From the NCBI RefSeq assembly GCF_002795805.1, contig NZ_CP018799.1, forward strand, positions 1,977,001 to 2,041,000: a DNA stretch of 64,000 bases, given 5' to 3'. Below are positions 1 through 64,000 of this stretch, one piece after another. Under the pieces are notes generated by a model. That model had not been told where the DNA came from. It saw only the letters and a list, made by a program, of their open reading frames with translations, and made no database searches. Position numbers and translations under genes: made by a program. This DNA comes from Mariprofundus aestuarium (GTDB lineage Bacteria; Pseudomonadota; Zetaproteobacteria; Mariprofundales; Mariprofundaceae). The first letter of the stretch is position 1. Each line of letters starts with the position of its first letter.

Positions 1-159
1 GATCTTCCTGCATTCCTTATCGACCAGATCAAACACTTCTTCGAGCACTACAAGGATCTCGAGAAGAACAAGTGGGTGAAAGTGACCGGTTGGGGTGATG
101 CAGAAGAGGCCAAAAAAGAGATCATGGATTCAGCAGCGCGTTATCAGGCTGAAGCTTGA
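1..159 (+). CDS. ppa: Inorganic pyrophosphatase, C-terminal part
   Basis: Frame 1 is open from the window edge to TGA at 157-159, giving 52 residues of a protein whose start lies outside. The segment HFFEHYKDLEKNKWVKVTGW followed by an acidic helix and RYQAEA matches the C-terminus of the soluble family I pyrophosphatase, which hydrolyses PPi to phosphate in the cytoplasm. The Asp/Glu active site lies upstream and cannot be seen. A strong terminator follows, then the gene for the membrane-bound pyrophosphatase, so two unrelated PPi-hydrolysing enzymes sit side by side. Family identity is based on this short tail only. Confidence 0.8.
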   Translation, partial: DLPAFLIDQIKHFFEHYKDLEKNKWVKVTGWGDAEEAKKEIMDSAARYQAEA

Positions 160-181
160 CGACTCCGCTTTAAAACCTCAT

Positions 182-213
182 AAAGGTGGTTGAGCAATCA
201 ACCACCTTTTTTT
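182..213 (+). terminator. Rho-independent terminator after ppa
   Basis: AAGGTGGTTG and CAACCACCTT form a 10-bp stem around a short AGCAAT loop, followed by a T run. It separates ppa from hppA, which must then use its own promoter or read-through. Confidence 0.85.
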
Positions 214-247
214 ATGGCTATTTTTTGTGCCGACTTGGGGAGGATAT

Positions 248-2251
248 GTGATCACAAATATGATTCCGGTCATCTTGGGTATTCTGGGCCTGGCATGCGC
301 CTGGTACATCTATCAAACCATAAAAAAATACCCTACTGGCAAAGGTAAAGTCACTGAAATCGCTGCAGCCATCCACCTTGGCGCCATGGTATTCATGCGT
401 CGTGAATATACGATCCTCGCCCTCTTTGTAGCTATCGTTGCATTTGCCCTCGGCGTAAGTCTTGGCCTTAACACCACAATCTCATTTCTGGTCGGCGCCG
501 TCTGCTCTGCCATGGCCGGTTACTTCGGCATGTTTGCTGCCACCAAAGCCAACGTAAGAACTGCGATAGCAGCTCAGAACGAAGGTGCATCTGCAGCTTT
601 GACCATCGCTTTTTTCGGAGGCTCGGTCATGGGGCTGACTGTTGCAGCACTTGGCCTGCTGGGCCTAGGTACCCTCTACCTCTTTTTTGGCGGCGATCCG
701 GAAACCGCCCACGCTATCCACGGCTTTGGCATGGGAGCCTCTTCGGTAGCCCTGTTCTCACGTGTTGGTGGCGGAATCTTTACCAAGAGTGCCGATGTAG
801 GGGCCGATCTGGTTGGCAAAATTGAGGCGGGTATCCCAGAGGATGATCCACGCAACCCGGGTGTGATTGCCGATAATGTCGGTGACAATGTCGGTGATGT
901 GGCAGGCATGGGATCTGATATCTTTGAATCCTACTGTGGCGCAATCATTGCAACGATCGCCATGGCATCAACACTTGCAGCAGATATCCTTGACCCGCTA
1001 GGAGCGCAGCAATCACTGATGTTCCTGCCGCTGGCGCTGGCCTCAACCGGCCTGGTCTGCTCCATTATCGGCATAGGGCTGGTTAAGATGCTCTCAGGCC
1101 GTCAGGCAGAGGCGGCACTGCGTACAGGTACCATCGGTGCTTCACTGCTGTTTATCGTCGCGGCCTATTTCGTTATTCAGCTTAGTGACATCTCAACCCA
1201 TGTCTGGGGTGCAGTGCTAAGCGGCGCCATCGGCGGCATCATTATCGGACTTATTACAGAGTACTATACCGGCGACCAGCCTGTACGTGATATTGCCAAA
1301 GCAGGTGAAACAGGCCCTGCTACTGTGATCATTTCAGGACTCGCGATCGGCATGCAGTCGGTTATCATTCCCGTTCTCACCATTGCCGCCATCATCTTTA
1401 TCTCCACCAAGCTGTGCGGGCTCTATGGGGTTGGCATTGCTGCGGTTGGAATGCTGGCTACCGTCGGCATGACCATGGCGATTGATGCCTATGGTCCAGT
1501 TGCGGATAATGCCGGCGGCATTGCCGAAATGGCCGGGCTGGGCAAGGAAACACGCACCATTACCGACAAGCTCGATGAGTTGGGTAACACCACTGCCGCA
1601 ATCGGCAAAGGCTTTGCCATAGGTGCGGCCGCACTCGCTGCACTGGCCATCATCACCGCCTATGTGCAGACCGTTTCTGCCAATGTCCCCAACTTCAGCC
1701 TGGAACTGTCCCACCCCATCGTGCTTGTCGGCATGTTTATCGGTGCCCTCTTCCCCTTCTGGGTTGCATCACTGACCATGACGGCAGTTGGTGACGCTGC
1801 ATTTGAGATGATCAAAGAGATTCGGCGCCAGTTCAAAGAGATCCCCGGCCTGATGGAAGGGACGGCCGAACCGGACCACGCCCGCTGCATCAGTATCGCC
1901 ACCAACGCTGCCCTGAAAAAGATGGTTCTGCCCGGTATTCTGGCTGTTGCGGCACCTGTGCTTGTCGGTTTCGGTTTGGGTCCTGAAGCGCTTGGCGGCA
2001 TGCTCGGCGGTGCGCTGGTCTGCTGTGTTCTGCTGGCGCTTACCATGGCCAATGCAGGCGGTGCATGGGACAATGCCAAGAAGTATGTTGAGAAAGGCAA
2101 TCTGGGTGGTAAAGGCTCGGATGTGCATAAGGCGACGGTTGTCGGTGATACCGTGGGTGACCCATTCAAGGATACCTCCGGCCCATCAATGAATATCCTG
2201 ATTAATGTGATGGCTATCGTTTCTCTGGTGATCGCCCCTCTGCTAGGATAG
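248..2251 (+). CDS. hppA: Membrane-bound ion-translocating pyrophosphatase (K+-dependent type)
   Basis: Integral membrane pump that couples PPi hydrolysis to export of H+ or Na+. The product of about 667 residues is predicted to have some 16 membrane segments, the normal family size. The substrate loop [19 protein letters not shown] and the motif near the C-terminus [12 protein letters not shown] are intact. The segment [14 protein letters not shown] has Ala where K+-independent enzymes carry Lys, so a K+-dependent enzyme is expected. The helix-6 Glu lies in FESYCG, the placement also seen in Na+-pumping members, so the ion cannot be settled. Starts are possible at GTG 227, GTG 248 or ATG 260. 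The purine-rich GGGGAGGA at 237-244 favours 248 or 260. Confidence 0.95.
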
Positions 2252-2297
2252 CCCCATACGGGCCTCTAACCAGGCCATAAAATATTAGGAGTTTATC

Positions 2298-2804
2298 ATG
2301 AGTGATGATCTGAAAGAAAATGTCATGGATACTAATATCTGGATACGGCTGGTATTCATGCTGCTGTTCGCAGTTATTTTCGCCGCTACGCGCGTGATTC
2401 TGGTGGCTGTCATTGCCATTCAGTTTCTCTGGGTGCTTTTCACCAGTAATAAAAATGAGCAACTGCTCTCATTCGGCAGTCAACTGGCTACCTTTCTCTA
2501 CCAGATCTACCGTTACCTGAGCTTCAATACCGAGAAACGCCCGTTTCCATTCGATGAGTTCCCATCCTCCGCTGCACTGCTTGATGATGCCGTAGCTGAA
2601 GATGAGGCTCCTGCCCCGGAAGAAACTTCGGTTCAGCCGACTGAAAAGGTCGAGCCTGAAGTGGCCGCAGAATCTCCAGCATCTCAATCTGAAGAGAGGA
2701 AGGAGCCCGAGATCGCCATGCCTGCGGAAGATGCGCCAGAAGCTGATGAGCCTGTTGATACGGCTTCAGAAAGCGGCATCGAAAGCGAAGTGAAAAAGGA
2801 CTAA
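2298..2804 (+). CDS. DUF4389 membrane protein with acidic tail
   Basis: A 168-residue protein of unknown function. Residues about 15-55 are a long hydrophobic stretch (two membrane segments around FMLLFAVIFAATRVILV and the following FLWVLF), then a conserved-looking region ending in KRPFPFDEFP, which is typical of DUF4389. From about residue 95 the chain becomes a low-complexity Glu/Pro/Ala tail that is probably disordered and cytoplasmic. An AGGAG sits 8 bases ahead of the start. It lies 46 bases behind hppA and before a strong terminator, so the two are probably co-transcribed. Confidence 0.75.
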   Translation: MSDDLKENVMDTNIWIRLVFMLLFAVIFAATRVILVAVIAIQFLWVLFTSNKNEQLLSFGSQLATFLYQIYRYLSFNTEKRPFPFDEFPSSAALLDDAVAEDEAPAPEETSVQPTEKVEPEVAAESPASQSEERKEPEIAMPAEDAPEADEPVDTASESGIESEVKKD

Positions 2805-2828
2805 AATCTCCTTCGCTTAAAATAACAA

Positions 2829-2860
2829 GGGCGGCCCGGTTTCGGTGCCGCCCTTTTTTA
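2829..2860 (+). terminator. Rho-independent terminator
   Basis: GGGCGGC pairs with GCCGCCC around an 11-base loop and is followed by TTTTTT. It ends the hppA-DUF4389 unit. Confidence 0.85.
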
Positions 2861-2940
2861 TATCTTCTTTCGGCCAAATAGCGGACATTCTGAATAACCA
2901 GCACTTAATGGCTAATTTATTTGTTAAATTGGAGTTTTAG

Positions 2941-3324
2941 TTATTTTATTCTTAACCACTGCATTGCCTCATCCTTTGAGTTAAATGCTTCGAGTTTTCT
3001 TGAAGTGCCAGGAGTCATCAATTTTGCTGACTTGTAAAATTCTGTTAATTCTCTTTGCTTGCCTTCCAATACCACCCAAGCCAACTTTGACTTAATATCA
3101 ATAGTACGCAGTTGAGAGGCATTCTTTGCTACCTCAATCAGATATGAAAAATTAAACTCACTCCAATCAGCTTGTGTGACATCAAACAACTCATTGAAAC
3201 CATAATATTTATCATGGCTCCATATCTCTTTCACATATTCAACAAAATCATCCTGTTTCATTATCCCTACACATGTGGAATAAATAATTCGCTCTTTCAG
3301 GTCTACAGAATTTCGTATTGGCAT
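2941..3324 (-). CDS. SpoIIAA/STAS-like hypothetical protein
   Basis: A 127-residue soluble protein with no signal or membrane segment. The pattern of a short N-terminal strand, RIIYSTCVG, a YVKEIW helix, GFNELFDVTQADWSEF, and a closing EAFNSKDEAMQWL helix resembles small SpoIIAA-like/STAS-fold proteins found singly in many proteobacteria. I do not recognise a specific function. The gene and its flanks are visibly richer in A+T than the surrounding genes, which may indicate later acquisition. It stands alone, with 60 bases separating it from the acyltransferase gene downstream on the same strand. Confidence 0.65.
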   Translation of the reverse strand: MPIRNSVDLKERIIYSTCVGIMKQDDFVEYVKEIWSHDKYYGFNELFDVTQADWSEFNFSYLIEVAKNASQLRTIDIKSKLAWVVLEGKQRELTEFYKSAKLMTPGTSRKLEAFNSKDEAMQWLRIK

Positions 3325-3384
3325 GATGAATACTTTATCGGAAATAAAACTGATTGCATGAATGTCTTCTTTTGCCGGAAACGA

Positions 3385-4101
3385 TCATCCGCCCAGTTCA
3401 CGGGTGGCTGACTCTATGTCCCGCTCCAGCCTTTTAAGCAGTTCAGTTCGGTGGACGGAATTAACCTCCTCCGCAGTGATATAGGGCAGGAAACGGAATG
3501 TGATCGTGCCGGGTTTCTTAATAAAACCGCGTTTTGGCCACAACGCACCGGCATTGTGTGCCATAGGCAGGATGCCGGACTCCGCCTTGTGGGCGAGGAT
3601 CACGCCGCCGGGCTGGTATTTACCCGTACTGCCGGCTTCCGAACGCGTCCCTTCGGGGAAAATAACCACCCAGCGCCCCTTCTCCAGCATATCCCTGCCA
3701 TCGTGAATCACCTGTTTAATCGCTTCACGCGGGGATCCGCGACGGATGCCGATAGTCCCCATCAGTGCCAGCGCCCAGCCGAAGAAGGGAATGTTGAACA
3801 GTTCACGCTTCAGGATCCAGGTATAGGGTGGCACAAGAATCGGCATCGCCACGGTTTCCGCAGCCGACTGATGTTTGGCCATCACCACGCAAGGCTCATC
3901 GGGCATAAACTCTTTACCCTCGATTATAATGCGAATGCCGCAAAGCAGCCTTAGCAGCAGGAATATGGTGTTCGACCACATTTTTGCCCACAGCCATGAT
4001 GCTGAAAAGCCAAACGGACGAAACAGGATAACCAGCAGCGAGAAGAGCGGCGTAAGAATCATAAAACAGGCGTTAAACAGGGCTGATCGTATGGCCAGCA
4101 T
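3385..4101 (-). CDS. 1-acyl-sn-glycerol-3-phosphate acyltransferase family (PlsC-like)
   Basis: Acyltransferase expected to acylate lysophosphatidate or a related lysophospholipid at the inner membrane. The N-terminal 45 residues are hydrophobic. Motif I is KHQSAAET, an H-X4-E version of the usual H-X4-D. Motif III is FPEGTRS, preceded by GTIGIRRGS. Length is about 238 residues, normal for the family. GTG at 4104 overlaps the stop of gmhB by one base, but ATG 4101 has the better-spaced GGGAG. Coupling with gmhB suggests a shared envelope-synthesis transcript. The exact acyl acceptor is not determined. Confidence 0.88.
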   Translation of the reverse strand: MLAIRSALFNACFMILTPLFSLLVILFRPFGFSASWLWAKMWSNTIFLLLRLLCGIRIIIEGKEFMPDEPCVVMAKHQSAAETVAMPILVPPYTWILKRELFNIPFFGWALALMGTIGIRRGSPREAIKQVIHDGRDMLEKGRWVVIFPEGTRSEAGSTGKYQPGGVILAHKAESGILPMAHNAGALWPKRGFIKKPGTITFRFLPYITAEEVNSVHRTELLKRLERDIESATRELGG

Positions 4102-4103
4102 CA

Positions 4104-4682
4104 CTATTCTCCCATGATGAAATCAACTGCAGCTGCAAGATCGGCAAAGGCCATGATATCCGGCATCAGAAGACGTGATTTCTGCAGAATCGCATCACTA
4201 TCACCATAACCACTCTGCACCAACATCGCTGGCACACCGGCTGCAGATGCAGCCTCCACATCGCGAATGGAGTCACCGATAAACAGCGCCTGTTCAGGCG
4301 AGTCGGAAAGCTCCAGGGCAACAAGCGAATCATGCACCATACCAGGCAACGGTTTCCGGCAGAGGCAGGCATCCTCAGGCCCATGCGGACAGTAAGCGAC
4401 ATGCGTAATGAAACCGCCGGCCTGCTCAATAGCTAGCATCATCTTGGCATGGATCGCACTGAAGGTCTCCTGCCCCATCATGCCGCGCCCAAGCGCTGAC
4501 TGATTACTGACAATGGTTACGCTGATGCCTGTCTGCGTTAACCGGGCAATAGCTTCAAGGCTACCGGGAATCGGAATCCACTGCTCAGGCGTAAGGATAT
4601 AGTCGGGTGAATCGAAATTGATAACACCATCACGATCCAGAAGTACGGCTTTGGGTATAAAAAACACAGGCTGATTCGACAT
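4104..4682 (-). CDS. gmhB: D-glycero-beta-D-manno-heptose 1,7-bisphosphate 7-phosphatase
   Basis: HAD-superfamily phosphatase that removes the C7 phosphate of heptose bisphosphate on the way to ADP-heptose for the LPS core. The nucleophile motif is LLDRDGVIN, the Thr/Ser motif is VSNQSALGRG, and GDSIRDVEAA closes the site. The zinc-binding insert CPHGPEDACLCRKP has the Cys/His ligands characteristic of GmhB. An upstream ATG at 4706 would add eight residues. Neither start has a strong ribosome site. Partner enzymes of the pathway (gmhA, HldE cytidylyltransferase) lie near 29.4 and 31.6 kb. No heptose kinase is in the window. Confidence 0.9.
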   Translation of the reverse strand: MSNQPVFFIPKAVLLDRDGVINFDSPDYILTPEQWIPIPGSLEAIARLTQTGISVTIVSNQSALGRGMMGQETFSAIHAKMMLAIEQAGGFITHVAYCPHGPEDACLCRKPLPGMVHDSLVALELSDSPEQALFIGDSIRDVEAASAAGVPAMLVQSGYGDSDAILQKSRLLMPDIMAFADLAAAVDFIMGE

Positions 4683-4765
4683 GGATGAACCATACGCAGC
4701 ATGCATTACAATGAAAAGATGGAGCAGAATAAAATCTACGGGAGCGCTGGTATCTCAGCGCACCC

Positions 4766-7300
4766 TCACTCGATCAGCTTACGGATGGAGTGACTGAGGC
4801 CGTCAATATTAAAAGGCTTACTCAACAACATGCTCCTGTCAGAACCCTCGCTGTCGGCAGCAAGGGTCTGATGCCTGTCGTAACCGGTAATAAAGATGAC
4901 CGGGATACCCCCGCGCAATTTGCGCACCTCTTCAGCCAGTTCGACCCCGCCCATCTTCGGCATCACGATATCGGTGATAAGTATCGATATCTCGTCCACA
5001 TTCTCGCTGAACACCTGCAGCGCCTCTTGCCCATCAGCCGCCTCTAGCACCCTGTAACCAAGATTTTTCAACAACTCAGATGTTGTTTCTCGCAACATTT
5101 CTTCGTCATCAACGAGGAGAACTGTTTCATTTTGACCAATGGCGATATTACTGCTGTGCTCAGCAATATCTTCGGTAGCCTCAGTCACCAGCGGCAGATA
5201 AATCCTGAACTCGGTTCCAGAGTCCTTGCCACTTTCCAACTCAATGACACCGCCGTGCCTTTTGACAGCCCCGAACACCATGGCAAGCCCAAGTCCTGTC
5301 CCCTTGCCAACCCCTTTGGTGGTAAAGAATGGTTCAAATACCTTATCCTGGTTAGCTTCTGAGATACCGCAACCGTTATCAGCGATGGTTAATAGCGCCA
5401 TGGTATCACTGGATATTTCAGGATGGTCACGCCTGAATTGTTCATTCAAAACAAACAGGCTGAGTTGAACCGTGATCTTCGGCTCAGCAACGCCCGAGAG
5501 TGCATCGCGTGCGTTGTTGAGTAGGTTCATCACCAACTGCTGAATCTGTGTGCTCTCCCCTTGGATATGAAGTTCATCGTCACAAAGGTCGGGGACAATC
5601 TCGATATTTTCCGGGATTGCACTTCTGGAAAGCTTAAGCGCCTCTTTCAGGTAAGGTTTAAGTGGCAAGTTAGTCATTGAGACTGAGTCCCTACGGGCAA
5701 AGGTGAGAAGCTGTTTCACCATCTCGGCCGCCGAGAGACTGATCTTCTCAATATTCTCAATTTTACTGAACACCTTATCTGGCTCATTCTTTGTCAATTT
5801 CATCTTGGCCAGATAGAGGTTCCCCTCGATAGCCGCCAGCATATTATTGAAATCGTGGGCAATGCCGCCAACCAGTGTACCAATCGATTCCATCTTTTGA
5901 GCCTGCAGGAACTGCTCCTCCATCCTTTTGTATTCAGTCATATCCTGCTGGAGGGATACGTAATGGGTGATTTCTCCGAGCTCGTCATGGATAGGAGAGA
6001 TGGTCATCATGGCCGGGTAGTAACTACCATCCTTGCGCCGGTCGATGAGCGCTCCACTCCATACCTCGCCTCTGCTGATTGTACTCCAGAGATTCTCGTA
6101 ATGTTTCGGGTCCTGCGCCTCGCTTTTAAGGATTGAGGGGTTTTTGCCGACCACCTCCTCCAGCGAATATCCTGTGTTTGTGCAGAAGGCCGGATTCACA
6201 TACTCAATCACTGCATTGCAATCGGTGATCATAATAGCCTCACCCGCCTCCTCGACTGCCTTGGAAACCTTGCGCAACAGCTCCTGTGATTTCAGCTGCT
6301 CGGAGATATCACGAAAGATGATCGTCATTTCAACTGAATCTCCGAGTTTCTGGCTGGAAATTGATCCATCAATGGGGAATTCCTCACCATTTTTGCGCAG
6401 TCCAGTCAGTCCTCGACAAGACTTAATCATATGATCGGCTGAATTGCTCTGGAATCCTTCAACATGCTTATGGTGTCCAACCCGGAAGCGCTCCGGCAAC
6501 AACAGCTCGAGCCGCTGCCCGATAACCTCTTGTTGAGAGTAACCAAAGGTCCTCTCAGCCGAGCTGTTGAAGAGCACAATCTTCTGATCACTGTTGATCG
6601 TAACAATGGCATCTTCGGCCTGGTCGATAATGCCGGAGAAGCGCGCATGACTCTCCTCAATCCCTTTCTGCACGCGTTTGAACTCAGTGATATCGTGCAC
6701 GGTGCCAATGGATCGCAATGGCTTACCGTCTTCGCCATAATAGGTATTACAGCGTTCGCGCACCCACTTGATCGAGCCATCAGGCAGCAGCAGGCGGTGT
6801 TCTATATCGTAATTGGTTCTGTTTTCAACAGAGATCAGATACGAGCTGTTTACATACTCCAGGTCATCAGGATGTACTGTTTCCAGAAATGTGTCATAGG
6901 TATTAACACTGCCGGGTTCCACGCCGAATATGCGATGATTCTCATCCGACCACGTCAGTTCACTGGTGATAAGGTCAAGTTCCCAGTGGCCCAGGTGAGC
7001 CAACATCTGAACCTCGTCATATTTCGCCTGAGTATCCATAAGCCGCGCTTCCGATTGCTTCAAAACAACTCGAGCCTGCTCACTCTCCTGCCAGCGCCGC
7101 CAGGAGAGCCAGGATGCACCGATTGATAGAGATAGTATGGCCATCAGCAGCTCATCAAGCTGGAATTGCTCGAAGGCGTGAAGGTAGGTGTGAATGACCT
7201 CGAAGAGATCTAAATAGATGCCCGCCAGCCATACAGTAGCGATTGCAACAGCGACAGCGAGAAAATCGCTGCGATAGGCGCTATCCGTTATTCTATCCAC
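4766..7300 (-). CDS. Hybrid PAS sensor histidine kinase with C-terminal receiver
   Basis: An 844-residue membrane-anchored sensor. It has two membrane segments (about 14-33 and 51-68), three PAS/PAC units (about 97-213, 216-335, 346-462), and a dimerisation/phosphoacceptor helix with His482 in GGIAHDFNN. The ATPase domain follows, with N box NNARDAL (about 595-601), DNGCGIS and GKGTGLGL (665-672). A receiver domain (about 724-844) carries Asp777 in ITDIVMP and Lys828 in SKP. No output domain follows the receiver, and no response regulator or HPt gene is adjacent. The start is GTG with AGGGAG ahead. It is a paralogue of the kinase at 18981-21986, with the same order from the last PAS to the receiver. 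Confidence 0.92.
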   Translation of the reverse strand: MDRITDSAYRSDFLAVAVAIATVWLAGIYLDLFEVIHTYLHAFEQFQLDELLMAILSLSIGASWLSWRRWQESEQARVVLKQSEARLMDTQAKYDEVQMLAHLGHWELDLITSELTWSDENHRIFGVEPGSVNTYDTFLETVHPDDLEYVNSSYLISVENRTNYDIEHRLLLPDGSIKWVRERCNTYYGEDGKPLRSIGTVHDITEFKRVQKGIEESHARFSGIIDQAEDAIVTINSDQKIVLFNSSAERTFGYSQQEVIGQRLELLLPERFRVGHHKHVEGFQSNSADHMIKSCRGLTGLRKNGEEFPIDGSISSQKLGDSVEMTIIFRDISEQLKSQELLRKVSKAVEEAGEAIMITDCNAVIEYVNPAFCTNTGYSLEEVVGKNPSILKSEAQDPKHYENLWSTISRGEVWSGALIDRRKDGSYYPAMMTISPIHDELGEITHYVSLQQDMTEYKRMEEQFLQAQKMESIGTLVGGIAHDFNNMLAAIEGNLYLAKMKLTKNEPDKVFSKIENIEKISLSAAEMVKQLLTFARRDSVSMTNLPLKPYLKEALKLSRSAIPENIEIVPDLCDDELHIQGESTQIQQLVMNLLNNARDALSGVAEPKITVQLSLFVLNEQFRRDHPEISSDTMALLTIADNGCGISEANQDKVFEPFFTTKGVGKGTGLGLAMVFGAVKRHGGVIELESGKDSGTEFRIYLPLVTEATEDIAEHSSNIAIGQNETVLLVDDEEMLRETTSELLKNLGYRVLEAADGQEALQVFSENVDEISILITDIVMPKMGGVELAEEVRKLRGGIPVIFITGYDRHQTLAADSEGSDRSMLLSKPFNIDGLSHSIRKLIE

Positions 7301-7490
7301 ACCGTCTCCCTGTCAAACCCTGCATACCCTCTCCAACTTCTGTCATTCCACTGTTGCAACGTATCGCCCAAGCAATAAAGAGGCCAGTGGTTTGCACCGC
7401 GGCCAAATTCGTCCTGCTGCGCGGAGGCATAAAAAAGGACACCCTTCAAAAAGTCGACATTTCTATAAGATTATTCTTGTTCGAGGCAAA

Positions 7491-7522
7491 GAAAAAGGCA
7501 CCCCTGAACAGGGGCGCCCTTC
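7491..7522 (-). terminator. Terminator after the His-rich small gene
   Basis: On the minus strand GGCGCCCCTG pairs with CAGGGGTGCC (one G-T pair) around a 2-base loop, followed by TTTTTC. It lies 20 bases beyond the stop of the small repeat protein. Confidence 0.75.
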
Positions 7523-7542
7523 TATCTCATCAACCCAATGAA

Positions 7543-7770
7543 TCAGTGGCCATGCTTCTTAGAGTCACCATCGTCGTGCTTCTTAGAATCGTCATTATCG
7601 TGTTTTTTAGAGTCATCATCGTCATGTTTTTTCTTTTCGTGGTCATTTTTATCATGCTGTGATGATTTATGGTTACTCTCATGCTTGTCGGAACTGGCCA
7701 TTGCCGGAGTCATGCTAAAGCCAAATAAAAAAGCCAGCGCCATCAGTTTAATCAGAAGGTTACGAAACAT
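7543..7770 (-). CDS. Small secreted His/Asp/Lys-repeat protein
   Basis: A 75-residue protein of unknown family. Residues 1-25 are a clear Sec signal (KLMALAFLFGFSMTPAMA, cleavage after AMA). The mature part, about 50 residues, is almost entirely His, Asp, Lys, Ser and Asn, with an 8-residue unit KKHDDDDS repeated three times before the ending KKHGH. The mix of imidazole and carboxylate side chains suggests periplasmic metal binding, but this is inference from composition. GGGGAA lies about 8 bases before ATG, and the gene has its own terminator, so it looks like a genuine single-gene unit. Confidence 0.75.
   Translation of the reverse strand: MFRNLLIKLMALAFLFGFSMTPAMASSDKHESNHKSSQHDKNDHEKKKHDDDDSKKHDNDDSKKHDDGDSKKHGH
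7558..7629 (-). repeat. Three tandem 24-bp units encoding KHDDDDSK-type repeats
   Basis: Units at 7558-7581, 7582-7605 and 7606-7629 are each exactly 24 bases, in frame, and differ mainly at third positions and one Asp/Gly/Asn codon. They encode the KKH-acidic-S octapeptide and could expand or contract by slippage without loss of frame. Confidence 0.85.
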
Positions 7771-7942
7771 ATTTATTCCCCTTATTTAAGTAATACGCTT
7801 GTTGCGCAGCTGAGACATTATCTTCATTACGGCAACAGGGCAGGTGAAATAATTGCCCCCTGGTCAATCGACCTGCGGATACAAGCCTGTAGATCAAATA
7901 TTTAGCCTGCATACAATCGAAAACCATTAGATGGATATCCGA

Positions 7943-7975
7943 TAAAAGGGCGCTCTATCAAGAACGCCCTTTTAT
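7943..7975 (-). terminator. Terminator after trxB
   Basis: AAAAGGGCG and CGCCCTTTT form a symmetrical stem around a 12-base loop, with T runs on either strand. It lies about 20 bases beyond the trxB stop. Confidence 0.75.
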
Positions 7976-7995
7976 ATGCCTGATGCTACTGCTCT

Positions 7996-8970
<975 letters not shown>

Positions 8971-8995
8971 CTAGCGCCACGCCTTTGAATGGCAA

Positions 8996-10357
8996 TCAGA
9001 TGAGGAACAGTGTCGCCAGGCCAAGAAACGAGAAGAAACCGACCACATCAGTGACCGTAGTCAGAATCGTTCCGGATGCCAAAGCAGGGTCGATATTCAG
9101 CCGCTTCAGGGTTAGTGGAATCATGGCTCCGGCAAGGGCAGCCGCAAACAGGTTAAGCAGCATCGCTGCGGCAATAATCCAGCCCAACCGAATGCCCAGT
9201 TCAGGGAACCAGAATGATGCAATAGTACCAATCACCACTGCAAAACTGACCCCGGAAACCAAACCAACCGACACCTCCTTGATAAGCGTGCGGCGGGCAT
9301 TGTCAAAGGTAACCCTGCCAAGTGCAATGCCGCGCACAATCACCGTCAGTGTCTGAGTACCTGCAATACCACCCATACTGGCGACAATCGGCATCAAAAC
9401 CGCCAACGCCACCACCTGAGCAATCGTCGCCTCAAACTGGGCAATCACAACCGAAGCGGCAATGGCCGTTAGCAGATTCACAGCCAGCCATACGCCACGT
9501 CTGCGTGCAGTAACACCGACCGGTTCTGCCAGGTCGTCATCATCCGACAAAGCAGCCAGTCGGTACATATCCTCGGTTGCCTCTTCCTGAATCACATCGA
9601 TCACGTCATCGGCGGTGATGCGCCCGATCAGTACGCCCTGCTCATCAACAACCGGCAGTGCCAACACATCGTACTTTTCAAAGATATGCGCAACATCCTC
9701 CTGATCCTGCCCGGCAAGAGCACGCGGAAAATCGGCTTTTGCAAGCTGGCTAACAACCACATCAGCCTCGGAAAACAGCAACGCATGCAGGGAGATAACG
9801 CCAACCAGAAGATCATCACTATCAACAACATAAACATAGTTGAGGTTTTCGATCTCTTTGCCGAAACGACGCAGCACCTGCAGCACCTTCTCAACACTCC
9901 AATCCTGACGCACCTTGAAGAGCTCCGCCTGCATCATGCCACCGGCAGACTCCTCATCATGATAGAGCAGCGACTCAATCTCGCGGCGCTCTGCAGGCTC
10001 CAGCCGCTCAATCACCTCATCGGCAACGCCCTTGTCGACAGCCTGAAGAATGTCGGCCGCATCGTCGGAATCAAGGTGCTCTACAACATCCTCGACCTCG
10101 CTGGAATTAAAGTCAGCCAGCATATCTTCCTGCATGCCTTCCGGCAGTTCCAGCAGGGCATCACCGAGCAACTCATCGGGAATATATTCAATCAGAGTCT
10201 GGCGCTCACTGTCCTTGCGGCAGGAGAGCAGCAGTTCACCCAGCTCCGAGCCGTGCATCTCTGACAGCAGTTCTTCAAGGCGTGCCTCGTCCCATTTGGC
10301 GAGATGGAGGGCCTCTTTGCTGCTTAGCAGTGCCTGGCTGTCATCGTGATTATGCAC
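8996..10357 (-). CDS. mgtE: Magnesium transporter MgtE
   Basis: Mg2+ channel of the inner membrane gated by cytosolic Mg2+. The order is an N-terminal superhelical MgtE_N domain (about 20-130), a pair of CBS domains (about 135-260, for example YVVDSDDLLVGVISL and LPVVDEQGVLIGRITADD), a connecting helix, then five membrane helices to the end. The pore helix region with PIVASMGGIAGTQT is conserved. Length is 453 residues, normal for the family. The start is GTG, with AAGGAGGG four bases before it, a near-perfect ribosome site. I see no recognisable Mg2+ riboswitch in the 245 bases upstream. Confidence 0.95.
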   Translation of the reverse strand: MHNHDDSQALLSSKEALHLAKWDEARLEELLSEMHGSELGELLLSCRKDSERQTLIEYIPDELLGDALLELPEGMQEDMLADFNSSEVEDVVEHLDSDDAADILQAVDKGVADEVIERLEPAERREIESLLYHDEESAGGMMQAELFKVRQDWSVEKVLQVLRRFGKEIENLNYVYVVDSDDLLVGVISLHALLFSEADVVVSQLAKADFPRALAGQDQEDVAHIFEKYDVLALPVVDEQGVLIGRITADDVIDVIQEEATEDMYRLAALSDDDDLAEPVGVTARRRGVWLAVNLLTAIAASVVIAQFEATIAQVVALAVLMPIVASMGGIAGTQTLTVIVRGIALGRVTFDNARRTLIKEVSVGLVSGVSFAVVIGTIASFWFPELGIRLGWIIAAAMLLNLFAAALAGAMIPLTLKRLNIDPALASGTILTTVTDVVGFFSFLGLATLFLI

Positions 10358-10602
10358 TGCACCCTCCTTTTAAAATATCGAACGCTGCAACTCTACACGA
10401 CAGGCCACGGGCATGAAATGGTCAACCACTCCGGGTTAAATCCACGCCGCAGCAGAGGTATATTCAGATGAACAGCAGCACAAATTTGAACAGATTATTC
10501 TTGATATCGTAACATCCGACAGATACCACGCTGGTCAAGTAAAGCCGCTCCGGAATCTTATTCGGACCAAGCAAGTAGCTGCCTGAAGCGCTTTCCGGCA
10601 GG

Positions 10603-13600
10603 ATGCGGCGCCCGATGAAAACGACCAGTACAATAGAGAAGCCAGACAACCCCTCTCCGATGACAGGCCTTGCCTGGCAACTGGCCGGGCTTGCCCGCAC
10701 CGACAGACTCTCCGTATGGATCTGTCCCGATCTGCGCAGCTACCGTCAACTGATCGAGGAGCTCGCTTTTTTCCTGCAGGAGGAACCGGATATTCTTTGG
10801 CGATTCCCTGCCTGGGAGGTGCTTCCATATGACCGCGTATCACCGCATCACGGTATTGTCGGTCAACGATTCGCAACCCTCGGCCGTCTGCTGAATACAC
10901 CCGCGCCCAAAGGCCTACTCCTTACCGCTCTTCCAGCCTGGCTGCAGCGTATCGCACCACCTGAAACGGTGGCCTCGCATGTATGGCAGCTTGAGCGCAA
11001 TGCCACATTTGATATCAGCACGCTTAAATCGCGCCTGAGCGAGGCGGGTATGATCGCTTCCGAGCGCGTGCTCGCACCGGGTGAATTTGCTGCCCGTGGC
11101 GGCCTGTTCGATGTCTGGCCTGCCACCGAAGTCACCCCGCTGCGCATCGATCTGTTTGGTGATGAAATTGAATCAATCCGCCGCTTTGACCCTGAAACCC
11201 AGCGTAGTGGCGAAGAGCTTGATCGCTTCACCTCGGTGCCTGTTCGCGAAGTAATCCTCGATAAAGCAGGTCAGGAGACTTTTGCATCCGCCTTCCGAGC
11301 ACGGTTCCCGCAACTGCGCAAGCATCCGATGCTAGCTGCTGCCATGGCCGGCCGTCCGCATCCCGGCATCGAGGCGCTGCTGCCTCTGGCCTATCAAAAC
11401 ACGGCTCGCCTGCTTGATTACCTTCCTGAAGAGACGGCCATCTATTCACTAAAGGGGCTGGCAGAACAGCAGTCTGTTTTTTCCGGGCAGGTACGCGCCC
11501 AGTTTGAAATGGTGAAGGCAAGTTCCGAGCCCAGCATCAGCCCGCAGGAGCTCTTTGCCGTTGATACCCCGAGCCCCTGCCAGTCACTAAGCGCCACCCC
11601 TGTCGAGTCAGCACCATCAATCACCGATTTCGGCAGCAGAAAGCCGCTGCACGCGCTGCAGGAAGCACTCCAGCAGCGGCTAGATGCGGGCTGGAGCATC
11701 AGCCTGATCGCCCACGGTCTTGGCCAGCAGGAGCGCATGCTTGAGGCCTGTGGCGGACTCGCTGACTCAATTCCGGAACTGCACCCGCAGAACATCGGCA
11801 GCGGCCAGAAACTGAGCAGCTGTATCGGATATCTTGATGCCGGCTTTGCCCTTCCAGAAGAGAAGCTGCTGCTACTCACTGGACGCGAACTGCTTGGTCA
11901 GCGACTGCCGCGCAAACGCAGCAGTCGCGGCACCACTGTATTGCATGCCGATATCTTCAACAGCCTTGCTGAACTGAAGGTGGGTGATCCCGTTGTGCAT
12001 GAGGACCACGGCGTCGGTCGCTACCACGGCCTTGAAACGATGGGCGATGAAGAAGATCTGGCTGACTTCATCAAGATCGAATATGCCTCCGGTGCCCATG
12101 TCTTCGTACCGGTTGAAGAGTTAAGCCGACTGCATCGCTATACGGGCGATGATTCACCAAAACTCAACACTCTAGGCTCCGAAAAGTGGAAGCGCACCCG
12201 AGAACGTGTACAGCGCGATCTTCTGGCCATGGCGCATGAACTGATAGAGGTAGAGGCTGAACGCACCGGCGTACAACGCCAGCCATGCAAGCTTGAAGGG
12301 GAGCTTTTTGATGCCTACGAGGAGTTCGTGGCCCGCTTCCCGTTTGAGGAGACCGATGATCAAGCTGATGCGATTGATGCAGTCCTGGCTGACCTGACAC
12401 GCGATCAGCCAATGGACCGTGTGATCTGCGGTGATGTCGGCTTTGGTAAAACAGAAGTGGCGATGCGTGCGGCATTTGTTGTTGCCCAGTCTGGGCGTCA
12501 GGTGGCGATCCTCGCCCCAACCACTGTGCTGGCCAACCAGCACTTTGCCAGCTTCTCCGAACGTTTTTCCGGTACCGGACTGAAGGTTGAGATGATCTCC
12601 AGACTACAAGGGGTAAAAGAGACCGCACGTATCGGGCGCGAACTTGCCGGTGGTGAAATCCGCCTGCTAGTCGGTACCCATCGCCTGCTTTCCGAACAGT
12701 TTGAATTTGCTGATCTCGGCATGGTGATCGTCGATGAGGAGCAGCGCTTTGGCGTAAAACACAAGCAGAAACTCAAGGCCTTGAATGTCGGTGTTGATCT
12801 ACTCACACTCACCGCCACCCCGATTCCACGTACCCTGCACCAGACCCTTTCAGGCTTAAGGTCTGTATCGATTATCAGCACTCCGCCTGCTGAGCGTGAG
12901 GCGATTCGCACCATGGTATCAAGCTTTGATACCCATATCGCCAATGAAGCGATCCGGCGTGAGCTCTATCGCGGCGGTCAGGTCTACTACCTGCACAACC
13001 ATGTTAAAAGTATCGAGCGCATTGCAGCCCGACTGAGGGAGGATCTGCCTGAGGCGGAAATTGGTATTGCCCATGGGCAGATGAGTCCGGCCGAACTGGA
13101 CCGGCAGATGGTGGCATTCTATGAGGGGCGCCTGCACATCCTTGTCTGTACCACCATTGTCGAGTCGGGGCTGGACGTGCCCAATGCCAATACGCTGATT
13201 ATTGAACGCGCCGACCTTCTGGGGCTCTCGCAGCTGCACCAGATTCGAGGACGTGTTGGCCGCAGCCATCGTCAGGCCTACGCCTACCTCTTCACCCCCG
13301 ATGCACGTGCCATGACTGCAGATGCACGTGAGCGACTGCAGGCGATTGCCGAACATAGTGAGCTTGGTGCCGGATTCCTGCTGGCCCGCCAGGACATGGA
13401 AATTCGTGGCGCGGGCAACCTGCTGGGAGCGGAGCAAAGCGGCAAGATTGAGGAGATCGGACTGGACATGTACATGGAGATGCTGACTGAAGCGGTCTCC
13501 GAAGCACGTGGCCAGCCCAAGAAGCCTGTGCAGCAGACCGATATGCACCTCGCCATCAATGCCATTCTGCCACCGAATTATGTGCCGCAACCGGGTGAGC

Positions 13601-13980
13601 GACTGAATCTCTATCGGCGCATCTATCGTGCCAGTGATGACAGTCAGGTTACGCTGCTGTTTGAGGAGATGACCGATCGCTTCGGGCGCATGCCGGATGA
13701 GGCGAAATACTGCCTCGAATCGGCCCGTATCCGCTGGCGTGCCCAGGCTCTGGCACTGGCATCGGTTCGTGTCTCGACTCAGGGTGTACGCCTGAATTTC
13801 ACCGCCGATTCTCCGATTGAACCGGTCAATCTACTGATGCGCGTACAGCGTGAACCGAACCGCTTCAGGCTTACGCCGGACGGCAACCTCACCCTGTTGC
13901 AAAGCGAAACCGATAGTCGCGAACGACTGAAAGGCTGCATTGCCTTTCTTGACTCGCTGTTGGATAGTTCTTCACTGTAA
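10603..13980 (+). CDS. mfd: Transcription-repair coupling factor
   Basis: Mfd removes RNA polymerase stalled at DNA lesions and recruits UvrA. The 1125-residue length is close to the usual 1150. The N-terminal UvrB-like region covers about 1-330 and the RNA-polymerase interaction domain about 450-530 (GDPVVHEDHGVGRYHG). The translocase follows, with Walker A GDVGFGKTE, DEEQ in IVDEEQRFGVKH, TATPIPRTL and the RGRVGRSHRQAYAYL motif VI. The TRCF domain closes the protein. Two possible starts, ATG 10603 and ATG 10615, both lack a convincing ribosome site, so the N-terminus is uncertain by four residues. Confidence 0.96.
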   Translation: MRRPMKTTSTIEKPDNPSPMTGLAWQLAGLARTDRLSVWICPDLRSYRQLIEELAFFLQEEPDILWRFPAWEVLPYDRVSPHHGIVGQRFATLGRLLNTPAPKGLLLTALPAWLQRIAPPETVASHVWQLERNATFDISTLKSRLSEAGMIASERVLAPGEFAARGGLFDVWPATEVTPLRIDLFGDEIESIRRFDPETQRSGEELDRFTSVPVREVILDKAGQETFASAFRARFPQLRKHPMLAAAMAGRPHPGIEALLPLAYQNTARLLDYLPEETAIYSLKGLAEQQSVFSGQVRAQFEMVKASSEPSISPQELFAVDTPSPCQSLSATPVESAPSITDFGSRKPLHALQEALQQRLDAGWSISLIAHGLGQQERMLEACGGLADSIPELHPQNIGSGQKLSSCIGYLDAGFALPEEKLLLLTGRELLGQRLPRKRSSRGTTVLHADIFNSLAELKVGDPVVHEDHGVGRYHGLETMGDEEDLADFIKIEYASGAHVFVPVEELSRLHRYTGDDSPKLNTLGSEKWKRTRERVQRDLLAMAHELIEVEAERTGVQRQPCKLEGELFDAYEEFVARFPFEETDDQADAIDAVLADLTRDQPMDRVICGDVGFGKTEVAMRAAFVVAQSGRQVAILAPTTVLANQHFASFSERFSGTGLKVEMISRLQGVKETARIGRELAGGEIRLLVGTHRLLSEQFEFADLGMVIVDEEQRFGVKHKQKLKALNVGVDLLTLTATPIPRTLHQTLSGLRSVSIISTPPAEREAIRTMVSSFDTHIANEAIRRELYRGGQVYYLHNHVKSIERIAARLREDLPEAEIGIAHGQMSPAELDRQMVAFYEGRLHILVCTTIVESGLDVPNANTLIIERADLLGLSQLHQIRGRVGRSHRQAYAYLFTPDARAMTADARERLQAIAEHSELGAGFLLARQDMEIRGAGNLLGAEQSGKIEEIGLDMYMEMLTEAVSEARGQPKKPVQQTDMHLAINAILPPNYVPQPGERLNLYRRIYRASDDSQVTLLFEEMTDRFGRMPDEAKYCLESARIRWRAQALALASVRVSTQGVRLNFTADSPIEPVNLLMRVQREPNRFRLTPDGNLTLLQSETDSRERLKGCIAFLDSLLDSSSL

Positions 13981-14013
13981 GCCCAGAGCTTTCACACCTT
14001 AGGAGCCGTAATA

Positions 14014-15102
14014 ATGCTGAGTAACTTCCTGCTGCCGCCAAACTATGCGCTGCCGATTTCTGTTAACTCGCCGCTGTTCAATGTCCCCGGTGGCGGGCAA
14101 CTGCTTCTCTGCAGCACGCATGATGCTTACCGGCTGCGCGAACATTATGGCTGCGCCACGCTGGAAGCGGTGCAGATGCAGATCAGCCTGCAGGAAGGAA
14201 AGCGTCTCGATATCTGGCAGTCTGAACTGGAAGCGGCACACATGAACGCCCATATCTTCGGCTGTGATGATTTCGACTCTTTCAAGGAGATCTGTGAATC
14301 GCTGATACTCGAGCGCATTGGCATCCTTCAGGTTAGTACGCAGCCCGGCCACTGCCGCATGCTTCTGGCAGGAAATTCTGATACCGCAACAATGACCATG
14401 CGCCTGCGTCCGCTATCTGAGCGACTTGGGGTGGATATCGCGGTCACCGCGCTTAAACCCTCTCCGAATCTTGCCGAACCCGGCCTGCTGCTGATGGATA
14501 TGGACTCCACCCTGATCCAGTGCGAGTGCATCGATGAGATCGCCGACTTCATGGGCATCAAGGAGCAGGTAGCCGTCATCACCCAACTCTCCATGGAGGG
14601 GAAACTCGATTTCGCCGCCTCCTTTACCGAGCGCGTTAAGCTGCTCAAAGGGCTTGATGCCTCTGTGCTGCAGCGCGTACTTGATGAGCGCATAAGGCTC
14701 ACCGATGGTGCCGAGGCCTTGATCCGAGGTTTGCAGGCGCACGGCTGGAAAACCGGGCTCGTCTCCGGGGGCTTCACCTTCTTCACCAGCCACTTCGAAA
14801 AGAAGCTGGGGCTGGATTTCTCCATGGGCAATGAACTGGAGATTGTCGATGGCAAACTGACTGGTGGCTTTATCGGCGATATCGTTGATGCCAACAGCAA
14901 ACGCACAGCCCTGCTTTCCAAGGCCAAGGAGTGGGCCATCCCGATGTCACAGACCATCGCCATTGGTGACGGTGCCAACGACCTACCAATGATCGAAGTT
15001 GCAGGCATGGGCATCGCCTTCCACGCCAAACCGCGTGTGCGCGAACTGGCCCCCTACGCCCTCTCCTACGGCGGCCTGGATCGCGCCCTCGACCTTCTAT
15101 GA
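14014..15102 (+). CDS. serB: Phosphoserine phosphatase
   Basis: HAD phosphatase for the last step of serine synthesis. Residues about 160-362 hold the catalytic domain: nucleophile motif LLMDMDSTLI, cap entry ECIDEIADFMGI, VSGGFTFF, and IGDGANDLPMIEVAGMGIAFHAKP. The N-terminal 150 residues form a divergent ACT-like regulatory region, as in the longer proteobacterial SerB. AGGAG lies about 10 bases ahead of the ATG. It follows mfd by 33 bases and is probably read with it. Confidence 0.94.
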   Translation: MLSNFLLPPNYALPISVNSPLFNVPGGGQLLLCSTHDAYRLREHYGCATLEAVQMQISLQEGKRLDIWQSELEAAHMNAHIFGCDDFDSFKEICESLILERIGILQVSTQPGHCRMLLAGNSDTATMTMRLRPLSERLGVDIAVTALKPSPNLAEPGLLLMDMDSTLIQCECIDEIADFMGIKEQVAVITQLSMEGKLDFAASFTERVKLLKGLDASVLQRVLDERIRLTDGAEALIRGLQAHGWKTGLVSGGFTFFTSHFEKKLGLDFSMGNELEIVDGKLTGGFIGDIVDANSKRTALLSKAKEWAIPMSQTIAIGDGANDLPMIEVAGMGIAFHAKPRVRELAPYALSYGGLDRALDLL

Positions 15103-15294
15103 TTGCCTCCATCTTCAGGATCTGCTCATAAAGGAACCCTGTAATAGCCACTGAATTCGGATAACAGCACATAAGCCGAAGTTGCGCAGTGACGCAATTG
15201 CGCACACCCAGTCTATCAATTCAGAATCGTTTTGTACGTTGCCGCCATCAAAATCGCGGCGTCACTTCTCAGTCGTATCAAGGAGACAATTCAG

Positions 15295-15869
15295 ATGAAA
15301 AAAATGATCGCAACTGCAGTAGTTGGCATGGGTATTGTCGGCGCTGTTACAACCGCGCAGGCAGAGAATCTTAACTTCTACACAGGCCTCGGACTTGGCG
15401 CCATCAGCGTCGACTACAAGGCTGTTGGCATTGACTAGAAAAAAGCCTCATTTGGTGGTTACGGTAAGTTTGGCGCGGACTTCAGTGAGTTCTTTGCTGC
15501 TGAAATGCGTATCGGCCTGACAGGCAAGGATAAGCAGACCTATGCAGGGGATACGGAACTCACATTTTCCAGCCCAACATTCGTCTCCTACCTAGCCAAG
15601 ATCAAATACCCAGTTGCTTCCAACTTCGACGCTTTCATGCTTGTTGGCGGCACCACCGCCAAGATTAAAGGTAAATCAGTAAGTGCCGCCAGTTCGCTCA
15701 CCCAGAGCAAGATAAAAACCGGAGCTAGCTTTGGCGCTGGCGTTGATTACAAGATCGATGACCAGATCTCCGTTGGTGCCGAATGGGTACAGGTGCAGGC
15801 AGCGTCTTCGCAGCCAACTCCGAGGCAAGAATGTGGGGGATTACTGGCACAGCGACCTACCACTTCTAA
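15295..15869 (+). pseudogene. Outer-membrane beta-barrel protein, broken by amber stop and frameshift
   Basis: AAGGAGA precedes ATG 15295 and a good signal peptide (MKKMIATAVVGMG to TTAQA). The frame stops at TAG 15436-15438 after 47 codons, yet the same frame continues directly with barrel-like sequence (FGGYGKFGADFSEFF to SVGAEW, ending near 15785). The frame then shifts: the continuation GSVFAANSEARMWGITGTATYHF, with the terminal Phe typical of barrel proteins, is in another frame and stops at TAA 15867. Intact, it would be about 190 residues in the 8-strand OmpA/opacity-like barrel group. Two independent lesions argue for decay, though sequencing error cannot be excluded from one strand alone. 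Confidence 0.8.
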
Positions 15870-15934
15870 AAGAGGGGTAAAGCCACGAGCTGCTGCTCTA
15901 GAGACTCAGCGGCAAGAGCGCTGTTTAAAAGGTG

Positions 15935-15962
15935 CGGGGAGGCATAACGCCTCCCCGTTTTC
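15935..15962 (+). terminator. Rho-independent terminator behind the barrel pseudogene
   Basis: CGGGGAGGC pairs perfectly with GCCTCCCCG around a short loop, followed by TTTT. The retained ribosome site, signal peptide and terminator show that this was once a complete single-gene unit. Confidence 0.8.
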
Positions 15963-16030
15963 ATTTGCCCGTCGGTCGCCATCGCCCAGCTCGCCCTCCC
16001 TCAATTCTCTCTGATCACCTGGTTGCAAAC

Positions 16031-16060
16031 ATGAAAAAGGCAGCCGGATGGCTGCCTTTG
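16031..16060 (-). terminator. Terminator after the YihY gene
   Basis: On the minus strand AAGGCAGCC pairs with GGCTGCCTT around a 4-base loop, followed by TTTTTCAT. It lies about 45 bases beyond the YihY stop. Confidence 0.75.
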
Positions 16061-16105
16061 CTAATTCACTGTTATCTTCTCGGAACGCCCGCTCCTGAGC
16101 AGAGG

Positions 16106-17488
16106 TTACAGTTCTGGATCAACCTTGCCGCTCTCAGCTGCTTCACCTTCAATACCGGCAAGCACCATCTGCTTTAGCGTCTGTTGATGCATGGCGCGAT
16201 CAACGGCCTCATCCGCCCCCTGCACGATCCCTTCCACTACCGGCTCCAGCGGCAATCGCCAGGCGATCATGTCACTCACCTCATTACCTGCACGAACGGC
16301 ATCGAGAATCTGTTTAACCTGCAGCGTCTCCATATCATGGGCAGGCACATAAGGTGCCGATGCTTCACTGGTGCTGAGAATGAGCTGACGATCATGCAGT
16401 TTACTCAACACCACTTCGAGCACATTCAAAGGCACACCCAGCCAGCGTGCCAGATCATCGAGATGCCAGCCTTTTTCGTTACGGTAGTAATGGCGGCCTA
16501 TAAAGAACATCACCAGCAGAGAGAGCTTCTCTGTCACCTGAGCGCTTAACTCCAGCTGACCGCGGCGGCTTCCCAGATGTTCGGGATGCTGGCAGTAGAA
16601 GGCGATACTGGAGCCGAGCAGCAACACCAGCCAGCTGACAAACAGCCAGATCATAAACATGATCAGAATGGCAAAGCCGGAGTAGACAGCTGTGTAGTTG
16701 GCAGAATTAACAACAAAGCTTCCGAACACCCAGCCCGAAGCTTCCCAGGCAATACCTGCAACGGCTCCTCCAATCAGTGCAGGTCCCACCCGCACTTTGG
16801 TATTGGGCATAAAGATATAAACAAATGTAAAAGCAATGATCACCAGCACGAAGGGAACCAGGTTGCCGATGGTAGCCACAAACCAGCCGAGAACAGGTAT
16901 CTCGGAGAGTCTCTGGATGATGGTGGAGCTCATCAGCGATGCCGTCATGCCGAGAGCGGAAAAAATAAGCAGTGGCCCGACCAGCACCACGCTCAGGTAT
17001 TCACTGAAACGTTGCCCCATCGGTCTGGGCTGGGTTATATGCCATGTATAATTGAAGGATTTCTCGATCTTGTAGAGCAGTGACACAACGGTAAAAATCA
17101 GCATACCCAGCCCCAGAGATCCCAGCACGCCCACTTTGATATTTTCAACGAAACTGACAATCTGCCTGGCTATCTCAATACCCTTGTCACCGAGAGCCGA
17201 CATGGTGTTCAGCAGAACCGGCTCAAGCTGGTTATGAACACCAAAACCTTTGAGTACGGAGAAAGTCAGTGCCAGAAGAGGCACCAGCGAGAGCAGTGTC
17301 GTGTAAACCAGACTCATCGCACGCAGGGTGAGCTGCCCATCGAGAAAGTCTCGCACTACGGCAAAGGTGACCTGCAGGGTACGGGCAAGCAGCACCTTCC
17401 AACCGGGGAACGACTCGATATCTTCCGGCCAGAGCATCTGCATGACGGCTGCTTTCAATTTCATCAGTTGATCGTAGATAACATCCAC
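16106..17488 (-). CDS. YihY family inner-membrane protein with C-terminal winged-helix region
   Basis: Polytopic membrane protein of the YihY/BrkB family, once called RNase BN. Its transport role is not established. About six membrane segments lie in residues 45-300, with family signatures LRAMSLVYTTLLSLVPLLAL near the start and WEASGWVFGSFV later. At 460 residues it is much longer than the roughly 290 of the E. coli protein. The extra C-terminal part includes GWHLDDLARWLGVPLNVLEVVLSKLHDR, read as a winged-helix-like domain in the cytoplasm, as in other long members. Single gene with its own terminator. Confidence 0.85.
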   Translation of the reverse strand: MDVIYDQLMKLKAAVMQMLWPEDIESFPGWKVLLARTLQVTFAVVRDFLDGQLTLRAMSLVYTTLLSLVPLLALTFSVLKGFGVHNQLEPVLLNTMSALGDKGIEIARQIVSFVENIKVGVLGSLGLGMLIFTVVSLLYKIEKSFNYTWHITQPRPMGQRFSEYLSVVLVGPLLIFSALGMTASLMSSTIIQRLSEIPVLGWFVATIGNLVPFVLVIIAFTFVYIFMPNTKVRVGPALIGGAVAGIAWEASGWVFGSFVVNSANYTAVYSGFAILIMFMIWLFVSWLVLLLGSSIAFYCQHPEHLGSRRGQLELSAQVTEKLSLLVMFFIGRHYYRNEKGWHLDDLARWLGVPLNVLEVVLSKLHDRQLILSTSEASAPYVPAHDMETLQVKQILDAVRAGNEVSDMIAWRLPLEPVVEGIVQGADEAVDRAMHQQTLKQMVLAGIEGEAAESGKVDPEL

Positions 17489-17557
17489 CTCGTTCTGTTT
17501 TCATCGTCTAAAATAATTATAGCCCATTATTGCATCAATTCCTGCCGACAGAGCTAA

Positions 17558-18799
17558 TCAGTCGAGAAGATGAGAAACCACGCCATCGGCAAGCTTCGGC
17601 TCGAACCAAGTCGATTTCGGCGGCATCACTTCACCGGAGTCAGCTACGGCCATCAGATCATCCATTGAGGTCGGGAACATTGAAAAGGCAACGGCCATCT
17701 CGCCAGAGTCCACCCGCTTCTCAAGTTCTGAAAGACCACGAATACCACCAACAAAATCGATGCGCGGATCACGACGCGGATCGGAGATACCCAACAGAGG
17801 TTCGATCAGGTTGGCCGCCAGTAGCGATACATCCAGGCGTGCCACCGGATCATCCTGTGGAACCAGCTCTTCCCGGATGGTCAATGCATACCAAGAGCCA
17901 TCCAGATACATGCCAAAACTAGCCGCACACTCAGGGTGAACCGGTTCATCGGCCATTTCGACATCGAAAGACTCCCCGATACGGGCGATCAGGCTGTTGG
18001 CATCCAGACCATTAAGGTCACGAACTACACGGTTGTAGTCTAGGATATACATCTGATCGTGCGGAAAAATAACACTGAGGAAGTAGTTGTACGCCTCATT
18101 CCCCGTGTGAGCAGGATTGGATGCTTTGCGGGCCGCGGCCACGCGTGAGGCAGCAGCTGAACGATGGTGACCATCAGCCACATAGAGTGCATCCATGGCT
18201 TCGAATGCGCTGGTGATGGCTGTAATCTGATCGGAATCGCGAATCACCCATAGGGTATGCTGAACGCCACTATCGGCAGTGACGTCCATGTCAGGGCTAT
18301 TAGCCGCAACCTCGACAAGGATAGCGTCCACAACTGCATTGGCCCGGTAAACCAGAAACACAGGGCCGGTCTGCGCACTCAGGGCATCAATCTGGCGTAC
18401 CCGGTCATCCTCTTTGACAGGACGGGTAAACTCATGCTTTTTGATGCGGCCTGCATCGTAAGCATCCACCGATGCGACGGCGGCAATGCCTGTCTGCACA
18501 TGCTTACCCATTTTCAGCCGGTAGACGTAATAACACGGGGCTTCGCCCTGAACGAGCACATGCTCAGCCAGCATGCGGTTGAAGTTCTCGGCCGACTTCG
18601 TATAGACAGAAGCATCAAAGGGATCGGTATCCTCTGGCAGGTCGATCTCCGCCTTGGATACATGAAGAAAGCTCCAGGGTTTACCCACAGTTTGTGCCCT
18701 CGCCTCACTGCTGTTCAGTACATCATAGGGCGGCGCAATCACTGCATCGGCAAATTTGGCGGTAGGCCTCAGGCCTGCAAACGGGCGGATCAGGGACAT
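17558..18799 (-). CDS. DUF1015 family protein
   Basis: A 413-residue cytoplasmic protein of the DUF1015 family, function not established. It begins with the usual LIRPFAGLRPTAKFADAVIAPPYDVL and contains ALYVADGHHRSAAASR in the middle. The DGHHR segment resembles the phosphate-contacting motif of ParB/sulfiredoxin-fold enzymes, which hints at nucleotide-dependent chemistry, but that is inference. A longer frame runs back to 18982. ATG 18799 was chosen because GGAG stands seven bases upstream and the family begins there. It is divergent from the hybrid kinase at 18981, so the 181-base gap must hold both promoters. Confidence 0.85.
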   Translation of the reverse strand: MSLIRPFAGLRPTAKFADAVIAPPYDVLNSSEARAQTVGKPWSFLHVSKAEIDLPEDTDPFDASVYTKSAENFNRMLAEHVLVQGEAPCYYVYRLKMGKHVQTGIAAVASVDAYDAGRIKKHEFTRPVKEDDRVRQIDALSAQTGPVFLVYRANAVVDAILVEVAANSPDMDVTADSGVQHTLWVIRDSDQITAITSAFEAMDALYVADGHHRSAAASRVAAARKASNPAHTGNEAYNYFLSVIFPHDQMYILDYNRVVRDLNGLDANSLIARIGESFDVEMADEPVHPECAASFGMYLDGSWYALTIREELVPQDDPVARLDVSLLAANLIEPLLGISDPRRDPRIDFVGGIRGLSELEKRVDSGEMAVAFSMFPTSMDDLMAVADSGEVMPPKSTWFEPKLADGVVSHLLD

Positions 18800-18980
18800 G
18801 GGAAACTCCAGATTAATGTTGCAGGCATCAGCATAACGCCCGTACGGAAATCCTGATCCGAATGACCCGCAACGGCAAGCAGACAACCGCCACTCGTCTG
18901 GCTGTTGCAGTGAACGACTTCTGTTATCCATCGTGGAAAAACATTCCCCATATGGTATAAAACATGCTAATTTCTCAATC

Positions 18981-21900
18981 ATGTCCGATTCACCGGTTGC
19001 CGCTCAGGAGAGCAACGCCTTTTCTACTCGCCATTGGGGAGTAACTTCCTATTTTCTCGCCACATTTCTGCCTGTTGCTCTGCTTATTACCGCCGCTGCT
19101 TACTCGATCTATACCATAGAGAAAAAGAGCCGCATTGATCTCCTGATAGAGCAGAACCAGAGCATGATTAAATTGCAGAAAGAGGTGATCGCTCAGGACT
19201 TTCGGCTGATCATTTCCGATATTCTCTTCCTCGCAAGCGAAACCGAGCTGCAGGAGGGGGTGAATGATTCTGACAACGAGCAGGTGCTCGACGCTACCCT
19301 CGAGCTACAGAGTTTCGTTCAGGCAAAAAAAATCTACGACCAGATCCGCCTGATCGACAACAACGGTATGGAGCGGATACGCATCAACTTTGATGGCACC
19401 AATGCGACCGTCGTACCGCAGGAGAAACTGCAATCAAAAGCGGACCGCTACTATTTCAGGGAAGCGTTAAAGCTGAAGAAGGGAGAGGTTTATATCTCTC
19501 CGCTTGATCTCAATATCGAGCTTGGAGAGATTGAGGTTCCCCATAAACCGATGATCCGTTTCGCAACACCACTGATGAATTCAGAAGGGCGGCGACTTGG
19601 TGTAATCATCGCCAACTATCTGGGACAGCAGATGCTCGACCACTTTATCAATATCCATGCCGAAAAGCCGGAGCTCTCCCATCTGCTCAACCGCGATGGA
19701 TACTGGCTGCACAGCAACCCTCACGGACTTGAGTGGGGTTTCATGTTTGAAGGAAAAAAAGAGGTGCGTTTCCAGAGCAATCATGGCGAAGCTTGGCAGC
19801 AACTCGCTCTTAAGCAGAGCGGATATCTGAAGCTAGACAAAGGCATCTACTGTTTCACGAGCCTCAACCCTCTGCAGAAAATTATGCCGCATTACGATAT
19901 CAGCAACAGTTTGGCGCTTGGTGAGTGGAAGATCGTCGCCTTTAATTCGGCCGCCGATCTCGACCTCATACTTGCCGAAACCAGATCCAAAATGCTTTTC
20001 TGGAGCCTGCTGTCATTGCCGTTCATCGCATTGATCTTCTGGTTTCTTGCCAGGGCTATCGTCAGCAAGAGAGTGGCTGAGGCATCTGCCCGCATGGCAG
20101 AGGCAAGGATGCACGAAGCGGTACGCATAGCGCTGGACAGCGTGATCACCATTGATCACCAAGGCCTTATCATTGAGTTCAACAAAATGGCGGAGCAGAC
20201 CTTCGGCTACAGCGAAGCTGAGATCCTTGGCCAGTCCATTGCCGACACCATCATTCCGCTCCTACACCGTGAAGAACACCTGCGGGGCATGGAGAAACAT
20301 CTACCAGGTGATCAGGCACCGATGCTTGGAAAACGGCTTGAAACTCTGGCTCTTCACAAGAATGGCCATGAGATCCCAATTGAACTCTCGATCACACCTG
20401 TTAAAACCGGCGAGAGCACCGTGTTCACTGCTTTCATTCGAGACCTGAGTGAGAGAAAGCAGAGTGAAGAGAAAATCCATAAGCTCTCACAGGCGATCGA
20501 ACAGGCTGGGGAATCGATTATCATCACCGACCTAGAGGGAAGCATCGAGTATGTGAACCCTGCCTTCTGCTCCATTACCGGCTACAAACAGGAAGAGGTA
20601 GTTGGCAAGAACCCGAGAATCCTGAACAGCGGCCAACAGAACCTCCGCTTTTATCAGGAGATGTGGAAAACCATCAAAAATGGCGAGACATGGCAGGGAA
20701 GAATTATCGACAAACGCAAGGATGGCAGCCAGTTTCCTGCAATCCTGACTATCTCACCGATCACTTGCGAGTCCGGTGAAATCACCCATTTCATCGGCCT
20801 GCAGCAGAATCTTCAGGAGTACGAGGCGCTGGAGGAGCGCTTCCATCAGGCTCAGAAGATGGAGGCGCTCGGAACACTGGTGGGAGGCATCGCCCACGAC
20901 TTCAACAATACGCTGGCAGGCATCACCGGCAACCTCTATCTCATCAAAAAACAGCTGGCCGACCGGCCGGAAATCCTTAAGAAATTAAACATAGTCGAAA
21001 CTCTCTCTTTTCAGGCATCCGAGATGATCCGGCAGCTCATGGCATTCTCTCGCCGCAGCGTCATCAACATGGAGCAACTCTACCTCCCCTCTTTTCTCAA
21101 GGAGACAAGCAAAATTCACAAGGTATCCATTCCCGAGAACATCCATCTCAGCTACATTATCAGCAACGAATCGATGTATATCCAGGCCGATGTCAACCAG
21201 CTGCAACAGATGATGCTCAACCTCATCAATAATGCACGGGATGCCCTGGAAGGGGTTGAAAAGCCTGCAATCAGCATCGAACTGAAACGATTCACTGCTG
21301 ACCCCTCATTCCTTGACCACCACCCGGGAACGGATGCAGTCGACTTTGCGCAGATATCTGTAAGCGACAACGGACATGGTATTGCCCAGGAGGATATCGA
21401 CCACATATTCGAACCCTTTTTCACCACCAAGGAGGTGGGCAAAGGGACCGGACTTGGTCTCTCCATGGTCTATGGTTGCGTGCACTCCCATAAGGGCTTT
21501 ATCGAAGCCAGCAGCAACAAACCCAATGGCACCCGTTTCGACATCTATATTCCACTGCTGGAGCCAGAAGTAGGTGCGCAGCATTTGCTGGGTGAACAAA
21601 GTATCTTGGTTGAAACCGGCGATGGCGAGACAGTCCTGCTGGTTGATGACGATCTGTCGCTGATCAGTACGGTGAGCGAGATTCTTGAAGGTCTTAACTA
21701 CAATGTGCTCACGGCCAGCAACGGCCAGGAAGCCGTAGAAACCTTTATGATTCACCATCATGCGATAAAACTTCTTATTCTCGATGTCGTGATGCCAATC
21801 ATGGGTGGCTACGATGCATTGCTGGAGATGCGCAAAATCAATCCTGCCATCAAATGCATATTCACGACCGGTTACGACAAAATGAAAGTGCTGCAAAGTC

Positions 21901-21986
21901 AGGATATGAGTGACAAGGAGACCGTGCTCGCCAAGCCTTATGAGGTGTCTGAACTAAGTCGCCTGATCCATGACAGGCTGAAGTAG
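18981..21986 (+). CDS. Hybrid sensor histidine kinase with periplasmic sensor domain, two PAS domains and receiver
   Basis: A membrane sensor of about 1001 residues. TM1 lies at about 20-43, then a roughly 290-residue periplasmic domain of the double-Cache type (for example IRLIDNNGMERIRIN, YYFREALKLKKGEVYISPLDLN) and TM2 at about 338-358. Two PAS/PAC units follow (about 377-495 and 500-618), the phosphoacceptor His639 in GGIAHDFNN, ATPase boxes NNARDAL, DNGHGI and GKGTGLGL, and a receiver with Asp935 in ILDVVMP and Lys985 in AKP. From the last PAS to the receiver it is clearly paralogous to the kinase at 4766-7300. A GTG at 18933 would extend the N-terminus by 16 residues. Neither start has a strong ribosome site. 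Confidence 0.92.
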   Translation: MSDSPVAAQESNAFSTRHWGVTSYFLATFLPVALLITAAAYSIYTIEKKSRIDLLIEQNQSMIKLQKEVIAQDFRLIISDILFLASETELQEGVNDSDNEQVLDATLELQSFVQAKKIYDQIRLIDNNGMERIRINFDGTNATVVPQEKLQSKADRYYFREALKLKKGEVYISPLDLNIELGEIEVPHKPMIRFATPLMNSEGRRLGVIIANYLGQQMLDHFINIHAEKPELSHLLNRDGYWLHSNPHGLEWGFMFEGKKEVRFQSNHGEAWQQLALKQSGYLKLDKGIYCFTSLNPLQKIMPHYDISNSLALGEWKIVAFNSAADLDLILAETRSKMLFWSLLSLPFIALIFWFLARAIVSKRVAEASARMAEARMHEAVRIALDSVITIDHQGLIIEFNKMAEQTFGYSEAEILGQSIADTIIPLLHREEHLRGMEKHLPGDQAPMLGKRLETLALHKNGHEIPIELSITPVKTGESTVFTAFIRDLSERKQSEEKIHKLSQAIEQAGESIIITDLEGSIEYVNPAFCSITGYKQEEVVGKNPRILNSGQQNLRFYQEMWKTIKNGETWQGRIIDKRKDGSQFPAILTISPITCESGEITHFIGLQQNLQEYEALEERFHQAQKMEALGTLVGGIAHDFNNTLAGITGNLYLIKKQLADRPEILKKLNIVETLSFQASEMIRQLMAFSRRSVINMEQLYLPSFLKETSKIHKVSIPENIHLSYIISNESMYIQADVNQLQQMMLNLINNARDALEGVEKPAISIELKRFTADPSFLDHHPGTDAVDFAQISVSDNGHGIAQEDIDHIFEPFFTTKEVGKGTGLGLSMVYGCVHSHKGFIEASSNKPNGTRFDIYIPLLEPEVGAQHLLGEQSILVETGDGETVLLVDDDLSLISTVSEILEGLNYNVLTASNGQEAVETFMIHHHAIKLLILDVVMPIMGGYDALLEMRKINPAIKCIFTTGYDKMKVLQSQDMSDKETVLAKPYEVSELSRLIHDRLK

Positions 21987-21989
21987 TAA

Positions 21990-22787
21990 CTAAAGCGTAG
22001 CTGTCAGTAGTTTTATCTCGCTCTCTGTAAAACCGGCCTGCTCTCTTGCATCGATATTAAACGGGCCGAACAGCCCCTTCGGATAGTGTTTATCGAGCAG
22101 CTCCAGAAAGAAAGGCACCGGCTCCAGCCCCCTCTGTTTGCAGAGGTAGTGGTACCAGCGATTGCCGATGGCCACATGACCAATTTCATCATGCAAAATG
22201 ACATCAAGAATCGTGGCGGCATTCTCATCACCGGCCTGCCTGAGTTTCTCCTGAATACCCGGTGTGACATCGAGCCCCCGCGCTTCAAGCACACGCGGCA
22301 CCAGCGCCATGCGAACCAGCACATCGTAGGCTGTTTTCTCGCACATCTCCCACAAACCACCGTGGGCAACATAATCACCGTAATCCGCCCCCAGATGGCG
22401 CAGGTGGGCGCGAATCAGATCGAAGTGATAAGCCTCTTCGGCGGCAACGCCAAGCCAGTCGGTGTAATACGCCTCAGGCATGCCGGAAAAGCGTTGCACG
22501 GCATCAAGCGCAAGATTAATCGCGTTGAACTCGATATGGGCGATCGCGTGCATCATGATCGCCCGCCCCTCTATAGTACCAAAACCGCGTCGCTTCACAC
22601 GGCTTGCCTTTATTAGCTCGGGGTGCTCAGGCCTGCCCGGCTGGTCAACAGGTTCCGGATCACTCTCCCTGTCCAGTTTCAGGGCTCCTGCCTGCCACGA
22701 ACGACTCAGATCCCGGACCCGAGCAAGCTTTTCATCCACATCGGCAAGCAGCAAACAGCAACGCGCACCATCCCTCAATTCATTCAT
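21990..22787 (-). CDS. DUF455 ferritin-like protein
   Basis: A 265-residue helical protein of the DUF455 family, ferritin-like fold, biochemical role unknown. Candidate metal ligands of a di-iron or similar site are visible in HIEFNA, the EEAYHF pair, LEARGLD, and HDEIGHV. The order of Glu and E-x-x-H motifs matches ferritin-like di-metal proteins such as MiaE. No substrate can be inferred. Its stop lies only a few bases from the end of the converging kinase gene, and its start is 40 bases from the divergent hflD. Confidence 0.85.
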   Translation of the reverse strand: MNELRDGARCCLLLADVDEKLARVRDLSRSWQAGALKLDRESDPEPVDQPGRPEHPELIKASRVKRRGFGTIEGRAIMMHAIAHIEFNAINLALDAVQRFSGMPEAYYTDWLGVAAEEAYHFDLIRAHLRHLGADYGDYVAHGGLWEMCEKTAYDVLVRMALVPRVLEARGLDVTPGIQEKLRQAGDENAATILDVILHDEIGHVAIGNRWYHYLCKQRGLEPVPFFLELLDKHYPKGLFGPFNIDAREQAGFTESEIKLLTATL

Positions 22788-22827
22788 CTCTTGAGCAACT
22801 CCGTTTCACACTCCAGCATATCGGCCT

Positions 22828-23487
22828 ATGTCAGCATCATCACTCCACACAACGCCTCTGAACCGACGAGTCATCGCACTTGCTGCCCTGACGCAGGCGG
22901 TCTATCTGGTCGACTCTATTGCCCGCAAAGGACTGGCCGATGCCGAGGATAGCAGAGCATTAATCGAAAGTATTTTTATCGACAGCATGGAACATAAATC
23001 TCCGGCTGATCTGTACGGCGGCTTAAACCATCTGCGCACCGGCATCCGAATCAGCATTGAAGTCCTGCAGGGAAAACCCCTGCCTCAGGGTAAAGCGCTG
23101 TTGAGCTACAGTGCGGGCCTTCTCAGCATCGAACAGCGTCTGAGCAGAAATGCTGATATGCGCCGAAAACTGGCCGATGGCATGGCCCGCATCGATAAAC
23201 AGAAACACTATTTCGGAAGCGCCACACATCCCAGCGTGATTGCTGCGATTGCCGATCTCTACGGGGAAACAATAAGCACCATGAAGCAACGGATCATCGT
23301 GCGCGGAAAATCGGAGTTTCTCAGCCAGAGCGATAATACGCATCGCGTACGAGTCCTTCTGATGGCTGGCCTGCGTGCAGCACATCTATGGCGCACCCAT
23401 GGCGGTGGTCACATGACCCTGTTGTTCAGAAGAAAAGCCCTGCTGCGTGAACTGGAACTATTACAAAAGGCCATAACCCTGGATTAG
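22828..23487 (+). CDS. hflD: HflD-like lysogenization regulator homologue
   Basis: A 219-residue helical, peripheral membrane protein family. In E. coli HflD lowers lambda CII activity, but its housekeeping role is unclear. The N-terminal ALAALTQAVYLVDSIARKG, the YGGLNHLRTGIRI segment and the basic C-terminus (LRAAHLWRTHGGG to RRKALLRELELLQ) are characteristic. In gammaproteobacteria it usually follows mnmA and precedes purB. Here neither is adjacent and it stands beside DUF455. The ribosome site is weak. Confidence 0.82.
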   Translation: MSASSLHTTPLNRRVIALAALTQAVYLVDSIARKGLADAEDSRALIESIFIDSMEHKSPADLYGGLNHLRTGIRISIEVLQGKPLPQGKALLSYSAGLLSIEQRLSRNADMRRKLADGMARIDKQKHYFGSATHPSVIAAIADLYGETISTMKQRIIVRGKSEFLSQSDNTHRVRVLLMAGLRAAHLWRTHGGGHMTLLFRRKALLRELELLQKAITLD

Positions 23488-23572
23488 CCCCTTTCGCATC
23501 CTGACTGCCCCCTTCCGATGGTAAGAATTCCTGCTATGATAGGACTTATAGATTCAAACAAGGGGGTCTTTT

Positions 23573-23824
23573 ATGAAAAAAATACTTTTTTTATTTTCAC
23601 TGCTTGCTTTCAGCCTGCCAGCCCATGCAGGACTTACAAGCGTTGAAGATAGAGCTCAGGAAGTCAGGGCACAGGTTGAAGGTAATAACAACTACCACGC
23701 AGAGCTTGCACGCCAGTTTGCAACTATCGCTGTGACAGAAAAAGGTGAACACGACACACAAACTGCACAGGAGTTCATTAAGATGGCTGAAGAGCATGCC
23801 GCTCAGGCTGGAGGTGCACAATGA
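23573..23824 (+). CDS. Small secreted helical protein
   Basis: An 83-residue protein of unknown family with a signal peptide (KKILFLFSLLAFSLPAHA). The mature part, about 64 residues, is Ala/Glu/Gln rich and predicted helical (YHAELARQFATIAVTEKGEHDTQ). The ribosome site is weak (AAGGGGG about 9 bases upstream). Its stop overlaps the start of the OmpA-type lipoprotein gene as ATGA, so the two are translationally coupled and probably act together at the envelope. Its residues resemble the helical linker of its partner in composition. Confidence 0.75.
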   Translation: MKKILFLFSLLAFSLPAHAGLTSVEDRAQEVRAQVEGNNNYHAELARQFATIAVTEKGEHDTQTAQEFIKMAEEHAAQAGGAQ

Positions 23825-24483
23825 TGAAACGCGTTATGATTCTGACAGCATCTATGTCACTTGCTGCATGTGCATCCCATACCAATATCGAAATTGATCA
23901 GCTAACAGAGGCTCGAGCAGCCGTTGCTGCATCCAAGGCTGCAGGTGCCGAGCGCTGTGCACCCAAACTGCAGGCTGAGGCTGTAGCTTCACTCTACTGG
24001 GCAGCTCACGAATACTCAGAGCACGGCATTCATCCCGATGAGAACTCCTCACTGGCTGCAAAGGCAATTGCAAAAGCCAATGAAGCACGCACACAGGGTT
24101 CCAAAAACTGTGCGCCAGCTCCAAAACCAGCACCTAAAGTGGTTGAAGTCATTAAACTCGATGGCATCAACTTCGAGCTTAACAGCGCTGATTTGACTGC
24201 CACATCCACCGCCCGCCTTGATAAAGCCGTTGCCACACTAAACCGTCGCTCTGAGATCAATGTTGAAGTTGCCGCTCATACCGACAGCTCCGGCAGTGAC
24301 AAGTACAATCAGGTACTCTCTGAGCGCCGTGCTGCCAGCGTGATGGACTATCTGGTATCTCATGGCATCAAGGCCGACAGGGTAAACTCTAAAGGCTATG
24401 GCGAATCGCAACCAATCGCTGACAACAGCAGCAGTGAAGGGCGCGCACAAAACCGTCGCGTTGAACTTCGCGTCATGAAATAA
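23821..24483 (+). CDS. OmpA/Pal-type peptidoglycan-binding lipoprotein
   Basis: A 220-residue lipoprotein. Lipobox LAAC at residues about 14-17, then an Ala-rich helical segment (to about residue 95) resembling DUF4398, a short Pro/Lys linker, and an OmpA domain (about 110-220). The domain holds INFELNSADLTATSTARLDK, the diaminopimelate-contacting Asp of AAHTDSSGSDKYNQVLSERRA, and the Arg of QNRRVELRV. It is expected to anchor the outer membrane to peptidoglycan. It is not obviously the Tol-Pal Pal, since no tol genes are near. Terminator directly downstream. Confidence 0.9.
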   Translation: MMKRVMILTASMSLAACASHTNIEIDQLTEARAAVAASKAAGAERCAPKLQAEAVASLYWAAHEYSEHGIHPDENSSLAAKAIAKANEARTQGSKNCAPAPKPAPKVVEVIKLDGINFELNSADLTATSTARLDKAVATLNRRSEINVEVAAHTDSSGSDKYNQVLSERRAASVMDYLVSHGIKADRVNSKGYGESQPIADNSSSEGRAQNRRVELRVMK

Positions 24484-24511
24484 GCCACCCTTAACGGATC
24501 CGGTCTTTTAG

Positions 24512-24544
24512 TACGGGTCGCCATTGGCGGCCCGTATTTTTTTG
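24512..24544 (+). terminator. Rho-independent terminator
   Basis: TACGGGTCGCC and GGCGGCCCGTA pair with one mismatch, followed by a T run. It ends the small secreted protein/OmpA lipoprotein pair. Confidence 0.8.
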
Positions 24545-24595
24545 CACTCCTATCATTACGGGCTAGAGTGCCACGCCCCAACAGGAGTCCCCCCA

Positions 24596-26113
24596 ATGTT
24601 TCAGCTCTATTACGATCATGCCGCCAAAGCCAAGGACGATATTCTCTCCGGTCTTACCGTAGCCCTTGCGCTGGTTCCGGAAGCAGTTGCCTTTGCATTC
24701 GTTGCCGGCGTGCACCCGCTGGTTGGCCTTTATGCTGCATTCATGGTCGGCCTGATTACCTCATTGATCGGCGGACGCCCGGGCATGATCTCCGGTGCAA
24801 CTGGAGCCCTTGCTGTGGTGATGGTGGCACTGGTTGCGCAGCACGGCATTGAATACCTTTTCGCCACCGTCGTGCTGATGGGTCTTATTCAGGTCGGTGC
24901 GGGACTGCTAAAGCTCGGAAAGTTCATCCGAATGGTGCCTTATCCGGTACTGCTCGGCTTCGTCAATGGCCTGGCCATCGTAATCTTCCTCGCCCAGCTC
25001 AAACAGTTCCAGTCTACTGACGGTTCATGGATGAGTGGCACCCCGCTTTATATTATGGGTGGCCTGATCCTGCTGACCATGCTGATCATGCACTTCCTGC
25101 CAAAACTCACCCGCGCCATTCCGTCAGGACTTGCCGCTATTATTGTCATTTCGATGATCGTGATCTTCATGGGGCTCGACACCAAATCTGTCGGTGACAT
25201 TGCCAGCATCGGTGGCGGTTTCCCGCCATTCCATATCCCTGAGATTCCGTTTAACCTCGAAACCCTGCAGGTCATCCTCCCCTATGCCTTCATCCTCGCT
25301 GCCATCGGCCTGATCGAATCCCTGCTAACCATGAGTGTGATTGATGAGATGACCGACACCCGTGGCAAGGGCAACCGCGTCTGCATCGGTCAGGGCAGTG
25401 CCAACATCGTTACCGGTTTCTTCGGTGGCATGGGTGGCTGTGCGATGATCGGGCAGAGTATGATCAACATCTCCTCCGGTGGCCTGCGCAACCTCTCCGG
25501 CATTGCCGCAGCCCTCTTCCTGCTCAGCTTCATCCTCTTCGGCTCACCTCTGATTGAGATGATTCCTGTGGCAGCGCTTGTCGGCATCATGTTTATGGTG
25601 GTGATTGGAACATTTGAGTGGGGAACATTCAACATGCTCAACAAGGTCCCCCGCGAGGACTCCTTTATTACGATACTGGTTGCAGGTGTAACGGTGGCCA
25701 CAGAGCTTGCGACTGCCGTGATCGTTGGTGTGATTGCCACCGCCCTGATCTTTGCCTGGAAGCAGGCGCGTCATGTTTACGCCGATGTAAAAATTGATGA
25801 ACATGGCAGCAAGATCTATGTGATCCATGGCCCGCTCTTCTTCGCCTCGATTCATCGTTTCAATGAGCTCTTCGATATCAAAAATGACCCGGAAGATGTG
25901 ATTGTCGATTTTGCCCACTCACGTGTGGCTGACCATTCTGCCATTGAGACAATTGATAACCTGGCTGAGAAATATATGAAAGAGGGTAAAACCCTGCATC
26001 TGCGTCACCTGAGTATCGAGTGTAAAGCACTGCTGGAAAATGCCGGTGATCTGGTTGAGATCAATATCAAGGAAGACCCGCACTACCACGTCGCCGACGA
26101 TAAGCTGGCTTAG
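24596..26113 (+). CDS. SulP family anion transporter with STAS domain
   Basis: Inner-membrane secondary transporter of the SulP/SLC26 family, about 505 residues. About 12 membrane segments run to residue 405 (start DDILSGLTVALALVPEAVAFAFVAGV, a typical SulP signature, and INISSGGLRNLSGIAAALFLL later). A cytoplasmic STAS domain covers about 415-500 (KIYVIHGPLFFASIHRFNELF). Substrates in the family include sulfate, bicarbonate and dicarboxylates. For an autotroph bicarbonate would fit, but nothing here decides it. ATG 24596 was chosen over an upstream in-frame start because AGGAG lies eight bases ahead. Confidence 0.92.
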   Translation: MFQLYYDHAAKAKDDILSGLTVALALVPEAVAFAFVAGVHPLVGLYAAFMVGLITSLIGGRPGMISGATGALAVVMVALVAQHGIEYLFATVVLMGLIQVGAGLLKLGKFIRMVPYPVLLGFVNGLAIVIFLAQLKQFQSTDGSWMSGTPLYIMGGLILLTMLIMHFLPKLTRAIPSGLAAIIVISMIVIFMGLDTKSVGDIASIGGGFPPFHIPEIPFNLETLQVILPYAFILAAIGLIESLLTMSVIDEMTDTRGKGNRVCIGQGSANIVTGFFGGMGGCAMIGQSMINISSGGLRNLSGIAAALFLLSFILFGSPLIEMIPVAALVGIMFMVVIGTFEWGTFNMLNKVPREDSFITILVAGVTVATELATAVIVGVIATALIFAWKQARHVYADVKIDEHGSKIYVIHGPLFFASIHRFNELFDIKNDPEDVIVDFAHSRVADHSAIETIDNLAEKYMKEGKTLHLRHLSIECKALLENAGDLVEINIKEDPHYHVADDKLA

Positions 26114-26226
26114 CCATAAGCTAAGGTGCTCAGACAATCATTGAGTGTCACTGTTCCTTTAGTCGTATATCTTCCTGATCAATCACGGATGCCTTACCGA
26201 AAAAGCACGATTAAAGACAAATCAGC

Positions 26227-28155
26227 TTAACCTGCAGGAACGATCTTCCCCTTTTTAATCCTGAAAATATCGAGCTGTTTCTGGCCAATGCCGGAATCAT
26301 CAAAGCGCACATGCCCCGTGATGGCGGGAAACCCTTCGCTGTCGTGCAGCTCACGACTCAGCTCAGTATTTGAGAGCCCCAGACGACTGGTCATCACCGT
26401 GGCAATACGCATCGTATCATAGGCCAGCGCCATCAACTCCGATGTCCTGTCATTACCCCACACCTCACGATGCACAAAACGGAAACGGTGAAGCACCGCA
26501 TCGTCCAGATCGCCCTGCAGATCAACGGATGTATTTGAAGCTGCAAAGCGAGCCCTTGAAAGGTAGCGGCCGCGGTCATCCATCAGGTGACCATCCTGCC
26601 AGCGACTACTGCCGTAAATCGGAATGTCGGAGATATCTGCATAAGCAAGCTGGCCTGCCAGCAGAGAGACCTGCTTTCCATCCAGTGCTAGATAGAGTGC
26701 ATCAAAGCCGGCAGGCATGTGCATCTCCATATCCATTTTCGGCAGGAACAGGTGCAGGTCTTCATCCAGTTCGGCCAGAAGTTCTTCATCATCAGTCTCA
26801 TGGCGAAGCTCTCTTAGCCTGCTGCGCTGATCCATCACGCGCCTATCTAGCTGCAGGGTATGCATCACCTCGCCACCAAGCGCCTCAAAGGATGAGGTAA
26901 ACATCTCAGATTCCGTCTGATTTGCAGAGGTATCAGTAATCACCACCATGCGTCGGGCGTCATGCTGCCATGCGTAATCAGCCATCACATAAACCTGAGC
27001 CAATGGAGAAAGCGTATGTACAAAAAGCGCCTTCGACTGCTGCGCCAGGTCAATACGGCCGGTCAAACTAACCACGGGCAATCCCTGCTTAAGGTGCGGA
27101 ATCAGTGCCTCGGTAGTTTCTGAGAGCAATGGTCCGATAATCAGATTTACCGACTCGTCAGCAAGCCGTTTATAGGCGATCACCGCCCTCTCACTGCTGG
27201 ATTGCGTATCCTCCACGCGCAGGGTGATATAGGCGCCGCTGCCAACATCGGCAAGCGCAATACGAAGGCCATTAAGCGCCTCCTGCCCGTAACGTGCGTA
27301 ACGGCCAGTCAGCGGCAACATGACACCGATCGTTGCAGCCCTTAACTCGCCGGATGCCCAAGCATTGAGTTGCGCTGCATTGGCATGATTTGGCATCGCC
27401 AGCGAAAGCAGTTCGGCAATACGACGCACTGCCTCGCGATCACCTGTCATAAGGCGGGCACGCCCAGCATGCAGGTCGAACAGCGGCATAAGCTCCGGTG
27501 ATAGCGAACCATCGCGGTGAATCTGTTCGATTGTCTCCATTGAGGCACGACGGGCAGCCAATCGAAGCCAGCTGTCCCGACTGCCTGCATTGACCTCTGC
27601 CGCAACCAGGAACCAGCTCACTGCATCCCGCTCGGGAACATCCTGAGCTATCGGAGGTGCAAGATCGAAGATGGCATCAGCAAGCTCTCGGGTCAGGCGC
27701 TTGTCCTGCAGGGCCCACTTCATCCGTTCCAGTGCTCGTCCTGGCTCATCCTGAGCAAGCCACCATTTGGCTACCCAGTATGAGGCATAGGGAACCAGCG
27801 CATGGTTGGGATACTTATTCATCACCGCGTGCAGGGCCTCTGCAGAACCGGGCCGCTGGTTCTCAAGCATCAGCTGCACCTTGCGAAAGGATGCCTCTTC
27901 GCTAATCGGTGCTGCACCATCGCGGATCAGGCGGTCGAATTCGGCCAGTATGCGCTCAAGGTCTTCCCCGGCTCTAGCTTGCTGCATCAGCAGTTGGATT
28001 TCTGCAGCACTCTGAGGCGCATCAAGCAGCACCCTGGCAGAGAGTCTCTCCTTAACCAGGGATCCCGGCTGCTTCGGCTGACAACCACTCAGCAGCAGCA
28101 ACGCACAGACCGTAGCCACTACTATTTTTATCCAACCAATAGGTGATGCCGCCAT
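26227..28155 (-). CDS. lpoA: LpoA-like penicillin-binding protein activator lipoprotein
   Basis: An outer-membrane lipoprotein of about 642 residues. Lipobox LLLLSGC near residue 22, then an alpha-helical TPR-like half (to about 270). A periplasmic-binding-protein half follows, beginning TIGVMLPLTGRYARYGQEALNGLRIAL and containing LIIGPLLSETTEA and YGSSRW. This two-part design is that of LpoA, which activates PBP1A in peptidoglycan synthesis. The name is supported by synteny: rsmI diverges immediately, followed by yraN, an SIS-domain gene and a BON lipoprotein, as in E. coli. The upstream ATG 28194 would overlap rsmI. ATG 28155 gives a proper signal, but neither has a good ribosome site. Confidence 0.85.
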   Translation of the reverse strand: MAASPIGWIKIVVATVCALLLLSGCQPKQPGSLVKERLSARVLLDAPQSAAEIQLLMQQARAGEDLERILAEFDRLIRDGAAPISEEASFRKVQLMLENQRPGSAEALHAVMNKYPNHALVPYASYWVAKWWLAQDEPGRALERMKWALQDKRLTRELADAIFDLAPPIAQDVPERDAVSWFLVAAEVNAGSRDSWLRLAARRASMETIEQIHRDGSLSPELMPLFDLHAGRARLMTGDREAVRRIAELLSLAMPNHANAAQLNAWASGELRAATIGVMLPLTGRYARYGQEALNGLRIALADVGSGAYITLRVEDTQSSSERAVIAYKRLADESVNLIIGPLLSETTEALIPHLKQGLPVVSLTGRIDLAQQSKALFVHTLSPLAQVYVMADYAWQHDARRMVVITDTSANQTESEMFTSSFEALGGEVMHTLQLDRRVMDQRSRLRELRHETDDEELLAELDEDLHLFLPKMDMEMHMPAGFDALYLALDGKQVSLLAGQLAYADISDIPIYGSSRWQDGHLMDDRGRYLSRARFAASNTSVDLQGDLDDAVLHRFRFVHREVWGNDRTSELMALAYDTMRIATVMTSRLGLSNTELSRELHDSEGFPAITGHVRFDDSGIGQKQLDIFRIKKGKIVPAG

Positions 28156-28192
28156 TGCAGCGTGAGGGTGAGAACGATAACGTATCCAATAC

Positions 28193-29050
28193 ATGGAATC
28201 GCAGCCTAAACATCAAACCCCCACTGGCCAACTTTTCGTCGTTGCCACACCGATCGGAAATCTTGGTGATATTACCTACCGTGCAGTAGAAACGCTGAAA
28301 AACGTTGATCTTATTGCCGCCGAGGACACCCGTACCAGCCGCAAACTGCTGCAACACTGCGGCATCAGCACACCGATGATAGCCGTTCACGAACACAACG
28401 AAGAGTACGCAGCCGGGAAATTGCTGCAGCGGCTGCAGCAGGGAGAGAGCATTGCACTGATCTCTGATGCAGGCACACCTCTGATCAGTGATCCGGGCTA
28501 CCGACTGGTTCGCAAACTTCGCAGCGAAGGCATCCGCATCACCCCGATACCCGGGGCAAGTAGTGTTTTAACCGCACTATGCGCTGCGGGATTGCCTACC
28601 GACCACTTCCGTTTTGAAGGTTTTCTTCCCCGTAGTGGCGCATCCCGCTCAACAGCGATGCAGAGGGTGGCAGAATCTTCTGAAACCAATGTCATCCTCG
28701 AATCGCCACGTCGCCTGCTGAGTAGCCTGAAAAATCTTCAACCGTTGCTGGAAGAGGTGCGTGAGCTTGTTGTTGCACGCGAACTGACCAAGCTGCACGA
28801 GGAGTTTATATCTGGCACGGTGGCAGAACTGATTGCCCACTTCTCCGAGCATGCACCGCGTGGTGAGATCGTGCTGATTGTCGCCCCTTGCCTGCCGAAG
28901 GTGAGGGGGGAGATCCACGATGAGGATATCCATGCCCTGCTTGAAACTGCCGTGATGCAAGCCCTGCCACCCTCGGCCAGAGCCAAAAGTGTGGCCAAAG
29001 AGCTGGGCGTTTCCAAATCACGGGTTTATGACCTGATCACGGGGCAATGA
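28193..29050 (+). CDS. rsmI: 16S rRNA 2'-O-ribose C1402 methyltransferase
   Basis: SAM-dependent methylase of C1402 at the decoding centre. N-terminal signature LFVVATPIGNLGDITYRAVETL, then AAEDTRTSRKLLQ and ISDAGTPLISDPGYRLV, with the class III (tetrapyrrole methylase) fold. A C-terminal helix-turn-helix-like end reads AKELGVSKSRVYDL. Length is 285 residues, as usual. No ribosome site precedes the ATG, which lies 37 bases from the divergent lpoA start, so a very short leader is likely. Its stop overlaps yraN as ATGA. Confidence 0.95.
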   Translation: MESQPKHQTPTGQLFVVATPIGNLGDITYRAVETLKNVDLIAAEDTRTSRKLLQHCGISTPMIAVHEHNEEYAAGKLLQRLQQGESIALISDAGTPLISDPGYRLVRKLRSEGIRITPIPGASSVLTALCAAGLPTDHFRFEGFLPRSGASRSTAMQRVAESSETNVILESPRRLLSSLKNLQPLLEEVRELVVARELTKLHEEFISGTVAELIAHFSEHAPRGEIVLIVAPCLPKVRGEIHDEDIHALLETAVMQALPPSARAKSVAKELGVSKSRVYDLITGQ

Positions 29051-29409
29051 GTACATCACAAGGGCGCAGCGGTGAAGAGATCGCAGCCCGATACCTCAGC
29101 CGCAGGGGCTTTAATATCATCGCTCGCAACATTCGCCTTGGTCGTGGAGAGCTCGATATCATCACCAGCTCCGATGAGCTCCTGCTGTTTGTCGAAGTCA
29201 AAGCGCACAAAACAAGAGGCTCGGGCCTGCTTGCTGTGAACGCGGATAAATGCGCCCGGCTCTACTCTGCTGCTGAAGCGTGGCTGGTCAAATACCCGCG
29301 ATATGCAGGTTTGCAATGCCGCTTTGATTTAATCATCGTCACCCCTAGAATGGGCTTACCCAGCTGGGTGCCTGCGCGCATCGAGCATATGAAGGATATA
29401 ATCAATTGA
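29047..29409 (+). CDS. yraN: YraN/UPF0102 endonuclease-fold protein
   Basis: A 120-residue protein of the UPF0102 family with a restriction-endonuclease-like fold; cellular role unknown. GELDIITSSDELLLFVEVKAH provides the D-x(n)-E-x-K catalytic-type residues, preceded by GEEIAARYLSRRGFNIIARN. Starts inside the rsmI stop and ends inside the start of gmhA, so the three are read as one transcript. Confidence 0.9.
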   Translation: MSTSQGRSGEEIAARYLSRRGFNIIARNIRLGRGELDIITSSDELLLFVEVKAHKTRGSGLLAVNADKCARLYSAAEAWLVKYPRYAGLQCRFDLIIVTPRMGLPSWVPARIEHMKDIIN

Positions 29410-29993
29410 ATAGAGATCTGATCAATCAGGCCATGACCGATGGCATCGAACTTCGCAAGCAGTGCATGGAAACATTGTCGCAGCCGCTGCTGGATGCGGC
29501 ACAAGCGATTGTCGATTGCCTGCAGGGCGGCGGAAAAATTCTCGCCTGTGGCAATGGTGGTTCAGCGGCCGATGCCCAGCATTTTGCTGCCGAACTGGTC
29601 AACCGGTTTGAGATCAACCGGCGAGGGCTTGCAGCTATCGCTCTGACCCATGACGCCTCAGTGATCACCAGTATCGCCAATGACTTCTCGTTTGACCGTG
29701 TATTCTCCAGACAGGTGGAAGCACTGGGAAGACCCGGGGACCTTCTTCTTGCCATTTCCACCAGCGGCACCTCGAATAATGTCACAGCAGCAGCTGAAGC
29801 TGCCACCTCAGCCGGCATGCATACCATCGCCCTGACTGGTCGTGATGGCGGCGATCTGGGCCACAACAACAACATTAAAGTTCACATCAACATCCCTCAC
29901 AACTCCACCCCTCGCATCCAGGAGATGCATATCACCTGCCTGCATATCATCTGCTCCCTTGTAGATCAGCACATGTTTGGAGAAACGCCATGA
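29406..29993 (+). CDS. gmhA: SIS-domain sedoheptulose 7-phosphate isomerase (GmhA/DiaA family)
   Basis: A 195-residue SIS-domain protein. Phosphosugar site CGNGGSAADAQHFAAELVNRFE, ISTSGTSNNV, LTGRDGG, and the catalytic-type RIQEMHITCLHIICSLVDQ with Glu and His. GmhA makes the first heptose intermediate. The homologue DiaA at the same place in E. coli instead binds DnaA. The residues kept here and the nearby HldE cytidylyltransferase favour GmhA, with less certainty than the family. Starts with TTG overlapping the yraN stop and ends overlapping the next gene as ATGA. Confidence 0.85.
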   Translation: MNRDLINQAMTDGIELRKQCMETLSQPLLDAAQAIVDCLQGGGKILACGNGGSAADAQHFAAELVNRFEINRRGLAAIALTHDASVITSIANDFSFDRVFSRQVEALGRPGDLLLAISTSGTSNNVTAAAEAATSAGMHTIALTGRDGGDLGHNNNIKVHINIPHNSTPRIQEMHITCLHIICSLVDQHMFGETP

Positions 29994-30943
29994 CCATTAA
30001 ACCTCTCTCATTCGCAAAAATGAAAACCACCCCCATCTCCAAGCGTGAAGTGGACAGTGAAGGTATGGATTTCGCAGCCCCTTATCAGGCTGGAAGCGGC
30101 TTTGAAAACTTTCTTTGCAGCCTTCCGAATCTGGGCTGTGCAGCAGACCTGTTTCACCTGCGTGATGCCATCGTCACCGCCTACCGCCACAAACATCAGG
30201 TCATCCTTGCATGCGGTGGCCATGTTCTTGATTCAGGCTTGGGGCCGCTGATCTGCCGACTGATTGAACAGCGTATTATCAGTGGGTTGGCGCTGACAGG
30301 CGCGGCACTGGAGCTCGATGTCGAGATAGCGATCATGGGGCAGACTGTGACTTCCAGAGAGCGTGAGTTGAACGACGGCCACTACTGCCTGACTGAGGAA
30401 ACGGGTTGCCTGATCAACGATGCGATTAATTATGGTGCAACTGAAAACTGGGGTATCGGGAAAAGTGTCGGCAAGCGGCTCCTAGAGTCCGAATTCGAAC
30501 ACCTGAATCACTCTATTGTAGCTACGGCAGAGCGTTACGGTATACCTGTATCGGTGCATCCGGCAATCGGTGCCGATGCATTTGGCATGCACCCTGCTGC
30601 ACACGGCGAGTCACTGGGCGCCTCCAGCTTTAGGGACTTCCGCTTGCTGGCTGGTATGCTGGCGGAATCCAGCCATGGTGTGATCCTCAATATTGCATCC
30701 AGTGTAATTATGCCACGCGTGCTACTGCAGGGACTCGATGCGGCACGTAATGTTGGCAAAACCATCGAGGGTCTTACAACAGCCGTAATCGATCCCGCCG
30801 CCTCGACTGCTGCGATTACCGATGTGGTAGAACGCCTGTCGCAACCGGATGGGCAGGGCTACTGGCTATCCGGTCCGGATGATATCCTTGTACCTCTTCT
30901 TTTCGCCTCCGTGATTGAAGCGCTGGGTGACGAGGTCATCTGA
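29990..30943 (+). CDS. Uncharacterised protein, deoxyhypusine synthase-like fold suspected
   Basis: A 317-residue cytoplasmic protein. I recognise it only as a conserved hypothetical family in which a Rossmann-type segment (ACGGHVLDSGLGPLICRLIE, ALTGAALELDVEIAIMGQT) and a PVSVHPAIGADAFGMHP-type motif recur. The layout recalls deoxyhypusine synthase-type NAD folds, but no hypusine substrate protein is expected in bacteria. It is translationally coupled to gmhA (ATGA) and lies upstream of the HldE cytidylyltransferase, so a role in heptose or sugar-phosphate metabolism is plausible. This gene is absent from the matching E. coli block. Function unknown. Confidence 0.75.
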   Translation: MTIKPLSFAKMKTTPISKREVDSEGMDFAAPYQAGSGFENFLCSLPNLGCAADLFHLRDAIVTAYRHKHQVILACGGHVLDSGLGPLICRLIEQRIISGLALTGAALELDVEIAIMGQTVTSRERELNDGHYCLTEETGCLINDAINYGATENWGIGKSVGKRLLESEFEHLNHSIVATAERYGIPVSVHPAIGADAFGMHPAAHGESLGASSFRDFRLLAGMLAESSHGVILNIASSVIMPRVLLQGLDAARNVGKTIEGLTTAVIDPAASTAAITDVVERLSQPDGQGYWLSGPDDILVPLLFASVIEALGDEVI

Positions 30944-31052
30944 CCAGACAACAACTCTCGCATGGACGAATCACCATGTTCCGGCAAGGTTACGCACATT
31001 AATTTGCATCCCTTCCAAGGCAGTGACTATCTTTTTCCAAGGAGTACTACTC

Positions 31053-31625
31053 ATGTTCTACCTAAGATTTTTTATCATTATTTCGGCAATGCTTTCACTC
31101 TCAGGCTGTTTTGCAGCTGTTGTCGGTGGTACTGCGGCCGTTAGCAACTCAGCCCATGACGAGCGCAGCCTCGGCATCCAGATGGATGATGCCGCGCTGA
31201 CAACCAAGATTGATGCGCGTTTGATTGCTGAGAAGGATATGCCATCACGATGGGTCAGCGTGCAGGTTATTGATGGAAATGCCACGCTGACCGGCCACCT
31301 TCCCAGCCAGCAGCATATTGACCGGGCTATCTATATTACTAGGTCAATCGAGGGGGTTCGCTCGGTGCATTCAGAATTACTGGAAGGTGAACCGGAGATC
31401 CGTTCTATCATGACAGACAGCTGGATCACCACCAAGGTGAAAACCAAATTGTGGAACGATGAAGATGTGTCCGGCTTTGCCATCAAGGTGGAAACCGTAA
31501 GTGGAAGAGTTTACCTGCAGGGCATTGTGGATACATTTGTTCAGCGCCAGCACGCCAAGGATTTGACCAAATCTGTTGAAGGTGTGACCGCCGTAATTGA
31601 CCTGATGCGAATCGCACAGAAGTGA
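31053..31625 (+). CDS. dolP: BON-domain outer-membrane lipoprotein (DolP/YraP-like)
   Basis: A 190-residue lipoprotein with lipobox LSGC near residue 18 and two BON domains (about 45-115 and 120-190, for example WVSVQVIDGNATLTGHLPS and FAIKVETVSGRVYLQGIVD). DolP binds anionic phospholipid at the division site and supports outer-membrane integrity. Its position after the rsmI-yraN-SIS genes is the same as in E. coli. The frame extends upstream, but ATG 31053 has AAGGAG nine bases ahead and a lipoprotein signal. Ends in a GTGA overlap with the next gene. Confidence 0.9.
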   Translation: MFYLRFFIIISAMLSLSGCFAAVVGGTAAVSNSAHDERSLGIQMDDAALTTKIDARLIAEKDMPSRWVSVQVIDGNATLTGHLPSQQHIDRAIYITRSIEGVRSVHSELLEGEPEIRSIMTDSWITTKVKTKLWNDEDVSGFAIKVETVSGRVYLQGIVDTFVQRQHAKDLTKSVEGVTAVIDLMRIAQK

Positions 31626-32095
31626 ACCATTCTACCGAATGGGAGGCTGCCCGCAGGCAGGTTGAACAGTGGCGCGAAAGCGGCAAAAAAATTATATTCA
31701 CCAACGGTTGTTTTGACCTTCTCCACCCGGGCCATATCGACTACCTGACAAAAGCGAGAGCGCTGGGTGATGTTCTTATCGTCGGCCTGAATGATGATGA
31801 CTCAATCAGGCGCCTGAAAGGGCAGAGCCGCCCCATCACTCCGCTTCAGGACAGGCAGGTCATGCTTTCTGCACTGAAGTCAGTCACGCTGGTCGTGCCG
31901 TTTGAAGAGGATACGCCGCTTGGGCTGATCAAAACCCTGCTACCGGACATTCTGGTCAAAGGTGGCGATTATGAGCCGGACAATATCGTCGGGGCAGTGG
32001 AAGTCAGAGAAAATGGCGGCCACGTCTCTGTTATCACCTTCGTCGATGGCCACTCCACTACAGCGCTGATCAAACGCATTCAGGAGATCGGGTAA
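31622..32095 (+). CDS. rfaE2: D-beta-D-heptose 1-phosphate adenylyltransferase (HldE C-terminal domain)
   Basis: A 157-residue nucleotidyltransferase that makes ADP-heptose from heptose 1-phosphate. Motifs IFTNGCFDLLHPGHIDYL (HxGH), VGLNDDDSIRRLKG and FVDGHSTTALIKRI are complete. In E. coli this activity is fused to a ribokinase-type domain in HldE. Here it stands alone, so the heptose kinase must be encoded elsewhere. GTG start overlaps the dolP stop by four bases. Confidence 0.92.
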   Translation: MNHSTEWEAARRQVEQWRESGKKIIFTNGCFDLLHPGHIDYLTKARALGDVLIVGLNDDDSIRRLKGQSRPITPLQDRQVMLSALKSVTLVVPFEEDTPLGLIKTLLPDILVKGGDYEPDNIVGAVEVRENGGHVSVITFVDGHSTTALIKRIQEIG

Positions 32096-32171
32096 CAGCC
32101 GGTCACATAATAATCACGAACATTCAGAACAAATGACTTGCTGTCGAAACTCGATTCGTCATCTTTAGGGG

Positions 32172-33341
32172 ATGAGTCGCAATCTGACCATCGTAGCCGA
32201 TGCACACATCTGGGGCGTGGAATCTGCCTTCTCCAGGCTCAAAGGGCTAAACACCAGGCTCCGGATTCTGGAAAACCGGGATATCAATCGCGAAATGCTG
32301 ATGGATACCGACATTCTTCTTACCCGCTCATCCACCAAAGTGAATGCGGAACTTCTGCAGGGCACACCCGTTCGCTTTGCCGCGACCGCCACCATTGGTG
32401 ACGATCATTATGATAAGGCATGGCTGGATGCCAATGGCATCGCTTGGGCCAATGCTGCCGGCTCCTCTACCGGCTCAGTCATCGAATACATGATTGCTTC
32501 GCTTCTCCAGCTGCATGCCAACGGAGTGATCTCCATTCCCGACACCGCCATCGGTATTATTGGTGTCGGACGGATCGGAAGCGCACTGGCACAGGTATGC
32601 AAAGCCGTTGGAATCAAGGTGCTTCTCAATGATCCTCCCCGACAGCGCCGCGAAGGAAGCGGTGCTTTTGTATCACTCGATGAGGTGCTGGAGCAGGCTG
32701 ATATCATCACCCTGCATACGCCGATGATTCGCGACAAAGAAGATTGCACCCACCACCTGATCAACGAAGAGCGGTTGAGCCGATTCCAGGGAAGAGGTAT
32801 TTTCAACGCTGCCCGTGGCGGCTGCCTGGATAATCTTGCACTGATTGACTGGCTGGAGGATGACCGTTCACGCTTTGCTGCTCTGGACTGCTGGGAGAAT
32901 GAACCAGCACCGCTGCAAAAGTTGCTCCAGCACCCGCAAATGGTTATCGCCACACCCCATGTCGCTGGCCACTCCCTTGATGGCAAGGCCGCCAACACGC
33001 AATACGTCTACAATGCACTCTGCCAGTTTCTTGGAATTGAGCAGGAGTGGAACATGCAGCAGCATCTTCCGGCGCCACCAGCACCGATCATCATCGAGGA
33101 TTCGGGTGATCCCTGGATCACAATTTATGCTGCGGCCAGGCAGCTCTACCCGATCGACAAAGACCATGCGACCATGAAATCGTGGGGGGGGATCTGCGAA
33201 AATGAACTGCCGACTGCCTTTGCCAGCTATCGCCGCCACTATCCTGCAAGACGAGCCTGGATGCACTCACCGGTCCACTTTAATTCGAAAGTTGCATCAG
33301 TGACGCAACTGGCACATGCTTTTGGCATAAAAGTTATTTAG
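32172..33341 (+). CDS. pdxB: Erythronate-4-phosphate dehydrogenase
   Basis: NAD-dependent 2-hydroxyacid dehydrogenase of the DXP-dependent pyridoxal phosphate pathway. NAD site GIIGVGRIGSALAQ, catalytic-type HTPMIRD, ARGGCLDNLAL, LDCWENEP, and the HVAGHSLDGKAANT helix are typical of PdxB. The C-terminal 90-residue dimerisation domain distinguishes it from SerA. Length is 389 residues. The purines TAGGGG stand immediately before ATG, unusually close. Confidence 0.93.
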   Translation: MSRNLTIVADAHIWGVESAFSRLKGLNTRLRILENRDINREMLMDTDILLTRSSTKVNAELLQGTPVRFAATATIGDDHYDKAWLDANGIAWANAAGSSTGSVIEYMIASLLQLHANGVISIPDTAIGIIGVGRIGSALAQVCKAVGIKVLLNDPPRQRREGSGAFVSLDEVLEQADIITLHTPMIRDKEDCTHHLINEERLSRFQGRGIFNAARGGCLDNLALIDWLEDDRSRFAALDCWENEPAPLQKLLQHPQMVIATPHVAGHSLDGKAANTQYVYNALCQFLGIEQEWNMQQHLPAPPAPIIIEDSGDPWITIYAAARQLYPIDKDHATMKSWGGICENELPTAFASYRRHYPARRAWMHSPVHFNSKVASVTQLAHAFGIKVI

Positions 33342-33353
33342 GATCTAAGTATT

Positions 33354-33893
33354 ATGACAGTGAATCGAAACAATTTAGTCTGGATGGATCTTGAGATGAG
33401 CGGTCTTGATCCGGAGCGTGAAACCATTCTTGAGATCGCTACCATCATTACCGATGGTGAACTGAATGTACTCGCCGAAGGCCCAAATATTGTCATCCAC
33501 CAGCCGGATGAGGTGCTTGATAGCATGGATGAGTGGTGCACCCAGCATCACGCCCAGTCGGGGCTGACCGCCCGAGTGCGCAACTCATTGGTAAGCATGC
33601 GCAAAGCCGAAACTCAGACGCTCAATTTCATCAAAAAATATGTGCCGGAACGCTGCTCGCCACTTTGCGGCAACTCCATCCATCAGGATCGCATCTTCCT
33701 CTCCCGCTATATGCAGGAGCTTGAGGGCTATGTTCACTACCGTAATATTGATGTCAGCACGATCAAGGAGCTGGGGCGTCGCTGGTATCCGAATATGAAG
33801 GCCCCTATAAAACAGTCCGAGCACCTGGCACTATCAGATATCCGCGAATCCATTAATGAGCTGGCTTTCTACCGCAAAAACTTTTTTCGATAA
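33354..33893 (+). CDS. orn: Oligoribonuclease
   Basis: DEDDh 3'-5' exonuclease that degrades diribonucleotides such as pGpG, finishing RNA and c-di-GMP turnover. ExoI LVWMDLEMSGLD, ExoII NSIHQDRIFL, and ExoIII HLALSDIRES with the catalytic His are present in 179 residues. It follows pdxB by 12 bases and is likely on the same transcript. Confidence 0.96.
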   Translation: MTVNRNNLVWMDLEMSGLDPERETILEIATIITDGELNVLAEGPNIVIHQPDEVLDSMDEWCTQHHAQSGLTARVRNSLVSMRKAETQTLNFIKKYVPERCSPLCGNSIHQDRIFLSRYMQELEGYVHYRNIDVSTIKELGRRWYPNMKAPIKQSEHLALSDIRESINELAFYRKNFFR

Positions 33894-33895
33894 TT

Positions 33896-33911
33896 TGTGT
33901 GAGTGGTCACA
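33896..33911. promoter_or_regulatory. Candidate CRP-type site upstream of the OmpA-family gene
   Basis: TGTGT-N6-TCACA matches nine of ten positions of the CRP consensus TGTGA-N6-TCACA. It lies between the orn stop and the OmpA-family start at 33986. Evidence is the motif only. Confidence 0.35.
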
Positions 33912-33985
33912 TTAAGTCAAAATGAGGTAAAGATAATCCCAGCTTCAATCCGGTATTATGATATACCGAAAGAGAGGAGTTTCAG

Positions 33986-35419
33986 ATGTTCTTACGTACA
34001 TGCCTTGTAGTTTTCCTATCACTTTCATTCCTAACACTGAGCAGCCCCGCACAGGCAGGGCCTATGGATGAGGCAAAAACCGCGATAACTGAGGCTGAAG
34101 CGTTACGTGCTTCGGAATTTGCGCCAGAACACTTCAGTGCCGCGACAAGCAAACTTGCCGAAGCAGAAAAACTACTGCGTTCCCAGAGTGATAGCAGCAG
34201 CGTAGTACGCCTTCTCAATGAAGCCACAATCGATGCCAGACAGGCATCGGAACTTTCACAGAAATTCACCCGCAACTTCTCCGGCCTCGTGGAATCCCGC
34301 GACCGCCTTAAAATGGCCGGTGCCGAATATGTTCGAGACGATCTTGGGGAACGTTCAGAGAAAGAGTTCAGCAACGTAGTTGCTGCTGCTGAAAGCGGCA
34401 ATGAGAGCAAAGCCTTGCGTGAGCAGAAAACTGCACTGGTAACCTTACATGCAGCACAGGTCGTGGCAGCACGCGAACAGTTTGTACGTCCAATCTCGAA
34501 AAATGTTGCCACAGCACGCAAATTAAAGGCTCCTGATTACGCCCCAAACGCACTAAAGAACGCTATTAATACACAGAACCAGATTGACAAGCTGATTAAG
34601 GATAATCCAAATGCTCAGAGCGAAGCCTACAGTCTCTCTCAGAAAGGGCAGGCATCTGCATTACAAGCGATACGTGTGTCCGAGCTCGGTTCAAAGTTTG
34701 ATCGCAATCCTGCCACTGTAGAGTCATGGGTGAATGCCAATGATGCCCGTATGGCAATCCTCGCAGAGGCTCTTGGCCTGCAGCTGGATCGTTCCCAGAG
34801 CCCTGAAGTTCAGCTGGCATTGCTCAAGCAGGCGATTGAAGATATGAAAGCGGAACACAGTGCTCAGATTGTGGATGCTGACAAACAGGTTCGTGAGCTG
34901 AGTGAAAAACTGGCCAAGTATGAAGGGGAACTTTCCGATATGGCTGATGTTCGACGCAAGCTACAACTCAAACGTGAAGCCGAAGCCAAAATCAAGCAGC
35001 TGACCAAGCTGTTTGATCCGGAGAAGGTGGAGATTCTTCTTACCCCGGATGCCGATGTGATTCTGCGCATGAAAAAGCTGAACTTCCTGAGTGGTAGTGC
35101 GGTCATTCCACCAGAGGGTTATGCCCTCTTGGACAGTGCAATCAAATCCATTGAGATATTCCCAAGCCGAAGTGTTCGCGTTGAGGGTCATACTGACTTC
35201 ATGGGTGCCAACGAATACAACCAGGAGCTCTCCGAGCGGCGCGCCAATGCGGTTCGTGAGTACCTGCTGCTACAGATGCCAAATAGCGACTCCCGCTTCT
35301 CTGCTATCGGTCATGGCGAAGAGAAACCGATTGCCAACAATGAAACAGCTGCAGGACGCACCAAAAACCGTCGTATCGATATTATCCTGATCGCTCCGAC
35401 CGCGACTGAGGTGAAATAG
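33986..35419 (+). CDS. OmpA-family protein with DUF4398-like helical N-terminus and coiled coil
   Basis: A 477-residue exported protein. Signal peptide to SSPAQA (about residue 24). Ala-rich helical DUF4398-like segment (PMDEAKTAITEAEALRASEF) with a probable second copy later (RKLKAPDYAPNALKNAINT). Coiled coil about 270-340 (EHSAQIVDADKQVRELSEKL). OmpA domain about 360-470 with VEGHTDFMGANEYNQELSERR and KNRRIDI. It is expected to be periplasmic and to hold peptidoglycan. GAGAGGAG precedes ATG. The same combination of domains occurs in the lipoprotein at 23821. Confidence 0.88.
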   Translation: MFLRTCLVVFLSLSFLTLSSPAQAGPMDEAKTAITEAEALRASEFAPEHFSAATSKLAEAEKLLRSQSDSSSVVRLLNEATIDARQASELSQKFTRNFSGLVESRDRLKMAGAEYVRDDLGERSEKEFSNVVAAAESGNESKALREQKTALVTLHAAQVVAAREQFVRPISKNVATARKLKAPDYAPNALKNAINTQNQIDKLIKDNPNAQSEAYSLSQKGQASALQAIRVSELGSKFDRNPATVESWVNANDARMAILAEALGLQLDRSQSPEVQLALLKQAIEDMKAEHSAQIVDADKQVRELSEKLAKYEGELSDMADVRRKLQLKREAEAKIKQLTKLFDPEKVEILLTPDADVILRMKKLNFLSGSAVIPPEGYALLDSAIKSIEIFPSRSVRVEGHTDFMGANEYNQELSERRANAVREYLLLQMPNSDSRFSAIGHGEEKPIANNETAAGRTKNRRIDIILIAPTATEVK

Positions 35420-35505
35420 CCCGGAGGGGCTACTGGCAGAACGGATAAGCGTGGCCTATACTAGTAGTACAGTCAGGTGACTGAAGATATCCACAGGAGG
35501 CTGAT

Positions 35506-35718
35506 ATGTTTGTAAGGAATGTTAGCAATGGCGATCTGGCTCAGGTGGTAAAACAGGGCGAATTGACTGATCCCAACTCAACTTCAGTCACTGTTCGCTA
35601 TCATGCCGGCGAAGAAGCTGGCGACCCTGTCAGTGTCGAAAAATCCGGATTGGTTTTTCCATCCGGTGAAGCACTGCCGAAATGCTGGCTCGACCCGCAC
35701 TACAGGGTCAGCTTCTGA
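35506..35718 (+). CDS. Small hypothetical protein
   Basis: A 70-residue protein, no signal or membrane segment, family not recognised. It is preceded by a strong CAGGAGG and followed by a good terminator, so it is probably real. Sequence is a mixed beta-like pattern: VSNGDLAQVVKQGELTD, TVRYHAGEEAGDP, and an ending KCWLDPHYRVSF. It may share a transcript with the OmpA-family gene 86 bases upstream. Confidence 0.65.
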   Translation: MFVRNVSNGDLAQVVKQGELTDPNSTSVTVRYHAGEEAGDPVSVEKSGLVFPSGEALPKCWLDPHYRVSF

Positions 35719-35743
35719 ACAGCCGAGAAGGGTTCTCCAGATC

Positions 35744-35779
35744 AAAACAGCAGCCGTGTTAGCGGCTGCTGTTTTTTTA
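35744..35779 (+). terminator. Rho-independent terminator
   Basis: AACAGCAGCCG and CGGCTGCTGTT form an 11-bp stem, followed by a T run. It ends the small hypothetical gene. Confidence 0.85.
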
Positions 35780-35834
35780 TGTACTCTGGAGTGTCTGATT
35801 CTTCAGCCGGAGAGAAGGCTGGCCACCTCAGCAG

Positions 35835-37202
35835 CTAGCCTTTCTTCCATGTTGTGCCGGTGGCTGTGTCTTCAAGTACGATGCCCTGTGCAGCCAGATC
35901 ATTACGGATCGCATCAGCACGCGAGAAATCACGGGCTTTCTTGGCCTCGGCACGCTCGGAGATCAGGGCATCAATCTGGTCGGTATCCGCATCACCACCC
36001 TGGAACCATTCGTTCACATCGTGCTGGGCAATACCGAGCAGCGCAGTCATCGCACTGAACTGGCCAGCCAGCAAAGTGAAGTCTTCACCATCATTAATCG
36101 CTTTATTCAGTGTGCGGCAAGCATCAAACAGGACAGCCAACGCTTCCGGTGTATTGAAGTCATCATTCATAACATCGACAAACTTCTCAGGCAGTGGCGT
36201 TGTCTCATCCCGTTTATCAGAGAGTCGTTTTTTCGTCTCATAAAGCCTATCGAGTGCCGACTTGGCCTCATCAAGTGCCTTATCCGAGAAATCCAGTGCC
36301 GAACGGTAGTGCGTGCCGAGCATAAACATACGCAGCACCTCGGGATGATAAGACTTCAAAACCTCACGGATGGTGAAGAAGTTACCCAGCGATTTGGACA
36401 TCTTCTCTGCATTAATATTCACAAAGCCGTTATGCAGCCAGTAGCGGGCAAAGCCGCCATCGTTGGCAGCACGCGCCTGAGCAATCTCATTCTCATGGTG
36501 TGGAAACTTCAGATCCATACCGCCACCATGAATATCGAAGGTGGTTCCCAGATGTGAACAACTCATCGCCGAACACTCAATATGCCAGCCCGGACGCCCA
36601 GGACCCCACGGTGAATCCCAGCCGGGTTCATCCGCTTTGGCCATTTTCCAGAGTACAAAATCAAGCGGGTCGCGTTTGGTGTTATCAACATCGACGCGGC
36701 TTCCCGATTCCAGTTCATCAATATTCTTTCCCGAGAGCAGGCCATAATCAGGAAACTTACGCACAGCATAGAGCACATCACCGGAAGCGGAAACATAGGC
36801 ATGCCCCTTTTCCACGAGTGCTGAGATCATCTCGATCATCTCATCCATATGAGCAGTAGCACGAGGTTCGTGTGTGGGCCTGTCACAACCCAAGATATCG
36901 GCATCCTCGTGAAAGGCTGCAATCATCTCGGTGGTGAGGTGGGATATCGAAATGCCGCGCTCATTGGCACGGTTTATGATTTTATCATCTACATCGGTGA
37001 AGTTACGCACATAATCCACATCATAGCCAAGCTGTTGCAGCCAACGGTTGATAATATCGAAGACCACCATTACACGTGCATGTCCGACGTGACAGTAGTC
37101 ATAAACGGTTACACCGCAGACATACATCCCCACCTTGCCTTCAACCAGAGGCTTGAACAGCTCCTTCTTGCGGGTGATTGTATTATAAACGTGTAACGTC
37201 AT
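35835..37202 (-). CDS. cysS: Cysteinyl-tRNA synthetase
   Basis: Class I aminoacyl-tRNA synthetase. HIGH-type motif HVGHARVMVVFD, zinc ligands around WHIECSAMSCSHLG, KMSKSLGN, and a C-terminal DALR-like region. Length is 455 residues, normal. ATG overlaps the gltX stop (ATGA), placing cysS last in a run beginning with pyrG. Confidence 0.96.
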   Translation of the reverse strand: MTLHVYNTITRKKELFKPLVEGKVGMYVCGVTVYDYCHVGHARVMVVFDIINRWLQQLGYDVDYVRNFTDVDDKIINRANERGISISHLTTEMIAAFHEDADILGCDRPTHEPRATAHMDEMIEMISALVEKGHAYVSASGDVLYAVRKFPDYGLLSGKNIDELESGSRVDVDNTKRDPLDFVLWKMAKADEPGWDSPWGPGRPGWHIECSAMSCSHLGTTFDIHGGGMDLKFPHHENEIAQARAANDGGFARYWLHNGFVNINAEKMSKSLGNFFTIREVLKSYHPEVLRMFMLGTHYRSALDFSDKALDEAKSALDRLYETKKRLSDKRDETTPLPEKFVDVMNDDFNTPEALAVLFDACRTLNKAINDGEDFTLLAGQFSAMTALLGIAQHDVNEWFQGGDADTDQIDALISERAEAKKARDFSRADAIRNDLAAQGIVLEDTATGTTWKKG

Positions 37203-38584
37203 GATTCTGCCTGCCTTTTTGCATACTCAAGTCTGGCTACAATCGCATCACTGCCAAGGAATGCCACAACTTCGGACATCTCAGGCCCGTGCAGTGCTCC
37301 GGAAAGTGCCACGCGTAGCGGCATAAACAGTGCTTTGCCCTTGCAATCGGTTTTTTCTTTGACGATAGCCGTCAGGTTTTGCCAGCTATGGTCTTCAAGG
37401 GCAAGCCAGGCATCAATTGCATGCTGGTAAAATTCTGCCCCCGCTTCTTTCACAACTGGCAGCGCTTCGGCCTCCAGAGGCGCATTCACATCCAGCAGCC
37501 GCTGGAATAGAGCCGCGTCACTGGCACGCTCAATATTCTTGCCAATCAGCGCTGCAAACGCAGTCAGCCGCTCTGTTTTCACATCCGGAACATAGGGCTG
37601 AATCAAGAGGGTTAAACAGTCATTATCGAGCTCATGCAACAGGCGGCTATGCCAGCGCCACATCTCCTGGTCCGACCAGCGAACTGAGCTGGTTGAAACG
37701 TGCTCTGCATCAAAGTGGGTCGCCAGCGCTGCATGGTCATGCAGTTCATCCGGCAGATTCGGATGCCCGAGCCGGGTCATTGCCTGCACCAGCGCTTCGG
37801 GAATCAACCCCTCATCGCGCAGCTCCGCCACAGAGTGGCTGCCTGCACGTTTGGAAAGTTTCGCACCATCCTGACCCAGCAGAAGGCCGTGATGAAGGTA
37901 AACCGGTGGTGTGAAGCCCAGGCCATTCAACAGCCACACCTGATAGGCTGAATTGGTCAGATGGTCATCACCACGCAGCACGTGGGTAATGCCATCAAGT
38001 GCATCATCAACAGCATTGGGCAGCAGGAAGGTAAAGGTGCCGTCGGAACGCACCACCACAGGATCATCAAGATCACGCAGCGCGAAGGTAACATCACCAT
38101 GCAGTGCATCGGCAACAGTGACCTCACCCTGATGCGCATGTACGGCCAGGCGCCAGACAAACGGTTCCTGCTCTGCCCTCTCCGCTGCTTCATCGGCAGA
38201 GAGTGCTTTGCAGTGTCCCGCATAACGCGGCGGCAGGCCACGTGATGTGGCCAGTTTGCGATCCAGACTCAGCTTTGTTTCACTGCAGAAGCAGCGGTAG
38301 GCCAAACCACCCGCTGCCAGCTTTTCAAGTGCATCACCGTGATTGCCAGCATGCTCAGACTGGAAATGAGGTTCACCATCCCAGTTCAGCCCCAACCACT
38401 GCAGATCTGTCTGGATGGCATTGATATATTCCAGTTCAGAACGGCCCTGGTCTGTATCCTCGAAACGGAGCATGAATGAACCACCATGCTTACGGGCATA
38501 GAGCCAGTTAAGCAGCGCAGTACGTACATTGCCCAGGTGCAGCAGGCCGGTCGGTGATGGCGCGAATCGGGTAACAACACTCAT
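37199..38584 (-). CDS. gltX: Glutamyl-tRNA synthetase
   Basis: Class I synthetase with FAPSPTGLLHLGNVRTALLNWL (HLGN for HIGH), KLSKRAGSHSV, and a helical anticodon-binding C-terminus. It has 461 residues. Whether it is discriminating (tRNA-Glu only) or also charges tRNA-Gln cannot be judged. Start overlaps the ftsB stop as ATGA and its own stop overlaps cysS the same way. Confidence 0.95.
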   Translation of the reverse strand: MSVVTRFAPSPTGLLHLGNVRTALLNWLYARKHGGSFMLRFEDTDQGRSELEYINAIQTDLQWLGLNWDGEPHFQSEHAGNHGDALEKLAAGGLAYRCFCSETKLSLDRKLATSRGLPPRYAGHCKALSADEAAERAEQEPFVWRLAVHAHQGEVTVADALHGDVTFALRDLDDPVVVRSDGTFTFLLPNAVDDALDGITHVLRGDDHLTNSAYQVWLLNGLGFTPPVYLHHGLLLGQDGAKLSKRAGSHSVAELRDEGLIPEALVQAMTRLGHPNLPDELHDHAALATHFDAEHVSTSSVRWSDQEMWRWHSRLLHELDNDCLTLLIQPYVPDVKTERLTAFAALIGKNIERASDAALFQRLLDVNAPLEAEALPVVKEAGAEFYQHAIDAWLALEDHSWQNLTAIVKEKTDCKGKALFMPLRVALSGALHGPEMSEVVAFLGSDAIVARLEYAKRQAES

Positions 38585-38904
38585 GGACTACTCACCTTCT
38601 CTTCCTCTTCACCCGCATGCTCCGGCATGACCAGAATGATCTCATCAGGATAAACATATCCCAGTTCCCGGTGAACCAGCTCTTCCAACGCATCAGGATC
38701 GTTTCTCAGCCGAAGAACCTCTTGAGCCAATCGCTCCCGCTCCACCTGTAACTCTTTAAGCTCACCCCTGAGTTCCGCGGTCTGCATGGCTTCCTGGCGA
38801 TAGACCAGATACCCATGATCTGAAAAGACCATGCTCCAGACCATGTAACAAAGGCCGACTGCCGAAAGTCCCCAGAAGAGCCAGCGACCCACTACCCTCA
38901 CCAC
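38581..38904 (-). CDS. ftsB: Cell division protein FtsB (DivIC family)
   Basis: A 107-residue bitopic protein of the divisome FtsQLB complex. One membrane segment at about 7-27, a coiled coil at about 38-68 (ELRGELKELQVERERLAQEVLRL), then the family ending with ELGYVYPDEIILVMPE. Position right after eno is the common proteobacterial arrangement. Acidic C-terminus. Confidence 0.9.
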   Translation of the reverse strand: MVRVVGRWLFWGLSAVGLCYMVWSMVFSDHGYLVYRQEAMQTAELRGELKELQVERERLAQEVLRLRNDPDALEELVHRELGYVYPDEIILVMPEHAGEEEEKVSSP

Positions 38905-38941
38905 CTCAGATACCCATTAGGGCGCGGCGAACCCTTCCCGA

Positions 38942-40225
38942 TCAGCGAGAAAGACCAAACGCAGCATGTCCGGCGTAACGTGCGGCACTGCCAAGCTCCT
39001 CTTCGATACGAAGCAGCTGGTTATATTTCGCCATACGGTCTGAACGCGATGCGGAACCCGTCTTGATCTGGCCAGTAGAGAGTGCCACAGCAAGATCGGC
39101 AATGGTTGCATCTTCGGTTTCACCTGAACGATGGCTCATCATGCAACGGTAACCGGCATCATGCGCCATATTCACAGCGGCAATGGTCTCAGTGAGCGTG
39201 CCGATCTGGTTGACCTTCACCAGCAGCGCATTGGCGACACCCTTATCAATTCCCTCTTTCAGAATCGCAGGATTGGTCACAAACAGGTCATCTCCAACCA
39301 GCTGAACGCGATCACCAACACGGTCGGTCAAAATCTTCCAGCCATCCCAGTCATTCTCATCAAGACCATCTTCAATCGAGACGATCGGATACTGCCTGCA
39401 AAGTGATTCAATCAGATCAACCATGCCAACTGAATCGAGCTTGCGATTGCCTTCACCAGCCAGCACATAGGAACCGCCACGATAGAATTCAGATGCAGCC
39501 ATATCGGAGCAGATAACAATATCGGAACCGGCCTTCAGGCCAGCTTTCTCAATCGCTTCAAGAATGACGGTGATGCCCTCTTCATTGGAACCGAGGTTAG
39601 GGGCAAAACCACCCTCATCACCCACAGCAGTAATATGACCACCGGCTTTAAGCACAGATTTCAGCGCATGGAATACTTCTGCACCCATATCCATCGATTC
39701 AGCAAATGATGATGCACCGGCCGGTGCAATCATGTACTCCTGAAAATCGATGCTGTTATCAGCGTGGGAACCGCCGTTGATCACGTTCATGCATGGAACC
39801 GGCATCAGATTGGCATCAGCACCACCAAGATAACGGAACAGAGACTCGCCATTTTCAGATGCCTGCGCCTTGGCTACAGCCATCGATACGCCGAGAATAG
39901 CATTCGCACCCAAGCGACCTTTGTTTGGCGTGCCATCAAGTTCGATCAGTCTGTTATCCAGCGCTGCAAGATCGGCTGCATTCATACCCTTAACGGCAGC
40001 GGCAATCTCACTATTCACATTGGCAACGGCATTTTTCACGCCTTTACCATCTAGGCGGGAACCGCCATCACGCAACTCTACTGCTTCGCGAGAACCGGTA
40101 GAGGCACCGCTTGGAACGGCGGCACGGGCAAAGGCACCGCTTGCCAGCTTCACATCAACCTCAACGGTTGGGTTACCACGCGAATCAAAAATCTCGCGGC
40201 CATGGACTGTTACAATTTCACTCAT
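38942..40225 (-). CDS. eno: Enolase
   Basis: Converts 2-phosphoglycerate to phosphoenolpyruvate, and is also an RNA degradosome member in some proteobacteria. The start [20 protein letters not shown], catalytic Glu in [10 protein letters not shown], the Lys of [14 protein letters not shown] and the signature [17 protein letters not shown] are intact. It has 427 residues. The frame extends to 40258, but ATG 40225 has AGGAG six bases ahead and is the family start. Confidence 0.97.
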
Positions 40226-40307
40226 CTCTACTCCTGTGTTCGACCCTGTGCCGAACATCTGCTTTTCATTTTCATTATTTTCAGGCCGGCCGTCATGGCC
40301 GCACCCA

Positions 40308-41131
40308 TTAACTCTCTTTAGCTATGACATCCAGCCGCTTCAATCGATCCAGCAGCTTTGCAAGGTCACCCAATGGCAACGAATTAGGCCCGTCGGAGAG
40401 TGCCTTGTCCGGATCTGGATGCACCTCCATAAACAGTGCAGCGATGCCCGTAGCAACTGCTGCCTGCGAAAGCCCTGGCACAAACTCACGATTGCCGCCG
40501 GTTGCACCACCAAGCCCACCAGGCTGCTGCACAGAGTGGGTGGCATCAAAGACGACCGGTGCACCGAACTCCTTCATCACCAGCAGTGACCGCATATCCG
40601 ACACCAGATTATTGTAACCGAAACTGGCACCGCGTTCGCAGAGCATGATCTGATCGTTGCCGGTCGCCAGTGCCTTATCGAGCACATGTTTCATGTCCCA
40701 GGGCGCCAGAAACTGCCCCTTCTTGATGTTCACAGGTTTACCGGTTGCCGCAACGGCCTGAATAAAATCGGTCTGGCGACATAGAAACGCAGGTGTCTGT
40801 AAAATATCGGCGACCTCGGCAACAGCTATTGCCTGCTCCGGGGTATGCACGTCGGTTATGATCGGCAATCCCAGCTCATCCTTGACCCGCTGCAGGATTC
40901 TCAGCCCCTCATCCAGACCAGGGCCACGAAAGCCATCCTTACTGGTACGGTTGGCCTTATCAAAGCTGGACTTGAAGACCAGCGGCACACCAACCCCTTT
41001 AGCAATCGTTGCAATCGCCTCGGCTGCTTTCAGTGTAAAGGATTCACCCTCAATGACACACGGCCCTGCAAACAGAACCAACGGCAGGTCATTGGCGACC
41101 TTGATCTCGCCAACAGAGACAACTGATCCCA

Positions 41132-41132
<1 letters not shown>
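40308..41132 (-). CDS. kdsA: 3-deoxy-8-phosphooctulonate synthase (metal-dependent type)
   Basis: Makes Kdo-8-phosphate for lipid A-core. Has 274 residues. [11 protein letters not shown] contains Cys where the metal-independent E. coli enzyme has Asn, so this should belong to the metal-requiring class. [17 protein letters not shown] and [19 protein letters not shown] are conserved. ATG overlaps the pyrG TGA by one base. The order pyrG-kdsA-eno is conserved. Confidence 0.96.
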
Positions 41133-42817
<1,685 letters not shown>

Positions 42818-42832
42818 TTAATACTAGGGCTA

Positions 42833-45800
42833 TTAACACCATTTCCTGGCATTGCGGAACATACGCATCCAAGGACCATCCTCACCCCACCCTTCCGGTT
42901 TCCATGAATACTGCGCAGAACGGAAAAGGCGCTCCGGATGCGGCATCATGATGGTGAAACGGCCATCTGCCGTAGTGAAGCCGGTCAGACCATCAGGAGA
43001 GCCGTTTGGATTATGCGGATAACTGTTTGCTGCAGCCCCATCAGGTCCTAGGAAGCGCAATGCCGAGAGTGCATTTGCACGCTGTTCATCAGAGCCGAAC
43101 TCAACCCTCCCCTCACCATGCGCCACCACCAGCGGCAACCTAGAGCCCGCCATGCCATTCAGGAAGATCGATGGTGACTCGAGCACCTCCACCTGCAATA
43201 GGCGCGCTTCAAACTGCTCGGAGCGGTTGCGTTCAAAACTTGGCCAGTTCTCAGCGCCGGGTATAATCGATTTCAGGCCACTCATCATCTGGCAACCATT
43301 ACAGACACCAAGGGCGAAGCTGTCACTGCGATGGAAAAAGCCATCAAACTGATCCCGGGCCCGGGTATTGAACATTACCGTATTGGCCCAGCCGCGACCT
43401 GCACCCAACACATCACCAAAGGAGAAACCGCCACAGGCAACCAGCCCCTGAAACTCTTCAAGACCGATGCGCCCTTCAATAATATCGGACATGTGCAGAT
43501 CTACACAGTCGAATCCGGCGCGATCAAATGCAGCCGCCATCTCGATCTGGCCATTGACCCCCTGCTCCCTGAGCACTGCCATCTTCGGCTTAATAGCGCC
43601 GATATACTGTGCACAGATATCATCCGCAGGGGCGAAACTAAGCTCTGCAAACAAACCACTATCATCCGGATTGGCAATGGCATCGAAAGCCTCCTGTGCA
43701 CAGGCCGGGTTATCGCGAAGTGACTGCATGCGATAGCTGGTCTCTGCCCATACCTGCTGCAGGAGCTGAACATTTTCATCAAAAACCACATGCTCGTGGC
43801 ATGCCATAACGACACGACCGTCGGTGCGCGGGTGGCCAATTACATGTGCCACATGTGCAAGCCCAATGCCGGCCAGAGTCGCAAGCACCTTTTCACGATC
43901 GGAGCGACGAATCTGTATTACCGCGCCCAACTCTTCGGAAAAGAGGATGCGCACCTCGTCACCGCTGCAGTCCCCCATCAAGGTTTCAAGGTGGATCTTC
44001 AGCCCAGCGCGTGCGGCAAAGGCCATCTCAGCCAGTGTTGCAAAAAGGCCACCGTCGGAGCGATCATGATAGGCCAGCAGCAGCCCTTCACTGTTCAACT
44101 TCTGGATGCCATTGAAGAAGCTCTTCAGCAGTCCCGCATCATCAACATCGGGAACCGCTTCGCCGGTTTTACCATAGACCTGTGCAAGCGCAGATCCGCC
44201 GAGGCGATGTTTGCCACCACCCAGATCAAGCAGAATCAGATCGGAATCACCCTGATCAAGCTTCAGCTCCGGAGTTAGCGTTTTACGGATATCGGAAACC
44301 GGTGCAAAAGCAGAGACAATCAAAGAGAGCGGCGAGAACATTTCGCGCTTTTCTCCACCCTCTTGCCAGACTGACTTCATCGAGAGCGAGTCCTTGCCTA
44401 CCGGGATCGAAATCCCGAGTTCGGGACAGAGCTCCATACCAACCGCCTTCACGGTATCAAACAGACGGGCATCCTCACCCTCGTGACCGCAAGCCGCCAT
44501 CCAGTTGGCAGATAGCTTTATATCGCCGATTTTTTCAATTGCAGCTGCCGCCACATTGGTCAGTGCCTCACCAATCGCCATGCGCCCTGAGGCCGCAGCA
44601 TCAAGCACCGCAATCGGGGTTCGCTCACCCATGCACATCGCCTCACCAGTGTAGTGGGTATAATCAGTTGCAGTTACTGCCACATCAGCCACAGGCACCT
44701 GCCACGGGCCAACCATCTGATCGCGGGCTACAAGACCTGTAATGGAGCGGTCACCAATAGTGATCAAAAATTCCTTGCTGGCGACTGCAGGCAGGCGCAG
44801 CACACGTTTAACCGCCTCATTCAGGTCGATCTCATTCAGGTTCAGATCTTCGTATTTCGATGTGCTATGGGTGACATCCCGCACCATCTTCGGCGGTTTA
44901 CCAAGCAACACATTCAGAGAAATATCTACCGGATTATTACCGAACTCCGGATCATGGACCGTGAGGTCACGCTCCTCTTTTGCTTCACCAAGCACTGCAA
45001 ACAGACAACGCTCGCGCTCGCAGAGTTCAGTGAACAACTCACGAGATCCAGGTGCAATCGCCAGCATGTAACGCTCCTGCGCTTCATTACACCAGATCTG
45101 CATCGGGCTCATGCCCGGCTCCATATTGTGTACAGCGCGAAGGTCCACCCAGCCGCCGCGGCCGGCATCATCAATCAGTTCCGGCACTGCGTTGGAAAGG
45201 CCACCGGCACCGATATCGTGAATAAAGAGGATCGGGTTGCTATCACCCATCTGCCAGCAACGGTCGAGAACCTCCTGGCAGCGACGCTCCATCTCGGGGT
45301 TGCCTCGCTGTACTGAATCGAAATCGAGGGACTCAGCATTGGCACCGGTATCCATACTTGATGCCGCACCACCACCAAGCCCGATCAGCATAGCCGGGCC
45401 ACCGAGCTGGATAATCAGACTGCCAACCGGCACCTCTTTCTTGTACACATGACGAGCATCAATGTTGCCGACACCACCAGCGATCATAATTGGCTTGTGA
45501 TAACCGCGCAGCTCTCCCTGCACCTCCTGTTCATAGGTGCGGAAGTATCCGGCAAGGTTCGGACGCCCAAATTCGTTATTAAAAGCGGCCGCTCCAATCG
45601 GGCCATCGATCATAATATCAAGCGCGGAGACAATACGATCAGGCTTGCCGAAATCGACTTCCCAAGGCTGCTCAAAACCGGGGATGCGCAGGTTGGAAAC
45701 TGAAAATCCGCACAGCCCTGCCTTGGGCTTGGAGCCAATGCCGGTTGCACCCTCATCGCGAATCTCACCACCGGAGCCGGTAGCAGCACCTGCAAATGGA

Positions 45801-46723
45801 GAGATAGCCGTCGGATGGTTGTGTGTCTCGACCTTCATCAGAATGTGGAGGTCATCATCATGTGCCTTGTAGTGGCCGTCACTATCAGGGTAGAAGCGTT
45901 TGGATTTACCACCCTCAATCACTGAGGAGTTATCGCTGTAGGCGACCAATGTCCCTTCCGGATTGAGCTGGTGGGTATTGCGGATCATCGAAAAGAGCGA
46001 ACGATCCATCTTCTCGCCATCGATAATCCAGTCGGCATTGAAAATCTTATGGCGGCAATGCTCGGAGTTGGCCTGAGCAAACATCATCAGCTCCGCATCG
46101 GAAGGATTACGTTCAAGCCTGATGAAATTCTCAAGCAGGTAGTCGATCTCATCATCAGCCAGCGCCAGCCCCAATTCGCGGTTGGCCCCCTCCAGTGCTG
46201 TACGTCCACCATCCAACACATCAATGGTCACCAGTGGTGCTGGTGCATGATGGGCAAACAAGCGATCAAGCTCATTAACATCCGAGAGTACCGATTCGGT
46301 CATGCGATCATGAATCAGCGCTGCCGCAGCCGCATGTTTCTCGTGTGGAATACCACTGATGTGGTAGACAGCGCCACGCTCCAGACGAACCAGTGATCCC
46401 ATACCACAGAGACCTGCAATATCAGTCGCCTTAGATGACCATGGGCTGATCGTGCCTATACGTGGCACCACAATGAAGAGGTTATCGGCGGCATGATCAT
46501 CAAACAGCACCGGCACATCACCCAGCAACTCGGCCAGACGATTGGTATCCCCGACACCCCACCCCAGCTTCACTTCAGCGATATGAATATAATCAGCCTG
46601 AAGCTCAACCTCAGACAACCCAATCGCCCTGAAAGTTTCAAGCAGCTTATCGCGCCGGAAATCGGAGAGCGCACTTTTGCCTTTAAGTGTGATGATATTG
46701 GTTGTGGAAATCAGATCGGTCAT
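42833..46723 (-). CDS. purL: Phosphoribosylformylglycinamidine synthase, single-chain form
   Basis: Large PurL of the proteobacterial type, about 1296 residues, with an N-terminal PurS-like part, two AIRS-type halves ([35 protein letters not shown]) and a C-terminal glutaminase ([32 protein letters not shown]). Purine synthesis step four. The frame starts at 46762, but ATG 46723 gives the family length; the ribosome site is weak for all options. Divergent from the kinase at 46861. Confidence 0.95.
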
Positions 46724-46785
46724 GCCCTGCATTCTATGGCCTGAAAGCATGAAACCAAGCACGAATATCCACCCTCCACTCTACC

Positions 46786-46801
46786 TGTGATCAAGTTCAC
46801 A
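46786..46801. promoter_or_regulatory. Perfect CRP-type palindrome between purL and the PAS kinase
   Basis: TGTGA-TCAAGT-TCACA matches all ten consensus positions of a CRP/Vfr-type operator. Its right arm TTCACA (46796-46801) could serve as a -35 box with TACTAT at 46819-46824 (17-base spacing) ahead of the kinase gene. Binding by a particular regulator is inference. No crp gene is in the window. Confidence 0.5.
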
Positions 46802-46860
46802 TTTACCACTAAACATTCTACTATATTGCAATGCAATAACTCACCAGAGGAAATGGGGAA

Positions 46861-47931
46861 ATGCCTTTAGAAACATTCAACTTGTCGGGGCTTCTGCCTG
46901 TGCTCGGAAAGTTACATGATGGAGCCATGCTGGTAGACCACAATATGACCATCTCTTTTGCTAATCAGGCTGCACATCAGATATTCGACTATAAAACACC
47001 CGAACTTATTGGCGCCAACATTTCAGTCTTGATACCTGAGCAGCACAGAAAGCAACATAAAAAACATTCAACTGACTACATTAACAATCCAGCACCCAGA
47101 ATAATGAATTCCTCCATGCGCCTGGAAGGGATTGATAAAAACAACAATCCAATCCCTCTGCTGGTCAGCTTAGATCCCATCGAAACCGAAAATGAAAAAA
47201 TGACCCTAGTCTCCATTCGCGACATACGGGTCATTGTAAAGATGGAGACAGAACTCTTTCATGCCCGAAAACTGGAAACAATCGGCAAAACTGCCAGCGG
47301 CATAATCCATGACCTCAACAACGTCCTTCAGGTCATTTACAGCTCAAGCCACCAGGCTCGAAAGTGCCCGGAAGGAAACGCACATAAATATCTGGATGAT
47401 ATCGATGCACAAGCGACTCTTGCCACCAGCATACTAAGAAGTCTGCTCTCTTATCTTCAACAAGGGGCTCCCGAAGCTGCCCGATTAAATTTGAATGAAA
47501 CGGTCGGAAACTTTCAGCCGATTTTGAATTCGATACTACCAAAGGAGATCCAGCTTTCGCTGAACATTGATAAAGAGGAACATTTCATCCACTCCACTTC
47601 CACGGTGATAGATCAGATTCTTTTAAACCTAGTGATCAATTCAAACGATGCTGTTACCGGAGTGGAAACCCCGGAGATCACCCTCTCACTAGCAGCTGCT
47701 GAAACGGAAGGCGAAGCAGTATTGAGCGTAAGGGACAATGGCTGCGGCATGAGTGAAGAGGTCAAACAGAATGCCTTCAAAACCTTTTTCACCACCAAGA
47801 CTGACAAAGGGACAGGGCTAGGGCTAGCCAACATTTACGGTGCGGTCATAGACCTCGATGGTCGGATCGACATAGATAGCTGCCCCGGAAAAGGAACCAC
47901 CTTTAAAATCACACTTCCCACACTGCCATAA
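46861..47931 (+). CDS. Soluble PAS histidine kinase
   Basis: A 356-residue kinase with no membrane segment. One PAS domain (about 8-122), a phosphoacceptor helix with His150 in SGIIHDLNNVLQ, then ATPase boxes LVINSNDAV (about 257-265), DNGCGMS and GTGLGLANIYG. There is no receiver domain and no adjacent response regulator, so the partner is unknown. The HDLNN phosphoacceptor type is the same as in the two large hybrid kinases. Ends before a shared terminator. Confidence 0.88.
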   Translation: MPLETFNLSGLLPVLGKLHDGAMLVDHNMTISFANQAAHQIFDYKTPELIGANISVLIPEQHRKQHKKHSTDYINNPAPRIMNSSMRLEGIDKNNNPIPLLVSLDPIETENEKMTLVSIRDIRVIVKMETELFHARKLETIGKTASGIIHDLNNVLQVIYSSSHQARKCPEGNAHKYLDDIDAQATLATSILRSLLSYLQQGAPEAARLNLNETVGNFQPILNSILPKEIQLSLNIDKEEHFIHSTSTVIDQILLNLVINSNDAVTGVETPEITLSLAAAETEGEAVLSVRDNGCGMSEEVKQNAFKTFFTTKTDKGTGLGLANIYGAVIDLDGRIDIDSCPGKGTTFKITLPTLP

Positions 47932-47940
47932 AAAGAGCGT

Positions 47941-47975
47941 AAAAAGAAAAAGGGGAGCCGAAGCTCCCCTTTAAA
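47941..47975 (-). terminator. Terminator between the PAS kinase and rplS
   Basis: AAAGGGGAGC and GCTCCCCTTT pair perfectly around a CGAA loop. The minus-strand tail TTTTTCTTTTT is strong, the plus-strand tail weaker, so it chiefly ends the rplS transcript and may serve both. Confidence 0.85.
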
Positions 47976-48005
47976 TATTTCTGCCTCACGACAACCTGTC
48001 CGGTC

Positions 48006-48374
48006 TTAGTAACGACGCTCGCGAATACGTGCAGCCTTACCACGCAGGTCGCGCAGGTAGTAGAGCTTGGCACGACGAACACGGCCGTGACGAACCACTG
48101 TAATACTCTCCAACATTGGGGAGTGCAGCGGGAACACACGCTCAACACCAACATTGTTGGAAATTTTACGAACGGTGAAGCTGCTGGAGATTCCGTTGTT
48201 GTGACGTGCGATCACAACACCTTCATACGCCTGCAGACGCTCGGTTTTTACCACGCCATTCTTGGTGTCTTTGAAATCGATAAGACGTACGTTTACGCGG
48301 ACGGTATCGCCCTCACGGAAAGACGGAATATCATCACGCAGCTGATCCTTAGTTATATCATCCAGTGCACGCAT
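48006..48374 (-). CDS. rplS: 50S ribosomal protein L19
   Basis: A 122-residue protein of the large subunit near the 30S interface. [47 protein letters not shown] and [21 protein letters not shown] are the family signatures. Lies 43 bases behind the RNA methyltransferase-like gene. In many bacteria rimM and trmD precede it, but they are not in this window. Confidence 0.97.
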
Positions 48375-48417
48375 CTTGTTTTGCCTCCAAACTTAACCTC
48401 TGTCAGGCCCATATTTT

Positions 48418-48960
48418 TCAACCTATTTTCAAGCGATCCAGATAAATCGCCAAGGCGGCCCGTACAGAAAGGTGGCGCACTTTACCGACACCTTCTATCG
48501 GTGACAACCATCCATTTGCATCTGGCATGTTTTTGGCATCCAGACCCCAGCCCGTTCCAAACACAATCAGGTGCTTTCCATCCAGTTTAGGGATTTCTGA
48601 CGGGTCAATAACCATCCCTTCCGGTGGCGTCGCTGAGGTATACCAGAGCTTGTACTGATCCAGCCCCGGAATCTCCTCAAATGATTTAACACATTTGATC
48701 GCCTGCAACACCTCGCGGCGATTGGGATTGCGCTCACCTCCCGCACCATTCAAGTAGTAGTCAGTCATATCATGGATCAGCGCATGCATGCCGTCTGCGG
48801 GGTGCACAAGGTAAACCGGCGCCACACTATAAAAAGCGCAGCTGCGGGCAAAGTCATGAACATCAATAGAGGTGATGGCGGTAGTGCCCGTCTCCCCCGT
48901 GCGGGTCAGGACCGGGTGATGCACCAGCGCGACGGCGACTTCATTCTTGGAGAGAGGCAT
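48418..48960 (-). CDS. RNA methyltransferase-like protein (SPOUT-type, TrmD-associated)
   Basis: A 180-residue protein of the group annotated as SAM-dependent RNA methyltransferase found between trmD and rplS. VAVALVHHPVLTRTGETGTTAITSIDVHDFAR opens it, and LIVFGTGWGLDAKN is the probable SAM-binding knot loop, followed by LSVRAALAIYLDRL. Substrate unknown. The usual upstream trmD is replaced here by the start of an unrelated plus-strand gene, so the trmD operon has been split. Confidence 0.8.
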   Translation of the reverse strand: MPLSKNEVAVALVHHPVLTRTGETGTTAITSIDVHDFARSCAFYSVAPVYLVHPADGMHALIHDMTDYYLNGAGGERNPNRREVLQAIKCVKSFEEIPGLDQYKLWYTSATPPEGMVIDPSEIPKLDGKHLIVFGTGWGLDAKNMPDANGWLSPIEGVGKVRHLSVRAALAIYLDRLKIG

Positions 48961-49125
48961 GGCGGCAGCTTAAACGCTCACCCCTCTCGCGAAAAGCAGA
49001 TTAATAGCAACAAGCGCAGGAGAATGATATGTGAGTGGCAAGCATTGGCTGGGATGTGGAACTCTTCGATGCAGCATCCTCACTTTCAGTGTACCTTCGC
49101 CCTATTCTTCAACAGGGATGTGTTT

Positions 49126-49983
49126 ATGACAGATATCGGTCGCCTGAACAGGCTAAAAGTTGTCAAAGAGTTGGATTTCGGTGTCTATCTCGACGGTGGA
49201 GAGCTGGGCGAGATTCTGATGCCGATCCGTTATGTACCGGTCCCGTGCAATATCGGCGATGAGCTTGAGGTATTCATCTATCGCGATTCAGAGGATCGCC
49301 TGATTGCCACCACCGAGAGGCCGATTGCCATGGTCGGTGAGTTCGCGATGCTGAAGGTTGTCTCTGTTAACAACATGGGTGCATTCCTGAACTGGGGACT
49401 AATGAAGGATCTGCTGGTGCCATTCGGCGAACAGAAACCACGCATGGAGGAGGATAAGTCCTACGTGGTACGCATATATATTGATGAGGATAGTGATCGC
49501 ATCGTTGGCTCCGCCCGTCTGGACGATTTCCTCTACCGGGAATCGGAGGGTGAGTTAAAGGAGGGCGAAGCGGTTACGATCTTTATCGCCAACAGAAGTG
49601 AGCTCGGTTATCAGGTCATCGTCAACGATACCTACTGGGGCCTTCTCCATCACAACGAGGTAGCTCGCCCGCTCAGCCGGGGTCAGCGCATGCCCGGCTT
49701 TATCAAGAAGATTCGCGACGATGGTCGCATCGACATCTGCCTGCACCTGCAAGCCAGCGAAAAAACCGATGATATCTCACAGCTGATCATGCGCTCACTG
49801 CGCAAAAACGACGGCTTCATCCCCACTACTGACAAGAGTTCGCCGGAAGAGATTCAGCAACGTTTCGGCATCAGCAAAAAGATGTACAAAAAGGCAGTTG
49901 GTTCACTCTATAGAAAGAAGCAAATCAGCATCGACACTGACGGCATCCGCCTGCAGGAAGATACCTGGGCGATGAAAAAGTAA
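49126..49983 (+). CDS. CvfB-like S1 RNA-binding protein
   Basis: A 285-residue protein resembling CvfB/YitL: three S1-type repeats (about 1-60, 65-130, 135-210, for example GRLNRLKVVKELDFGVYLDGG and GFIKKIRDDGRIDICL) and a C-terminal winged helix (QQRFGISKKMYKKAVGSLYRKKQI). Such proteins bind RNA, and CvfB affects virulence gene expression in Staphylococcus. The role here is unknown. The frame stays open upstream, but ATG 49126 with AGGGA ahead is the family start. Confidence 0.88.
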   Translation: MTDIGRLNRLKVVKELDFGVYLDGGELGEILMPIRYVPVPCNIGDELEVFIYRDSEDRLIATTERPIAMVGEFAMLKVVSVNNMGAFLNWGLMKDLLVPFGEQKPRMEEDKSYVVRIYIDEDSDRIVGSARLDDFLYRESEGELKEGEAVTIFIANRSELGYQVIVNDTYWGLLHHNEVARPLSRGQRMPGFIKKIRDDGRIDICLHLQASEKTDDISQLIMRSLRKNDGFIPTTDKSSPEEIQQRFGISKKMYKKAVGSLYRKKQISIDTDGIRLQEDTWAMKK

Positions 49984-50038
49984 GCCCCGCAACAAAGTCG
50001 TTACTCATTGGACCACCATTATTATCACAACCCTTTAC

Positions 50039-50047
50039 TGCTATAAT
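50039..50047 (+). promoter_or_regulatory. Extended -10 promoter of the NYN gene
   Basis: TGCTATAAT is a perfect -10 hexamer with the extended TG. No good -35 is seen. It stands about 30 bases before the start at 50077. Confidence 0.5.
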
Positions 50048-50076
50048 AAGGACAGCAACCCCCCTTCGGAGGCTTT

Positions 50077-50904
50077 ATGAGTGACAAAAACAATACCCGT
50101 AGCATGGCGCTGTTCTGCGACTTTGAGAATGTCGCACTCGGCGTACAGGATGCAAAATATGCCGCATTCGATATTCAGAAGGTGCTGGAGCGACTGCTGC
50201 TTAAAGGCAACATTGTCGTAAAAAAGGCTTATTGTGACTGGGAACGTTACAAGAAATTCAAAGCCCCTATGCATGAGGCCTCCTTCGAACTGATTGAGAT
50301 CCCGCATGTTCGTCAGAGTGGCAAGAACTCTGCCGACATTCGTATGGTCGTTGATGCGCTCGACCTCTGCTACACCAAGGCACATGTCGATATCTTCGTC
50401 ATCATCTCCGGTGATTCCGATTTCTCACCACTGGTCTCCAAGCTGCGTGAAAACGACAAGGTGGTTATTGGCGTCGGCGTTAAAAACTCCACCTCCGACC
50501 TGCTCACCTCCAACTGCGACGAGTTCATCTACTATGATGATCTGGTGCGCGATTCCGAAACAAAAGGCAAGGCCAAGCGCAAACGTTCCTCCGCCAAGCC
50601 AAAGAGCAAAGCTGCAAACGAGGGTACAGGTGAAGATGCCGATGCACTGAAACAGGAGGGGATCGATCTGGTGATGGCTACACTGGAGGACCTTTTCAAG
50701 GAGCGCGGTGAGGAGGAGAAGGTATGGGGCTCAATGGTCAAGCAGACACTGAAGCGGAGACAGCCCGGCTTCTCGGAGAGCTACCACGGCTTTCGCAGCT
50801 TCGGCCAGCTACTGGATGAGGCGCAGAAGCGCGGCCTGCTTGAACTGGAACTGGATGAAAAATCCGGCGGTTACATCATCAAGAGCTTCTCGCAGGACGA
50901 GTAA
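50077..50904 (+). CDS. NYN-domain nuclease with C-terminal OST-HTH/LOTUS domain
   Basis: A 275-residue protein. The NYN (PIN-like) domain covers about 8-150 with acidic residues in LFCDFENVALG, KNSADIRMVVDAL and IISGDSDFSPLVSKLREN, the usual metal-binding set of an RNase. After a basic Lys/Ser/Ala linker, residues about 195-275 (WGSMVKQTLKRRQPGFSESYHGFRSFGQLL) form an OST-HTH/LOTUS domain that binds RNA. Cytoplasmic; substrate not known. The neighbouring CvfB-like and tex genes also encode RNA-binding proteins. Confidence 0.88.
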   Translation: MSDKNNTRSMALFCDFENVALGVQDAKYAAFDIQKVLERLLLKGNIVVKKAYCDWERYKKFKAPMHEASFELIEIPHVRQSGKNSADIRMVVDALDLCYTKAHVDIFVIISGDSDFSPLVSKLRENDKVVIGVGVKNSTSDLLTSNCDEFIYYDDLVRDSETKGKAKRKRSSAKPKSKAANEGTGEDADALKQEGIDLVMATLEDLFKERGEEEKVWGSMVKQTLKRRQPGFSESYHGFRSFGQLLDEAQKRGLLELELDEKSGGYIIKSFSQDE

Positions 50905-50916
50905 TCCTTAAGGGCA

Positions 50917-50945
50917 TAAAAAAGGCCCCGGGAGGAACCGGGGCC
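50917..50945 (-). terminator. Terminator of element A
   Basis: Minus-strand GGCCCCGG pairs with CCGGGGCC around a 6-base loop, followed by at least six T. On the plus strand no T run follows, so it does not serve the NYN gene well. Confidence 0.8.
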
Positions 50946-51085
50946 ACATTTGCACATCTTTACACGAGGAAAACTTATATCCGGAGGAATTAGGAGGGAG
51001 GGGTTGGAAAATTCACTCCGGACAACACGTAATTTATGGCGGCCCCATGACCCCCCAATGAATCAACCATGAAAATAACTTCATG
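50917..51085 (-). ncRNA. Candidate CU-rich small RNA or 3' element, copy A (downstream of tex)
   Basis: Read on the minus strand, the element starts near an inverted repeat (CATGAA/TTCATG, 51068-51085). TTGTCCGGAG (7-bp arm at 51016-51022) follows, then a loop containing ACCCCTCCCTCCT (51003-50991), and the closing arm CTCCGGA (50986-50980). It ends in the terminator GGCCCCGG-loop-CCGGGGCC plus TTTTTT (50945-50917). Large parts match copy B beyond the other end of tex: TTCATGG, TTGTCCGGAG, the CU-rich loop, TTCCTCCGGATATAA and the terminator. It may be a processed 3' end of the tex mRNA or an independent RNA. Confidence 0.45.
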
Positions 51086-51115
51086 CTTACTGCTGCAGCC
51101 AATCCCCCTACAGCA

Positions 51116-53482
51116 CTACTTGCCGCCCATCGCTTTGGCAAAGGCTGCTGCCAGAGCATTTTGCGGCTGCTTCTTCTGCTTCTCCATCTGCCGCTTCACC
51201 TGATCCTTGGCTGTTTTCGGCCTGCTCGGACGGACCTTGTTAGGCCGCGATGGATCACGCTTCTTCTCTCCACGCCCTGCTTCTGAACGGACTGTTTTTT
51301 CAGGCTTGGTGCCCGGCTGGTCATCCATGCGCATGGTCAGGGAGATGCGTTTACGCTTGGCATCCACCTCCAGCACCTTCACCTGCACCACATCGCCAGT
51401 TTTCACCACCTTGCGTGGGTCATCAATAAATTGATTGGTAAGGGCTGATATATGTACCAGCCCATCCTGGTGTACGCCGATGTCAACGAATGCACCAAAA
51501 TTAGCCACATTGGTCACCACACCCTCAAGAATCATCCCCTCACGCAGGTCGCGCACCTCTTTTACACCCGACTTGAACTTCGCCGTTTTAAACTCCGGAC
51601 GCGGATCACGACCCGGCTTCTCGAACTCCAGAAGGATATCGGAAACGGTGATCTCACCGAACCCGTCACCCGCAAAATCGGCAGCATTGAGCTTCTGCAG
51701 AAACTCGCGATTACCCATCAACTCAGCCACAGGCTTGCCGGTTTTAGCAACAATCTTTTCGACCACAGGATAGGCCTCAGGATGCACGGCCGAAGCATCC
51801 AGCGGATTATCTCCGTTCATAATGCGTAGAAATCCCGCTGCCTGTTCATAACTCTTCGGCCCGATGCCCTGCACCTTGAGGACCTGCTTGCGATTGCTGA
51901 ATGCCCCCCGCTCATCGCGGAAGCTGACAATATTTTCAGCCATCGAACGACTTAAGCCCGCCACATGCGTCAGCAGCGGCACAGAGGCAGTGTTGATATC
52001 GACGCCGACACGATTCACGCAATCCTCCACCACGCCATCAAGGGTTCGGGCAAGGAAACTCTGGCTGACATCGTGCTGATACTGGCCGACACCAATCGAC
52101 TTCGGCTCAATCTTCACAAGCTCCGCCAGCGGATCCTGCAGTCGACGGGCAATCGAGACCGCACCGCGCAGCGAAACATCAAGATTCGGAAACTCTTTGG
52201 CTGCCAGCGCAGAGGCCGAGTAGACCGATGCACCCGCTTCGGAGACCATTATCTGAGTGAGGTGCAGCTGCGCAAAGCGTTCGCGCAACTCCTTCACCAG
52301 CGCCTCGGTCTCACGGGATCCCGTACCGTTGCCGATAGAGACCAGATCAACGTGATGTTTGTCGGCCAGTACAGCCAGAGCCGCGATCGCCTCATCCCAA
52401 CGCCTGGCCGGGGCATGCGGGTAGATGGTGGTGGTATCGAGCACCTTGCCGGTCGGATCAACCACAGCCACCTTCACACCGGTACGCAGCCCGGGATCAA
52501 GCCCCATGGTGGCTCGCGGCCCGGCAGGTGCGGCCAGCAGAAGGTCGCGCAGGTTGTTCGCGAACACCTTGATCGCCTCCTCTTCCGCCTTCTGGCGCAA
52601 TTCAACAAACAGATCGAGCTCTAGGCGCATGAAAATTTTCACCTTCCACGCCCAGCGCACCGTCTCCAGCAACCAGCCATCGGCAGCCCGACCCTGCTCT
52701 CTAATCCTGAAGTGACTGGCGATAGCCGACTCGCAGTGGCCAGCGCATGACACATGCTCTGCAGCATCTTCCATCATCTTCACACTTAAAATACCCTCAT
52801 TGCGGCCACGGAACAGTGCCAGTGCACGATGCGATGGAATCCGTTTCAATGGCTCATGGTAGTCAAAGTAGTCGGTAAACTTGACCCCCTCCTCCTCTTT
52901 ACCAGCAATCACGGAGCTGACCATTACCGCATGCTTGCTCAGGTAGTCACGCAGACGACCAATCAGATCGGCATCTTCACCGAACTCCTCCATCAGAATC
53001 TGACGCGCCCCATCAAGGGCTGCCTCAGCACTGTCGATGCCGTGCTCTTCATTGATAAATGTTTCTGCCAACACTGCAGGATCCTGTTTCGGATCGGCCA
53101 GAAGTGTGTGGGCCAGTGGCTCAAGTCCTGCCTCACGGGCAATCTGCGCCTTGGTGCGACGTTTTGGCTTGTAGGGGAGGTAGAGGTCTTCCAGACGCGC
53201 CATCGTTGCAGCCGCCTTGACCGCCTTCTCCAGTTCGGGGGTCAGCTTCTCCTGCTCTGCGATTGATTTAAGGATCGTGGTACGGCGCGCTTCAAGGTCG
53301 CGCAGGTAACGCAACCGCTCCTCTAGATAACGCAACTGCGTATCGTCGAGTCCGTCGGTCACCTCTTTACGGTAGCGGGCGATAAACGGCACGGTTGCCC
53401 CGCCATCAAGAAGCCCGATAGCGGCCACAATCTGCAGCTCGTTCACGCCCAGTTCTTTAGCGATACGCAGCTCAATTCGCAT
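51116..53482 (-). CDS. tex: Tex/YhgF family RNA-binding transcription accessory protein
   Basis: A 788-residue cytoplasmic protein. Helical Tex_N region (about 1-190), YqgF-type RNase H-like fold (about 320-450, [18 protein letters not shown]), helix-hairpin-helix region (about 495-560, [25 protein letters not shown]), and an S1 RNA-binding domain (about 645-720, [26 protein letters not shown]). A Lys/Arg-rich tail of about 65 residues follows. Tex binds RNA and influences transcription and stress survival. CAGGAG precedes ATG. Both flanks carry copies of the same non-coding element. Confidence 0.95.
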
Positions 53483-53580
53483 GGTTTCTCCTGAAACAAA
53501 ATAGTGTGGAAACTTTTTTCTCGGCGGCCCCGAAGTTGGCGGCAGTTTATAGCCAGATTTTCAGAATGAAATGGGGCAGC

Positions 53581-53611
53581 AAAGAAAAAGACCCCGGCGT
53601 TAACCGGGGCC
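53581..53611 (-). terminator. Terminator of element B
   Basis: GGCCCCGG and CCGGGGTC pair (one wobble) around TTAACG, followed by TTTTTC TTTG on the minus strand. Confidence 0.75.
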
Positions 53612-53651
53612 TCACAATTCTCTAGGAGGAGAATTTATATCCGGAGGAATC

Positions 53652-53667
53652 GGGAGGGGAGGGAGGG
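53652..53667 (+). other. G-quadruplex motif opposite the CU-rich loop of element B
   Basis: GGGAGGGGAGGGAGGG gives four G-runs of at least three separated by single bases, a textbook quadruplex-forming pattern in the plus strand. The RNA-strand view of the same bases is the CU-rich loop. Confidence 0.6.
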
Positions 53668-53818
53668 TGATCCGCTCCGGACAAAGCGGACAATGCAACC
53701 TGCGTGTTAGCTCCCCATGAACCGACCATGAAGATTATTTTATATTGTGATCGTGCCGGGTAACTCTGGCCATTCGCACACTGTCAGGATGCAATACCAC
53801 ACTATCGACAGGTGTAAT

Positions 53819-53847
53819 TTGCTTCTAGGCGATGTCACGACTATACT
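53819..53847 (+). promoter_or_regulatory. Possible promoter of the C-rich hairpin RNA
   Basis: TTGCTT and TATACT are separated by 17 bases and would start RNA near 53854. The -10 is good, the -35 poor. Confidence 0.35.
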
Positions 53848-53853
53848 ACTATC

Positions 53854-53907
53854 AACAACTTAACGAAGGCCTGCCACCCCTCCCCTCCCCGGCAGGCCTT
53901 TTCGTTT
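53854..53907 (+). ncRNA. Candidate short RNA ending in a hairpin with a C-rich loop
   Basis: AAGGCCTGCC (53866-53875) and GGCAGGCCTT (53891-53900) form a perfect 10-bp stem whose 15-base loop is ACCCCTCCCCTCCCC, followed by TTTTCGTTTC. The stem plus T-rich tail is a terminator, so the product would be a transcript of about 50 bases. No gene precedes it on the plus strand nearby, so it is not an ordinary gene end. The loop resembles the CU-rich loops of elements A and B but is on the opposite strand. Confidence 0.4.
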
Positions 53908-54233
53908 CTACTCACGAATTATCTCCATTGGCATGCCCTCTATGAATCATTTCGCCACACAGGGACTCCATCCTGTTGACGGAAACATATCGCCTCCCAT
54001 TCTACCACTCTATGAATAGGCACTTTGCACAGAAGAAGATTGCACCGATTGGTTGGCTAGTCGCCCGCCGAATTGAATCCCTGTGCCCGGACCGTTCTGA
54101 CTAACTAAAGAAAGTTACTACTGCTGCAACGGCCACGGGTTTTGAATCATCCGTGGCCGTTTTTTTTATCAACACGTGGTCACGGACACCCCCTTAAACC
54201 TGACAGAGTAGATATCATAGAGAGGAGAGTGTC
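53908..54233. other. Non-coding stretch ahead of the DMT transporter gene
   Basis: No credible gene in either strand. It contains a complementary pair CACAGGGA (near 53965) and TCCCTGTG (near 54080) that could close a long structure, the decamer CTCTATGAAT twice about 70 bases apart, and a strong terminator at 54128-54168, about 66 bases ahead of the transporter start. This arrangement would fit a structured leader or a separate small RNA. No known riboswitch class was recognised. Confidence 0.4.
54128..54168 (+). terminator. Terminator or attenuator upstream of the DMT transporter
   Basis: AACGGCCACGG and CCGTGGCCGTT form a perfect 11-bp stem around a 12-base loop, then TTTTTTT. No plus-strand gene ends here. 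Confidence 0.85.
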
Positions 54234-55127
54234 ATGTCTGTGCCATCGGCATATATAGGCGTCATTATAATCTGGAGTACCACCCCGCTGGCTATTCTGT
54301 GGAGCAGCGAAGAGGTCGGATTTGTATTCGGTGTTACCAGCCGAATGCTTGTCGGTGCCGTGCTGGCACTGATTGTTGCCGCCCTGCTCGGCTCCGGACT
54401 TGTATGGCATCGTCGTGCCAAGCTCGCCTATGTTGCCAGTGCCATCGGTATCTATGGCGGTATGATCAGCGCCTACTGGGCTGTACAGTTCATACCGACC
54501 GGCTGGATCTCGGTGATCTTCGGGCTCTCCCCGCTTTTCACTGCCCTGATGGCGCAGTTGTGGCTGGAGGAAGAGAAGCTTACCCGCTCTAGGCTGTTTG
54601 GCATGCTGACCGGCTTACTGGGACTGGCAATCATCTTCGGTTCCAGCTTCAGCCTCAATAATCAGGCATCACTCGGTGTGCTCGGCATGCTGGTCTCGGT
54701 GAGTATTCACTGCGCCAGTGCGGTATGGATTAAACGTATTGATGCAAACGTACCTGCCATCGTCATGACCAGTGGTGGACTGCTGTTTGCGGCTCCACTG
54801 TTCCTGCTGACCTGGTTTTTTGCCGGAGCAGAGCTGCCGGATGAGCTCTCGATGCGTACGCTTGGCGCAATAGGTTATCTTGCCCTGCTTGGATCAGTAC
54901 TGGGGTTTGCACTCTATTACTATGTATTGAGCAGGGTGGAGGCGACAAAGGTGGCGCTGTTGACACTGATCACACCACTGGTTGCGCTGGGGATTGGCCA
55001 CTTTTTCAATAACGAGCCGCTGACCCTAAATATCGTGGCTGGATCACTGCTGATTCTCTCTGGGCTTGCCGTGTTTGAATTCAGCAGTCAGACCGGAAGG
55101 ATCAGAGCTCGTTTCCTGCGTTATTAA
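54234..55127 (+). CDS. DMT (EamA) family transporter
   Basis: A 297-residue inner-membrane protein with ten predicted helices in two EamA halves (about 5-140 and 150-288). VIIIWSTTPLAILWSSEE at the start and YYYVLSRVEATKVALLTLITPLVALGIG in the second half are typical. These proteins export amino acids, metabolites or drugs; the substrate is not evident. GAGGAGAG precedes ATG. A terminator hairpin lies about 66 bases ahead of the start. Confidence 0.9.
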   Translation: MSVPSAYIGVIIIWSTTPLAILWSSEEVGFVFGVTSRMLVGAVLALIVAALLGSGLVWHRRAKLAYVASAIGIYGGMISAYWAVQFIPTGWISVIFGLSPLFTALMAQLWLEEEKLTRSRLFGMLTGLLGLAIIFGSSFSLNNQASLGVLGMLVSVSIHCASAVWIKRIDANVPAIVMTSGGLLFAAPLFLLTWFFAGAELPDELSMRTLGAIGYLALLGSVLGFALYYYVLSRVEATKVALLTLITPLVALGIGHFFNNEPLTLNIVAGSLLILSGLAVFEFSSQTGRIRARFLRY

Positions 55128-55130
55128 TGT

Positions 55131-55165
55131 AATAAAGGCCCTGCATATGATGCAGGGCCTTTATT
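55131..55165. terminator. Bidirectional terminator between convergent genes
   Basis: AATAAAGGCCCTGCAT and ATGCAGGGCCTTTATT make an almost loop-free 15-bp or longer stem serving both strands. Confidence 0.85.
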
Positions 55166-55582
55166 CTACTGGATATCCCAACGACGAATCAGCTGCCGGT
55201 AGGTCAAAACGAATATCACTGTCCAAATCGTTGAACGCAGTGTCATCGCTGCAACAGTGCGCATCTCATATGCACCCTCTGCAAATATATACAGACCAAA
55301 GGCTGCGAATACCAGCAGTGTTGAGATAGCAATCAACAACGCGACCCCGGCAGCCCACGGCTTACGCAAAGCAATGCCAATGCCGGCAATCATATAGATG
55401 AAACCGGCAGTGAAATTAAACCAGAGTACGAACGGTACATAATTTCCCGCTGCCAGCCTGTAGCTCTCATCGCCAAAGAGCACCTGACCACCGGATTTGA
55501 TGGTTAAGATTCCAAACAGTACAGCTACAGTTGCAGCAAGCCAGGTGATTACTTTATTGGTCACTGATGGACTCTGATTCAT
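55166..55582 (-). CDS. Small four-helix membrane protein
   Basis: About 138 residues with four membrane segments (VITWLAATVAVLFGILTI, FVLWFNFTAGFIYMIAGIGIAL, AAGVALLIAISTLLVFAAFGLYIF, STIWTVIFVLTY). Family not recognised, function unknown. It follows the DUF2892 gene closely and is probably the last gene of the MarR-led cluster. The start ATG 55582 was preferred to a TTG at 55600. Confidence 0.7.
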   Translation of the reverse strand: MNQSPSVTNKVITWLAATVAVLFGILTIKSGGQVLFGDESYRLAAGNYVPFVLWFNFTAGFIYMIAGIGIALRKPWAAGVALLIAISTLLVFAAFGLYIFAEGAYEMRTVAAMTLRSTIWTVIFVLTYRQLIRRWDIQ

Positions 55583-55587
55583 ATGAT

Positions 55588-55821
55588 TTAGCTTTCGCAA
55601 CTGCCGCAGGCACCGCCGGGTTTAACACCCAGCTTGATGAGGATCTTCTCCATCAAACACCAGCGGGTAAAACCGGACTGGAACAGATTGGCCCCTACAA
55701 ACAGTGTAAACCAGAGCCATGTCGGTTCATTCAACACGGTGCCGTTATACACCGAGCTCAGGAACACCGAGAGCATGATAAAAAAGCCTGCAATAATTCG
55801 AATTACTCTTTCTGTAGTCAT
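55588..55821 (-). CDS. DUF2892 small inner-membrane protein
   Basis: A 77-residue protein with two membrane helices in the DUF2892 pattern (RVIRIIAGFFIMLSVFLS, WLWFTLFVGANLFQSGFTRWCLMEKIL). The C-terminal GVKPGGACGSCES has two Cys three apart. In other bacteria this domain is fused or linked to rhodanese proteins such as YgaP. GGGAGA precedes ATG. Same cluster as the cytochrome and MarR genes. Confidence 0.82.
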   Translation of the reverse strand: MTTERVIRIIAGFFIMLSVFLSSVYNGTVLNEPTWLWFTLFVGANLFQSGFTRWCLMEKILIKLGVKPGGACGSCES

Positions 55822-55889
55822 TAGGAAATCTCCCTTCTTTTAGTTTTATGGCCACTGGCCAGTTGTGCTTTTTATCTTTATCGCTGCGA

Positions 55890-56363
55890 TCAATTGGGTT
55901 TTGCTACCGGAAGCTGGAAGCTTGCATGGCAGGCGATACAGTTGTTCATCGTCTCGACCAACTTCAGCTGAATCGCTTTGGCTGGCTCTCCTGCTTTTGC
56001 CATATCGGCAATATCATCAAATGCGTAGTGGGTTCCGAATCCAAGCTTCTTGAACTCCAGCGGTAACTTGGCACGCAACCTGAAATCCACCGTGGCAATC
56101 GCTGCGCTGCCTATTGGACGTGCCGCAGCCTCTACTGCTGCCAGGTCATCATTTGCCAGCGCCTCAACCACAGTCTGTGTGGTCTCCAGCAACAAACGCA
56201 TCTCTTCCAGTACAGCCTGTCGCTCGGCTGGCTCAAGAATCACAGCCGTTCGGCCATCATCTCCTTTCTCAGTACTTCCAAGCACTACAAATTTAAATAT
56301 GCCGCCAGCTAGGACTGCAACCAGCAGGCCGATTGCGATCCAGTGTGGTGTTGTTTTTTTCAT
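55890..56363 (-). CDS. Cytochrome c'-like monohaem cytochrome
   Basis: A 157-residue exported protein with an uncleaved or cleaved N-terminal segment (WIAIGLLVAVLAGGIFKF). The rest is helical, and a single haem motif CIACH lies near the C-terminus, the layout of cytochrome c'/c556. Such proteins bind haem in a four-helix bundle and may transfer electrons or bind NO. ATG 56363 was chosen for the GGAGA ahead of it. Lies directly behind marR. Confidence 0.83.
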   Translation of the reverse strand: MKKTTPHWIAIGLLVAVLAGGIFKFVVLGSTEKGDDGRTAVILEPAERQAVLEEMRLLLETTQTVVEALANDDLAAVEAAARPIGSAAIATVDFRLRAKLPLEFKKLGFGTHYAFDDIADMAKAGEPAKAIQLKLVETMNNCIACHASFQLPVAKPN

Positions 56364-56374
56364 GTGTATCTCCA

Positions 56375-56830
56375 TTATCTGATTTTAAGCAGTCGTTCTG
56401 AAATTGATTTCAGTGTTCTGATGGTAATTGCCTTCTCGTCGTCAGGAATATCGCTGAGCACCTCCTGCTGGAAGTCACGCACCAGCGGGATCATCACCTC
56501 CAGCGCCAGCTCCCCTTCTGTGGTTAGAGCAACACGGAAACAGCGCCGGTCTTCCTGACAGGGCTTACGTTCAACCAGCCCCTTCTTCACCAGCCCGTCG
56601 ATACGGCGGGTAATGGTGGTTTTATCACGCATCAATAACTGAACGATCTCCACCTGTGTCATCGCCCCCTGTTTCATCAAACGAAACAGAATGCCGAAGT
56701 CCTGGGCCGAAAGTGGATAGCCGCTGGCTGCAAACCTGCGGGATATCTCTTCAGTCATCAGAAATGCCGTACGATTCACATTCAGGCCGATGGCCTGCTC
56801 AAGTTGAAAATCCAGTATCGATTCACCCAT
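56375..56830 (-). CDS. MarR family transcriptional regulator
   Basis: A 151-residue winged-helix regulator: ALMKQG-type helix region GILFRLMKQGAMTQVEIVQLLMRDKTTITRRID (recognition helix) and wing GLVERKPCQEDRRCFRVALTTEG. Probably regulates itself and the following cytochrome, DUF2892 and membrane genes, since its promoter contains a near-palindrome. The frame extends upstream to 56911, but ATG 56830 has AGGAG seven bases ahead. The inducer is unknown. Confidence 0.9.
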   Translation of the reverse strand: MGESILDFQLEQAIGLNVNRTAFLMTEEISRRFAASGYPLSAQDFGILFRLMKQGAMTQVEIVQLLMRDKTTITRRIDGLVKKGLVERKPCQEDRRCFRVALTTEGELALEVMIPLVRDFQQEVLSDIPDDEKAITIRTLKSISERLLKIR

Positions 56831-56850
56831 CTTGTTCTCCTGTTTGCCGC

Positions 56851-56879
56851 ATACTAGGCATTTGGTTGTATATTGCAAC
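56851..56879 (-). promoter_or_regulatory. Promoter and candidate operator of the MarR-cytochrome cluster
   Basis: Minus-strand TTGCAA (56878-56873) and TAGTAT (56856-56851) are spaced by 16 bases. The -35 lies in the near-palindrome GTTGCA-ATA-TACAAC (56879-56865), a plausible MarR binding site positioned to block the promoter. Confidence 0.5.
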
Positions 56880-56949
56880 TGTTGTTGTTTGCACTTAATG
56901 TGAAGCAACATCTCTTTCCAATAGCCCCGCCGCTATTCAGTATACTGCC

Positions 56950-57795
56950 ATGCTCAGTTACCAGCACTCCTACCATGCCGGCAATCATGCCGACGTTCTG
57001 AAACATGTGATTCTCGGCGATCTCGTCGCAGGCATGCAGAAAAAAGAGACGCCACTCTTTCTCCTGGATGCCTTTGCCAGCCGCGGCATCTACGACCTGG
57101 ATTCACCAGAGGCATTGAAAAACAGGGAGTTTGACACCGGCGTCGGCAAGCTCTGGCCACTGCGCCACTACAAGACACCGGAAGGTGTAGCACGCTGGTT
57201 CGCATTGATTACATCGGAAAATGTGGATGGCGGCTTTGTACGTTTTCCCGGCTCCACCGCCATGCTTCACGCCATGACACGTGAGTTTGACCGCCTTGCT
57301 GCATGCGATCTGCACCCGCAGGAGTTCGAAGGACTGCGACAGAGCTTTAACAGCAGTCGCAGGTTCAGCCTGCATAAACGCGATGCCTTTGAAGCCATTA
57401 AAGGACTGTTGCCGCCAAAAGAAAAACGCGGCCTGATCTTTCTTGACCCCTCCTACGAGGTCAAGGATGAGTATCGTGATATTGCCAAAGCCGTTACTGA
57501 GGCGCACCGCCGTTTTGCTAGCGGCGTCTACGTGATCTGGTACCCGTTACTTCCAGCTGAACGCCACAACGATCTATTCAAAGAGCTCAAGCGTTCCGGT
57601 ATCCGCAAGATTCTCAGGGTAGAGCTGGATTGCGGAGGGTGCTTTCCCGAGATGCAGATGTCCGGTTCAGGCTTGTTAATCGTAAATGCACCCTGGCATG
57701 CGCAACAGGCCATGCAGGAGTCACTCAACTGGATCTGTGATCACCTGACCGAAGGCAAAGGCAATAAACATTTCGGATGGCTCGTTCCCGAATAG
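56950..57795 (+). CDS. rlmJ: 23S rRNA (adenine-2030-N6)-methyltransferase
   Basis: A 281-residue RlmJ. The N-terminal MLSYQHSYHAGNHADVLKHVIL and catalytic-type LIFLDPSYEVKDEY (the D-P-x-Y/F motif of N6-adenine methylases) are typical. FLLDAFASRGIYDL holds the SAM-site region. Divergent from marR, with about 120 bases between. Confidence 0.95.
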   Translation: MLSYQHSYHAGNHADVLKHVILGDLVAGMQKKETPLFLLDAFASRGIYDLDSPEALKNREFDTGVGKLWPLRHYKTPEGVARWFALITSENVDGGFVRFPGSTAMLHAMTREFDRLAACDLHPQEFEGLRQSFNSSRRFSLHKRDAFEAIKGLLPPKEKRGLIFLDPSYEVKDEYRDIAKAVTEAHRRFASGVYVIWYPLLPAERHNDLFKELKRSGIRKILRVELDCGGCFPEMQMSGSGLLIVNAPWHAQQAMQESLNWICDHLTEGKGNKHFGWLVPE

Positions 57796-57828
57796 CGTTT
57801 AAAGTCCCCTGCTTTCAAAGCCTTTCAT

Positions 57829-58110
57829 TTATTTATAGAGGCAGAGGTATGCGATCTGGCCAATGGCGCGCACGCTGAAGAAAGTATCCTTCTCAACCAC
57901 GAACTCATCGCCCGCATGGCATGCAACCCAGTCAACAGACCCAGGCAGCTTCACATCAAGCCTTCCTGAGGTGACCGACATGATCTCTTTAGTCGAGGTG
58001 CCGAACTCATATTCACCGGCAGCCATCACACCGACGGTAGCCGGGCCCTCTGCTGTTTCGAACGCGATCGATTTCACTTTACCGTCAAAGTATTCATTAG
58101 TTTTAAACAT
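57829..58110 (-). CDS. ppnP: Pyrimidine/purine nucleoside phosphorylase (PpnP/YaiE)
   Basis: A 93-residue cupin of the DUF1255 family, full length. EYFDGKVKSIAFE opens it and GVMAAGEYEFGTSTKEIMSVTSG is the family hallmark. E. coli PpnP cleaves several nucleosides with phosphate. Single gene between convergent rlmJ and speB on the same strand. Confidence 0.93.
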   Translation of the reverse strand: MFKTNEYFDGKVKSIAFETAEGPATVGVMAAGEYEFGTSTKEIMSVTSGRLDVKLPGSVDWVACHAGDEFVVEKDTFFSVRAIGQIAYLCLYK

Positions 58111-58148
58111 GGTATTTCCTTTTGTGAGATAGATTTAAGAGCGTTATA

Positions 58149-58982
58149 TCAGCCTTTCAGAATCAGCAGCATCTCGCGCACAACCTTGGCTGCAAGCACG
58201 GATGAACAGCCGGATGAGTCAAGTTGTGGCGCAAGCTCAACCGCATCAAGCCCTACAATATCGCAGCCCTGCATCACCTTGATAAAGCGCTGGAAGGTCC
58301 ACCAGTCGATACCACCGGGCTCAGGGGTGCCTGTGCCGGGGAAACATGCCGGGTCGAAGACATCGAGATCAACGGTCAGGTAAACAGGTCGCTCACCGAT
58401 CCACTCAACCAGCTCATCTAGATCATCATCGCGAAAGGTGCTCAACGTGCCGAAACCGCGCATCAGCTCATATTCACGCTGTGTGCCGGAACGAATACCC
58501 AGCTGACGCACATTGCCATCGCCGATCAACTCCGAAACCCTGCGCATCACGCAGGCATGTGACAGCTTTACACCGAGGTAGTCGTCGCGCTGGTCAGCAT
58601 GAGCATCGAGCTGCACCACCACCAGGTCGGGATACTTTTCAAAAACAGCCTCGATGGCAGGCAGGCTGACCAGATGTTCGCCACCAAGCAGGAACGGTGT
58701 CACATCATCTGCCAGGCACTCTTCAACCGCCTCGCGGATAATTGAAAGCACAGCGCCAACATCACCCATTGGCAACTCCAGGTCGCCAATGTCGCTGTAG
58801 TGGACACCTTCAAGGTCGATATCGAGAAAAGGCGAATAGGTTTCCACACCATCAGAGGCATCACGAATCGCGGCCGGGCCGAAACGGGCCCCGGGACGAA
58901 ATGAGACAGTACCGTCGAACGGCGCTCCAATGATGCGGATGTCGTGGGGCTCTTTCAGATCCCGGTCAGTAAAATCGAACAT
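58149..58982 (-). CDS. speB: Agmatinase (arginase family)
   Basis: A 277-residue ureohydrolase giving putrescine and urea from agmatine. Mn ligands are visible in GGEHLVSLPA, QLDAHADQRDD and TVDLDVFDPACFPGTGTPEPGG. FDGTVSFRPGARFGPAAIRDAS is typical of the agmatinase branch. Divergent from the carboxyspermidine dehydrogenase gene, so putrescine production and its use lie on both sides of one control region. No speA is present here. Confidence 0.92.
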   Translation of the reverse strand: MFDFTDRDLKEPHDIRIIGAPFDGTVSFRPGARFGPAAIRDASDGVETYSPFLDIDLEGVHYSDIGDLELPMGDVGAVLSIIREAVEECLADDVTPFLLGGEHLVSLPAIEAVFEKYPDLVVVQLDAHADQRDDYLGVKLSHACVMRRVSELIGDGNVRQLGIRSGTQREYELMRGFGTLSTFRDDDLDELVEWIGERPVYLTVDLDVFDPACFPGTGTPEPGGIDWWTFQRFIKVMQGCDIVGLDAVELAPQLDSSGCSSVLAAKVVREMLLILKG

Positions 58983-59149
58983 GGCGCGAGTTTAGACCGA
59001 ACAGGGGCCAGCGAAAAGATGATTCATATAATCAGGGTGCCGGCTGTGAATTTTATGTTAACAAGTTCTAGTCGTAACTCTAATCCGGCATTAGCTTTCC
59101 CATCCGCCCGGAAAGGGGTAAGTTGTAAGTTCGGACAGAGGAGCCTACC

Positions 59150-60364
59150 ATGAAAAGAGTTCTGATTATCGGCGCTGGTGGCGTCGGACGCGTAGTGGCA
59201 CACAAGTGCGCCCAGAATGAGGATGTCTTCTCCGATATCTGGCTGGCCAGCCGCACCAAAAGCAAGTGCGACCAGATTGCGCTGGAAGTGCGTGAGAAAA
59301 CCGGTCGCAAGATTGAAACTGCAGCTGTTGATGCCGATAACGTTCCCGAACTGGTTGAACTGATCAAGCAGGTAAAACCTTTCATGATCATTAATGTCGC
59401 ACTCCCCTACCAGGACCTGACCATCATGGATGCCTGCCTAGAGACCGGTGTCCACTATCTCGATACCGCCAACTATGAACCGCTGGATGAGGCGAAGTTC
59501 GAGTACAGCTGGCAGTGGGCTTACCGTGAACGCTTTGAGAAAGCGGGACTGATGGCACTGCTTGGTTCCGGCTTTGATCCGGGCGTAACCAATGTCTTCT
59601 CCGCCTATATGCAGAAGCACCACTTCGACAGCATGGATTATGTCGACATCCTTGACTGCAACGGTGGCGACCACGGCTATGCCTTTGCCACCAACTTCAA
59701 CCCTGAGATCAACATTCGTGAGGTAACCAGCAACGGTCGCTATTTCGAGAATGGCGAATGGGTCGAAACCGCCCCGATGCAGTTCAAAAAGCAATTTGAT
59801 TTTGAACAGGTAGGGCCAAAGAACATGTACCTTCTCTACCATGAGGAGATGGAATCACTCTCCGTCAACCTCAAAGGCGTCAAACGCATGCGTTTCTGGA
59901 TGACCTTCGGCGATGCCTATCTGAAACACCTCGAGGTATTCCGCAATATCGGGCTGGATTCGATTGAGCCTATTATGTTCGGGGATCGCGAGATCGTGCC
60001 GATTCAGTTCCTCAAAGCACTGCTGCCCGATCCAGCAAGCCTAGGGCCGCGCACTGTCGGTAAAACCAATATCGGCGTTATCGTCAAAGGTTTCAAGGAT
60101 GGTAAGCCACTCTCCCGTTACATCTACAACATCTGTGATCATCAGGAGTGTTATAAGGAGACCAACGCACAGGGCGTCTCCTACACCACCGGCGTGCCAG
60201 CCATGATCGGCGCAATGATGATGATTCAGGGTCACTGGATGAAGGCGGGCGTCTACAACATGGAGGAGTTCGATCCCGATCCATTCATGGCAGCATTGAA
60301 TACACACGGCCTGCCGTGGACCGATATTGAAACCGACATCGACGTCGATGCCCTTCCTGAGTAA
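59150..60364 (+). CDS. Carboxynorspermidine/carboxyspermidine dehydrogenase
   Basis: A 404-residue saccharopine dehydrogenase-family enzyme. Rossmann start VLIIGAGGVGRVVAHKC, INVALPYQDLTIMDACLETGVHYLDTAN, and GSGFDPGVTNVFSAY are diagnostic. It condenses putrescine (or diaminopropane) with aspartate semialdehyde and reduces the product to carboxyspermidine, an alternative to S-adenosylmethionine-based spermidine synthesis. AGAGGAG precedes ATG. Three bases separate it from nspC. Confidence 0.94.
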   Translation: MKRVLIIGAGGVGRVVAHKCAQNEDVFSDIWLASRTKSKCDQIALEVREKTGRKIETAAVDADNVPELVELIKQVKPFMIINVALPYQDLTIMDACLETGVHYLDTANYEPLDEAKFEYSWQWAYRERFEKAGLMALLGSGFDPGVTNVFSAYMQKHHFDSMDYVDILDCNGGDHGYAFATNFNPEINIREVTSNGRYFENGEWVETAPMQFKKQFDFEQVGPKNMYLLYHEEMESLSVNLKGVKRMRFWMTFGDAYLKHLEVFRNIGLDSIEPIMFGDREIVPIQFLKALLPDPASLGPRTVGKTNIGVIVKGFKDGKPLSRYIYNICDHQECYKETNAQGVSYTTGVPAMIGAMMMIQGHWMKAGVYNMEEFDPDPFMAALNTHGLPWTDIETDIDVDALPE

Positions 60365-60367
60365 CCG

Positions 60368-61501
60368 TTGTCATTTGACCTGAACCAGATCCCATCCCCC
60401 TGCTACCTGCTGGAGGAGGAGAGGCTGATTGGCAACCTCGAACTGCTCAAACGCGTGCAGGAGGAGTCCGGCTGCAAGATCATCCTGGCACTCAAAGGGT
60501 TTTCCATGTGGTCCACCTTCGACCTGGTCAGGAAATACCTGCCGGGCTGCACGGCCAGCTCCCTCTACGAACTAAAACTCTCCGATGAGAAGTTCGGCGG
60601 CGAAAGCCATATTTACTCTGCCGCCTATCGTGAAGATGAGTTTGATGAGGTCTGTTCGCTGGCCGGGCATATCGTTTTCAACTCGGTGAATCAGTGGCAG
60701 CGGTTCAGCAAGCAGGCGATAAAGGCCGGTGTCTCCTGCGGCCTGCGAGTCAATCCGGGCATATCAGAGGTTGATACCGATCTCTACAACCCCTGCTTTA
60801 CTGGTTCACGTCTGGGTGTGCGTCCCGAACACCTTAAAGGGGCCAAGCTTTCAGGTATCGAGGGACTGCATGCGCACGCGCTGTGTGAGAACCTGGCCGA
60901 CTCCTCTGTTGCCTTGATTGATGCCTTTGAAGAGAAGTTTGCCGACTACATCCCATGGCTGAAGTGGGTTAATTTCGGTGGTGGCCACCTGATGACCCAT
61001 GCCGGTTACGATGTCGACAAACTCATCGCACGCATCAAAGCATTCAGGGAGCGCTGGAAGGTGAAGGTCTATCTGGAACCAGGCGGTGCCGTCGCCTGGC
61101 GCACTGGCCCGCTGATTACATCGGTTCTCGATATCGTGCCTACCGACGGACTGGATGTGGCCATTCTCGATATTTCAGCAACCGCGCATATGCCTGACGT
61201 ACTGGAGATGCCCTATCGTCCAACCATCACCGATGCTGGCAAGGCCGGTGATAAGGGGCACACCTACCGCCTCGGCGGCACCTCATGCCTTGCTGGCGAT
61301 GTAATCGGCGACTACTCGTTCGACAGGCCACTGGAGATTGGGTCGCGCCTGGTTTTCGAGGATATGATCCACTATACGATGGTGAAAACGACAATGTTCA
61401 ACGGCGTGCGTCATCCCGATATCGGCATCTGGCACACCGATAACAGCTTTGAACTGGTACGCCGCTTCACCTACGAGGATTTCCGCGACCGATTGTCGTA
61501 A
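60368..61501 (+). CDS. nspC: Carboxynorspermidine/carboxyspermidine decarboxylase
   Basis: A 377-residue PLP enzyme of the alanine racemase-type (fold III) decarboxylases. The PLP lysine is probably that in ILALKGFSMWS, with NPGISEVDTDLYNP, VNFGGGHLMTHAGYD and the C-terminal GGTSCLAGDVIGDYSF carrying the catalytic Cys. Removes the carboxyl to leave spermidine. The start is TTG, four bases after the stop of the dehydrogenase, so translation is probably coupled. Confidence 0.94.
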   Translation: MSFDLNQIPSPCYLLEEERLIGNLELLKRVQEESGCKIILALKGFSMWSTFDLVRKYLPGCTASSLYELKLSDEKFGGESHIYSAAYREDEFDEVCSLAGHIVFNSVNQWQRFSKQAIKAGVSCGLRVNPGISEVDTDLYNPCFTGSRLGVRPEHLKGAKLSGIEGLHAHALCENLADSSVALIDAFEEKFADYIPWLKWVNFGGGHLMTHAGYDVDKLIARIKAFRERWKVKVYLEPGGAVAWRTGPLITSVLDIVPTDGLDVAILDISATAHMPDVLEMPYRPTITDAGKAGDKGHTYRLGGTSCLAGDVIGDYSFDRPLEIGSRLVFEDMIHYTMVKTTMFNGVRHPDIGIWHTDNSFELVRRFTYEDFRDRLS

Positions 61502-61582
61502 ACCACAGAACCTTCGTAGTTGAACGTGGCGTCACCGCACTCCATAGTTCCCCTTCACTTAATGAATCAAGGATGCCAAGAG

Positions 61583-62620
61583 ATGAAACGTATAGCCGCC
61601 AAGTCTGACAATGCCACCCGTGCACACGAACTGGTCTCATCGTTGCAAGCCCGCTTTGTAGCAGGGCTTGAGAAGCTGGCTGCCGATCTGGGCAGCGAAC
61701 AACGCTTCTCGCCTGTCGAATGGTTCCGCGATGAGGGTAGTCACGGCGGCGGCATCCGCTTTGAAACCGCCGATGGCGATCTCTTCGGACGCGGCTCGGT
61801 AAATGTGTCGCAGGTGCATTATGATGATAATCCGGAGAAGAAGCTGGGTTCAGCCTCAGCCATCTCTACAATCATCCACCCGTGCAATCCGCTGGCACCT
61901 TCGGTGCATATTCATATCAGCTGGACCGAGATGAAGAGCGGTGCAGGTTACTGGCGCATGATGGCGGATCTTAACCCATCCAATGAGAACAAGGCACATA
62001 CTGCACAGTTCTTCGACGCCATGAAAAAGGCCGCTCCGGCTTTATATGAAGAAGGCATCGCCCAGGGTGAACGCTACTTCTATATCCCGACACTCGGACG
62101 CCATCGCGGTGTTGCCCACTTCTATCTGGAGAACTACGCCACAGATGATGCCGCAGCCGATTACGCGCTGGCCAGAACCGTTGGTGAGGCATCAATTGAC
62201 AGCTACCTCGATATCCTGACTCAGGCACTGAGCAGCAGCGACAAGGCCAGTGACGAGCAGCAGGCTGCACAACTTGCCTACCACACCCTCTATTTCTTCC
62301 AAGTCCTGACACTTGATCGCGGCACCACCACCGGCCTGCTGGTTCACAATCAGAACGATGTCGGCATCATGGGTTCACTGCCTGCCTATGTGGATCGTCA
62401 GCTGTTACGTTCCTGGATTGATCGCATGCAGCCACCCCAGCATCAGCTTCTTAATGCGCTGGTTGCTGCCCTGCCGGAGAGCAAACCAGCACTTGTGGAT
62501 GAAGCTGTGAAAAAGAGGCTGGCAGCGGTGGTGCGTAACCACTACCGCACCTATCCCGAAGCGATCGAGATGCAGGCCTCCGGCAATACGATCCCATCCA
62601 CGGTGAAAAATCACAGCTGA
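61583..62620 (+). CDS. hemF: Oxygen-dependent coproporphyrinogen III oxidase
   Basis: A 345-residue HemF. FRDEGSHGGGIRFETADGDLFGRGSVNVS, NPLAPSVHIHISW, ADLNPSNEN and RGTTTGLLVHNQNDVGIMGSLP correspond to conserved blocks. It needs O2 as oxidant, so the organism makes haem under at least microaerobic conditions. ATG 61583 was chosen with AAGGA nine bases before. In-frame upstream starts at 61520 and 61562 lack better sites. Confidence 0.88.
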   Translation: MKRIAAKSDNATRAHELVSSLQARFVAGLEKLAADLGSEQRFSPVEWFRDEGSHGGGIRFETADGDLFGRGSVNVSQVHYDDNPEKKLGSASAISTIIHPCNPLAPSVHIHISWTEMKSGAGYWRMMADLNPSNENKAHTAQFFDAMKKAAPALYEEGIAQGERYFYIPTLGRHRGVAHFYLENYATDDAAADYALARTVGEASIDSYLDILTQALSSSDKASDEQQAAQLAYHTLYFFQVLTLDRGTTTGLLVHNQNDVGIMGSLPAYVDRQLLRSWIDRMQPPQHQLLNALVAALPESKPALVDEAVKKRLAAVVRNHYRTYPEAIEMQASGNTIPSTVKNHS

Positions 62621-62723
62621 TTCAGAATCCAGCAGAATGATGTAATCACCAGCCCTCTTCACGATGCAGCACTTATAGACTACGCTACATTCTTTCTGCT
62701 GACTATTGAGAAGGAGGGATATC

Positions 62724-64000
62724 ATGAGCAACGCACCCCACATTCTGATTGGCGGAGCCAATCAGCATCAGGTCACACTCGATGCCAGCATGGCCAACCG
62801 CCATGGCCTTATCGCAGGAGCAACCGGTACAGGTAAGACCGTGACACTGCAATCGGTTGCCGAAGGATTCTCTCGTATCGGCGTTCCGGTATTCATGGCC
62901 GACATCAAAGGCGATCTTTCAGGCATTTCACAGGCGGGTAGACCACACAAGGAGATTGACCGCCGTATCGGTGAGATTGCCATTGATGGTTATAGCCAGC
63001 GCGGCAATCCGGTGCTGTTCTGGGATATCTTCGGACGCACAGGCCATCCGGTGCGCACAACGATCTCCGACATGGGGCCATTGCTGCTTTCAAACCTTCT
63101 GGATCTGAACGATACACAGAGCGGCGTACTCTATGCGACCTTCCGCATCGCCGATGATCAGGGGCTGCTGCTGCTCGACCTGAAGGATCTGCGCTCAATG
63201 CTCTCGTGGATGAACGAGCACGCTAAAGAGCTGAAGTCGGACTATGGTAATATCTCATCTGCCAGCATTGGTGCCATCCAGCGCGGCCTACTGGTTCTTG
63301 AAGAACAGGGTGCCGAAAACTTCTTTGGCGAGCCCGCGCTGAGGCTATCCGACCTGATGATGGTGGATTTCTCCGGCATGGGGGTGATCAGCCTGCTGGA
63401 TGTCACTGAACTGATCTCCAAATCGCCCAAGCTCTATGCAACCTTCCTGCTATGGCTGCTGGCTGAACTGTTTGAAAACCTGCCGGAGGTCGGGGATGCC
63501 GACAAACCGAAGATGGTGCTCTTTTTCGATGAAGCGCACCTGCTTTTCGACGGCGCACCGGAGGTACTTCTCGACAAGGTGGAGCAGGTTGTACGCCTGA
63601 TCCGCTCTAAGGGGGTCGGCGTCTACTTTGTGACCCAGAGTCCGCTTGATATCCCCGAAAGTGTGCTCGGCCAGCTGGGCATGCGCGTACAGCATGCATT
63701 AAGAGCATTTACGCCGAAGGACAAAAAAGCAGTGAAAACAGTTGCCGAAACATTCCGTCCGAACCCTGAACTCGACACCGCCACGGTGATTACTGAACTT
63801 GGGATTGGTGAAGCGCTGGTCTCCACGCTTGATGGCACAGGTGCACCCACGCAGGTGGAACGTATTCTCATCGCACCGCCGCAATCGCGTATCGGCCCTG
63901 CCTGCAGCGAGGAGCGGGCAACCATGATATCACGCTCGCCGGTAGGCGGCCGTTATGAGGAGTCCATCGATCGGGAATCAGCGCACGAGTTACTCAAAGC
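62724..64000 (+). CDS. HerA-like DUF853 ATPase, 3' end outside the window
   Basis: The first 425 codons of a larger protein. Walker A GATGTGKT, then [11 protein letters not shown], Walker [11 protein letters not shown], and [20 protein letters not shown] typical of the DUF853/HerA-FtsK-type hexameric ATPases. The cellular role of DUF853 proteins is unclear. AAGGAGGG gives a strong ribosome site. No partner nuclease gene precedes it. Confidence 0.88.

Follow-up and report, generated by a model that had tools for sequence, protein, structure and literature searches.

We identified a candidate auxiliary enzyme of heptose supply, encoded immediately downstream of gmhA within a 64,000 nucleotide stretch of the Mariprofundus aestuarium genome (the window), and we put the probability of this reading at roughly 0.45. 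The protein, for which we use the short name DHSL, is encoded at 29990-30943 on the forward strand and combines a predicted deoxyhypusine synthase (DHS) fold with loss of the DHS catalytic residues, invariant charged residues of its own and linkage to gmhA or hldE in separate lineages. The features of the window that bear on this reading are the following.

4104-4706, reverse strand: GmhB-like HAD phosphatase, probable heptose 1,7-bisphosphate 7-phosphatase (75 bits, below the cut-off of 149.6)
28193-29050, forward strand: rsmI, part of the conserved locus
29047-29409, forward strand: yraN (UPF0102), part of the conserved locus
29406-29993, forward strand: gmhA, sedoheptulose 7-phosphate isomerase, coupled to DHSL by an ATGA overlap
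29979-29993, forward strand: Shine-Dalgarno-like GGAG and ATGA start/stop overlap
29990-30943, forward strand: DHSL gene, 317 amino acids, ATG start, GSU2086 family (NF052581), predicted DHS/ArgZ-C fold without the DHS catalytic segment
31053-31625, forward strand: dolP-like BON-domain lipoprotein
31622-32095, forward strand: hldC-type single-domain heptose 1-phosphate adenylyltransferase (HldE domain II)

The genes run in the order rsmI-yraN-gmhA-DHSL-dolP-hldC-pdxB, and two further neighbours in the window are presumably lpoA and orn. Escherichia coli K-12 has the order rsmI/lpoA-yraN-diaA-dolP and no DHSL; compared with it, the original prediction was correct in describing the gene as inserted into an otherwise E. 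coli-like rsmI/lpoA-yraN-SIS-dolP arrangement, ahead of dolP and of a single-domain HldE-type nucleotidyltransferase, the latter scoring 204 bits against TIGR02199 (cut-off 181.5). The SIS protein retains E65 and H180, the DiaA counterparts being S65 and N180 (E. coli GmhA numbering), and was therefore assigned as GmhA, with DiaA ruled out by these residues. We take positions 65 and 180 to be active-site residues. Its scores fall just under two GmhA cut-offs (260.4 against 276 and 207.5 against 209.45) and far under the DiaA cut-off (176.3 against 352). The GmhB-like gene abuts an ORF, the two lying within positions 3385-4706 of the window, which we take by eye from its motif to be a PlsC-type acyltransferase.

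DHSL is a real and intact ORF of 317 codons, present in one copy in a genome consisting of a single 2.54 Mb contig. The stop codon of gmhA ends at 29993 and overlaps the start of DHSL as ATGA (29990-29993), as originally described, while a Shine-Dalgarno-like GGAG lies within the 3′ end of gmhA at 29979-29982. A GGAG- or GGGAG-type stretch precedes the DHSL start in 18 of 19 DHSL-positive loci, window included (exception L094), and the ATGA start is found in 17 of the 19 (exceptions L094 and L101). Scanning for promoters and terminators returned signals no more frequent than in shuffled sequences. Named relatives from four Mariprofundus records and two zetaproteobacterial bins (n = 6) are 77-88 % identical. 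DHSL is, judged from sequence comparison, under purifying selection: dN/dS was 0.04-0.09 in the 17 of 21 pairs for which it was calculable, the other four being saturated and these values approximate, since dS exceeded 1 throughout.

The window protein belongs to NCBIfam NF052581 ("GSU2086 family protein"), whose model matches its residues 5-306 with 332.9 bits (cut-off 250). The family was already named, without a function, and DHSL would place a known fold family in a metabolic context that is new for it. Two branches can be told apart by an extra YYxRP[WY]KT segment near the C-terminus, which is present in type A (eight members, alignment A4: Solidesulfovibrio, Chloroflexota, G138 and five f21 genomes) and absent from type B, the zetaproteobacterial branch (15 members, A5), as well as from a viral relative. 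Comparison of the type-A and type-B profiles gave a probability of 100 and an E-value of 1.7e-41 over 297 columns, and the two are therefore regarded as one family. Nine residues are invariant in 25 aligned members (A2), namely G83, D110, E137, G155, H190, G194, D196, D216 and P242; with D110, E137, H190, D196 and D216 forming the charged subset, an active site different from that of DHS is plausible.

The first structure model, built from seven close sequences and no DS proteins, was of low confidence (pLDDT 42.6), and all 50 of its Foldseek matches listed were DHS. The second, built from 11 sequences, reached a pLDDT of 71.7 and a pTM of 0.75 but was poor at residues 1-37, 42-48, 121-132 and 193-197, the last stretch containing D196; its alignment includes three DS proteins, which may favour a DHS-like model, and no ArgZ or LOR/SDH proteins. 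Using VIA-align the second model gave tied scores for ArgZ (Z 21.4, 213 residues aligned, 2.7 Å), DHS 7cmc (Z 21.4, 261 aligned, 3.4 Å), AgrE (Z 21.1, 218 aligned, 2.8 Å) and the LOR/SDH protein 3c2q (Z 20.9, 223 aligned, 3.2 Å). DHSL is thus predicted to share its fold with DHS and with the ornithine cyclodeaminase domain of ArgZ/AgrE, which is NAD-dependent, in keeping with the DHS-like fold first proposed (VIA Z about 21). A relation to SIS proteins was not seen, either among Pfam families to an E-value of 1 or among the 50 VIA matches listed. Across the matches listed, DHS structures gave Z scores of 19.0-21.4 with 258-270 residues aligned, and profile-profile comparison with PF01916 gave an E-value of 6.8e-6 and a probability of 84.6 over 200 columns. 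ArgZ/AgrE (PF21570) and 3c2q gave Z scores of 20.5-21.4 with 213-224 residues aligned, and an HDxE stretch is common to type-A members and ArgZ/AgrE. The type-A profile matches ArgZ in the PDB (E 7e-4) and two of the four type-A members scanned exceed the PF21570 cut-off (30.3 and 30.0), whereas DHSL lacks the arginine dihydrolase part of ArgZ/AgrE and the window protein reaches 12.7 against a PF21570 cut-off of 27. Searched by sequence against the PDB, the window protein had no match to an E-value of 10 and the family profile had weak matches (best 0.027). AgrE binds ornithine and NAD+, according to the title of its PDB entry.

A Pfam DS match of 29.6 bits, over the gathering score of 27, together with the predicted fold would fit an ordinary deoxyhypusine or homospermidine synthase, yet this explanation is already contradicted and retains almost no credence. 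DHS equivalog scores are minimal (best 20.4 against 434). When 18 DS proteins were aligned jointly with 26 family members (the 25 of A2 and the viral one), the Trp and Lys of the catalytic segment were present in 18/18 DS proteins, whereas among the family members Trp is found in none, Lys in one and Glu in one; the GGG loop is complete in 18/18 DS proteins and in no family member, the middle glycine being absent from all 26 (A236-S237-S238 in the window protein), and the DS-invariant Asp (D204 of L143) is replaced by His in 26/26. In a separate alignment the window protein has a gap where the DS proteins have the segment that ends in WGK. Lys 329 of human DHS carries the imine intermediate, and the enzyme takes and returns hydride through NAD (PMC7226451). 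As the WGK segment, GGG loop and invariant Asp are all missing in the family, DHS activity of DHSL is very unlikely, and NAD binding is not assured given the changes to the loop and the Asp. The RPWKT motif of type-A members was considered as a possible source of the DHS catalytic Lys; WK is present in seven of the eight (YK in Chloroflexota) but does not align with the DS Lys. Relatives of true DS are encoded at 22 viral loci (L189-L210), three full sequences of which (L207-L209) keep an SWGK segment.

DHSL matches were found in 55 of 150 genomes, M. aestuarium included, comprising 50 of the 78 genomes of its order and five of the wider phylum. A family model extended the search to 398 genomes of the phylum and matched 57, 49 of them over the cut-off, with a weak match in G078 (116 bits). 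Direct adjacency of gmhA and DHSL, on one strand and with DHSL downstream, was observed in 50 of the 55 (49 of the 50 in the order, together with G078); in G060 DHSL lies at a contig end. At locus L099, from the same family as the window, the gmhA-DHSL pair has gmhB nearby, and neither rsmI nor yraN was matched ahead of the pair. The class of G138 includes six DHSL genomes. Linkage to HldE-like genes was found in two of these, G138, where the GmhA-like gene lies on the opposite side of DHSL (HldE-like-DHSL-GmhA-like), and G153, a genome found by the family model in which DHSL adjoins an HldE-like gene. A contig break may separate the two genes in G108: DHSL begins at base 85 of one contig, and an HldE-like gene runs to about base 134 of a different one. 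The remaining three have no such linkage, DHSL being beside neither a gmhA nor an hldE match in G111 and G132, nor on the 4 kb contig of G192, which was found by the family model.

Two plasmid records contain DHSL relatives. The Solidesulfovibrio plasmid has an HldE-like gene, DHSL and a GmhA-like SIS gene in that order, and the Chloroflexota plasmid has consecutive genes for a HAD protein, DHSL, a PfkB-type kinase (138.6 bits against the HldE kinase model, cut-off 345) and a GmhA-like SIS protein (118.1 bits against GmhA, cut-off 209.45). A SIS protein encoded on Lawsonia plasmids is 48 % identical to the Solidesulfovibrio one, and no DHSL was found there. No phage record matched DHSL, no viral contig matched when the window protein was the query, and the PHROGs collection gave no match for the window protein, the viral relative or two of the viral neighbours. 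The viral relative, 37-40 % identical, is encoded by a virus of about 200 kb (IMG/VR 3300022696_000071, 201 kb, and 3300022701_000122; L185, L291), the two contigs being 99.98 % identical over the 12.7 kb compared; within 10 kb of it none of the neighbours matched 33 reference proteins, heptose references included.

In this survey of gene neighbourhoods the heptose link of DHSL recurs in unrelated lineages and in more than one arrangement. Occurrence away from heptose genes, which would weigh against the original prediction, was not widespread among the genomes surveyed, the exceptions being G111, G132, G192 (on its 4 kb contig) and the virus. These same exceptions would suit a DHSL that has a function unrelated to heptose and rides along in a conserved operon, as would a rsmI-yraN-gmhA-dolP locus that is conserved for other reasons and holds the unrelated genes pdxB and yraN, but we consider this explanation very doubtful as heptose-type linkage recurs in other lineages with different neighbours.

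SIS proteins beside type-A DHSL (L083, L084 and L085) have D65, N69 and E172 (E. coli GmhA numbering), which suggests a changed substrate. In the HldE-like proteins of Solidesulfovibrio and G153 the kinase domain follows the nucleotidyltransferase domain, opposite to the arrangement in the HldE profile, and the scores are far below the HldE cut-offs (domain order was scanned in two, L084 and L087). Within one proteobacterial class 40 of 48 genomes carry HldE-like relatives (for example L084:10321-11850 and L174-L184), and 35 of these lack DHSL, which, like the Lawsonia SIS gene, speaks against an obligatory link. Type-A clusters, with their divergent kinase/nucleotidyltransferase and isomerase, could serve a parallel pathway that makes an unusual heptose or a related sugar, type B then being a reduced relative that keeps the link to gmhA. 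The differences at GmhA positions 65, 69 and 172 in the SIS proteins of the Chloroflexota, Solidesulfovibrio and G138 clusters speak for such a pathway, as do the low scores and opposite domain order of the HldE-like proteins. Zetaproteobacterial GmhA, however, keeps its canonical residues with or without DHSL, and we regard a parallel pathway as decidedly unlikely.

The nucleotide-heptose pathway is regarded as complete with GmhA, HldA/HldE, GmhB, HldC and HldD. The original prediction rightly found no heptose kinase in the window, but its hint that DHSL answers for a missing kinase was wrong. A stand-alone HldE kinase domain (HldA) is encoded elsewhere in the same genome (G000:C1:1166137-1167054; the window is 1977001-2041000 of the same contig) and scores 353.6 bits over a curated cut-off of 345, while HldD, also encoded outside the window, scores 297.4 bits over 274.6. 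The canonical heptose route appears complete in the genome, apart from the doubt left by the GmhB score. With HldA, HldD and the GmhB-like protein all present DHSL fills no gap in the pathway, and this role was ruled out. Across the order's 78 genomes HldA was found in 69 (43 of the 50 with DHSL and 26 of the 28 without it, E limit 1e-40) and HldD likewise in 69 (45 of 50 and 24 of 28, E limit 1e-50), many of these assemblies being incomplete; the GmhB search covered the M. aestuarium genome. As the 28 genomes of the order without DHSL largely keep HldA and HldD, DHSL is dispensable for the basic pathway there.

Among these 28 DHSL-negative genomes gmhA was matched in 25, two of the matches being weak, and we examined the loci of 20 in which gmhA was found. 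Eleven have yraN before gmhA and nine have gmhA followed by hldC with no yraN match. Remnants of DHSL were detected in the gap after gmhA at four loci, their E-values being lower than that of any of 190 shuffled controls (minimum 7.7e-4): L127 (1.4e-17 and 8.0e-12), L110 (7.6e-8 and 1.1e-5) and, marginally, L114 (1.7e-4) and L129 (4.4e-4). Nothing significant was found at 15 of the other loci, and the gap at L111 was too short for the test. The remnant at L127:4075-4284 is a 69-residue in-frame ORF with start and stop, made up of N- and C-terminal pieces of DHSL and lying 2 bases after the gmhA stop. Genus g4 accounts for three of the four remnant loci and g3 for the fourth, L114; in each genus other members carry DHSL intact. 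On these sequences DHSL was present in the ancestors of the remnant lineages. Mapped onto a tree of eight syntenic genes with 40 tips, a weak tree given that several loci carry just two of the genes, DHSL presence requires 6 changes, against a mean of 13.6 and a minimum of 8 in shuffles. DHSL was probably lost more than once in zetaproteobacteria, and repeated loss suggests that it is conditionally useful. A dependence of GmhA sequence on DHSL was not seen in a comparison of 16 positions between DHSL-positive and DHSL-negative zetaproteobacteria, the same canonical residues being kept in both except at 169 (P or A in both sets), for T120S in L096 and for an X in L101.

The main rival to the enzyme reading makes DHSL a partner subunit of GmhA, a non-catalytic regulator, produced from one coupled transcript with GmhA and in complex with it (or with HldE), which senses NAD or a sugar phosphate and sets the heptose flux. 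In its favour are the ATGA coupling, the unvarying position beside gmhA within the order, loss of the DHS catalytic residues and absence from some genomes that keep gmhA. A catalytically dead DHS paralogue acting as an activator has moreover been published for trypanosomes (PMC3663545), and this protein, with a DHS fold lacking the catalytic residues, is a possible model for a regulatory subunit. Its partner is however an active DHS, and none was found in the M. aestuarium genome at an E-value of 1e-20. In G153 the neighbour of DHSL is an HldE-like gene and not gmhA, in G111 and G132 DHSL adjoins neither, and its invariant charged residues suggest an active site. We therefore consider a partner subunit somewhat unlikely.

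Experimental data bearing on the family come from a Geobacter sulfurreducens transposon screen on electrodes. In PMC5585712 the log2 ratios are -3.1 for GSU2085 (hldE), -3.2 for GSU2086 and -3.7 for GSU2087 (gmhA), and GSU2086, which we place in the family by the name of NF052581, is labelled a "hypothetical cytoplasmic protein in sugar biosynthesis operon". The authors also describe cassette read-through as sufficient against polar effects in an operon that they discuss and indicate further examples, so that a phenotype of GSU2086 itself is likely, though not certain. Searches of the open-licence literature gave nothing linking the DHS fold to heptose apart from this Geobacter table, and nothing on Mariprofundus with heptose.

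Returning to the auxiliary enzyme, DHSL would act on the pool of sedoheptulose 7-phosphate or heptose 7-phosphate, probably in an NAD-dependent manner. The ornithine cyclodeaminase reaction of AgrE works by transient oxidation. The simplest reading is an NAD-dependent conversion, for example epimerisation, of sedoheptulose 7-phosphate or heptose 7-phosphate, which would make or correct a heptose isomer. That DHSL is a catalyst which uses NAD, and what its substrate and its step in the pathway would be, we infer from a fold known for NAD chemistry and from placement beside GmhA and heptose-kinase-type genes. Of the NAD-linked or sugar-phosphate role in heptose supply first suggested for the gene, the heptose part is consistent with the recurrent linkage and with the Geobacter screen, while NAD use is suggested by a fold in which several of the positions conserved in DHS have changed. 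We tentatively propose that a fold for NAD chemistry on polyamines and amino acids may have been recruited to sugar-phosphate metabolism, providing an unrecognised step of nucleotide-heptose synthesis beside gmhA/hldE in Proteobacteria, Desulfobacterota and Chloroflexota that zetaproteobacteria have lost on more than one occasion.

A conserved extra protein with a Geobacter phenotype close to those of hldE and gmhA points to an unrecognised enzyme or control step. The enzyme reading, if true, would represent a new use of the DHS/ornithine cyclodeaminase fold, and it opens a testable question, that of the effect of GSU2086 on sedoheptulose 7-phosphate or heptose 7-phosphate.
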